Origin: Verrucomicrobiota bacterium
GTDB taxonomy: Bacteria; Verrucomicrobiota; Verrucomicrobiia; Chthoniobacterales; Terrimicrobiaceae
Length of the DNA stretch: 35,441 bases
Reading direction: 5' to 3'
Assembly (NCBI GenBank): GCA_026398275.1
Contig: JAPLTF010000046.1
Span: forward strand, 1-35,441
Position 1 is the first letter of the stretch. Every line of letters starts with the position of its first letter. The notes beneath the pieces are model-generated. The model saw nothing but the letters and a program-made list of their open reading frames with translations. It was not told where the DNA came from and made no database searches. This document shows positions 1 to 35,441 of this stretch, one piece after another. Position numbers and translations under genes: made by a program.

Positions 1-56
1 CGCTCCATCTGTTGGAAGGCGGCAAGTTGCTGAAGAAGGTTTTTTTCTGTGTTCAC
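1..56 (-). CDS. N-terminal fragment of a short protein, possibly DUF6788-like, cut by the window edge
   Basis: Reading leftward from a GTG at 56-54, an open frame encodes MNTEKNLLQQLAAFQQME and runs off the window edge. The glutamine-rich amphipathic start resembles, from memory, the small DUF6788-type proteins found beside transposase genes in Verrucomicrobia, where a Met-Glu-Arg-Gly stretch follows; only the first residues of that stretch are visible here. The gene is divergent from lysA, and a perfect palindrome (64-83) lies just upstream of its start. With 18 codons the family call is only a suggestion; an unrelated small protein is equally possible. Confidence 0.3.
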   Translation of the reverse strand, partial: MNTEKNLLQQLAAFQQME

Positions 57-63
57 GGAAAAA

Positions 64-83
64 AGATATACTAAAGTATATCT
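64..83. promoter_or_regulatory. Perfect 9-bp-arm palindrome between the left-edge gene and lysA
   Basis: Arms AGATATACT (64-72) and AGTATATCT (75-83) are perfect inverted repeats around an AA spacer. Each strand contains TATACT, a 5/6 match to a sigma-70 -10 box, so the site could be a divergent promoter core, an operator for a dimeric regulator, or the end of a mobile element. It lies 8 bp upstream of the leftward GTG start at 56 and far upstream of lysA. No matching -35 box is clear on either side. The sequence is seen directly; its role is inferred. Confidence 0.4.
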
Positions 84-232
84 CTTGAACACAAAAAAAG
101 ACGGAATTCAAAATGCATGAAGAAATTTGTCCTGCACCCGAACTTTCTGGAAACTATGAGGCTGAGGTCGATCAGAAAGGAGATCCGGCGGGAGCGATTG
201 ACATCGTGTTCGGTCCCGCGCATTTTTTGAAG

Positions 233-1528
233 GTGCATTCGTTTTCGTATATTGATGGGGCTCTTCATTGCGAGAGTGTGGATCTTGAGGAAGTTGCGGC
301 GCAGTTTGGAACGCCTGCGTATGTTTATTCTGCGGCGACGATCAGGAACAATTTCCGGCGGCTCGACCTCGCACTCCAACCAATCGACCACCTGGTTTGC
401 TATGCAGTGAAGGCGAATTCGAACCTGGCTATTCTCGATCTGCTTGCCAGGGAAGGGGCGGGTTTTGACATTGTTTCCGCAGGGGAGCTTTTCAGAGTTT
501 TGAAGGCTGGGGGGCGCGCGGACAGATGCACTTTTGCAGGGGTGGGGAAGACGGTCGACGAGATCGCCTACGCCCTGAAGGAGGGGGTGTATTGCTTCAA
601 TGTCGAGAGCGAGGCGGAGCTTGAGCGGATCAATGATGTGGCCGATTCGCTCGGTCTTGTCGCGCCGGTGGCTGTGCGGGTGAATCCGGATGTCGACGCG
701 CGAACGCACAAGTTCATTTCGACCGGCAAGAGCAAGAATAAGTTCGGGATTGGGCTCGACAGGGCGGTTGAGGTGTATGCAAAGGCCGAGGCGCTTCCGC
801 ATTTGAAGATCCGCGGCATCCAGACCCACATCGGCTCGCAGATTCTGGAATCCGGGCCATTCGCCGAAGCCGCCCGTAAACTGGCCTCGCTGGTCGCGGA
901 GATCAATGAGCGCCACGGCATCGAGTTCTTCAGCATCGGAGGAGGGGTCGGGATCGTTTATGATGCCGCGCTCGCGAGCGGTGATCCTGTGTGGTGGGAA
1001 TCCACATCTCATCCCCACCGGATCACGCCCGAGGAATATGCTGCGGCCATTCTGCCGATCCTCGCGCCGCTCGGTTTGCGCATTCTTTTCGAACCCGGCC
1101 GCTTCCTTGTCGGCAATGCGGGAGTGCTTTTATCCACGGTCCAATATGTGAAGAAAACCCCGTCCAAGACGTTTGTGATCGTTGACGCGGGGATGAACGA
1201 CCTGATCCGGCCCGCCCTTTACGAGGGCTGGCATGAGATTGTCCGCCTGAAGGAATCCCGCGAGCCATCCGTCCAGATGGATGTGGTCGGCCCCGTCTGT
1301 GAGAGCGGGGACTTTTTTGCTCAGGACCGGGAGCTATCTCCGCTGGAAGCAGGGGACAGAATTGCGCTGCTCAGCGCCGGCGCCTACGGATTCGTGATGT
1401 CCTCGAACTACAACTCGCGTCCGCTTCTTCCCGAGGTGCTGGTGGATGGTTCGAATGTCCACCTCATTCGAAGGCGCCAGACCCTTGAGGATCTGATCTC
1501 CGGAGAGAAAATTGTGCCCGCTTCCTGA
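233..1528 (+). CDS. lysA: Diaminopimelate decarboxylase
   Basis: Makes L-lysine from meso-diaminopimelate by PLP-dependent decarboxylation, the last step of lysine synthesis. The fold is an alanine-racemase-like barrel followed by a C-terminal beta domain. Visible motifs (numbered from the GTG at 233): YAVKANSN with the PLP lysine K60, HIGSQ near 199-203, a Gly-rich phosphate loop SIGGGVG, EPGRF, CESGD with the substrate Cys 356, and GAYGFVMSSNYNSRP. The frame stays open back to an ATG at 113, but the 40 extra residues look unlike the family, whose proteins usually start just before the GxP-x-YVY segment. GTG 233 gives 431 aa, the normal length; GTG 206 (after a GGGAG) and TTG 227 are alternatives. 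An insertion of about 15 residues follows the GGGVG loop. No neighbouring DAP-pathway gene is present. Confidence 0.93.
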   Translation: MHSFSYIDGALHCESVDLEEVAAQFGTPAYVYSAATIRNNFRRLDLALQPIDHLVCYAVKANSNLAILDLLAREGAGFDIVSAGELFRVLKAGGRADRCTFAGVGKTVDEIAYALKEGVYCFNVESEAELERINDVADSLGLVAPVAVRVNPDVDARTHKFISTGKSKNKFGIGLDRAVEVYAKAEALPHLKIRGIQTHIGSQILESGPFAEAARKLASLVAEINERHGIEFFSIGGGVGIVYDAALASGDPVWWESTSHPHRITPEEYAAAILPILAPLGLRILFEPGRFLVGNAGVLLSTVQYVKKTPSKTFVIVDAGMNDLIRPALYEGWHEIVRLKESREPSVQMDVVGPVCESGDFFAQDRELSPLEAGDRIALLSAGAYGFVMSSNYNSRPLLPEVLVDGSNVHLIRRRQTLEDLISGEKIVPAS

Positions 1529-1572
1529 TGGGGGCAGCTATTTTTCGCGGCCTTTCGTGATGTTGTTTACAA

Positions 1573-1590
1573 TTGGCATCCAAATTGCTT
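1573..1590 (+). promoter_or_regulatory. Candidate sigma-54 (RpoN) -24/-12 promoter for glutamine synthetase
   Basis: TTGGCAT at 1573-1579 and TTGCTT at 1585-1590 place GG at 1575-1576 and GC at 1587-1588 with exactly ten bases between them, the diagnostic -24/-12 spacing of sigma-54 promoters (consensus TGGCAC-N5-TTGCW). The predicted start is near 1599-1600, giving a leader of about 87 nt before the ATG at 1687. Sigma-54 control of glutamine synthetase under nitrogen limitation is well known in other bacteria. No clear NtrC-type upstream site is visible in the 45 bp after lysA, so the activator is unknown. Confidence 0.6.
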
Positions 1591-1635
1591 GATTGAAGCT
1601 GCCGGCTGGAAAATCAGGGAAAAAACAACATCTGG

Positions 1636-1657
1636 CAGCCCAACCCGGCTTGGGCTG
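1636..1657 (+). promoter_or_regulatory. Hairpin in the 5' leader of the glutamine synthetase mRNA
   Basis: CAGCCCAA (1636-1643) and TTGGGCTG (1650-1657) form a perfect 8-bp stem around a 6-base loop, 29 nt before the start codon and inside the leader predicted from the sigma-54 promoter. No poly-U follows, so it does not look like an attenuator. It could stabilise the transcript or bind a protein. It does not match the glnA-RNA riboswitch as I remember it. Confidence 0.35.
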
Positions 1658-1686
1658 TTCAAAATCAGACACAGCAAACAACAAAT

Positions 1687-2709
1687 ATGGCGAAGTATAA
1701 ACTCGAATACATCTGGTTGGACGGCTACGAGCCTGTTGCCAACCTGCGTGGAAAAACCCAAGTCAAGGATTTTGACACCTTTCCCTCGTTGGAAGAGCTC
1801 CCCCTGTGGGGATTTGACGGCAGCTCGACCCGGCAGGCGGAAGGAAAAAGCTCGGATTGCGTCCTCAAGCCCGTGGCCAGCTACCCTGATCCCACAAAGA
1901 CCGACGGCGTGCTGGTGATGTGCGAGGTCCTGCTGCCGGACGGCACCCCGCACCCGACCAACTCGCGAGCATCGATCCTCGACGACCCGGGCGCATGGTT
2001 CGGATTCGAGCAGGAATATTTTCTTTACCAGGACGGCGTGCCGCTTGGATTTCCCGCCGGCGGTGGATTTCCCGCACCTCAGGGCGAATACTACACGGGT
2101 GTGGGTTACAAGAACGTAGGCGACGTTGCCCGCGAAATCGTGGACGCGCACCTCGACCTCTGTCTCGCCGCGGGCATCAACCACGAAGGCATCAATGCCG
2201 AGGTGGCGAAGGGCCAGTGGGAGTTCCAGATTTTCGGCAAAGGCTCGAAGACGGCCGCCGACCAGGTCTGGATGGCGCGCTACCTTTTGCTCCGCCTGAC
2301 GGAGAAGTATGGCGTTGACGTGAACTGGCACTGTAAGCCGCTTGGCGTCGATGTGGATTGGAACGGATCCGGCATGCACGCAAACTTCTCGACCACGCAT
2401 ATGCGGGAAGTCGGCGGAAAGGATTACTTCGAAGCTCTGATGGCTGCGTTCGACAAATACAAGAACGAGCACATCGCGGTTTACGGACCTGACAACCACA
2501 TGCGCCTCACCGGACTGCACGAGACCCAGTCGATCGATAAATTCAACTACGGACTGGCCAACCGTGGCGCTTCTGTCCGTGTGCCGCACAGCTTCGTGAA
2601 CAACGGCTACAAAGGCTACCTCGAGGACCGTCGTCCGAATTCGCAGGGTGATCCCTACAAGATCGCCAGCCGGATTCTTCAGACGATTGCGACCGTGCCG
2701 ACGAAGTAA
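1687..2709 (+). CDS. glnII: Glutamine synthetase, eukaryote-like type II
   Basis: ATP-dependent ligation of ammonia to glutamate giving glutamine; the main ammonium-assimilation enzyme. At 340 aa it is much shorter than type I GlnA (about 470 aa) and fits type II (GSII). Motifs in order: the N-terminal beta-grasp with GFDGSSTRQAEG, a proline-rich PTNSRA segment, WFGFEQEYF with metal-binding glutamates, INAEVAKGQWEFQI, the ATP/glutamate segment NGSGMHANFST, DNHMRLTGLHETQSID, ANRGASVRVP and EDRRPNSQGDPY, all in GSII order. It lacks the type I adenylylation-loop tyrosine region, so control is more likely transcriptional. It is monocistronic: a sigma-54-like promoter lies upstream and a strong terminator 25 bp downstream. 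The start ATG has no obvious Shine-Dalgarno. Confidence 0.95.
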   Translation: MAKYKLEYIWLDGYEPVANLRGKTQVKDFDTFPSLEELPLWGFDGSSTRQAEGKSSDCVLKPVASYPDPTKTDGVLVMCEVLLPDGTPHPTNSRASILDDPGAWFGFEQEYFLYQDGVPLGFPAGGGFPAPQGEYYTGVGYKNVGDVAREIVDAHLDLCLAAGINHEGINAEVAKGQWEFQIFGKGSKTAADQVWMARYLLLRLTEKYGVDVNWHCKPLGVDVDWNGSGMHANFSTTHMREVGGKDYFEALMAAFDKYKNEHIAVYGPDNHMRLTGLHETQSIDKFNYGLANRGASVRVPHSFVNNGYKGYLEDRRPNSQGDPYKIASRILQTIATVPTK

Positions 2710-2733
2710 GAATCAAAAATAGCAGACGTAGCG

Positions 2734-2765
2734 AAACGCCGTCCGGCTCTCCGGACGGCGTTTTT
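2734..2765 (+). terminator. Strong Rho-independent terminator after glutamine synthetase
   Basis: A perfect 13-bp stem (2734-2746 with 2751-2763), GC-rich in its core, closes on a CTCT tetraloop. The descending arm runs directly into TTTTT (2761-2765). It sits 25 bp after the glutamine synthetase stop codon. The flanking A and T tracts give it partial function on the minus strand too, where it would stop transcripts from the 2899-10302 gene block. Confidence 0.92.
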
Positions 2766-2898
2766 GCTGTGGACATGCCCGGTATGGTTGGAGACGGATT
2801 GAGCAGCAGCCAGTCTTTCCGGATTCCTTGGAGGCACCGGCGCTGTCCGCTCCGACCTATTCCAAGGACGACACGGCGGTCGTCCCGATCGATGATTT

Positions 2899-3462
2899 CT
2901 AATTCGTCATTGCGCGACGGAATTCCATCACGTTGATCGGAGGCAGGTTCAGGGCGCAGAAGGTTTTTTTGGCGAGTTCGAAGAGGTGATTCTCTTCGCA
3001 GAGCTGGGTTCCGAGCTGATAGGCGATAAACCGGCTGTTGGCGTCCATGGCGCCCGCGATGCGGGAGAGGATCCGTTTGCGGGTGGATTTTTCGATGACG
3101 GAAAATGGGATGCCCGAGAGGATGTAATCGCAGCGCGAGTGTCCGAGACCGTCCAGCGCCTCGCGGATATGGAGAGCGTCCGTCTGCAGGACGGTGACGC
3201 GGTCGTCCTTCCGGAACTGGCGGCGGAGATGCGACACGAATTCCGGGTCCACCTCGAAGAGGACAAGCCGTGAGTCCGGGCCCATGCGTTTGACGATCTC
3301 CCGCGTGTGGCAGCCTTCGCCCGGCCCGAGCTCCACGATCACTCTCGGGCGGGAATAGTCCAGACGCGATGCGGTCTGGCGGGTCAGGAACGGGGAGCTC
3401 GGGACCAGGTAGCCGACCCGCATCGGATTTGCGAGGACGCGTTTGAAAAAGAGAAGGCTCAT
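2899..3462 (-). CDS. Phospholipid N-methyltransferase-like SAM methyltransferase (COG3963 type)
   Basis: A 187-aa class I SAM-dependent methyltransferase. An N-terminal amphipathic start leads to PSSPFLTRQTA, then SAM motif I VIVELGPGEGCHT (41-53), an acidic residue after LVLFEVD (66-72), a TDAL motif (94-97) and SGIPFSV (116-122) in place of the NPPF-type motif IV. This layout is typical of PmtA-type phosphatidylethanolamine N-methyltransferases and the related rRNA adenine dimethylase-like family; substrate cannot be fixed from sequence. It is the last gene of the leftward block, 114 bp after gatA. The gap holds a short GGCGC/GCGCC hairpin (3472-3485) followed by TTTT on the minus strand, just upstream of the start codon. 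The opposing glutamine synthetase terminator lies beyond its end. Confidence 0.75.
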   Translation of the reverse strand: MSLLFFKRVLANPMRVGYLVPSSPFLTRQTASRLDYSRPRVIVELGPGEGCHTREIVKRMGPDSRLVLFEVDPEFVSHLRRQFRKDDRVTVLQTDALHIREALDGLGHSRCDYILSGIPFSVIEKSTRKRILSRIAGAMDANSRFIAYQLGTQLCEENHLFELAKKTFCALNLPPINVMEFRRAMTN

Positions 3463-3576
3463 GGGAAAACCGGCGCGGAAGCGCCTTGTCTATTGGGAAG
3501 AGAGGAATGTTTGGCCTTGGGGAGGCAACCGGAGCGGGGCGGAGTCATGAGAGCTGGGGGCGGCACGCTCGGTTCG

Positions 3577-5028
3577 CTAGGGAATTGTTGCAAGCACTTC
3601 TTTTGCGCCCGCCTGTTCGTAGGCATCGGCGATGCCCAGCAGGCGTGACTCGTCGAGCGGTTTGCCGAGGAACTGGAGCCCGACGGGGAGTTGTCTTCCC
3701 TGCTCCTCCACGAGCCCGCAGGGGACGCTGATGCCGCAGATGCCGGCGAGGTTGGCGGCGATCGTGAAGATGTCCGCAAGATACATGCGCAGCGGATCGT
3801 TCACGCGCTCGCCGATTTTGAACGCGAGGTCCGGGGAGGTCGGGCAGACGAGGGCGTCGACCTTTTCGAAGGCGCCGGTGAAATCCCTGCGGATGAGGGT
3901 GCGGACTTTTTGGGCGCGGAGGTAGTAGGCGTCGTAGTAGCCGCTCGAGAGCACATAGGTTCCGAGAATGATCCGGCGCTTGACCTCGCTCCCGAACCCC
4001 TCCTCGCGGGTCCGCTTGTAGTGGTCGAGGAGGTCGGTGGGATTTTTTGCGCGGTGGCCGTAGCGGACGCCGTCGAAGCGCGCGAGGTTCGCGGAGGCTT
4101 CGGCCGTGGCGATGATGTAGTAGACGCCGATCGCGTATTCCGTGTGGGGGAGGGAAACCTCGACGAGCTCGGCGCCCAGGCCTTCGCATGTCTTGATCGC
4201 GTCCTCGACCTTCGCCCGCACGCGGGCATCCATGCCGTCCACAAAATATTCCTTCGGAATCCCCAGCCTCACGCCCTTGAGGTCGCCGGTCATGCGGGAG
4301 GTAAAATCCTCCGCCGGAAGGTCGAGCGATGTCGAATCGTGCGGGTCTTTGCCGGCAATGGCATTCAGGATCGCGGCGCAGTCGCGCGTGCTGCGGGCGA
4401 AGGGTCCGATCTGATCGAGCGAGCTGGCGAACGCGACGAGTCCATAGCGGGAGACCCGGCCGTAGCTGGGCTTGAGGCCGATCACGCCGCAGAGGGAAGC
4501 TGGCTGGCGGATCGATCCGCCGGTGTCGCTGCCCAGTGTGCCGAATGCCTCGCGGGCGGCAACCGCCGCCGCTGATCCGCCGCTGGAACCTCCGGGGATC
4601 CGGGTGGTGTCCCACGGATTCCGGGTGATCTGGTATGCGGAATTTTCCGTCGACGACCCCATGGCAAACTCATCCATGTTCAGGCGTCCGAACGGGATCG
4701 CCCCGGCCTCGCGCAATTTTTTGATCGCCGTGGCGTCGTAGGGGGCCTTGTAGCCCGCGAGAATTTTTGAACCGCAGGAGCACTGCTCGCCGAGCACGTT
4801 GATGACATCCTTGATTCCGACCGGGACTCCGCCGAGCGGGAGCGAGACGTCTGCGGTTTCCGCCGCCGCAAGCGCGGATTCAAAATCCCGGGCGAGATAG
4901 GCCCCGACTTCCGCGTCCACTTCCTGGATCCGGGCCTCGAGCGCACGGACGGAATCGGCAGGGGTGAAGTCTCCTTTCCGGAAGCCGGACTGGAGTTCGG
5001 AGATGGTGAGCGAGGTGAGGTTGCTCAT
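3577..5028 (-). CDS. gatA: Aspartyl/glutamyl-tRNA(Asn/Gln) amidotransferase subunit A
   Basis: The glutaminase/amidase subunit of GatCAB, which turns misacylated Glu-tRNA(Gln) or Asp-tRNA(Asn) into the correct amidated form. It belongs to the amidase-signature family, 483 aa as usual. The catalytic triad is visible as K73 (VGIKDV), cis-Ser S148 (PGGSSGGSAAAVA) and nucleophile S172 (SDTGGSIRQPAS), spaced exactly as in characterised GatA proteins (75 and 24 residues). It follows gatC after 3 bp on the same strand. gatB is not in this window. Confidence 0.96.
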   Translation of the reverse strand: MSNLTSLTISELQSGFRKGDFTPADSVRALEARIQEVDAEVGAYLARDFESALAAAETADVSLPLGGVPVGIKDVINVLGEQCSCGSKILAGYKAPYDATAIKKLREAGAIPFGRLNMDEFAMGSSTENSAYQITRNPWDTTRIPGGSSGGSAAAVAAREAFGTLGSDTGGSIRQPASLCGVIGLKPSYGRVSRYGLVAFASSLDQIGPFARSTRDCAAILNAIAGKDPHDSTSLDLPAEDFTSRMTGDLKGVRLGIPKEYFVDGMDARVRAKVEDAIKTCEGLGAELVEVSLPHTEYAIGVYYIIATAEASANLARFDGVRYGHRAKNPTDLLDHYKRTREEGFGSEVKRRIILGTYVLSSGYYDAYYLRAQKVRTLIRRDFTGAFEKVDALVCPTSPDLAFKIGERVNDPLRMYLADIFTIAANLAGICGISVPCGLVEEQGRQLPVGLQFLGKPLDESRLLGIADAYEQAGAKEVLATIP

Positions 5029-5031
5029 GGG

Positions 5032-5319
5032 TTATTCGATGACTTTGGTGACGACGACAAGGTTGTTGGCAGCGTGGGGGGCATTGGCGAGGACCGCCTT
5101 CCGCTCCAGGCCCGGCTTTGCCTCGTCCTCGCGGAAGACGTTGAAGACCGGGTTGGCGTGGGCGGTGGGTTCGACGCCGGTGAGGTCGAGCTTGCCGAGC
5201 TGCTCGACATACTCGAGGACGCTTCCCAGCTGGGCTTGGAAGGTTTCGGCTTCCTTGTCGGTGAGTTCGATGCGCGCCAGGCGGGCGACATCGCGGACAT
5301 CAAGATTCGGGCTGCTCAT
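5032..5319 (-). CDS. gatC: Aspartyl/glutamyl-tRNA(Asn/Gln) amidotransferase subunit C
   Basis: Small GatCAB subunit that wraps around and stabilises GatA. The ATG at 5319 gives 95 aa starting MSSPNLDVRDVARLARIEL, the standard GatC opening; the in-frame ATG at 5367 would add 16 residues with no family likeness. The middle shows the expected helix followed by LDLTGVEPTAH, and VFREDEAKPGL matches the conserved RxDxxxPGL-type segment. It lies 51 bp after the histidine kinase gene and 3 bp before gatA. Confidence 0.93.
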   Translation of the reverse strand: MSSPNLDVRDVARLARIELTDKEAETFQAQLGSVLEYVEQLGKLDLTGVEPTAHANPVFNVFREDEAKPGLERKAVLANAPHAANNLVVVTKVIE

Positions 5320-5370
5320 GAGAGCCGGAATGTTTAGCAGCTTGGGCGACCGGTGAGGAAGCCCCAATTT

Positions 5371-8178
5371 TCAACGAGGCGGGACCAGGCGGCTGTAGGC
5401 GCGGCGCATCGCGGCCGAGAGGTCGGTCGTCTTCACCGGCTTGCTGATGTAATCATCCATCCCTGCGGCCAGGCATTTTTCCCTGTCCCCTTCGAGGGCG
5501 TTGGCCGTCATGGCAAGGATCCATGGGCGTTTTCCGGCCGGATACATCCGGCAAATCTCGCGGGCGGCCGTGAGGCCGTCCATGACCGGCATCTGGACAT
5601 CGAGGATGACGGCATCGAACGTCTGCCGGCGCACGGAGGCCAGAACCTCCGCGCCGTTTGCGACGATCTCCGGCCGGTAGCCGAGCCGTTCGAGCATGAG
5701 CTTGATGATCCGCTGGTTCGTCGGGTGATCCTCCGCCACAAGAATCCTGAGTGGGCATTCTCCGGCAATTTCCAGATCCTCCAGATCCGCGTGGGGCCTG
5801 AGGATTTGCTTCTGGCCCGCCACGGCGCCGCATATGGTTTCGTGAAGGGTCACCGCCTTCACGGGCTTGGTCAAAAAGCGGGAGATGCGCAGGTTCTTCA
5901 GGCGCGAGCGGTCGTGATCCGCCAGCGAGGTGAGGATGATGATATTGAGGTCCGGCCGCCGGGCGCGGAGCTCCCCGGCGAGCGTGTATCCGTCCATGTC
6001 CGGCATCTGGACATCCAGCAGGACGAGGTCGATTTTTTGGCCGGATTCCTCGATGGCAATCGCCTCGACTCCTCCGGTGGCTTCGCGGGGGACCATCCCC
6101 CAGCTTCTGGTCTGCTCGGAAAGGATCCACCGGTTTGTGGCGTTGTCATCGACAATGAGAACGTGAACTCCGGTGAGGTCGTGGGCCGGTTTCGGCGAGA
6201 CCTCCGGAGGGATCTCGGTCGCGGGCAGCAACGGGATGATAAATTGAAAGTCCGCCCCCTTGCCGACCGCGCTGGCCACCCAGATTTTTCCGCCCATGAT
6301 TTCCGTCAGCCGCCTGCTGATCGCCAGGCCGAGGCCGGTGCCGCCAAACCGCCGTGTCGTCGAGCTGTCCACCTGGCTGAAAACCTGGAAAAGCCGGTCC
6401 CGCACCTCCTCCGGAATCCCGATGCCGGTGTCCCGCACCGAGAAGTGGAGAAAGTCTTTTCCGCCGGCTTCCTTGTGGCGTCGGACGCGGATGACGACCT
6501 CGCCGGATTCCGTGAATTTCACCGCATTCGTCGCAAGGTTGAGAAGGATCTGCTGGAGGCGCGTCGGGTCGGAGAGAATCGCGGGGGGCACATCCGCCTC
6601 GATCCAATACAGCAGCTCGAGGCCTTTCCGGGCGGCGGCGGAGGCATTCAAATCCAGAACCGCTTCGACACATTCGCGCACCTGCACCGGCCGGGATTCC
6701 AATTCGAGCTGCCCGCTCTCGATTTTTGAGAAATCCAGAATGTCGTTGATGATGGCGAGGAGCGAGTCGCTGCTGGTCCTCACGGTATCCAGATGCTCAT
6801 GGACCCGGTGCGGCAGCCCGGAGTCGAGCAGGAGGTCGGTCATGCCGATGATCGCGTTGAGCGGTGTGCGGATCTCATGACTCATGTTGGCCAGGAAGTC
6901 GGCCTTTGCACGCGCCGCCACCGAGGCGGCCATGGCCAGTTGTTCGGCATTCTTTTTCGCCTCGTCGAGCGCAAGGTTTTTCGCGGCGAGCGCCTGGTGC
7001 GCGTTGCGCCGGTTGATCACCGACCCGACCAGGCGGGCGAGCAGGCGGACGAATTCGATCTCCGCCTCATCAAACGGCTTGACCCGCTCCATGGTCGAAA
7101 GGAATTCCAGCGTCCCATAGGCCCTGCCTTCGACGATCACCGTGCTGCCGATAAAGCTCTCGTATCCGAACCGCTGAAAGCACGGCTGCGAGGCGTGCGG
7201 AGATGCCGACATTTTCTGGATGGCGAGAACATCCTGCGCCTGGATGGTCAGTCCCCCGTAGGTCTCCGGGAGCGGAAGGGAGGAGTGTTCGCCGACTGTG
7301 CGCGGGGTGCGGATCTCCAGCACGAGATGGTCCCCCTCCACACGGCCGAGGGTGGCTTTTTCGAACAGAAGCTGCTCCCGGCCTTTCTCGATCGCGAGAC
7401 GAAGCGTTTCTGCGGGATCCGTTCCGGGCATTTCGGCAATGCTGCTGAGAGCATGGAGGAGTCGGATCCGCAACGCCGTGGATTCCTCGGCAATCTTTCG
7501 GCGCGTGCTCTCGATCTGGATCGAAACATATTTCGTGATGTTTCCGCTCGAATCCTGGAACGGGACGACGATGGCATCCACCCAGTAGAGCGAGCCGTTC
7601 CTGGCGCGGTTGCAGATCTCGCCGCGCCAGATCTCGTTGCTGCTGATGGTTTGCCAGAATGCTTTCCAGAAGCTCTTGGGGTGGACCCCCGAGTTCACGA
7701 TCCGGTGGGGTTCGCCGGTCAGTTCCTCGTTGGAGTATTGGCTGATCTCGCAGAACTTGTCGTTCACATAAGTCAAAACACCGTCCGGATCGGTTTCGGT
7801 GACGATCGCCAGCCGGTCGAGGGCGTCCTTGTGCGCGGAAAGGGTCAGCATCACTTCGCCGGCCAGCTTTTTTTCCCGGAGGAGCTGTGCCTCCAGCGAG
7901 GCGCTCCTCTGCTCGAAGCGGGAAAAGATCGGCAGCAACGCCAGCGCCGTGAAGAGGCTGAGGAGCACCGCATCGAGCGTCACCTCGTGCCACAGGCTGG
8001 CCGGTTCCGGCCAGATGAAGGGAATGACCACGCCCATGACGAGAAACTCGCCCGCAAAGACAATGGCGAGCGTGATAAAAAAGATCCTGCCCCAAGTCAC
8101 CGGTTCCCGGGGGCGGCGATCCGGCGTGGAAAGGCCGCCTTGGAAACCTCGGGCCGACCTTCCTGCTGGCGGTGACAT
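5371..8178 (-). CDS. Membrane hybrid sensor histidine kinase with PAS, GAF and two receiver domains
   Basis: 935 aa. Two transmembrane segments (about 31-56 and 66-84) are followed by a PAS/PAC domain (about 120-228; YVNDKFCEISQYSNEEL), a GAF domain (about 240-390), a coiled linker (395-425), HisKA with phospho-acceptor H434 (FLANMSHEIRTPLNAI), and HATPase_c with N551 (N box), DTGIGIP (583-589) and FGGTGLGLAI (611-620). Two receivers follow, with phospho-acceptors D722 and D860 (both LDVQMP). No Hpt domain is present, so phosphate must pass to a separate phosphotransfer protein or the receivers act inward. The signal is unknown; there is essentially no periplasmic loop, so sensing is probably cytoplasmic or in the membrane. 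The ATG is preceded by GAGAGGAA. It lies 38 bp after murA and 51 bp before gatC, an odd place for a sensor; no cognate regulator is adjacent. Confidence 0.92.
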   Translation of the reverse strand: MSPPAGRSARGFQGGLSTPDRRPREPVTWGRIFFITLAIVFAGEFLVMGVVIPFIWPEPASLWHEVTLDAVLLSLFTALALLPIFSRFEQRSASLEAQLLREKKLAGEVMLTLSAHKDALDRLAIVTETDPDGVLTYVNDKFCEISQYSNEELTGEPHRIVNSGVHPKSFWKAFWQTISSNEIWRGEICNRARNGSLYWVDAIVVPFQDSSGNITKYVSIQIESTRRKIAEESTALRIRLLHALSSIAEMPGTDPAETLRLAIEKGREQLLFEKATLGRVEGDHLVLEIRTPRTVGEHSSLPLPETYGGLTIQAQDVLAIQKMSASPHASQPCFQRFGYESFIGSTVIVEGRAYGTLEFLSTMERVKPFDEAEIEFVRLLARLVGSVINRRNAHQALAAKNLALDEAKKNAEQLAMAASVAARAKADFLANMSHEIRTPLNAIIGMTDLLLDSGLPHRVHEHLDTVRTSSDSLLAIINDILDFSKIESGQLELESRPVQVRECVEAVLDLNASAAARKGLELLYWIEADVPPAILSDPTRLQQILLNLATNAVKFTESGEVVIRVRRHKEAGGKDFLHFSVRDTGIGIPEEVRDRLFQVFSQVDSSTTRRFGGTGLGLAISRRLTEIMGGKIWVASAVGKGADFQFIIPLLPATEIPPEVSPKPAHDLTGVHVLIVDDNATNRWILSEQTRSWGMVPREATGGVEAIAIEESGQKIDLVLLDVQMPDMDGYTLAGELRARRPDLNIIILTSLADHDRSRLKNLRISRFLTKPVKAVTLHETICGAVAGQKQILRPHADLEDLEIAGECPLRILVAEDHPTNQRIIKLMLERLGYRPEIVANGAEVLASVRRQTFDAVILDVQMPVMDGLTAAREICRMYPAGKRPWILAMTANALEGDREKCLAAGMDDYISKPVKTTDLSAAMRRAYSRLVPPR

Positions 8179-8216
8179 GGTATGTATGTTCCTCTCGGGA
8201 GTGCCGGGGGGGCAAC

Positions 8217-9476
8217 CTAAACCTTGATCCGCTCGATCTCCGCTCCCAGAGAGTTGAGTTTCTCATCGATCGACTCATAGCCCCGGTCGATGTGGTAGAC
8301 GCGGTTGACTTCGGTGATCCCCTCGGCCTGCAACCCGGCCAAAACGAGAGCCGCCGAGGCGCGGAGGTCGCTCGCCATCACGGGGGCACCGCTCAATTTT
8401 TCCACGCCGTGGATGATCGCGGTCGATCCCTGGAGCTCGATGTTCGCTCCCATCCGCTTGAGCTCGGCCACGTGCATGAAGCGCTGCGGGAAGATGTTGT
8501 CGGTGACGACGCTGATCCCGTCGGTGGTGGCGAGCAGCGCGCACATCTGGGCCTGCATGTCGGTGGGGAATGACGGGTAGGGGAGGGTGTCGAGCTTGAG
8601 CGGGCGGCGGGCACCGTTCGGGCTGATGGTGATCCGGTTCTTTCCGGTCTCGATGTGAAATCCCGCCTGCGAAAGCGGTTCGGTGACCGCCGTCAGGTGC
8701 GCCGGCTCCACCCTCATCAGCGTGACCCCGTCGCCGCAGATGGCCCCGGCCACCAGAAATGTTCCGGCCTCGATGCGGTCGGGGATGACCTCATGCTCGG
8801 CCCCGTGAAGCTCCTTGACCCCCTCGATGATGATCCGGCGGGTTCCGGCTCCCTCGATTTTTGCGCCCATCGCGATGAGAAAATTGGCCAGGTCCACGAC
8901 CTCCGGCTCCTCGGCCGCCCCGTCGATCACCGTGGTGCCCTCCGCGAGCACGGCAGCCATCATCACGTTGTCGGTGCCGAGGACGGTGGAGCCGAATTTT
9001 CCACGCATCGTGATCGTGGTTCCGCGAAGCTCCGGGGCGAGAACTTTAACATTCCCGCTCTGGACGCGCACCGCCGCTCCCAGGGCTTCGAATCCTTTGA
9101 GATGAAGGTCGATCGGGCGGTCGCCGATGATGCAGCCGCCCGGCAGCGAGACCGTCGCCTCCTTCTCGCGCCCGAGCAGCGGGCCAAGGATGCAGACCGA
9201 GGCGCGCATCTTGCGCACGATGTCGTAGGGGGCCTCGGTGGTGACGTTTTCCGCCTTGATGGTCACGACGCCGCTCGCCCGCTCGACCTCGCATCCGAGC
9301 TCGCTCAGGATCGTGAGCATGTAGTGGATGTCGCTCAGGTCCGGAACCCGCGAGATCACGCAGGGCTCTTTTGTGAGCAGTGTCGCGGCAAGGATCGGGA
9401 GGGCGGAATTTTTTGAGCCGCTGATGCGAACCGTTCCGCTGAGGCGTCGGTTTCCGTGAACGAGTATTTTATCCAT
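8217..9476 (-). CDS. murA: UDP-N-acetylglucosamine 1-carboxyvinyltransferase
   Basis: First committed step of peptidoglycan synthesis: transfer of enolpyruvate from PEP to UDP-GlcNAc, in the cytoplasm. From the ATG at 9476 the protein has 419 aa, the normal length. K22 sits in SGSKNSALP, and the catalytic loop LPGGCIIGDRPIDLH places Cys at position 115, the same number as in E. coli MurA, so the enzyme should be of the fosfomycin-sensitive type. Other EPSP-synthase-fold segments such as FPTDMQAQMCALL are intact. The frame is open further upstream, but those residues lie within prmC. The start overlaps the prmC stop by 8 bp, implying coupled translation. Confidence 0.97.
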   Translation of the reverse strand: MDKILVHGNRRLSGTVRISGSKNSALPILAATLLTKEPCVISRVPDLSDIHYMLTILSELGCEVERASGVVTIKAENVTTEAPYDIVRKMRASVCILGPLLGREKEATVSLPGGCIIGDRPIDLHLKGFEALGAAVRVQSGNVKVLAPELRGTTITMRGKFGSTVLGTDNVMMAAVLAEGTTVIDGAAEEPEVVDLANFLIAMGAKIEGAGTRRIIIEGVKELHGAEHEVIPDRIEAGTFLVAGAICGDGVTLMRVEPAHLTAVTEPLSQAGFHIETGKNRITISPNGARRPLKLDTLPYPSFPTDMQAQMCALLATTDGISVVTDNIFPQRFMHVAELKRMGANIELQGSTAIIHGVEKLSGAPVMASDLRASAALVLAGLQAEGITEVNRVYHIDRGYESIDEKLNSLGAEIERIKV

Positions 9477-10302
9477 GTCTGGCGATGATGAACCTTTCGA
9501 TATTCTGATAATCGCGGCGGGGGGAGATGTCCCGATAATTGTTGGCCTGCAGCAACTCGCATACCCGCGCGGCCTGGTCGTGCCCGATCTCCAGCGCCAG
9601 AAGGCCGCCCGGTGACAGGGCCGCCGGGGCCACCGCCACAAGGTGCCGGATCAGGTCCAACCCATCGGCACCCCCGGCCAGCGCGAGCACCGGATCGTGC
9701 CCGACCTCGCGGGATAAATCCTTGAATTCCGCCTCAGGAATGTAGGGGAGGTTGGCCACGATCACATCCACTGGACCCGGGGTGTTGGCGAGCAGGTCGG
9801 ACTCGATCAACTGGACCCTGCCGGCCAGCTCGTGCCGGGTCGCATTCTCGCTGGCGAGGGCGAGAGCCTCTGGCGAAATATCGCACCCGGTGACGGCCGA
9901 CTGGGGTCTTTTCAGCGCAAGGCTCAGCGCGATCACGCCGCTTCCGGTGCCGACATCGAGGACCCGCTCAAAATCGCCGGAGGCAAGCACCAGCTCCACC
10001 AGTTGCTCGGTTTCGGGGCGGGGGATCAGTGCCCGCGCGTCTGTCGCGAAGGTGAATCCCAGAAACTCGACCGTCCCCAGCAGATGCTGAAGCGGACGCC
10101 CGTCGGCCCGCTGCCGGACGAGATCGCGCAGCGGAGCCCGCTCCGTTTCGCCCAGCGGACGTTCGAACTCGAGGTAGAGCTCGATCCGGTTCTTCTTGCC
10201 CAGGACGTGAGCCAGGAGGTGTTCCGCATTCAGGCGCGGGCTTTCAACGCCCTGCTTGCCAAGGTAGTCCGTGGCTGCGGTCAGAACTTCAAGGACTGTC
10301 AT
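9469..10302 (-). CDS. prmC: Peptide chain release factor N5-glutamine methyltransferase
   Basis: Methylates the GGQ glutamine of RF1/RF2 and so speeds translation termination. 277 aa, the family length. It has an N-terminal helical domain (about 1-90), then RPETEQLVE, SAM motif I VLDVGTGSGVIALSLAL, and the motif IV segment NLPYIPEAEF, which is NLPY in place of the more common NPPY. The substitution is conservative and the catalytic Asn, Pro and Tyr are kept. It is usually found with prfA, but here it heads the block with murA. The divergent glycosyltransferase starts about 170 bp away. Confidence 0.92.
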   Translation of the reverse strand: MTVLEVLTAATDYLGKQGVESPRLNAEHLLAHVLGKKNRIELYLEFERPLGETERAPLRDLVRQRADGRPLQHLLGTVEFLGFTFATDARALIPRPETEQLVELVLASGDFERVLDVGTGSGVIALSLALKRPQSAVTGCDISPEALALASENATRHELAGRVQLIESDLLANTPGPVDVIVANLPYIPEAEFKDLSREVGHDPVLALAGGADGLDLIRHLVAVAPAALSPGGLLALEIGHDQAARVCELLQANNYRDISPRRDYQNIERFIIARHG

Positions 10303-10470
10303 CGTTTTTCAAATTGCATGGCCGGCAGGGAATCTGTCACGGACAGCGATCCCGTGCGAGAGAGAAAGAGAGGTCCTGTTCCAGGAAATGATTTTTAAGC
10401 CTTGGATGACTCGCGTATCCCGAATCTCCTCGCTGAGGAGCGGGGAGGCGGTTATGAACACTGCGTCCCC

Positions 10471-11241
10471 ATGAGCACGAACGACAGTTGCGACGAGAGA
10501 AGCATTCCCAAGAACATCCTTCAGTTCTGGCACGACAAATCCCGCATCCCCTTGGAAATGCAGGAAGCCATGGACGAGACGAGGAGGCGGAATGGAGACT
10601 ACAAACCGGCGCTTGCTGATGATGCGGAGATCCGATCCCTGCTTTTGGGGGACGGCAGGCGGGAGTTGCTGATGCTCTACGATTTGGTTCGCCTGCCTTC
10701 CTCCCGGAGCGATATTGCCCGGTTGGTGTTGCTTCAGAAATACGGCGGTTTTTACCTTGATGCCTCGATGCAGTTCCATATCTCGCTCAATGGATTTCTT
10801 GCCGGCGATCCGGAGCTCGTTCTTGTGCGGCGGGACGATTTCCCCCAATATTATGACACTCCCGACAAGGCGCATGTGATGGGGGGAGTCATCGGCGCTC
10901 CGGTGCGCTCGCCATTCATCGAGCTGTGCATCGAACGACTCACGCAAAACCTCATAATCGGCACCTTGAATACCGATGCCTGGGCGGCAACCGGACCGGG
11001 CGTGATCAACCAGACGCTGAGGTGCTACCAAGCCATCCGACCAGTCAGCAAACTGAGTTTTACGGAATTGCTGCGCGGTTCGGTTTCCTACCGCAGGTCG
11101 CCAGGCATAACGAATATGTGGGTCCAGAATCAAAAGGATGGCATCATCGATCCGTCACATTATGCCTCCGGCCCGATTTCCCTGAAGCATCCCCTTGCAG
11201 GCTCCGGGAATCAGGCTATCGTCGCGGGATGTTTGAACTGA
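10471..11241 (+). CDS. Capsular polysaccharide synthesis-type glycosyltransferase (OCH1/DXD-like)
   Basis: About 256 aa. It begins IPKNILQFWHD (12-22) and has the signature block SDIARLVLLQKYGGFYLDAS (80-99), as in Gly_transf_sug and Caps_synth families, where the GG-x-YLD-x-(D/S) stretch binds metal and nucleotide sugar. Here the second acidic position is Ser, as in the Caps_synth branch. Later segments HVMGGVIGAPVRSPF and GPGVINQTL are typical of the same fold. There is no membrane segment, so it is cytoplasmic; donor and acceptor are unknown. The start is uncertain: an in-frame ATG at 10402 would add 23 residues. The ATG at 10471 overlaps by ATGA a 6-codon frame (10454-10474) that has GGGGAGG in front of it. 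Confidence 0.7.
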   Translation: MSTNDSCDERSIPKNILQFWHDKSRIPLEMQEAMDETRRRNGDYKPALADDAEIRSLLLGDGRRELLMLYDLVRLPSSRSDIARLVLLQKYGGFYLDASMQFHISLNGFLAGDPELVLVRRDDFPQYYDTPDKAHVMGGVIGAPVRSPFIELCIERLTQNLIIGTLNTDAWAATGPGVINQTLRCYQAIRPVSKLSFTELLRGSVSYRRSPGITNMWVQNQKDGIIDPSHYASGPISLKHPLAGSGNQAIVAGCLN

Positions 11242-11357
11242 CGCGCCACGAAAAGGTGCTCATCGCAGGATTTCTGTTTATTTTTTTGCTTGGCTTTGGA
11301 GTCAGGCAATGGCGGGATTCCGCCGCGTTTGACGCCCGTTCGGCGCAGGTTCCCTGA
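11229..11357 (+). CDS. 42-residue single-pass membrane peptide
   Basis: An ATG at 11229 opens 42 codons: a short charged head (MFELTRHEKV), one hydrophobic segment of about 16 residues (11-26, rich in Phe, Leu, Ile and Gly) and a positively charged, then neutral tail. It overlaps the glycosyltransferase stop by 13 bp and ends 12 bp before the next gene, so it fits exactly between two genes of the same strand. The pattern recalls the N-terminal anchor of ComEA-like helix-hairpin-helix proteins in this phylum, but the rest of such a protein is missing. It may be a true small membrane protein or a truncated remnant. Confidence 0.5.
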   Translation: MFELTRHEKVLIAGFLFIFLLGFGVRQWRDSAAFDARSAQVP

Positions 11358-11369
11358 TTTCACCCATTC

Positions 11370-11804
11370 ATGCAGACTACCGGATTCCAAGAGGCGGTCG
11401 AAGCGGTCTCCCGCGACGACAAGCGATACCACCCCGAAGCGTATGCTTTTTTGCGGGACTCACTCGAGGCCACGCTCAAGCGGCGCAAGAAGGCGACAAA
11501 AGAGGTGGGCGGGCATGTTGCGGCGACCGAGCTGCTCGACGGGTTCCGGATCCACGCGCTCGCCGAGTTCGGACCGATGGCGATGACCGTGCTGGATTAT
11601 TGGGGTGTGCGGTGCTCCGAGGATGTCGGGCACATGGTATTCAATCTCGTGCAGGCCGGGGTGTTTGGGAAGACCGACGAGGATTCGCTGGAGAGCTTCG
11701 TGACCGGCGGGTTTGATTTCCGCGCCGCCTTTGTGGCCCCGTTTCATTCCGGGAAAATTCCTTTGAACGCGCCGGGGGCGGATCAGGTCCCAAGTGAGGA
11801 ATGA
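11370..11804 (+). CDS. Minf_1886 family protein (Verrucomicrobia/Planctomycetes-restricted)
   Basis: A soluble 144-aa protein of unknown function. The N-terminal part (about 1-60) reads like the family core: FQEAVEAVSRDDKRYHPEAY, a following helix with LKRRKK, GGHVAATELLDGFR, then EFGPMAMTVLDYWGVR and the FNLVQAGVFGKTDEDS segment. This matches my memory of the Minf_1886 family (TIGR04138), known only from PVC bacteria. There are no cysteines or histidines arranged as a metal site and no membrane segment. Its stop overlaps the M16 protease start by 4 bp (ATGA), so the two are translationally coupled, which suggests a link to envelope protein handling. Confidence 0.85.
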   Translation: MQTTGFQEAVEAVSRDDKRYHPEAYAFLRDSLEATLKRRKKATKEVGGHVAATELLDGFRIHALAEFGPMAMTVLDYWGVRCSEDVGHMVFNLVQAGVFGKTDEDSLESFVTGGFDFRAAFVAPFHSGKIPLNAPGADQVPSEE

Positions 11805-14404
11805 AAGTATTACTGATGCTCGCAACCCTCGCTGCCACATCTGCCCATGGGCTCCCCGCCAAGGCCCCGTCGCTTCCCGAAACGAAAGCGCGTGTCTTCA
11901 CCTACGAGAACGGGCTCACCCTGATCGTTGAGGAGGACCGCAGCGCGCCGGTCGCCAGCGTCCAGGCGTGGTGCGGCACCGGCAGCATCCATGAGGGGAG
12001 TTTGATGGGGGCCGGGCTTTCGCACATCCTCGAGCACATGCTCTTCAAGGGCACGGAATCCCGTCCGCCCGGAGCCATCGCCAGCGAGGTCCAGAACCTC
12101 GGCGGCTACATCAATGCCTACACGTCGTTTGACCGGACGGTCTACTGGATCGATGTCCCTGCGGACGGGGCCTCGGAGGCCGTTGCGATCCTGGCGGATG
12201 CGATGATGAACGCCACTCTTCCGGAGCAGGAATACACGAAGGAGCAGGAGGTGATCCGCCGGGAGTTTGCCATGGGTTTTGATGATCCGAACCGCCAGAG
12301 CTCGCAGCTCATGCTCGATACGGTCTTCTCGGAGAGCCCGCTGCGCCACCCCGTGATCGGCTACCTCGATGTCTACAACAAGCTCACACGGCAGGACGTC
12401 CTGAATTACTACAAATCGCGGTATGTTCCGAACAACCTGACATTCGTTGTCACCGGCGATGTCGATGCCGACAAGATCCACGAGGAGCTCGGGAAACTCT
12501 TTGAATCCCAGCCGAGGCGCGCGCTGGAGCCGGTCTATACCGCCACCGAGCCGCTCCAGCTCGGACGCCGGGACGCCCACGAGGAATTTCCCACCGAACT
12601 CACCCGGCTCTCGCTTGCGTGGAGGGTTCCGGGCCTCACGAATCCCGACACGCCGGCGCTCGACCTTCTTGGCGAAATTCTCGGTTCCGGGCGCAGCTCG
12701 CTCCTCAATGCCGACATCCGCGAGCGGAAGGAACTCGCCCACAGCGTCTCGGCCGGAATGATGTCGATGCAGAACGAGGGGGTCTTCGTGATCCAGGCGG
12801 TAACCGATCCCGACAAGCGCGAGGCGGTCGAAAAGGAATCCCTGCAAATTCTGGATGGGATCAAAGCCAAGGGGGTGACCGAGGCGGAGCTCGACCGCGC
12901 ACGGCGCGGGCTTCTCGCCAGCCAGCTCCACGCCCTCACCACCTCGCGGGGGATGGCCTCCGACCTCGGCTCAAACTGGCTGCTCGCCCGCAACCTGAAC
13001 TTCAGCAAGCAATACCTCGACGCCCTCGGGAAGGTTGCCGTTGCCGATGTGAAGAGGGTCGCCAATGAATACCTCCGTCCCGACCGACTGAATTCGACCT
13101 CGATCAACCCGCCGGGATCGCTTGCAAAAAGCGATAAGACCGCCGCCGAGTCCCACTCCGGGCAGGTTCAGAAATTCACGCTCGCCAACGGGCTGCGCCT
13201 GCTCGTCCGCGAGGATCCGCGACTTCCGCTGGTCTCGATCAATGCGGTCTTCCGCGGCGGTCTTCTCGCGGAAGCGAAGGAAACCAACGGCATCACCAAG
13301 CTCTTTACGAAGGCGCTCCTGAAGGGCACGAAGTCCCGCACTGCCGAACAGATCGCCGAACAGATCGAGAACACCGGCGGCAGCATCTCCTCGGACAGCG
13401 GGAACAACAGCTTCGGAGTTTCGGTGGATGTCATGCAGCCGGACGTTTCGAAGGGGCTGGAAGTCCTCGCCGATGTGCTGATCAATCCGATCTTTCCCGG
13501 GCGGGAGGTCGCCCTCGAAAAGCAGAGCCTCCTTGCCGGCATCAAGGCGGAGGACGAGCAGCCGACCGCCGTCGGCAGGAACCTCGTCCGCGAGCAACTC
13601 TTCGGCTCCCACCCCTATGGGCTCCGGAACGCTGGCGCAGTGGAGTCGGTCACCTCACTGACCGCCGAACAGCTCCGCGCATTTCAGAAAGATTTTGTGA
13701 CCGCCAACAACGGGGTCATCAGCGTCTTCGGAGATGTCAAAGCGGGGGAAGTGAAGGCGCTCGTGGAAAAGTATTTTGCCGCGATGCCCGCCGGCCGGCT
13801 TGCGTTCGAGCATCCTCCTGTTCCCGCTCCAGTCAACCAATCGGCGCCGGTCAGCACTCATCTCGACAAGCAGCAGGGGATCGTGATGCTCGGGTTTCAG
13901 AGCACGGCGGTGAACGGACCTGACCGCGCGGCCCTCGAACTGATCAACGAGGCCTCCAATGACCTCGGCTCCCGGTTCTTCAACCGTATCCGCGAAAAAA
14001 TGGGCCTCGCCTACTTTGTGGGAGCCGCGCAGTTCTACGGCCTCGCCCCGGGCGCATTTATCTTCTACCTCGGTACGGATCCGAAAAAGGTCGGGCCCGT
14101 GACCAAGGAACTCCGCGACGAAGTCGCGCTTCTCGCCAAGGACGGGCTCACGGAGGAAGAGCTCCAGAAGGCAAAGAAAAAGCTGCTCGGAGCCGAGGCG
14201 ATCCGGAACCAGAGCAACGATGCGCTCGCCGCCACATCTGCCATGGATGAGCTGATGGGGACTGGATTCGACAGCTACACCCGCCGCAAGGAGGAGCTCG
14301 AAAAGATCTCTCTCGACGACATCCGGCAGGTTGCCTCAAAATATTTCCCCGCCTCCTCATCCGTCGAGGCCACCGTGGTCCCCCCCGAAAAACCTACAAA
14401 ATAA
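11801..14404 (+). CDS. Secreted M16 family zinc metalloprotease, two M16 domains
   Basis: 867 aa with a signal peptide (about 1-18, cleavage after a Ser-Ala-His-Gly region). The first M16 domain has the inverted zinc motif HILEH (H75, E78, H79) with a likely third ligand, E155, in VIRREF. The M16_C domain follows at about 205-385. The second half (about 455-860) repeats the fold, but the zinc motif region reads TKLFTKALLKGT and lacks HxxEH, so it is the usual inactive partner that forms the closing clamshell. The family degrades short or unfolded peptides, here probably in the periplasm. It is coupled to the Minf_1886 gene by a 4-bp overlap and followed after 4 bp by a DUF1844 gene. Confidence 0.93.
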   Translation: MKVLLMLATLAATSAHGLPAKAPSLPETKARVFTYENGLTLIVEEDRSAPVASVQAWCGTGSIHEGSLMGAGLSHILEHMLFKGTESRPPGAIASEVQNLGGYINAYTSFDRTVYWIDVPADGASEAVAILADAMMNATLPEQEYTKEQEVIRREFAMGFDDPNRQSSQLMLDTVFSESPLRHPVIGYLDVYNKLTRQDVLNYYKSRYVPNNLTFVVTGDVDADKIHEELGKLFESQPRRALEPVYTATEPLQLGRRDAHEEFPTELTRLSLAWRVPGLTNPDTPALDLLGEILGSGRSSLLNADIRERKELAHSVSAGMMSMQNEGVFVIQAVTDPDKREAVEKESLQILDGIKAKGVTEAELDRARRGLLASQLHALTTSRGMASDLGSNWLLARNLNFSKQYLDALGKVAVADVKRVANEYLRPDRLNSTSINPPGSLAKSDKTAAESHSGQVQKFTLANGLRLLVREDPRLPLVSINAVFRGGLLAEAKETNGITKLFTKALLKGTKSRTAEQIAEQIENTGGSISSDSGNNSFGVSVDVMQPDVSKGLEVLADVLINPIFPGREVALEKQSLLAGIKAEDEQPTAVGRNLVREQLFGSHPYGLRNAGAVESVTSLTAEQLRAFQKDFVTANNGVISVFGDVKAGEVKALVEKYFAAMPAGRLAFEHPPVPAPVNQSAPVSTHLDKQQGIVMLGFQSTAVNGPDRAALELINEASNDLGSRFFNRIREKMGLAYFVGAAQFYGLAPGAFIFYLGTDPKKVGPVTKELRDEVALLAKDGLTEEELQKAKKKLLGAEAIRNQSNDALAATSAMDELMGTGFDSYTRRKEELEKISLDDIRQVASKYFPASSSVEATVVPPEKPTK

Positions 14405-14408
14405 TCCT

Positions 14409-14846
14409 ATGCCAGAAATCCAAAAAACCACCGCCCTCGGGGAAATGACCCAGAGGTTCATCGAATTTGTCATGATGCAGGCCCAGCAGGCGGCCATGTT
14501 CCTCGGACGCATCCCGAACCCGCAGACCGGGAAGCCGGAGGTCAACCTCGAGATCGCCCGCATGTTCATCGACCAGCTCGAGATGATCCACGAGAAAACC
14601 CGCGGCAACCTCACCGGCGAGGAATCCGAAATCCTCACGCGCGTCCTTAGCGACCTGCAACTGACGTTTGTGCAGGCTGCTGGAGGAGCAGGGGCTCCAT
14701 CGGCACCTTTGGTCCCGGATGCGGTCGAGGAATCCGCCCCGGCAGATTCTCCCGCGCCCGTACCAGCAGCCGCCCCCGAGCATCCCTCCGTGCCAGCGCC
14801 CGAAGCCGAAAGCCGGAAAAAGTTCACCAAGAGCTACGGGAACTGA
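14409..14846 (+). CDS. DUF1844 domain protein
   Basis: 145 aa. The N-terminal 75 residues form the DUF1844 helical domain (FIEFVMMQAQQAAMFLGRIP, NLEIARMFIDQLEMIHEKTR, and TGEESEILTRVLSDLQLTFV), found widely in PVC and deltaproteobacterial genomes and of unknown function. The tail (about 85-135) is a Pro/Ala/Glu-rich disordered stretch ending in a basic KKFTKSYGN. The ATG at 14409 lies 4 bp after the protease stop; an upstream in-frame ATG at 14331 lies inside the protease gene and was not used. Confidence 0.85.
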   Translation: MPEIQKTTALGEMTQRFIEFVMMQAQQAAMFLGRIPNPQTGKPEVNLEIARMFIDQLEMIHEKTRGNLTGEESEILTRVLSDLQLTFVQAAGGAGAPSAPLVPDAVEESAPADSPAPVPAAAPEHPSVPAPEAESRKKFTKSYGN

Positions 14847-14853
14847 CCCCCCC

Positions 14854-15225
14854 GTGAAACCCACCGTCCTGGTCTGCACGGTCATCGTTGGCGCGCTGGC
14901 GATTCTGCATGGGGCGGAACCGCCGCCTGCCTCGTTGACCGCTTCCAACAAGTTGCTGGCCGCCATTTCCGCCGGCGATTATGCGGCATTTGTAGCCGAC
15001 GGTGATGCGGCGTTCCAGTCGCTGAAAAGGGAACAATTCGAGTCGGTGGCCGCCCAGCTCGGTCCACGTTTCAAATCCGGGTATGATGTCACATACCTCG
15101 GCGACATGCATCAGAAGGGGTACGAAGTCACGTTGTGGAGGCTGCGGTTTGCAGATGGGGGAGATGACTTTCTTGCCACCCTGAGCCTGAAGGCCGGAAA
15201 GGTCGGCGGCTACTGGATCAAATAG
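14854..15225 (+). CDS. Small secreted protein of unknown function
   Basis: The GTG at 14854 gives 123 aa with a clear signal peptide (MKPTVLVCTVIVGALAILHG, then AEPPP). The mature part is about 100 residues and looks like a small alpha+beta fold: ISAGDYAAFVADGDAAF, then a strand-rich half with YDVTYLGDMHQKGYEVTLWR and a final KVGGYWIK. The pattern (helix with GDYAAFV, then strands ending in GYW) recalls NTF2-like or DUF3887-like secreted domains, but I cannot assign a family. It follows the DUF1844 gene by 7 bp on the same strand and is probably the last gene of that operon. Confidence 0.7.
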   Translation: MKPTVLVCTVIVGALAILHGAEPPPASLTASNKLLAAISAGDYAAFVADGDAAFQSLKREQFESVAAQLGPRFKSGYDVTYLGDMHQKGYEVTLWRLRFADGGDDFLATLSLKAGKVGGYWIK

Positions 15226-15245
15226 CGGCGCGGGATTTTCCGGAG

Positions 15246-15890
15246 CTATCGGAAAATTGAAAAGTGCCCGATCCAGGCCCAGACCTGCGTGCCGAAGAAT
15301 AGTAATGCCACGATCACCGCAGCGAAGTAGAGAAGCGTGGCGACCCCCCAGGCGAGGGAAACCATGACCATCAGGCCGTCGCGCTCCAGCCAGCCGACGC
15401 AGGCGAAGATGACCATCAGGGCGGGGAGGGTGTTATTGAAAGGCAGGTTGGCAGCGGGAACGGCGATCAGTGCGCCGCCGGCGAGGATCAGCCAGCCGAC
15501 GAATCGCTCGCCTTTTGCCCCGGATACCCAGGAGGGCATCCGGACACGGGTAAATTTCCGGCAGAAGGCCAGCAGCCGCTTGCAAAATCGCAGGACACCG
15601 ACCCAACCCTTCCCGTGGATACTGAGTTTCGCCGAAGCTTGAGGGAGCACGGGTTTGCTTTTTCCCGTCCCCATCTGCCATCCGATGATCATCAGCGCGA
15701 TGGCGGCCATCATGGTGAACGGCCCGAGCGAGAACGGCTGGACAAAGGGAACAGCCAGCAACAAAGCCGCGAAACAGAAACTCGAGCGGCCCAGGCGCTC
15801 CAGCATATCCCTGAGAAGTATGCCCTCCGAGGACGCATGCCGGAGGCAATCGTCCAGCGCTTGGTCGAGGGAATCGGGTTCGTTTGGCAT
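15246..15890 (-). CDS. exoD: ExoD family membrane protein
   Basis: The ATG at 15890 gives 214 aa. The N-terminal cytoplasmic helix (SLDQALDDCLRHASSEGIL) leads to GRSSFCFAALLLAVPFVQP, SLGPFTMMAAIALMIIGWQM and further hydrophobic segments near the C-terminus (about 5 in all). This is the ExoD layout, in which a Pro-rich loop joins the first two membrane helices. ExoD was named from exopolysaccharide mutants of Sinorhizobium, but its molecular role is unknown. The frame extends to 16001, where the extra residues look non-coding. It converges on the small secreted gene across 20 bp and is divergent from DedA. Confidence 0.82.
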   Translation of the reverse strand: MPNEPDSLDQALDDCLRHASSEGILLRDMLERLGRSSFCFAALLLAVPFVQPFSLGPFTMMAAIALMIIGWQMGTGKSKPVLPQASAKLSIHGKGWVGVLRFCKRLLAFCRKFTRVRMPSWVSGAKGERFVGWLILAGGALIAVPAANLPFNNTLPALMVIFACVGWLERDGLMVMVSLAWGVATLLYFAAVIVALLFFGTQVWAWIGHFSIFR

Positions 15891-16093
15891 GAATACGATA
15901 AACACGCATGGGGGATCGGGCGCTCCGTCGCACGATGGGAAAACCTGCGCGGCCTCGCCGCCACTCACTTGTTCCCATCGCGATCGGAGGTCGCAATCCA
16001 CCTCGCATCAGCTTTTTAATCACACTTGTGGGAAATGCGCCCGACAAATTCCTGTTGCATCAGCCCCCTCGGCCGCGCATAAGAGCACCCGCC

Positions 16094-16735
16094 ATGTCTG
16101 CCCTGATCGACTTTTTTCTGCACGCCGAGAACCACCTCCGGGTATTTATCGAGCACTACGGAGTTTGGGTTTACGCACTGCTTTTCGTCATCGTCTTCTG
16201 CGAGACCGGGCTCGTCGTCACCCCGTTTCTTCCGGGGGATTCGCTGCTTTTCGCCGTGGGGGCGCTCGCCGCGCAGGGGATGATGAAGGTCGAACTCGTC
16301 GGCCCGCTGCTGTTCCTCGCCGCGATCCTCGGCAACTCGACGAACTACGCCATCGGCTCCTGGTTCGGGCCGAAGGTCTTCCATTTCGAGTCCGGATGGT
16401 TTTTCCGGAAGGACTACCTGATGAAGGCGCACGCGTTTTATGAAAAATACGGCGGGCGGGCCATCACTCTCGCGCAGTTCATGCCGATCGTGAGGACGTT
16501 TGCGCCGTTTGTTGCCGGGGTCGGCAGCATGACCTACCGGAAATTTCTCGGCTTCAATGTGCTGGGAGCGGTGCTTTGGGTCGGGATCTTTGTCGGGGGC
16601 GGGTTCCTCTTCGGGGGACTTCCTGTCGTCCAGAAAAATATGAAACTCGTGATCCTCGGCATCATCGTGGTTTCGATTCTTCCGATTGTCTTCGAAGCGG
16701 TGAAGGCCCGGCTCGAAAAGAAGCGTGAGCGGTGA
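16094..16735 (+). CDS. DedA family (VTT domain) membrane protein
   Basis: 213 aa with about five membrane segments. Family motifs are present: E37 and PFLPGDSLLFAVGAL (44-58), GNSTNYAIGSWFG (80-92), and the conserved arginine in FMPIVRTFAPFVAGVGSM (129-146; R134), followed by the C-terminal helix and a basic tail. Proteins of this family are proton-dependent lipid movers, and some return undecaprenyl phosphate across the inner membrane for cell-wall and glycan synthesis. That role suits the neighbouring envelope genes but is inferred. The 200 bp between exoD and dedA holds no gene I can see; the promoters of both should lie there. Confidence 0.9.
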   Translation: MSALIDFFLHAENHLRVFIEHYGVWVYALLFVIVFCETGLVVTPFLPGDSLLFAVGALAAQGMMKVELVGPLLFLAAILGNSTNYAIGSWFGPKVFHFESGWFFRKDYLMKAHAFYEKYGGRAITLAQFMPIVRTFAPFVAGVGSMTYRKFLGFNVLGAVLWVGIFVGGGFLFGGLPVVQKNMKLVILGIIVVSILPIVFEAVKARLEKKRER

Positions 16736-16863
16736 AGCCGGGCCCGGAGCCTGAGAAATAGCCGTCCTGTTTTTATCACGGGGACCCAGCTCCTGCGGGT
16801 ATCAAACTCCAGCAGTTCGATTTTTGTCTATGTGCCGAACCAGAATTACTACGTGGTGATCAC

Positions 16864-17010
16864 TGGCCGCAGGCACTCGTCTCCCGCTTCGGCGTGGAAA
16901 AAGCCCGCCTGTTCCCGTTCGGCTGCAGCTTCGCCAGCCCGGCCGCGCCGAATACCAACGAAGAGGGCCGCACAAAAAACCGCCGCGTTGAAATTGTTCG
17001 CGGGAATTAG
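16864..17010 (+). pseudogene. C-terminal remnant of an OmpA-like domain protein
   Basis: A frame of 48 codons reads ALVSRFGVEKARLFPFG, then SFASPAAPNTNEEGRTKNRR and VEIVRGN before the stop TAG. The NTNEEGRTKNRRVEI stretch is the hallmark end of the peptidoglycan-binding OmpA/MotB domain, and the preceding FGV-x-KAR-x-x-x-FG strand fits too. Upstream the frame contains no start codon and the sequence loses all family likeness before about 16860, so the first two thirds of the domain are gone. The whole 271-bp gap between dedA and the pseudouridine synthase is therefore probably decayed coding DNA. Confidence 0.65.
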
Positions 17011-17768
17011 GCCGGGGCCGGATTTCCTGCGCCAAGAAACGCCTGCATGGCCGCTGGAAGTCCGGATGTCCAGATCAGCGGCACTCCGTTCCATTCCAGC
17101 GCAAGCTCCGCCGAATGCAGGGCGTGATGCCGGAGGAGGAGACGCTCCGCGAGCGCGGGCGTCCAGCCGGTGCGGATAAATTCCAGGTAGCGGTCCGGGG
17201 AGGGGCCGTAGAGTTTGTCGCCGACGACCGGATGGCCACAGTGGGCGAGGTGGACGCGGATCTGGTGGGTGCGGCCGGTGAGCGGCTCGGCGGAGACCAG
17301 CGCGAACCGGCCTTCGCTGCGCTCGATTCGCGAAACGACCCTGAACCGCGTGTGCGCCCGGGCTCCGGACGGATGCACCGCCCGCATGAGATGGATCTCC
17401 GACGCGGCGACCTCGCCGAGGCGGATAATCGGGGCCTCGGATTCAAATTTGTCCTCCGGCCAGCCGCAGACGATCGCGAGATACAATTTTTTGATTTTCC
17501 CCTCCTGCATGGAGATCGAGGCGGTCCGTGCGGCGCGGGAGGACTTGGCCACGAGGACGATTCCGCTGGTCTCGCGGTCGAGGCGGTTGATCAGGGAGAC
17601 CTGGCCGCCGTTTGCGAGTTCGTAGCGCAGCAGTTCGCGGAGGCCGTCCCAGAGGGTCCACGGGCCATCCGGCTTGGTAGGATGCACGAGCATCCCGGCC
17701 GGTTTGTTCACGGCAAGGAGGTCCGGGGTTTCGCCGAGGATCTCGAAGTCTTCTTGAAGTGGGCTCAC
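17007..17768 (-). CDS. RluA family RNA pseudouridine synthase
   Basis: Isomerises uridine to pseudouridine in rRNA or tRNA. The GTG at 17768 gives 253 aa beginning MSPLQEDFEILGETPDLLAV, with the NKPAGMLVHP segment (21-30), the catalytic Asp 64 in NRLDRETSG (family consensus HRLDxxTSG), and the substrate-binding PLTGRTHQIRVHLAHCGHPV and GDKLYGP motifs. There is no N-terminal S4 domain, which is like the RluA/TruC subgroup; the target base cannot be told. An alternative ATG at 17801 would overlap the divergent ABC gene. The stop codon overlaps the OmpA remnant by 4 bp. Confidence 0.9.
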   Translation of the reverse strand: MSPLQEDFEILGETPDLLAVNKPAGMLVHPTKPDGPWTLWDGLRELLRYELANGGQVSLINRLDRETSGIVLVAKSSRAARTASISMQEGKIKKLYLAIVCGWPEDKFESEAPIIRLGEVAASEIHLMRAVHPSGARAHTRFRVVSRIERSEGRFALVSAEPLTGRTHQIRVHLAHCGHPVVGDKLYGPSPDRYLEFIRTGWTPALAERLLLRHHALHSAELALEWNGVPLIWTSGLPAAMQAFLGAGNPAPA

Positions 17769-17792
17769 ATCGCGGCAATGGTGGTGGGCAAT

Positions 17793-18485
17793 ATGATCCA
17801 TTTGCGGAATGTCACGCGAACGTATTCTTCCGGCAGCGGGCTTGTCCGGGCGCTGGATGCCGTTTCGCTCGACATTCCGGCCGGGGAGTTTGTCACGATC
17901 TCCGGTCCGAGCGGCTGCGGGAAAAGCACGCTCCTCAACCTGCTTGGCGGCCTGGACCGCCCGACCTCCGGAGAGATTCTTGTGGACGGCCTGCCGCTTC
18001 ATCAGGCGGATGAAAAAGCCCTCACCGCCTACCGCAGGCATACGCTCGGGATCGTTTTCCAGTTCTTCAATCTGCTGCCCGCCATGACCGTGCGCGAGAA
18101 TGTGGAGCTTCCGCTTCTCCTGCGCGGCGACCCGCACAAAAAGGCCGGACTCCGGGTCGCCGAGATGCTTGATGTGGTGGGCCTGAGCCGTCGGGCGCAC
18201 CATTTTCCGCACCAGCTGAGCGGCGGAGAAATGCAGCGGACCGCCATCGCCAGGGCGCTCGCCGGAGGCCCGCGGCTGCTCCTTGCCGACGAGCCCACCG
18301 GCAATCTCGATTCCGCGAACGCCCTGAATGTCTGCGAAACCCTCTCAAAGATTGCTTCCCAAAAAATTGCCGTGCTGATTATTGTGACGCACAGCGAACC
18401 GGTGGCCGCGATGGCACCGGTCCGGATTCAGATGCTCGATGGAAAAATCCTCACACACCACAATGACCGCAATCCAGCCCGATGA
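17793..18485 (+). CDS. LolD/MacB-type ABC transporter ATP-binding protein
   Basis: 230 aa, a complete ABC ATPase: Walker A GPSGCGKST (38-46), Q-loop Q90, signature LSGGE (142-146), Walker B LLLADEPTG (162-170) with D-loop NLD, and switch H200. The length, the phrase FVTISGPSGCGKSTLLNLLG and the LPLLLRG helical region place it in the LolD/MacB/FtsE group, which drives lipoprotein release or efflux together with a FtsX-type permease. No permease lies beside it. The start at 17793 is preferred (MIHLRNVTRTY); 17778 is possible. The next gene begins 22 bp before its end. Confidence 0.9.
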   Translation: MIHLRNVTRTYSSGSGLVRALDAVSLDIPAGEFVTISGPSGCGKSTLLNLLGGLDRPTSGEILVDGLPLHQADEKALTAYRRHTLGIVFQFFNLLPAMTVRENVELPLLLRGDPHKKAGLRVAEMLDVVGLSRRAHHFPHQLSGGEMQRTAIARALAGGPRLLLADEPTGNLDSANALNVCETLSKIASQKIAVLIIVTHSEPVAAMAPVRIQMLDGKILTHHNDRNPAR

Positions 18486-18939
18486 TCCCCGGCTGCAGAA
18501 GTTCTGCATTTTCGCCGGGCTTGGCGGGGAGGAGCTCTCGGCACTTCTGCAGCTCACCGACGCCATCACCTGCCCCGCCGGAAGCCGGATCGTCGAGGTG
18601 GGCGAAGCCGGGCACTGCCTCTATGTCCTCCTTGAGGGGCGCGCCAGGGTGAGCATCGAGGCGGACGGGCGGGAGATCGAGCTTTCGCCCCTCGAAACCG
18701 GAGATTTTTTCGGAGAGGTTTCGCTGGTCGATGACGGCCCCCGTTCCGCCAGCGTGGTCGCGCTTGAGACCTGCGTGCTGCTCCGGATCACCCGCATGAC
18801 GATCGGTGTGCTCAGCGGGCTGCAGCCCTCTGCCGCCATCCAAATTCTCGGGGCCATCGGGCGCGCTCTCGTCCGGCGGCTTCGCGCCAGCAATCAGAAA
18901 TACATCGACATCCTCCTCCGCACAGGAGCTGAGGAATAG
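18463..18939 (+). CDS. Cyclic nucleotide-binding domain protein without a DNA-binding domain
   Basis: From the ATG at 18463 it is 158 aa. A single cNMP-binding beta-barrel is visible (about 15-130): GEAGHCLYVLLEGRARVSI, then the phosphate-binding cassette GDFFGEVSLVDDGPRSASVV with the conserved Gly-Glu and Arg, followed by a C-terminal helix. There is no HTH, so it is not a Crp/Fnr regulator; it may be a stand-alone sensor or a membrane-process regulator. It overlaps the ABC ATPase gene by 23 bp and precedes lpxC by 19 bp. Such a gene between lolD-like and lpxC genes suggests a tie to outer-membrane building, but this is inference. Confidence 0.85.
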   Translation: MTAIQPDDPRLQKFCIFAGLGGEELSALLQLTDAITCPAGSRIVEVGEAGHCLYVLLEGRARVSIEADGREIELSPLETGDFFGEVSLVDDGPRSASVVALETCVLLRITRMTIGVLSGLQPSAAIQILGAIGRALVRRLRASNQKYIDILLRTGAEE

Positions 18940-18958
18940 CATTATCAAACCAAGACCA

Positions 18959-20260
18959 GTGGACAACCAACGCACTCTCGCATCTCCCGCAACACTCACC
19001 GGCAGCGCCCTTCACACCGGAGAAGACGTCACCATCACGATCCTCCCCGCGCCCGCCGGGCACGGATTCAAATTTCAGCGCGTGGATCTGCCGGACGAGC
19101 CGGTCGTCGAGGCGGTGGCCTCGCATGTCAAAACCGTCGAGCGCGCCACGACGCTCGTTCAGGGGATGGTGAAAATCCATACCGTCGAGCATGTCATCTC
19201 CTCGCTGACCGGACTGGGGGTGGACAACGCCCTGATCCAGATGAACGCCAACGAGCCCCCGATCGGCGACGGGAGCGCGACGGCCTTTGCCGCGATGATC
19301 CTCAAGGCCGGGATCGTCGAGCAGGACGCTCCGCGCAGCTATCTCGAAATCCGCGAGCCGCTCACCATCGAATCCGGCGAATCCGTGCTGGTGATCCTTC
19401 CCGACACCAAATTCCGCATCTCATGCACCCAGGTCGGTCCGCAGGGCCGCTTCACACAGTTCCTCTCCGCCGAGATCACGCCGGAATTTTACGAGAAGGA
19501 GATCGCGCCGGCGCGCACGTTTGTTTTCTACGAGGACGTCAAGCCGCTCATGGACAAGGGGCTGATCAAGGGGGGGAGTCTGGAGAACGCGATCGTGGCA
19601 CGCGGAGAGAGCGTGCTCAGCAAGGAGCCGCTCCGGTTTCCCGACGAGTTCGTCCGCCACAAAATTCTGGATATCATCGGCGATCTGGCCCTCGCCGGGC
19701 GCCGGATCCGCGGCCATGTTGTCGCGGTGAAGCCCGGTCACGGGATCAACACCGAGGCGGCCAAGCGGCTTGCCGCCCGCCACGCGGAAATCGTTGCCGC
19801 CGCGCCGCGGCCGGTCGCCGCCACGGCAGGGGCGTTCGATATCAACGAGGTCATGCGCACGCTGCCCCACCGCTACCCGTTTCTGATGGTGGACCGCATC
19901 ATCGAGTTCCAAGGGGATGTGAAGGCCATCGGGGTCAAGGCGGTTTCGATCAATGAGCCATACTTCCAGGGGCATTTCCCCGATCACCCGGTCATGCCGG
20001 GGGTGCTCCAACTCGAGGCCATGGCGCAGGTCGCCAGCATTGTCATGATGCGCAAGACCGAGAACGAGGGGAAGATCGGCTACTTCATGAGTGCCGACGC
20101 GGTGAAGTTCCGCAAGCCCGTGATGCCTGGCGATACGCTCTTCATCGAGTGCGAGCTGACCAGCGCGAAAAAGCGGCTCGGGAAAGCCTCGTGTCGCTGC
20201 CTGGTGAATGGCGAGGTCGTCTCGGAGGGGCAACTGCTTTTCGGGCTGGTCGACAAATGA
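18959..20260 (+). CDS. lpxC/fabZ: Bifunctional LpxC-FabZ: UDP-3-O-acyl-GlcNAc deacetylase fused to 3-hydroxyacyl-ACP dehydratase
   Basis: 433 aa from GTG 18959. The LpxC part (about 1-280) carries zinc-site residues H78 (HTVEH, with E77), H234 and D238 (VRHKILD) and catalytic H261 (KPGHGIN); it catalyses the committed step of lipid A synthesis. A short Ala-rich linker (about 281-292) leads to FabZ with LPHRYPFLMVDRI (302-314), catalytic H339 in YFQGHFPDHPVMPG and E353 in LQLEAMAQVA; it dehydrates 3-hydroxyacyl-ACP for fatty-acid elongation. Both active sites look intact. The fusion couples the two branches that compete for 3-hydroxyacyl-ACP and is known in Bacteroidetes and some other phyla. 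lpxA overlaps by 4 bp. Confidence 0.96.
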   Translation: MDNQRTLASPATLTGSALHTGEDVTITILPAPAGHGFKFQRVDLPDEPVVEAVASHVKTVERATTLVQGMVKIHTVEHVISSLTGLGVDNALIQMNANEPPIGDGSATAFAAMILKAGIVEQDAPRSYLEIREPLTIESGESVLVILPDTKFRISCTQVGPQGRFTQFLSAEITPEFYEKEIAPARTFVFYEDVKPLMDKGLIKGGSLENAIVARGESVLSKEPLRFPDEFVRHKILDIIGDLALAGRRIRGHVVAVKPGHGINTEAAKRLAARHAEIVAAAPRPVAATAGAFDINEVMRTLPHRYPFLMVDRIIEFQGDVKAIGVKAVSINEPYFQGHFPDHPVMPGVLQLEAMAQVASIVMMRKTENEGKIGYFMSADAVKFRKPVMPGDTLFIECELTSAKKRLGKASCRCLVNGEVVSEGQLLFGLVDK

Positions 20261-21030
20261 CCGTGATCCACCCCAGCTCGGTCGTGGACCCTTCCGCGTC
20301 GCTCGGCGACGGCGTGGAGATCGGTCCGTTTTGCCATGTGGGTCCGGGCGTGGAGATCGGCGCGGAAACCCGGCTGCTCGGGCATGTGACGATCGCGGGA
20401 CCGGCAAAAATCGGCGCGGGCAACACGTTTTATCCCTACACCTCGATCGGCCAGCGCTCGCAGGACCTCAAGTATGCCGGCGAGCCGACGCATCTGGAAA
20501 TCGGGGACGGAAACTCCTTCCGGGAGTTTTGCACGGTGAACCGCGGGACCCTGCCCGACACCAAAACCGTGATCGGCAGCCACGGTAACTTCCTCGCGTA
20601 TTCCCATGTCGCGCATGACTGCTCGGTCGGGGACCATGTCATCTTTTCAAACAACGGAACGCTTGCCGGACATGTGGTGGTCGAGGACCATGCTGTGATC
20701 GGCGGGCTCTCCGGAGTCCACCAGTTCTGCCGCATCGGACGCCACTCCATCGTCGGCGGATGCACCAAGATCGTGCAGGATGTCCCGCCCTACATGATCG
20801 CCGATGGAAATCCCGCGGAGATCCGGGGGGTGAATCAGGTCGGCCTGGAGCGGCGGGGGTTTTCTGCGGCAGATGTCCGCGCCCTGCGCGAGTGCTACCG
20901 CCTCCTCTACCGCTCAAATCTCAACGTCAAGCAGGCCTGCGAAAAGATTGCGGCGGAGATTGCCTCCTCCGAAGTCCGGGGAAACCTGCTCACCTTCATA
21001 GAACAATCCCAGCGTGGCATCGTCCGCTGA
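20257..21030 (+). CDS. lpxA: Acyl-ACP:UDP-N-acetylglucosamine O-acyltransferase
   Basis: First step of lipid A synthesis: transfers a 3-hydroxyacyl chain to UDP-GlcNAc. 257 aa, normal length. A left-handed beta-helix of hexapeptide repeats spans about 1-190 (IHPSSVVDPSASLGDGVEIG and so on). The catalytic His is H120 in YSHVAHDCSVG (115-125), and GGLSGVHQFCRIG marks the next coil. A C-terminal helical domain follows. It is coupled to lpxC-fabZ by an ATGA overlap. lpxD and lpxB are not in this window. Confidence 0.96.
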   Translation: MTVIHPSSVVDPSASLGDGVEIGPFCHVGPGVEIGAETRLLGHVTIAGPAKIGAGNTFYPYTSIGQRSQDLKYAGEPTHLEIGDGNSFREFCTVNRGTLPDTKTVIGSHGNFLAYSHVAHDCSVGDHVIFSNNGTLAGHVVVEDHAVIGGLSGVHQFCRIGRHSIVGGCTKIVQDVPPYMIADGNPAEIRGVNQVGLERRGFSAADVRALRECYRLLYRSNLNVKQACEKIAAEIASSEVRGNLLTFIEQSQRGIVR

Positions 21031-21060
21031 ACCTCTTCGCGCGGTGTTGAGGGCTTCACG

Positions 21061-21155
21061 GGATGCTGCCCCTTCAGGGCAGGCCGTCCTTTATTCGAAG
21101 ACCCAGGGCGGCGCGGACGCTTGCCCTGGGCTATGGGATGTTGCCCCTTCGGGGC
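21061..21155. repeat. Imperfect tandem pair of GC-rich palindromic units in the lpxA/ABC-F gap
   Basis: GGATGCTGCCCCTTCAGGGC (21061-21080) and GGATGTTGCCCCTTCGGGGC (21136-21155) match at 18 of 20 bases. Between them lies an inverted repeat, CCCAGGGC (21102-21109) and GCCCTGGG (21123-21130), around a 13-base loop. Words of this kind (CCCAGGGC and GCCCTTCGGGGC) are, in my memory, common dispersed palindromes in Planctomycetes and Verrucomicrobia, comparable to REP elements. The 168-bp gap has no other content that I can see. Confidence 0.6.
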
Positions 21156-21198
21156 TCCACTTGGCGCTGCATCCAGCGTCCCAACCCCGGCTGACCCG

Positions 21199-22806
21199 AT
21201 GCTGACGATCCGGGATTTGCGGAAAAGCCACGGGGGACGGTTGCTCTTTGAGGAAGCATCCCTTCAGGTCAACTACGGGGAGAGGGTCGCGCTTGTCGGT
21301 CCCAATGGGGCGGGGAAATCCACGCTCTTTTCCCTGATCCTCAAACGGGACGAGCCCGATGCGGGGACCGTCCAGCGCGATGAGTGGACGATGCTCGGCT
21401 ACCTCCCGCAGGAAGGGGAGGCGGTCGGTGAGGAAACCGCCCTGGACATCGCCACCGGAAAGGCAGGGGAAATTCCGGCGCTGGAGGCTGTGCTGGCGCG
21501 GCTCGAAAAGGCCGGGGATGTCGAGGGGGCGGAATATCTGGAAGCCCACGCCAAGCACGAGGCGCTCTGCAATCCGCACGTGGAGGCGCGTGCGCGAAAG
21601 ATGCTCAAGGGCCTCGGCTATCGCGAGGAGGAGTTCGAGCGCCCGGCCAGGGAGCTGAGCGGCGGATGGGTCATGCGCGCACACCTCGCACGGCTGCTGG
21701 TTATGGAGCCGGATCTCCTGCTGCTCGACGAGCCGACGAACCATCTCGACCTGCTGTCGCTTCTCTGGCTCCAGCGCTACCTTCAAACCTACTCCGGCGC
21801 CGTGCTCCTCATTTCGCACGATCTCGAGTTTATGGATGCGCTCGTGGAAAAAGTGTTTGAAATCACGAACAGAAAGATCGTCTCCTACGCGGGAAATTTT
21901 TCCGATTCCCTCCGCCAGCGGGAGGCCAACTATGAGCAGCAGGCGGCCGCATGGAAAAACCAGCAGAAGGAGATCGCCGCGCTCCAGGAATTTGCGGACC
22001 GCTTCCGCTCGGTCTCCTCGAAAGCCGCGCAGGCCCAGAGCAAGCTCAAGCAGATCGAGCGGATGGAAAAAATCGAGCGCCCGGAGCCGCCGAGAAAGCC
22101 ATTCCGGTTCCGGATCCCGCAGCCGCCGCGCGGCGGCCAGCAGTCCATGAACCTCAAGGGAGTTCACATGTCCTACGGGGATTATCCGGTTTACAAAGGT
22201 CTGGATCTACTCGTTGAGCGGGGGGAGCGGACCGCGCTTGTCGGACCGAACGGCGCCGGCAAATCCACGCTGCTGAAAATCATGGCCGGGGTGGTCCCGA
22301 TCCAGCAGGGCATCTGCCAGGCCGGACACAATTCCAAGATCGGCTATTTCAGCCAGCACCGCTCGGCCACGCTGAACCCCTCGAATTCCGTGATGGACGA
22401 AGTCCTCGCCAGCAACGGCAAGCTCCGCGAGGAGGATGCCCGCAGCATGCTCGGGTCGTTCCTATTCCGGAAGGACGACATCCACAAGAAGACCGCCGTG
22501 CTCAGCGGCGGAGAAAAGACCCGACTCAACCTCATCAAGTTCCTCGTCGATCCGCCGAACCTCCTGCTCATGGATGAGCCGACGACCCATCTGGACATCC
22601 TCACCGTCGAGTCCCTCGTGCTGGCCCTCGAAGCCTACGAAGGCACGCTCCTCTTCATCTCGCACGACGTCCATTTCATCCGGAAGCTGGCCAGCCGGAT
22701 CCTCCACATCAACGCCGGCAACGTGACCTCCTACGCAGGCGGATACGACTACTTCCTGGAAAAGTCCGGGCTGCTCGGATCAGAGCGCTTCGCGCTGACG
22801 GCGTAG
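21199..22806 (+). CDS. ABC-F family ATPase
   Basis: 535 aa: two complete ABC domains joined by a charged linker, without membrane segments. The first Walker A is GPNGAGKST (34-42), its signature LSGGW, and Walker B LLLLDEPTNHLD. The second set is GPNGAGKST (about 347), LSGGEKTR (about 434) and LLLMDEPTTHLD. The linker (about 235-310) contains the coiled-coil run rich in Gln, Lys and Glu typical of ABC-F proteins. These bind the ribosomal E site and relieve stalls (EttA, Uup and YbiT branches) or protect against antibiotics; no subclass can be chosen here. The ATG at 21199 begins MLTIRDLRKSHGG; an upstream ATG at 21121 lies in the repeat region and was not used. Confidence 0.92.
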   Translation: MLTIRDLRKSHGGRLLFEEASLQVNYGERVALVGPNGAGKSTLFSLILKRDEPDAGTVQRDEWTMLGYLPQEGEAVGEETALDIATGKAGEIPALEAVLARLEKAGDVEGAEYLEAHAKHEALCNPHVEARARKMLKGLGYREEEFERPARELSGGWVMRAHLARLLVMEPDLLLLDEPTNHLDLLSLLWLQRYLQTYSGAVLLISHDLEFMDALVEKVFEITNRKIVSYAGNFSDSLRQREANYEQQAAAWKNQQKEIAALQEFADRFRSVSSKAAQAQSKLKQIERMEKIERPEPPRKPFRFRIPQPPRGGQQSMNLKGVHMSYGDYPVYKGLDLLVERGERTALVGPNGAGKSTLLKIMAGVVPIQQGICQAGHNSKIGYFSQHRSATLNPSNSVMDEVLASNGKLREEDARSMLGSFLFRKDDIHKKTAVLSGGEKTRLNLIKFLVDPPNLLLMDEPTTHLDILTVESLVLALEAYEGTLLFISHDVHFIRKLASRILHINAGNVTSYAGGYDYFLEKSGLLGSERFALTA

Positions 22807-22811
22807 TTGCC

Positions 22812-23100
22812 ACTTCCCCTCCAGGCGCGAGAATTTCCAGCGGCGCGTCCGAGCCCCCGGTGTTCCTGACAAGGAATTGTTTCTTCTGCGCGTCTTTCTC
22901 CGAAAACCCGCCCAGATTCAGCACCCGCTCCGGACTCATCTCCAGCTTCGCAGGGGCCGGGAAAATCCGGATGGGAATCCGGCCGACAAAGTTGCCGCTC
23001 CGGGCGGTCACTCAAGTCGATCCGGACGGTAGGCCACGAGCCGGCAGAGGAATGCCATCAGCACGATCGCAGGTGTTGTTTTCCGGAGCACCGGGTTCAT
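22812..23100 (-). pseudogene. Frameshifted, truncated gene for a secreted Ig-like (DUF1573/ASPM-SPD-2-Hydin-type) protein
   Basis: An ATG at 23100 opens 30 codons with a signal-peptide-like start (MNPVLRKTTPAIVLMAFLCR) that stops at TGA 23010-23008. A GTG at 23011, overlapping that stop as GTGA, opens a second frame reading GNFVGRIPIRIFPAPAKLEM, SPERVLNLGGFS and FLVRNTGGSDAPLEI. The FLVRNTGGSDAPLEI strand pair is the start of an Ig-like domain of the kind found in DUF1573 proteins. A single reading-frame slip would join the two parts. After about 22812 the frame runs antisense into the ABC-F gene and loses likeness, so the gene also lacks its 3' end. Alternatively, the two frames could be coupled small genes. 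Confidence 0.5.
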
Positions 23101-23220
23101 GGTTGGCACATGGGCCAAAGCAGAACAAAAATCCATCGGAAACAAAAGACTGATATCCGGAAGGCTGGGGAGCCGGGGGCGATCAAATGTGGGTGCGGTT
23201 TCCTTGGTCCGCGAAACGCC

Positions 23221-23463
23221 TCAGGATCTGTCGTGTTTTTGAATGGCTGTGCTGATTGTTGAGGCCTTCAAGATCAGGACCAGCCCCGAGACGACCGGTC
23301 CCTGCCACATGTAAATATTGGCGGAGACCTGCCGCTTGTCCATGGCCTGTGTGAGGGCGACGATGAGCGACGCCGATGTTGTGACAAATGAGGCAAGGTG
23401 GGTGGCCACCAGGTAGAGGCCCACCACCCGCACAAATAATACTGTCCAATCGTTTTTTGTCAT
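23221..23463 (-). CDS. Small membrane protein of unknown function
   Basis: The ATG at 23463 gives 80 aa (a TTG at 23484 would give 87). It starts MTKNDWTVLFVRVVGLYLVA and has two hydrophobic segments (about 8-37 and 50-68) joined by a short loop with KRQ, so both ends should be on the same side, probably the cytoplasm. I do not recognise the family. It lies 50 bp after the nucleotidyltransferase gene on the same strand and is probably the last gene of that operon. The next 120 bp to the frameshifted gene hold nothing clear. Confidence 0.6.
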   Translation of the reverse strand: MTKNDWTVLFVRVVGLYLVATHLASFVTTSASLIVALTQAMDKRQVSANIYMWQGPVVSGLVLILKASTISTAIQKHDRS

Positions 23464-23513
23464 CGGGTTCTGCTCGTTTTTCAAAATGGATCTTCTGTGA
23501 ATTCGTATCGGTG

Positions 23514-24536
23514 CTAAAAGTCGGTTCCGTCAAATGTCCCGGCCGCCACCATTCCGTCGCGGACGACGCAGCGGGTGAGGCGGGATTGCGGGGCGACCAC
23601 GGCATTCTCCCACAGCACGCAATCCTGGAGGATGGCATGCCTGCCCACGGTTGCTCCAGCGCCGATCGCACAGGCCCCCTGCAGGCTGGCGGTGGAGGCG
23701 ATGCGGGAATCGGCTGCCATGGCTGCGGGCCAGCCATCGCGTGCATGCGAAAGTGGATATCCTCCGGGCTGGAGGAGAGCGTGCGCTGCCAGATACGCAT
23801 CGCGTGTTCCGAGATCAAACCAGAGCCCTTCATCCGCGATGTGTGCGCCAATTTTTGCACCGGCCCGCAGGAGGTCGAGGTAGATCGGGATGATGGATAT
23901 AATCTGCCCAAGGGGGATGTGCAGGAAGATTTCCGGTGAGAGAATCGTGATGCCGGTGAAGAGATAGGAGGGGTCGGATGGTGCGACGGGAGGCAAGGCT
24001 GGCGACGTGGGGCGACCGTCCCGGTTGCCTGTTTGGGATAGCAGTCGGGACGCCTGCTCCACATCATTTGCCAATCTGCCCCGGATATCGGTCACCAGGC
24101 CGCCGTGCGCCTGGACGTGCAGCGGGCCGCCGGACGATCTCAGGACCAGGGTGGCGAGGTGTCCGGATTTCAGGTGGCGGTCGATGGCCGGACGCAGCGG
24201 AAAGTCCGCAAGGATGTCGCCGTTGTAGGCGACGAACGACTCGCCGCCCACAAATGACTCCACGTTTTTTATGCCGCCACCCGTGTCGAGGAGGACGGGT
24301 TCGTGGCGGTATTCGATTGGAATTCCGCAGTAATCATCACCCGGCAGAAGTTGATCATATGCCTCCGGGCAATGGTGGGTATTGACGACAAACGATGTGA
24401 TCCCATTCGCGATCAGGTGATCGAATCCAAATGTGATCAGCGGTTTTCCGTAGAGGGGCACGAGCGGTTTCGGGCGACGTTCGGTGAGCGGGCGAAGCCG
24501 GGTTCCCAGTCCCGCGCCGAGCACGAACGCCTTCAT
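23514..24536 (-). CDS. NDP-sugar pyrophosphorylase (nucleotidyltransferase) with a C-terminal left-handed helix
   Basis: 340 aa. It starts MKAFVLGAGLGTRLRPLTER, the nucleotide-binding signature (G-x-GTRLRP-x-T-x-x-x-PKP), then YNGDIL with the metal Asp, SYLFTGI and WFDLGT, the usual sugar-1-phosphate nucleotidyltransferase core. The final 70 residues contain hexapeptide-like turns (IASTASLQGACAIGAGATVG). Product sugar is unknown; MurU-like (UDP-MurNAc) or GlmU-like roles are possible. Residues about 156-189 (ANDVEQASRLLSQTGNRDGR onward) look like an inserted repeat. It overlaps larB by 4 bp (ATGA). Confidence 0.88.
   Translation of the reverse strand: MKAFVLGAGLGTRLRPLTERRPKPLVPLYGKPLITFGFDHLIANGITSFVVNTHHCPEAYDQLLPGDDYCGIPIEYRHEPVLLDTGGGIKNVESFVGGESFVAYNGDILADFPLRPAIDRHLKSGHLATLVLRSSGGPLHVQAHGGLVTDIRGRLANDVEQASRLLSQTGNRDGRPTSPALPPVAPSDPSYLFTGITILSPEIFLHIPLGQIISIIPIYLDLLRAGAKIGAHIADEGLWFDLGTRDAYLAAHALLQPGGYPLSHARDGWPAAMAADSRIASTASLQGACAIGAGATVGRHAILQDCVLWENAVVAPQSRLTRCVVRDGMVAAGTFDGTDF
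23970..24071 (-). repeat. Putative in-frame repeat insertion within the nucleotidyltransferase gene
   Basis: The segment encodes about 34 residues, rich in Gln, Ser, Arg and Pro, between the strands VTDIRGRL and YLFTGITIL, which are directly joined in family members as I know them. It contains inverted arms CGTCCCG (24017-24023) and CGGGACG (24046-24052). The encoded words QTGNRDGRPTS resemble dispersed palindromic DNA I recall from Verrucomicrobia genomes. The reading frame is preserved, as in the palindromic elements of Rickettsia genes. The edges given are estimates. Confidence 0.45.
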
Positions 24537-25198
24537 CGGCCGCCGGCCGCGAGGCGGAGGATGGCATCCGCCGCGCTCGCCGCGCCGAATCCGTTGTCGA
24601 TATTCACCACGGTGACCTTGCTGCTGCAACTCGTCAGCATGCCGAGCAGCGCGGAGAGCCCGCCGAGGCTTGCGCCGTAGCCAACACTTGTCGGGACGGC
24701 GATCACCGGGCGGTCCACGAGCCCGGCCACCACGCTCGGCAGCGCTCCCTCCATGCCGGCAACAACAATCAAAACCGAGAGCTCCCGGAGGCGGGCCGTC
24801 TCGTCGAGAAGCCTGTGGATCCCGGCGACTCCGACATCGGTGATCCGCTCGACCCGGTGTCCGAACGATTCCAATGTCACCGAAGCCTCATCCGCCACCG
24901 GCAGATCTGCGGTTCCCGCGCAGATCACTCCGACGGTGAGATTCGAGTCCGAGGGGGGGGCGGAGCCGATCGTGATGCAGCGGGCGCGCTCGTGCCAGAC
25001 CGAATCGGGAAATGTTTCTGCGACGGCGTCAAAGTGTTCCTTCCGTGCGCGGGTCGCGAGCACCGTCTGGCCCGCCTCGCGGAGGATCGCAGAGATCGCC
25101 GCGACCTCGGAAGGCAGCTTGCCCTCGCAAAAAATGGTTTCCGCCCGCCCGCAGCGTCCGGCGCGGTCGAGATCCACGCGAACGAAATCAGGGCTCAT
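24533..25198 (-). CDS. larB: LarB: pyridinium-3,5-biscarboxylic acid mononucleotide synthase
   Basis: Carboxylates and hydrolyses nicotinic acid adenine dinucleotide, the first step toward the nickel-pincer cofactor of lactate racemase-type enzymes. 221 aa. The C-terminal PurE-like domain is clear: GVICAGTADLPVADEA (90-105), DVGVAGIHRLL (121-131), VAGMEGALPSVVAGL (146-160), VPTSVGYGASLGG (168-180) and VNIDNGFGAA. C191 is at the place of the Cys (221 in Lactobacillus plantarum LarB) that binds the pyridinium ring. The N-terminal RAETIFCEGK motif is present too. larC, larE and larA are not in the window. It overlaps the GNAT gene by 11 bp and the nucleotidyltransferase by 4 bp. Confidence 0.93.
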   Translation of the reverse strand: MSPDFVRVDLDRAGRCGRAETIFCEGKLPSEVAAISAILREAGQTVLATRARKEHFDAVAETFPDSVWHERARCITIGSAPPSDSNLTVGVICAGTADLPVADEASVTLESFGHRVERITDVGVAGIHRLLDETARLRELSVLIVVAGMEGALPSVVAGLVDRPVIAVPTSVGYGASLGGLSALLGMLTSCSSKVTVVNIDNGFGAASAADAILRLAAGGR

Positions 25199-25649
25199 TG
25201 GCGAGGTAGAGCCGCATCGGAATCATCCCGCTTTCCGAGAATCCGTGCTTCAGATAGAACTTGCGCGATTCGTTGGGCTTGTCGGTCAGCAGGGTGATGC
25301 GAAGGAAGTGCTTCTGGCGCGCGAACTCGATCGCGTGCTTGAGGAGGCGCGAACCGTATCCCTGCCCGCGGTGTTCCTGGCGGATGACCAGATCCTCCAG
25401 CAGGAGCACGAAGCCACCCTCGGCGGTGCTGATGGTGATGAGCAGGTTGATCATCCCGATGATCTTCTGGTGGTTGCGGAGAACAAAAATCCTTCCGCGC
25501 GAGGGTTGTTCCAGGATCAGGCGCAGGCCGCGGAGTTGCTTCTCGCGGTCCGGAGTGAAGTCCTCCTCCTGGGAAAACAGATCCATCAACAGTTCCGTCA
25601 GCTCGGACAGGTCGTCCAGGGTGGCCGGCTCGATGCGGAGTTCACTCAT
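25188..25649 (-). CDS. GNAT family N-acetyltransferase
   Basis: 153 aa. Single GNAT domain: the N-terminal strand-helix (MSELRIEPATLDDLSELTEL), the strand pair RIFVLRNHQKIIGMIN, the acetyl-CoA motif A EDLVIRQEHRGQGYGSRLL (R-x-x-G-x-G/Y) and the C-terminal FYLKHGF. The acceptor (protein, amine or sugar) is not given by sequence. It lies between the L,D-transpeptidase lipoprotein (85-bp gap) and larB (11-bp overlap) on the same strand. Confidence 0.9.
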   Translation of the reverse strand: MSELRIEPATLDDLSELTELLMDLFSQEEDFTPDREKQLRGLRLILEQPSRGRIFVLRNHQKIIGMINLLITISTAEGGFVLLLEDLVIRQEHRGQGYGSRLLKHAIEFARQKHFLRITLLTDKPNESRKFYLKHGFSESGMIPMRLYLANEP

Positions 25650-25734
25650 GGCGAAGTCATTATTTCATTCTGCCCTTTGAAGCAATCCGTGATGTGCGAA
25701 CCGCCCACTTTTTCTTTTCAGGAAGCCGTGAGGA

Positions 25735-26274
25735 TCAGTGCCTGGGCGGAAGCGGATTCGGGGTGATGACGACGCGGGCTCCAGTTCCCACAAAGCCGAA
25801 CAGTTCGATGATGTCAGCGGACCGCATCCGGACGCATCCGTAGCTGGCCGGAATTCCGATATTTCTCTCTTCCGGGGTGCCATGGATGTAGATGCAGCGC
25901 GCGAAGGAATGCCGGTTTTTGAACTCGGAGCCCTCCAGCCAGAGGATTCTGGTGACGATCGGGTCCCTGCCGGGGGCATCCACCGGGATGACCTCCCCTG
26001 TCGGACGGCGGCCTTTGAAAACCGCCCCTGCGGGCGCCCCCGATCCGATCTTTCTTTTGACGCGATGAGAGCCGAGCGGCGTGGCATTGCTGCCGGGCCG
26101 GTCACCGAGGCCGAACTTGGAGGTGGAGACCGGGTATTCGGCGATCGGTTTGCCGTCGCGGAGGACGACCATTTTTTGGTCGGCGGTGCTGACGATCATC
26201 TTGTGGTGTGTGTCTCCAGCGCACCCGGCGAACAGCAGCGCCATAAGAATGGCCGCGCAGCAATTGCGGATCAT
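25735..26274 (-). CDS. L,D-transpeptidase (YkuD domain) lipoprotein
   Basis: 179 aa. A lipobox LFAGC with Cys 18 ends the signal peptide, so the protein is anchored in a membrane facing the periplasm. The YkuD catalytic segment is complete: H131 in IYIHGTPEE and S144-Y-G-C147-V-R149-M, the Cys nucleophile forming 3-3 peptidoglycan cross-links or linking proteins to the wall. The ATG at 26274 overlaps the upstream glycosyltransferase stop by 4 bp; the longer frame to 26331 would bury the lipobox. Confidence 0.93.
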   Translation of the reverse strand: MIRNCCAAILMALLFAGCAGDTHHKMIVSTADQKMVVLRDGKPIAEYPVSTSKFGLGDRPGSNATPLGSHRVKRKIGSGAPAGAVFKGRRPTGEVIPVDAPGRDPIVTRILWLEGSEFKNRHSFARCIYIHGTPEERNIGIPASYGCVRMRSADIIELFGFVGTGARVVITPNPLPPRH

Positions 26275-27797
26275 GTCTCGGCGATCGCGCCTTCCGGAGG
26301 CGGGACGAGTATCGACATTTGCTGGATCCAAAAGCCGATGGATTTCGCGGACACGTAGCTAAAACCGACGAGGAACAGAAGCAGGAATGGAACGCTCGTC
26401 CATGCCCCGGATTCCACGGCGTTCCAAGTGCAGAAACTGAAATAGAGCGCGAACAGGATTTCCACCGCCGGCAGAATCGAGCGGATCGGGGGATAGCGCA
26501 CGGCGCGGACCCTCCGGACGGCGGTGCCTTCGCCGTATTTCGGCGTCCGGGTGAATTCCGATTGCCGCTTGAACAGCGCCTCGAGCACGCCGCGTGCGTT
26601 GTTGACCGACATCCCGATGGCCAGGGCCAGAAGCATGGGCATCAGCAGGAGATCGCGCGCCCAGGACTTCGGATTCAAATGCCGCTGCGCCACGATATAA
26701 AAGGTGGCGATCGAAACCGTGGTGACCAGAAAGATGGGAATGTCGACCAGCAGCGTCTGCATCCAGCCGCCGTGCGCGGCATGGCTCTGCGGGAGGATCA
26801 GGATACAGAGGAGGAGAAGGAGGAGGTAGCCGAAGTTTGAAGTCAGGTGGGCGGTGGCCTCGAGCTTGATGAGCAGCGGGAGCTTTTCCCGCCAGACCGC
26901 CGGGAGGAGCTTCAGGCAGGTCTGGATCGAGCCCTTCGTCCAGCGGTGCTGCTGGGATTTGAAGCCGTTCATGTCTGTCGGGAGCTCGGCCGGCACGACC
27001 ACATCCGGGAGGAAACGGAATTTCCATCCGCGGAGCTGGGCGCGGTAGCTGAGGTCGAGATCCTCGGTGAGCGTGTCGTGATGCCAGCCCCCGGCATCCT
27101 CGATGCACGATTTCCGCCACATGCCAGCCGTGCCGTTGAAGTTGAAGAACCGCCCGCTCCGGTTCCTTGCCGTTTGCTCCAGAAGGAGATGGCCGTCGAG
27201 GAACATCGCCTGCACGCGGGTCAGCAGGGAATGGTCGCGGTTGATGTGCCCCCATCTCGTCTGGACCATGCCGATCCCGGGATCCGTGAAGTGGTGGATG
27301 CAATTTTTCAGAACGTCCGGTGGCGGCACAAAATCCGCGTCGAGGATGAAGATGAATTCTCCGGTGGCATCCTTCATCCCCTCGGCCAGTGCCCCGGCCT
27401 TGAACCCGGTGCGGTCGATGCGATGAACGAGCGAAACTTCAAAGCCGGCCGCGCGGAATTTATCGACTTCGGCGGCGGCGATGTCCGTCGTCTCATCGGT
27501 CGAGTCATCGAGAACCTGGATCTGAAGGCGGTCCTTCGGATAGTCGAGTTTCCCGACGGCATCCAGCAGGCGGCGGATCACAAAGTATTCGTTGAAGACC
27601 GGCAGCTGGACGGTGACCTTCGGGAATTCCTCAAACTCCCCGAGCGGTTTGAGCCGGGCATTTTTGTGCTTCAGGAACAGATAAATGATCGAGTAGCGAT
27701 GGATGCCGTAGGCCGACAATCCGAGAAGCACCACGAGGTAGCAGACGCTCCACAATGCGTTGTTGAAAACAGCGTCTAGAGAATCATTTATACCCAT
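26271..27797 (-). CDS. Membrane-bound processive family 2 glycosyltransferase (cellulose synthase-like)
   Basis: 508 aa. One N-terminal membrane segment (about 14-42) is followed by a GT2 catalytic domain with VLDDST (D97/D98), DADF (D153, D155), TED (244-246) and the QQHRW motif (282-286), all needed for processive synthesis. The C-terminal part has about four further membrane helices. This arrangement suits CesA/CslA-like enzymes making beta-linked glycans such as glucomannan, or related polymers, secreted while being made. No bcs accessory genes adjoin. It leads the leftward operon with the L,D-transpeptidase, and the 171-bp gap to nrdR must hold both promoters. Confidence 0.92.
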   Translation of the reverse strand: MGINDSLDAVFNNALWSVCYLVVLLGLSAYGIHRYSIIYLFLKHKNARLKPLGEFEEFPKVTVQLPVFNEYFVIRRLLDAVGKLDYPKDRLQIQVLDDSTDETTDIAAAEVDKFRAAGFEVSLVHRIDRTGFKAGALAEGMKDATGEFIFILDADFVPPPDVLKNCIHHFTDPGIGMVQTRWGHINRDHSLLTRVQAMFLDGHLLLEQTARNRSGRFFNFNGTAGMWRKSCIEDAGGWHHDTLTEDLDLSYRAQLRGWKFRFLPDVVVPAELPTDMNGFKSQQHRWTKGSIQTCLKLLPAVWREKLPLLIKLEATAHLTSNFGYLLLLLLCILILPQSHAAHGGWMQTLLVDIPIFLVTTVSIATFYIVAQRHLNPKSWARDLLLMPMLLALAIGMSVNNARGVLEALFKRQSEFTRTPKYGEGTAVRRVRAVRYPPIRSILPAVEILFALYFSFCTWNAVESGAWTSVPFLLLFLVGFSYVSAKSIGFWIQQMSILVPPPEGAIAET

Positions 27798-27918
27798 TGT
27801 TTTTCTTCCGGGAAAGCGGGGACATCAAATCAGCACCCCCGGCACGGTCAAGTGCAAAAACCCGGCCCGGATTTCTCCCGTTCAAGATGAGTTGGAAAAG
27901 TTCAAAAAAAAATTGACC

Positions 27919-27934
27919 AATCAATATGTTGTGT
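27919..27934. promoter_or_regulatory. Candidate NrdR box upstream of nrdR
   Basis: AATCAATATGTTGTGT matches the palindromic NrdR-box consensus (acaCwATATaTwGtgt, from memory) at 13 of 16 positions. It ends 34 bp before the nrdR ATG. A second weaker match (27962-27977, 10 of 16, over the start codon) lies 43 bp away, close to four helical turns. NrdR boxes normally work in pairs on the same helix face, so autoregulation is plausible but unproven. Confidence 0.35.
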
Positions 27935-27968
27935 TGAAGTGACCCCATCAACCCTGTTTGCCCACAAT

Positions 27969-28460
27969 ATGCGTTGCCCTAAGTGCGGCTCTTTGGAAGA
28001 CAAAGTCATTGACTCCCGCCTTTCCAAGGACGGCGGAAGCATCCGCCGCCGCCGCGAATGCCTGAAATGCGAGATCCGATACACGACTTACGAGGAGCTG
28101 GAGCGGCTGGAATTGCGCGCCATCAAGCGGGATGGCCGTCACGAGCCCCTGGATCGGCACAAGCTGCTCGGGAGCATCGCCAAAGCCTGCGAAAAACGTC
28201 CGATTGGGCTCGAGGAAATGGAGGAGGCGGTCGAGGATATCATCCATGAGCTGGAGGCTGCCCAGGAGCGCGAGGTTCCGACCAGGACGATTGGTGCCAA
28301 GGTGATGGAAAAGCTCCACGGCCTCGACCCGGTGGCTTATGTCCGGTATGCCTCTGTCTATCGGCAGTTCCAGGAAATCGGAGACTTCATCGACGAAATC
28401 CAGTCGTTCGAAAAGCGCGCCGGGAGAACTCCCGCCCAACCGGAGCTGTTCAAGCCATGA
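27969..28460 (+). CDS. nrdR: Transcriptional repressor NrdR
   Basis: ATP/dATP-sensing repressor of ribonucleotide reductase genes. 163 aa from the ATG at 27969, with the N-terminal zinc ribbon C3-P-K-C6 and C31-L-K-C34, the basic RRRREC segment, and the ATP-cone (about 49-139) starting LRAIKRDGRHEPLDRHKL. An acidic tail ends in PAQPELFKP. The next gene overlaps by 4 bp (ATGA). Ribonucleotide reductase genes are not present in the window. Confidence 0.96.
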   Translation: MRCPKCGSLEDKVIDSRLSKDGGSIRRRRECLKCEIRYTTYEELERLELRAIKRDGRHEPLDRHKLLGSIAKACEKRPIGLEEMEEAVEDIIHELEAAQEREVPTRTIGAKVMEKLHGLDPVAYVRYASVYRQFQEIGDFIDEIQSFEKRAGRTPAQPELFKP

Positions 28461-29017
28461 TCGCATTGAGGGACAGCCTGCCTCTGGTTCGGTTCCATGA
28501 TGGCAGCGTGATGAATTTCGAGCGGAGCTGGCTCTCGACCGCTCTCGTCCGCGCGGCGGAGACGGCCGGCTACAAAAAGTGGTGGCTTGCGGACCACGTC
28601 ACGGAGAGCGTCACGACGTATCTTGAGCAGGACTTCAACGACAACGTGGTCACGATCTGCCGGATCGAGCGGGCGGTTCAGTCCGTGCTGCAGGTGATCG
28701 GGTATTCCGATGTCGCGCGCCACTTCCGGACGATGCCGCCGCCGGTCCGGATCTCGCTGGTCGAGATCGCGCGCGATGCGGGCGAGGGGTATGAGCTCCT
28801 CTTCTTCGAGCTGCTCCGCGCCCGTCTTCGCGGGATCATTTTTTCTGAGGCCCAGCAGGTCGAGATCTGCGACCTGCACCGCTGCGTGAAGCTATTGCGC
28901 TCGGCAAAAAACTGGCGGCGCGACTGCTCCGGCCTCCGGGGCGAAATCGTGTCGTTTGTGCGAGGTGAACTCGATCTGAGCCACCGGGCGCAGGATATCA
29001 ATCTGCAACTATCGTGA
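28457..29017 (+). CDS. ATP-cone-like protein coupled to nrdR
   Basis: 186 aa. Residues 10-93 look like a divergent ATP-cone: LVRFHDGSVMNFERSWLSTA has the V-x-x-x-DG-x-x-x-x-F-x-x-x-x-L opening of the family, followed by a helix with RAAETAG, then NVVTICRIERAVQSVLQVIG and YSDVARHFR, which align by eye with the end of an ATP-cone (V-x-T-x-x-I, helix, G-x-x-x-x-A). The C-terminal 90 residues are helical and unassigned. There is no zinc ribbon or catalytic domain. It sits between nrdR and a HIT hydrolase, each joined by 4-bp overlaps, which suggests a nucleotide-sensing role linked to dNTP control. The family call is by eye only; no search was done. Confidence 0.6.
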   Translation: MIALRDSLPLVRFHDGSVMNFERSWLSTALVRAAETAGYKKWWLADHVTESVTTYLEQDFNDNVVTICRIERAVQSVLQVIGYSDVARHFRTMPPPVRISLVEIARDAGEGYELLFFELLRARLRGIIFSEAQQVEICDLHRCVKLLRSAKNWRRDCSGLRGEIVSFVRGELDLSHRAQDINLQLS

Positions 29018-29352
29018 CGCTCTTCCAAAAAATCATCGCCCGCGAAATCCCTGCGGACATCGTCTTCGAGGATGACCTGTGCCTCGCGTTCCGCGATATC
29101 TCCCCGAAGGCGCCAGTCCATATCCTGGTGGTTCCCAAGCGGGTGATCCCGCGCGTGGCGGAATCGCTTCCGGCGGACATGGAACTTCTTGGGCATCTCC
29201 TTTTCACGGCCGGGCAGATCGCTAGGTCCGAAGGCGTCGCGGATTCGGGATTTCGGCTTGTCATCAACAATGGCCCCGACGGCGGAGAAACGGTCCCGCA
29301 TCTCCACGTGCACCTGCTCGGCGGGCGCCCGATGGCCTGGCCGCCGGGGTAG
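29014..29352 (+). CDS. HIT family (HINT-type) nucleotide hydrolase
   Basis: 112 aa with GTG at 29014 overlapping the previous stop as GTGA. It shows the HINT order: LFQKIIAREIPADIVFEDD, FRDISPKAPVHILVVPKR, RLVINNGPDGGETVPH and HLHVHLLGG with H96, H98 (the nucleophile in this family) and H100. HINT proteins split AMP from phosphoramidates such as adenosine phosphoramidate or aminoacyl-AMP. It ends the nrdR transcript; a hairpin lies 12 bp further on. Confidence 0.93.
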   Translation: MTLFQKIIAREIPADIVFEDDLCLAFRDISPKAPVHILVVPKRVIPRVAESLPADMELLGHLLFTAGQIARSEGVADSGFRLVINNGPDGGETVPHLHVHLLGGRPMAWPPG

Positions 29353-29363
29353 CCAACCAAGAA

Positions 29364-29386
29364 GAGGAATTCTGAAAGAATTTCTC
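29364..29386. terminator. Hairpin between convergent HIT and dus genes
   Basis: GAGGAATTCT (29364-29373) and AGAATTTCTC (29377-29386) form a 10-bp stem with one G-U pair and a GAA loop. It lies between two converging genes, so it could end both transcripts, though the T-run is poor on both strands (a TTCTTGGTT follows on the minus strand). Confidence 0.4.
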
Positions 29387-29399
29387 CCCGGACCGATTC

Positions 29400-30383
29400 T
29401 CATCCTCCCCGCGCCGCCTCCAACTTCATCGGTTCCCCGTGGTCGAGGGATTTGCGGCAGACATGAAAAAACTCCGCTTTCGTCGCGACCCGGCGGATGT
29501 CGTGCAGAAAATCTGGACCAATTCCTTCGCCGAGGAAATTCGTATATTTCTTCATTTTCTGGACCTGTGATTTTTCCGGGACATCGTCCGAGCAGGAGGA
29601 TTCGTAGAGCGCATCGACATAGGCGAGCACATCGCGCCCGGTCGGGAGCGTGACGGGGTTCCCGTCGAAATCATCGCGGATCTGTTGGAAAATCCACGGA
29701 TTCCGAATCGCCCCGCGTCCGATCATCAGGCCCCGGGCGCCGGTGGTTTCCCAGACGTGTCGGGCCTCCGCGACGGTGCCGACATTTCCGTTGGCGAGGA
29801 CCGGGCAGGGCATCCGGGTGACGGCCTGCGCGATCCGGCCGAGGTGAACGTGCGGGCCGTATTTTTCGGAAACCGTTCTTCCATGCACGGTCAGCAGATC
29901 GAGACGGTGTGAGGCAAAGACGTCGAGCAGGCGGTCGAATTCCGAAGGGTCGGAAAACCCGATCCGGGTCTTGACGGTGAACCGCCCGCCGATGCCCGAT
30001 CTCAGCGCCCCGAGGAGCTCGTGGATGCGGCCGGGGTCGCGGAGCAATCCGCCCCCTGCGCATTTGCGATAGACCACGGGAGCCGGGCAGCCGAGGTTCA
30101 GATCCACGGCTGCGACAGGATGCTGCTCCAACTGTTGCGCACATTTCACCATCCACTCGACATCGTTGCCGATGATCTGCGCGATGGCGGGCTTGCCGGT
30201 GGGATTTTCGATGACCGATCTCAGGATCGAGCGCTGCAGCCGGTAGCCTTTCGTCACGCGGAAATATTCGGTGAAATACACGTCCGGCCCGCCGTAGCCG
30301 GCCAGCAGTTTCCAGAACGCCCAATCGGTGACGTCTTGCATCGGGGCCAGCGCGAGGAGGGGACGGTTGTTGGGGAAATTCAT
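29400..30383 (-). CDS. tRNA-dihydrouridine synthase
   Basis: FMN-dependent reduction of uridine to dihydrouridine in tRNA D loops. 327 aa from the ATG at 30383. Motifs: LAPMQDVTDWAFW (11-24), IAQIIGND, LNLGCPAPVVYRKCAGGGLL with catalytic C99, KTRIGF, TVHGRTVSEKY, and ANGNVG and GLMIGRGAIRNPW, the FMN phosphate site. A C-terminal helical domain binds tRNA. Which of DusA/B/C it matches is unclear; it seems closest to DusB/DusC types. It overlaps the flavoprotein gene by 4 bp. Confidence 0.92.
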   Translation of the reverse strand: MNFPNNRPLLALAPMQDVTDWAFWKLLAGYGGPDVYFTEYFRVTKGYRLQRSILRSVIENPTGKPAIAQIIGNDVEWMVKCAQQLEQHPVAAVDLNLGCPAPVVYRKCAGGGLLRDPGRIHELLGALRSGIGGRFTVKTRIGFSDPSEFDRLLDVFASHRLDLLTVHGRTVSEKYGPHVHLGRIAQAVTRMPCPVLANGNVGTVAEARHVWETTGARGLMIGRGAIRNPWIFQQIRDDFDGNPVTLPTGRDVLAYVDALYESSCSDDVPEKSQVQKMKKYTNFLGEGIGPDFLHDIRRVATKAEFFHVCRKSLDHGEPMKLEAARGG

Positions 30384-31570
30384 AGCCCGGGATACGTTGC
30401 CGCCGCCTGGCCGGCCCTCGTGCCGGTGGAAAAGCAGCCCTGCATGAGGAATCCGCCAGTAGGGGCTTCCCAATCCAGCATCTCTCCTGCCACAAAAATC
30501 CCGGGACATTTTGTGATCATCAGATTCCGGTCGACTTCATTCGAGCGGATGCCGCCCGCGGAAGAGATTGCCTCCTCAATCGGACGGGGCCCGGTGAGCA
30601 CGACAGGCAGGGATTTGACGGCCTGGGCGAAGGCAGCGGGTGTCTGCCACGTTGGGCAGTCGGAATGATGCTTCATCACCACCCGGGCACTCTCCTGGAT
30701 CCGGCACCGCTCGAAGGCCTCGTGGAGATGGAAACGTCCGCCTGGCGGCATTTTTGCGACCAACTCCTCGAAACTGAACGCTGGCTTGAGGTCCAGTCGA
30801 AGCACCGGCGAAGCTCTCAGAGCCGGCGTCAGCATGTAGATCACGCCGCCTTCCAGGCCATAGTCGGTGATCAGCAACTCTCCGTATGCTGTGGCGACGC
30901 CGGCCGAGGCCTGAACATTTTTCAACGGCTGCCCAGCTGCTTCGTCGATTAACTGTCTCGGCCACGGGACCTCCCAGCCGCAGTTCGCTGGAACAAGCGG
31001 TTCGACCTCAATGCCGAATTTCCGGAACGCTTCCTGCCACCGCCCATCCGATCCCGTCCGCGGCCATGAGCCTCCACCTAGAGCAAAAACCACCACCGGG
31101 GTTTCGATGCTCCGTGGGCCACTCGGAGTTTGGAATTCCAGCTCCCATTTCCCGGATGATGCCTGGATGCCCGTCCAGCGGTGCCTGTGATGAAACTCAA
31201 CTCCCTGGGATTTCAACCGGGCGATCCATCGCCGCAGCAAGGGGGCGGACTTCATTTCCTCGGGGTAAACCCTGCCGCTCGAGACAGCGAAAGTCTGCAC
31301 GCCCAGGTCTCTGGCCCACGAACGAAGCGCCTCCGGCCCGAAACTCTCAAGAAGATCATTCCAGAGGTCGGGAGAAAGGCCGGAATATTTCGATCCACCC
31401 TCCTTGCCCGTGTTCGTCAGGTTCAGGCCACCGCGCCCCGCGACGAGAAATTTTCTTCCTGCCGATGGCATCGCTTCGAACACCGCAACCGCGACGCCGG
31501 ATCCGGCGGCGACCTCGGCCGCCCGCAGGCCCGCAGGTCCGGCCCCGACAACGCACAGCCGGCCGCTCAT
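30380..31570 (-). CDS. NAD(P)/FAD-dependent oxidoreductase, HI0933-like (PP_4765/TIGR03862 type)
   Basis: 396 aa from ATG 31570. FAD-binding N-terminus CVVGAGPAGLRAAEVAAGSG with the G-x-G-x-x-G loop, then GRKFLVAGRGGLNLTNTG, which is the HI0933 family signature (usually GGGRCN; GRGGLN marks the TIGR03862 branch). Later VFALGGGSWPRTGSDG and the C-terminal DRNLMITKCPGIFVAGEMLD and GGFLMQGCFSTGTRAG match the family's FAD-contact end. BaiN is a known distant relative; its substrate is not implied here. The 154 bp upstream are shared with glutaredoxin. Confidence 0.9.
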   Translation of the reverse strand: MSGRLCVVGAGPAGLRAAEVAAGSGVAVAVFEAMPSAGRKFLVAGRGGLNLTNTGKEGGSKYSGLSPDLWNDLLESFGPEALRSWARDLGVQTFAVSSGRVYPEEMKSAPLLRRWIARLKSQGVEFHHRHRWTGIQASSGKWELEFQTPSGPRSIETPVVVFALGGGSWPRTGSDGRWQEAFRKFGIEVEPLVPANCGWEVPWPRQLIDEAAGQPLKNVQASAGVATAYGELLITDYGLEGGVIYMLTPALRASPVLRLDLKPAFSFEELVAKMPPGGRFHLHEAFERCRIQESARVVMKHHSDCPTWQTPAAFAQAVKSLPVVLTGPRPIEEAISSAGGIRSNEVDRNLMITKCPGIFVAGEMLDWEAPTGGFLMQGCFSTGTRAGQAAATYPGL

Positions 31571-31674
31571 GGGGAAAGAAGGAAAAGTATCAGGAGCGCA
31601 AGAATCCGGACCATGCCCGCGCAGAATGGTTGAGCGGCGGAAAATTACCAGCCTGCATACGCGTTCTTCTCCCA

Positions 31675-31702
31675 TTGACTCCCGTCAATATGCCGCTACA
31701 TT
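31675..31702 (+). promoter_or_regulatory. Sigma-70-like promoter with overlapping inverted repeat for glutaredoxin
   Basis: TTGACT (31675-31680, 5/6 match to the -35 box) and TACATT (31697-31702, 4/6 match to the -10 box) are 16 bp apart. The start would be near 31709, 16 nt before the ATG at 31725. TTGAC and GTCAA form an inverted repeat (31675-31688) over the -35 box, a possible repressor or activator site. Confidence 0.5.
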
Positions 31703-31724
31703 GCGCCGCACTTCACTATTACCC

Positions 31725-32060
31725 ATGAGCAAACCTGAAATTACTGCCTACCTGAAAACCCACTGCGGCTGGAGCAAAGGCGTTCGCGCCGTCCTCTCCA
31801 AATACGACATCCCCTACACGGAGAAAGACATCATCATCAATCCGGACTTCCGGTTTGAAATGGAACAGCTCAGCGGCCAGCCGCTTTCGCCCTGCGTGGT
31901 TGTCAACGGGGTGATGCTGCCGGATCTCAGCGGCGAGGAACTGGAGAGCTACCTGCTCACAAACGGCCTCGTTCAGGAATCCGCTGCGGAGACCAATGTC
32001 CCGCTGAATTCCGCCTGCTCGGATGCCGAGCATGCCGCGATGGTGAATCTCAAGCTTTAG
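31725..32060 (+). CDS. Monothiol-type glutaredoxin
   Basis: 111 aa. The active-site stretch is YLKTHCGWSKGVRAVL (9-24) with C14-G-W-S17, like the CGFS motif of monothiol glutaredoxins and unlike the CPYC of dithiol ones. The GSH-binding cis-Pro loop reads QPLSPCVVVNG, where an extra Cys follows the cis-Pro. The C-terminal helix LSGEELESYL is followed by a tail of about 25 residues with another Cys. Possible roles are Fe-S handling, deglutathionylation or a peptidyl disulphide role. Its stop codon TAG lies at the start of the inverted repeat described below. Confidence 0.85.
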   Translation: MSKPEITAYLKTHCGWSKGVRAVLSKYDIPYTEKDIIINPDFRFEMEQLSGQPLSPCVVVNGVMLPDLSGEELESYLLTNGLVQESAAETNVPLNSACSDAEHAAMVNLKL

Positions 32061-32405
32061 AACCTGTGAAATAATTAAGAAAAGGCCGCGCGAGAGCAGA
32101 AAAGGCCGGATGGCAAGGCGCTCGCGAAGGCGCATCCCCTCTGCGGGCTGTAACTGAGCGAGCAACGCCGCCAGACGGCCTTTTCTGCTCTCGCCCGGAG
32201 GGTTGCGTGTCTTTTTGGCTTGGCCTGCGTTGCTCAGGCGGGACAGCCGATCCCGCGACTGCGGGAGAGACAGCCTGCCGCAGGCAGCCCGGAGGGCGAT
32301 GCGAAGCATCGGCAACACCGCAGCGGGTATTGCCACCGCCTTAGCGCCTTGGCCAAGCCAAAAATCCTCAACAACGCGGCTTTTCCTAATTCTTTCACAG
32401 GTTCT
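32059..32405. mobile_element. MITE-like 347-bp element with about 31-bp terminal inverted repeats
   Basis: The ends are AGAACCTGTGAAATAATTAA... (32059-32090) and its near-complement ...TCTTTCACAGGTTCT (32375-32405), with three substitutions or indels over about 30 bp. Inside, two perfect inverted repeats are nested side by side: GCGAGAGCAGAAAAGGCCG (32090-32108) with 32176-32194 (19 bp) and TTTTTGGCTTGGCC (32212-32225) with 32351-32364 (14 bp), plus short hairpins such as CGATGC-GAA-GCATCG (32298-32312). It holds no coding frame I trust. No target-site duplication is seen. The terminal repeats overlap the last bases of both converging neighbours. It could instead be a large two-way terminator; the long TIRs favour a non-autonomous element. 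Confidence 0.6.
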
Positions 32406-33219
32406 GAGCGCTCATTGGAGGCCGTCCGGCCTTCCATTCGAGGGGAGTCTGGCCGGTCTGCTTTTTGAACCAGCGGGCGAAGTAGTTCTGGTCGAGGAAT
32501 CCGGCCTCCGCCGCCGCATCGCGCACAAATGCGTGTTCGCGGAGAAGTTTTTGCGCGTGCTGCAGACGGACCTGTGATGCGAGCCCGCTTAATCCCAGCC
32601 CGGTTTCCGCCCGCACGAGCCTGCTCAGGTAGTCGGGGTGGTAGCCGAGCGCGGAGGCGACAGCCTTCGGTCTGGTGTCATTCTCCAGAAGCTTCTGGAC
32701 CCGGTGGAGGACGGTCAGCGCCGAGTGGCGGACGGATCTGGGATACCAGCCCGAGGCCTCGGCGATCTGCGCGAGCAGGCGCAGGGAGAGCGCGGCGCGC
32801 CCGATCTGGTCGGGCATCCGCTTGTCATCGTTCAGGCGGGCCATGTCTGCGAGGACGGAGCGCACGCGAGCAATTTCAACCGCCGCCAGCGCGCGTACCG
32901 CGACCCGCTTCTGCCACGGTGCCCGGAAATCCAGCATCAGGCAGAGTGGCGGCTGCCCGGCTGCCCGGCGGAACGCGTGTCTAGATCCGGGCGGGAGGAT
33001 GACCAGCGATCCGGACGAGACGGGGTGGATGCTGCGTCCGATCTGCTGCACTCCGTGGCCGGAGAGATAGAGCAATGCCTGCCAGTGGGCGTGGAAATGC
33101 GCGCCGAGCTTTGCGGTTTCCGGAAGATGCCGGTGCAGTTCCAGGCGCAGGACCGCCGTGGATCCCGCACGGGCGTCGAGGCGTGTCCAGAGCAGGTCTC
33201 TGAATGGGCGGACGGGCAT
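32395..33219 (-). CDS. AraC family transcriptional regulator
   Basis: 274 aa. An N-terminal cupin-like sensor domain (about 20-110; GAHFHAHWQALLYLSGHGVQ, then LVILPPGSRHAF) is followed by a C-terminal double HTH domain (about 170-262): AVASALGYHPDYLSRLVRAE, LRLQ-like HAQKLLRE, then AAAEAGFLDQNYFARWFKKQ TGQTPLEWK, as in AraC/XylS. The family mostly senses sugars. It is divergent from the GH88-like hydrolase, its likely target. Its stop codon and the last codons lie inside the right end of the MITE-like element, so the element may have replaced the original 3' end. Confidence 0.92.
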   Translation of the reverse strand: MPVRPFRDLLWTRLDARAGSTAVLRLELHRHLPETAKLGAHFHAHWQALLYLSGHGVQQIGRSIHPVSSGSLVILPPGSRHAFRRAAGQPPLCLMLDFRAPWQKRVAVRALAAVEIARVRSVLADMARLNDDKRMPDQIGRAALSLRLLAQIAEASGWYPRSVRHSALTVLHRVQKLLENDTRPKAVASALGYHPDYLSRLVRAETGLGLSGLASQVRLQHAQKLLREHAFVRDAAAEAGFLDQNYFARWFKKQTGQTPLEWKAGRPPMSAQNL

Positions 33220-33272
33220 GGCGCAGGATGATAGCTGCCGCAGAGGATTATGCCAATAAAAAGTCGGATATG

Positions 33273-33304
33273 TGCTAAAACTGTCGCCCTTTGCTCTAAC
33301 GCTG
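33273..33304. promoter_or_regulatory. Possible AraC-type direct-repeat site in the divergent gap
   Basis: TAAAACTG (33276-33283) and TAACGCTG (33297-33304) match at 6 of 8 positions and are 21 bp apart, two helical turns, as AraC-family half sites often are. They lie between the AraC gene and the hydrolase (33220-33338). Half sites of this size occur by chance, so this is only a candidate. Confidence 0.25.
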
Positions 33305-33338
33305 CCGGCCGGATTGTGTGAGGGTGTGGGAGTTCCGC

Positions 33339-34718
33339 ATGATCACACCCGACCGTTCCCTCACGCCATCCGACCTGGCCTCCGATATCAGGAAGCTCTG
33401 GGAGGCTTCCGCCACGAAAATCCTTTCGATTGACGCCGCGGAGGTTCCCGGCTCCGCCACCCCGGTGTTCACCGTTAAAGGCCGCTACACCGCACGCGGT
33501 TGGACCGAGTGGACACAGGGATTCGTCTACGGATCCGCGATTCTTCAATACGATGCGACCGGCGACGAGCGGTTTCTGACCCTTGGCCGCGACCGCACCA
33601 GGGAGCGGATGGCCCACCACATCACACATACCGGGGTGCATGATCACGGGTTCAACAATGTCTCCACCTACGGAAACCTCCTGCGCCTGATGGTTGAAGG
33701 CCGGATTCCATTCGACGCGAGGGAGAAGGAATTTTATGAGCTTGCCCTGAAGTGCACCGGAGCCGTGCAGGCGGCGCGGTGGTCAAAAACCTCATCTGGC
33801 GGCGGCTATATCTACTCGTTCAACGGGCCGCATTCGCTCTTTGCCGATACCATCCGCTCACTTCGTGCGCTGTCGGTTTCGCACAAGCTCGGACATGTCC
33901 TCATGGGCGAGAAGGATCTGAAGATCTCGCTTTTGGAGCGCCTGCTCCAGCACGCCCATACCACGGCGGATTTTGCAGTCTTTTACGGCGAGGGGCGGGA
34001 TTTTTACGATATCCGCGGCCGGGTCGCCCACGAGAGCATCTTCAACATGAACGACGGCAATTTCCGCTGTCCGAATTCGCAGCAGGGATTTTCGCCCTTT
34101 ACGACATGGACCCGCGGGCTCGCATGGATCATTGCCGGATACCCGGAGCAACTGGAGTGGATCGCGACGCTTCCCGATTCGGAACTTCTGGCATTCGGTG
34201 GCCGCGCGGAGGTCGAGGCCATGCTCCTGAGGCCGGCGCTGGCCTCGTGCGACTTCTACATCGCAAACACCCCGACCGACGGGATCCCGTATTGGGACAC
34301 TGGCGCGCCGGAGCTCTATCGCATTCCGGATTTCCTGAACCGTCCGGCGCAGATCGAAAACGATTTCGAGCCAGTGGACAGTTCGGCGGCCGCGATCGCG
34401 GCCCAGGGACTCCTGCGCCTCGGGCGTTATCTGCAGGGCAAGGGTGATGCCCGTGGCGAGAAATACTGGCAGGCCGGGCTGACGGTTTCAAAGACCGTCC
34501 TGTCCGAGCCCTATCTCTCCACCGATCCGAACCACCAGGGCCTGATCCTTCACTCGATCTACCATCGTCCGAACGGATGGGACCATATCCCTGCAGGCAG
34601 CAAAATTCCCCGTGGCGAGTCCTCGATGTGGGGCGACTACCACGCCCGCGAACTCGCACTCTACATCCAGCGCCTCGCCGAAAATAAACCTTACTACACG
34701 TTCTTTGGTGGAGTCTGA
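33339..34718 (+). CDS. Glycoside hydrolase family 88/105-like unsaturated glucuronyl hydrolase
   Basis: 459 aa from the ATG at 33339, which has GGGAG 7 bp upstream; a GTG at 33318 is also open. An (alpha/alpha)6-type barrel is suggested by repeated helix-loop motifs: HDHGFNNVSTYGNLLRL, HSLFADTIRSLRALS with a possible catalytic Asp, then CPNSQQGFSPFTTWTRGLAW (about 244-263), IPYWDTGAPELYRIPDFL, VDSSAAAIAAQGLLRLGR and SSMWGDYHARELALY near the end. The GH88 signature D-S-S-A-A-A-I-A-A and the final WGDY agree with the family. The Asp-containing loop before TWTRG differs from typical GH88, so the catalytic pair is not certain. No signal peptide: cytoplasmic, acting on 4,5-unsaturated uronyl oligosaccharides (pectin or glycosaminoglycan type). 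It is next to a cupin gene. Confidence 0.85.
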   Translation: MITPDRSLTPSDLASDIRKLWEASATKILSIDAAEVPGSATPVFTVKGRYTARGWTEWTQGFVYGSAILQYDATGDERFLTLGRDRTRERMAHHITHTGVHDHGFNNVSTYGNLLRLMVEGRIPFDAREKEFYELALKCTGAVQAARWSKTSSGGGYIYSFNGPHSLFADTIRSLRALSVSHKLGHVLMGEKDLKISLLERLLQHAHTTADFAVFYGEGRDFYDIRGRVAHESIFNMNDGNFRCPNSQQGFSPFTTWTRGLAWIIAGYPEQLEWIATLPDSELLAFGGRAEVEAMLLRPALASCDFYIANTPTDGIPYWDTGAPELYRIPDFLNRPAQIENDFEPVDSSAAAIAAQGLLRLGRYLQGKGDARGEKYWQAGLTVSKTVLSEPYLSTDPNHQGLILHSIYHRPNGWDHIPAGSKIPRGESSMWGDYHARELALYIQRLAENKPYYTFFGGV

Positions 34719-34750
34719 CTTTCTCAAATCTGAACTCTTAAAACATAAGC

Positions 34751-35194
34751 ATGACCATCTCCGATCTCTCACAAATTGAAGGCCGCCGGTATCCTGCACG
34801 GCGCAGAACGCAGAACCTCGCCGGCGGGGTCGCGCCGATCCAGGCAAAAAACTTCTCCATCGGGAATGTGACCCTCGATCCGGATGGTGGCCAGGTGCCT
34901 TGGCACAATCAGGATCAGGAAGAGGTCTATTTTGTTGTCGAGGGAACCGGTGAGATGTGTCTGGGTGAAGAGCGCCGGACGCTCACGAGCGGCCAGATGG
35001 TTTACATCCCGCCGGGAGTCTTTCACCAGATGACCAACATCGGTTCGACTCCGCTCCGCATGATCTATTGCTATGGTCCCGCAGGCGACGTTGCCCACTG
35101 GCGGCAGGAGCTCGATGGGACGCTCCCGAAAGCCGGAGTCGACGCGCCCGCGCTCCCTGAGGGCGCCCGCCCGCAATGCACGGAGAAACCCTGA
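34751..35194 (+). CDS. Cupin domain protein
   Basis: 147 aa. Single cupin barrel (about 40-115): PWHNQDQEEVYFVVEGTG is cupin motif 1 with H52 and E58 as likely metal ligands, and GQMVYIPPGVFHQMTNIG is motif 2 with its His. A Pro-rich tail follows. The metal site looks intact, but no substrate can be named; sugar-binding or isomerase roles are possible next to the hydrolase. It is 32 bp after the hydrolase gene on the same strand. It has no clear terminator downstream. Confidence 0.88.
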   Translation: MTISDLSQIEGRRYPARRRTQNLAGGVAPIQAKNFSIGNVTLDPDGGQVPWHNQDQEEVYFVVEGTGEMCLGEERRTLTSGQMVYIPPGVFHQMTNIGSTPLRMIYCYGPAGDVAHWRQELDGTLPKAGVDAPALPEGARPQCTEKP

Positions 35195-35252
35195 TCCAGA
35201 AATTTCACTACTGAATATCACTAAGACACACTTAAACACATTCATTGCACAT

Positions 35253-35441
35253 TGATCGGACCGTTGATTTTTTGCCGATTGCTCAGTGAACTTTAGTGGC
35301 TGCGGGCGCCGGTGCGAACGTCGGATGATTTGGCCGGTTTGAAAACCGGATAGCAAAAAGCAGTTTTTCAGGCATGGGCGTGGTTCAGGTTTCGATACGG
35401 TCTTTCATGCGGAAGCTTGAGCCTTCAATGATGACGGTTTC
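35253..35441 (-). mobile_element. Probable end of an IS21-family element, boundaries uncertain
   Basis: From the IstB-like tail at the window edge to about 35253 the DNA is non-coding on both strands and contains a TGATCGGACCG start (35253), as expected for the TG end of an IS21 element, and a hairpin CCGGTTT-GA-AAACCGG (35334-35349) shortly after the gene's stop. The exact outer end was not found because the other end of the element is outside the window. Confidence 0.35.
35385..35441 (-). CDS. C-terminal fragment of an IstB-like ATP-binding transposition protein
   Basis: The last 18 codons of a leftward gene that enters from beyond the window: ETVIIEGSSFRMKDRIET, stop TGA at 35387-35385. 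The I-EG-x-S-(F/Y)-R-x-(K/R)-D ending is what I recall for IstB, the AAA+ helper of IS21-type transposons. With so few residues the call rests on a single motif. Confidence 0.5.
   Translation of the reverse strand, partial: ETVIIEGSSFRMKDRIET

Follow-up and report, generated by a model that had tools for sequence, protein, structure and literature searches.

A probable IS1031-type miniature element where convergent glutaredoxin and AraC genes meet in a Verrucomicrobiota genome

In the window (the whole 35,441-nucleotide stretch of DNA analyzed here), a glutaredoxin gene and an AraC-family regulator gene converge on a short non-coding region, and the stop codons of both genes lie at its edges. 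Does this fit reflect a mobile element that captured the ends of two genes, or a structure kept by selection as a two-way terminator? An earlier note had raised both possibilities for a MITE-like element at 32059–32405. We found that the element is real, but that the outermost A and T of that interval are duplicated target. Because the target duplications mark its edges, the element was set to a true length of 345 bp (Table 1).

The ends of the window element are GAACCTGTGAAATAATTAAGAAAAGGCCGCG and, on the opposite strand, GAACCTGTGAAAGAATTAGGAAAAGCCGCG, which match over about 30 nt if one single-base gap is allowed; taken ungapped, the terminal repeats are 26 nt long and 92% identical (32059–32084 and 32380–32405). 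These repeats, imperfect as the note had described them, begin GAACCTGTGAAATAATTA, and the terminal motif occurs twice in the window, both times at the element’s ends. An inverted-repeat search also recovered the two further internal repeats that had been noticed: the first (32086–32114 and 32170–32198) matches over 29 nt at 90% and includes a perfect 19-mer, and the second (32212–32225 and 32351–32364) is perfect over 14 nt. Either strand of the element was predicted to form one long hairpin (z = −10.6 and −12.0 against dinucleotide shuffles). No frame inside the element was accepted as a gene, in agreement with the earlier reading, and the frames listed there are run-through from the neighbors. 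The region thus has the short length, lack of coding sequence and terminal inverted repeats expected of a MITE.

Table 1. Positions in the window of the element, its parts and the two adjoining genes.
Feature	Position	Strand	Basis or remark
MITE, 345 bp	32060–32404		homologous copies; not present in G003, a syntenic relative
Left terminal inverted repeat GAACCTGTGAAATAATTAAGAAAAGGCCGC	32060–32089	+	inverted-repeat search, end comparison
Right terminal inverted repeat, minus strand GAACCTGTGAAAGAATTAGGAAAAGCCGC	32376–32404	−	inverted-repeat search, end comparison
Left target duplication TTA	32057–32059	+	its TA and the element’s first G together make up the TAG stop of glutaredoxin
Right target duplication TGA	32405–32407	+	one base off the left TTA in the window copy
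Internal hairpin 1, 29-nt arms at 90%, core CAAGGCGC...GAGCAACGCC	32086–32198		core common to MITEs of other genomes
Internal hairpin 2, 14-nt perfect arms	32212–32364		inverted-repeat search and fold
REP-like palindromes GCCTGCCGCAGGC, CGATGCGAAGCATCG	32267–32307		matches to query positions 209–249 in many genomes of the order
Glutaredoxin gene, 111 aa	31725–32060	+	stop at insertion junction; same length as empty-site ortholog
AraC-family regulator, 274 aa	32395–33219	−	last codons and TGA from target duplication and terminal repeat

Evidence of mobility came from the organism’s own genome (4.66 Mb, 117 contigs). A search with the element returned 124 matching pieces, including a second full-length copy at 91% identity and many partial copies at 94–97%, and we counted about 45 copies or remnants of the family. 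End patterns of 24 to 27 nt matched 54–55 ends versus 0 for the reversed control, and a looser scan of selected DNA from this genome gave 60 distinct ends. Searching the rest of the genome with the terminal repeats, a check proposed in the earlier note, yielded 15 two-ended copies along with many single ends. Lengths of the two-ended copies lay between 37 and 359 bp, and those of six of the longer copies are estimates because runs of N interrupt them. Several contigs start or end inside a copy, which is expected for a dispersed repeat. Three tiny copies of 37, 51 and 65 bp (L121 1184–1220; L122 1249–1299; L137 7728–7792) consist of little beyond two back-to-back ends.

The trinucleotide TNA precedes nearly all ends of the family, mostly within YTNAR. 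Identical TNA sequences flanked both sides of 10 of the 15 two-ended copies (P ~ 1e-4 against a chance of 1/4), such that the family shows both dispersed copies and target site duplication. The window copy carries flanks that differ by one base, and a copy on contig C77 has TGA on each side with one extra base at the right.

A genome of the same genus (G003) is syntenic with positions 29000–35200 of the window at ~78% DNA identity. The alignment omits ~364 window bases against ~10 bases of G003, exactly at the element. On contig C70 of G003 the glutaredoxin (83% identical) and AraC (82% identical) genes abut, with no element or spacer, and their stop codons share CTCTAAG. This orthologous site is therefore empty and reveals both original 3′ ends, and the result that would have spoken against mobility in the earlier note (a single copy, conserved in relatives) did not arise. 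Together, the multiple copies, the 3-bp target duplications and the empty site bore out the description as MITE-like. We sought further clean empty sites in G003 for copies on contigs C39, C22 and C75 and found none; their flanks lay on different contigs, or one flank only was present.

The empty site (G003:C70:4243–4255; L144, L200) reads TAAGAACCTGTCC, a string that occurs once in G003. The glutaredoxin has the same length in both genomes and stops at the same codon; therefore, its stop was in the target and was not captured. The AraC protein ends EWKSDRTGS in G003 and EWKAGRPPMSAQNL here. The stop codon positions noted earlier (TAG at 32058–32060 for glutaredoxin; TGA at 32395–32397, minus strand, for AraC) were correct, and the proposal that both lie in the repeat arms as captured stops held for one gene of the two. 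That is, the last residues and TGA of AraC belong to the element, whereas the glutaredoxin stop reaches into the arm by its last base only, and the empty site has a stop at the same codon position. After TAA, G003 continues GAACCTGTCC, which is 8 nt of the MITE terminal repeat in the same phase; this match may be chance or the relic of an earlier related insertion.

The ends and the target were compared with known insertion sequences. ISLrh, a member of the IS5 family’s IS1031 subgroup, carries the ends GAACCTGTCTAGTATCT and is flanked by TNA duplications (PMC12016507). As in the window MITE, its ends begin GAACCTGT (GAACCTGTCT...) and are accompanied by a 3-bp TNA target duplication; in contrast, ISLrh is 857 bp long with a transposase, and the window element is 345 bp and non-coding (PMC12016507). 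The outer bases of the MITE terminal repeat match ISLrh at 8 of 8 positions, as in ends of the IS1031 subgroup, and the 3-bp TNA duplication of the MITE family is likewise a property of that subgroup (PMC12016507). Contig C104 of the own genome (L113) holds a 903-bp IS with ends GAGACTGTCTGAAAA and TTA on both sides, and its transposase is of the IS5 family (NF033580, E = 4.7e-65; Pfam DUF4096 and DDE_Tnp_1). The ends of this IS are related to, but differ from, those of the MITE, so that this IS is not necessarily the mobilizing element.

No autonomous element with the MITE ends was recovered from the own genome when loci from PF01609 and PF13340 searches were scanned for the ends. The full-length transposase with the same ends that the earlier note had suggested looking for was also absent from the genomes of the order and phylum scanned for ends. 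The longest frames inside 16 single ends included no transposase and, judged by eye, resemble ordinary chromosomal genes. An autonomous partner sharing the ends is usual for a MITE and is not required, as it may be lost; moreover, the assembly is gapped at many copies, so the partner may be lost or unassembled. The exact end pattern had four matches in wider genome contigs, which lacked paired ends and were taken as chance, and none in viral contigs. No plasmid sequences similar to the element were found.

We concluded with high confidence that the window element is a non-autonomous miniature element of the IS5-family IS1031 type, a confidence that applies to the whole explanation with insertion at the gene junction. 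Bacterial MITEs in general, for example MITEAba12 (PMC6382973), are similarly short, multicopy and without transposase, with terminal inverted repeats and a target duplication; MITEAba12 has other ends and another host lineage, and the cognate IS of the window MITE was not found. The target C|TNA|G also recalls NuwaII of the PIF/Harbinger-IS5 superfamily (PMC4482050), although NuwaII has a eukaryotic host and the likeness noted is in the target site. The present family is a genuine MITE family and its kind is known; the papers searched contained no description of the family itself.

We propose that an IS1031-type transposase acting in trans, now lost or unassembled, would have mobilized the element. 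Insertion occurred at a YTNAR target where the two genes meet end to end, with duplication of the central TNA. In G003 this target is CTAAG and holds the stop codons of both genes; for that reason the glutaredoxin stop was rebuilt on insertion, from target TA and the element’s G, and AraC gained a short new tail (...SAQNL) ending at TGA within the terminal repeat. Such an insertion was probably nearly neutral. Against this account, no autonomous element was found, the window flanks differ (TTA/TGA) and the G003 empty site is imperfect.

Is the tidy fit at the stop codons more than the target would give? A gene stop fell at or just inside the junction in 11 of 23 well-scored 3′-facing flanks across the family, by a crude scoring that missed the glutaredoxin itself. 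Three stop positions recurred: TAA or TGA in the target, TAG from target and G combined, and a TGA that lies ten bases inside the repeat. In 75.6 kb of DNA from the own genome, 119 YTNAR sites lay outside coding sequence and 19 of these were at stop codons, compared with about 8–10 of roughly 45 insertion loci in comparable positions, on rough ORF-based gene calls. An excess of insertions at stop codons was rejected, as these values show no clear difference in that direction. Target sequence together with the loss of gene-breaking insertions accounts for the fit; gene ends match the element’s edges because the target sequence contains stop codons. The locus shows a TNA-targeting element entering convergent gene ends with little damage, since stop codons are present in the target and a further TGA lies a few bases into the repeat, and it cautions against taking such fits as selected design.

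A different history of the site appears rather unlikely. According to this alternative, the site already held a short IS1031-type end (GAACCTGTC..., still in G003), and the present copy would have resulted from a second insertion or from an exchange between copies. G003 does read TAAGAACCTGTCCGG at the same phase, unique there and with 9 nt matching the ISLrh end (PMC12016507), but these nine bases were noticed after the fact and the first G belongs to the target consensus. Similarly, the mismatched duplications of the window copy would suit an older relic, whereas G003 has no copies of the window MITE family.

Selection for a two-way terminator, in which the element would be retained because its hairpin ends both transcripts, we consider decidedly unlikely. 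The fold is very stable on both strands, but a consensus scan of 31950–32500 found 0 terminator-like sites versus 0.9 in shuffles, and a GC-rich stem followed by a T-run on both strands, as in a bidirectional intrinsic terminator, was not seen. MITE copies are often at gene 3′ ends; however, 5′ ends made up 19 of 42 scored flanks, and the stop-codon junctions match target-site availability, such that the supply of YTNAR explains the fit. Some glutaredoxin genes of other genera do have a hairpin and T-run after the stop, whereas the closest syntenic relative lacks element and spacer at this site. A hairpin of such strength might still stop transcription. A fixed, immobile intergenic regulatory or RNA structure, despite the stable fold and an internal core homologous to elements across the order, is highly improbable given the many copies with target duplications and the absence at the orthologous site; Rfam gave one sub-gathering miRNA-type match, which is not meaningful in bacteria, and a miRNA identity was rejected as sub-threshold.

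For the MITE family itself, we examined how widely its ends and its inside are distributed. Of 213 genomes of the order and 387 sampled from the phylum, one in each set contained the end pattern, both times the own genome; therefore, among the genomes scanned, the family as its ends define it is a lineage-specific amplification. Its inside is older. MITE-like elements with the CAAGGCGC...GAGCAACGCC core and other terminal repeats were present in G028 (L062, L086), G003 (L065), G026 (L063, L084) and G002 (L080). In G028, two elements of 276 bp that have ends GGAGCCTGTTGAAGTAC align full-length with the window element (scores 41 and 30; shuffles averaged −102 and −106, sd ~16). The REP-like palindromes inside the element are widespread in the order as well. 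REP elements share these internal GC-rich palindromes and their commonness through the order, but here the palindromes are cargo in a transposable unit that has ends and duplications of its own.

These observations suggest a further reading, which on balance we consider unlikely: MITEs across the order would share one conserved two-hairpin core while their terminal repeats change, the core itself may have a function (to bind a host protein, in RNA processing, or like that of a terminator at gene 3′ ends), and each lineage would exchange the ends to suit whichever transposase it has. The combination of an order-wide core and changing ends offers a lead, open to testing, on the diversification of MITE families.

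Lastly, we inspected ends that stand alone. At least 16 ends had no recognizable partner in the inspected stretch (mostly 1.2–1.8 kb), with the element broken off roughly 16–70 bases in and followed by ordinary DNA. For about half of all ends no partner could be detected, in part because a contig or scaffold gap ends at that point. Ends on C113 (L124, C113:27967) and C117 (L026, C117:48430–48572) were broken at an identical GTAACGATCC, and the breaks adjoin a short frame that matches DUF6444 and another that is AbrB-like; we take this to be, probably, an IS66-like element inserted into the repeat. Three of the tested copies sit at synteny breaks with G003, a placement made uncertain by contig ends, and would fit recombination. 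At L046 1500–1517, a lone 18-bp end lies between two convergent frames with one stop at each edge, which is the window’s arrangement without the element body.
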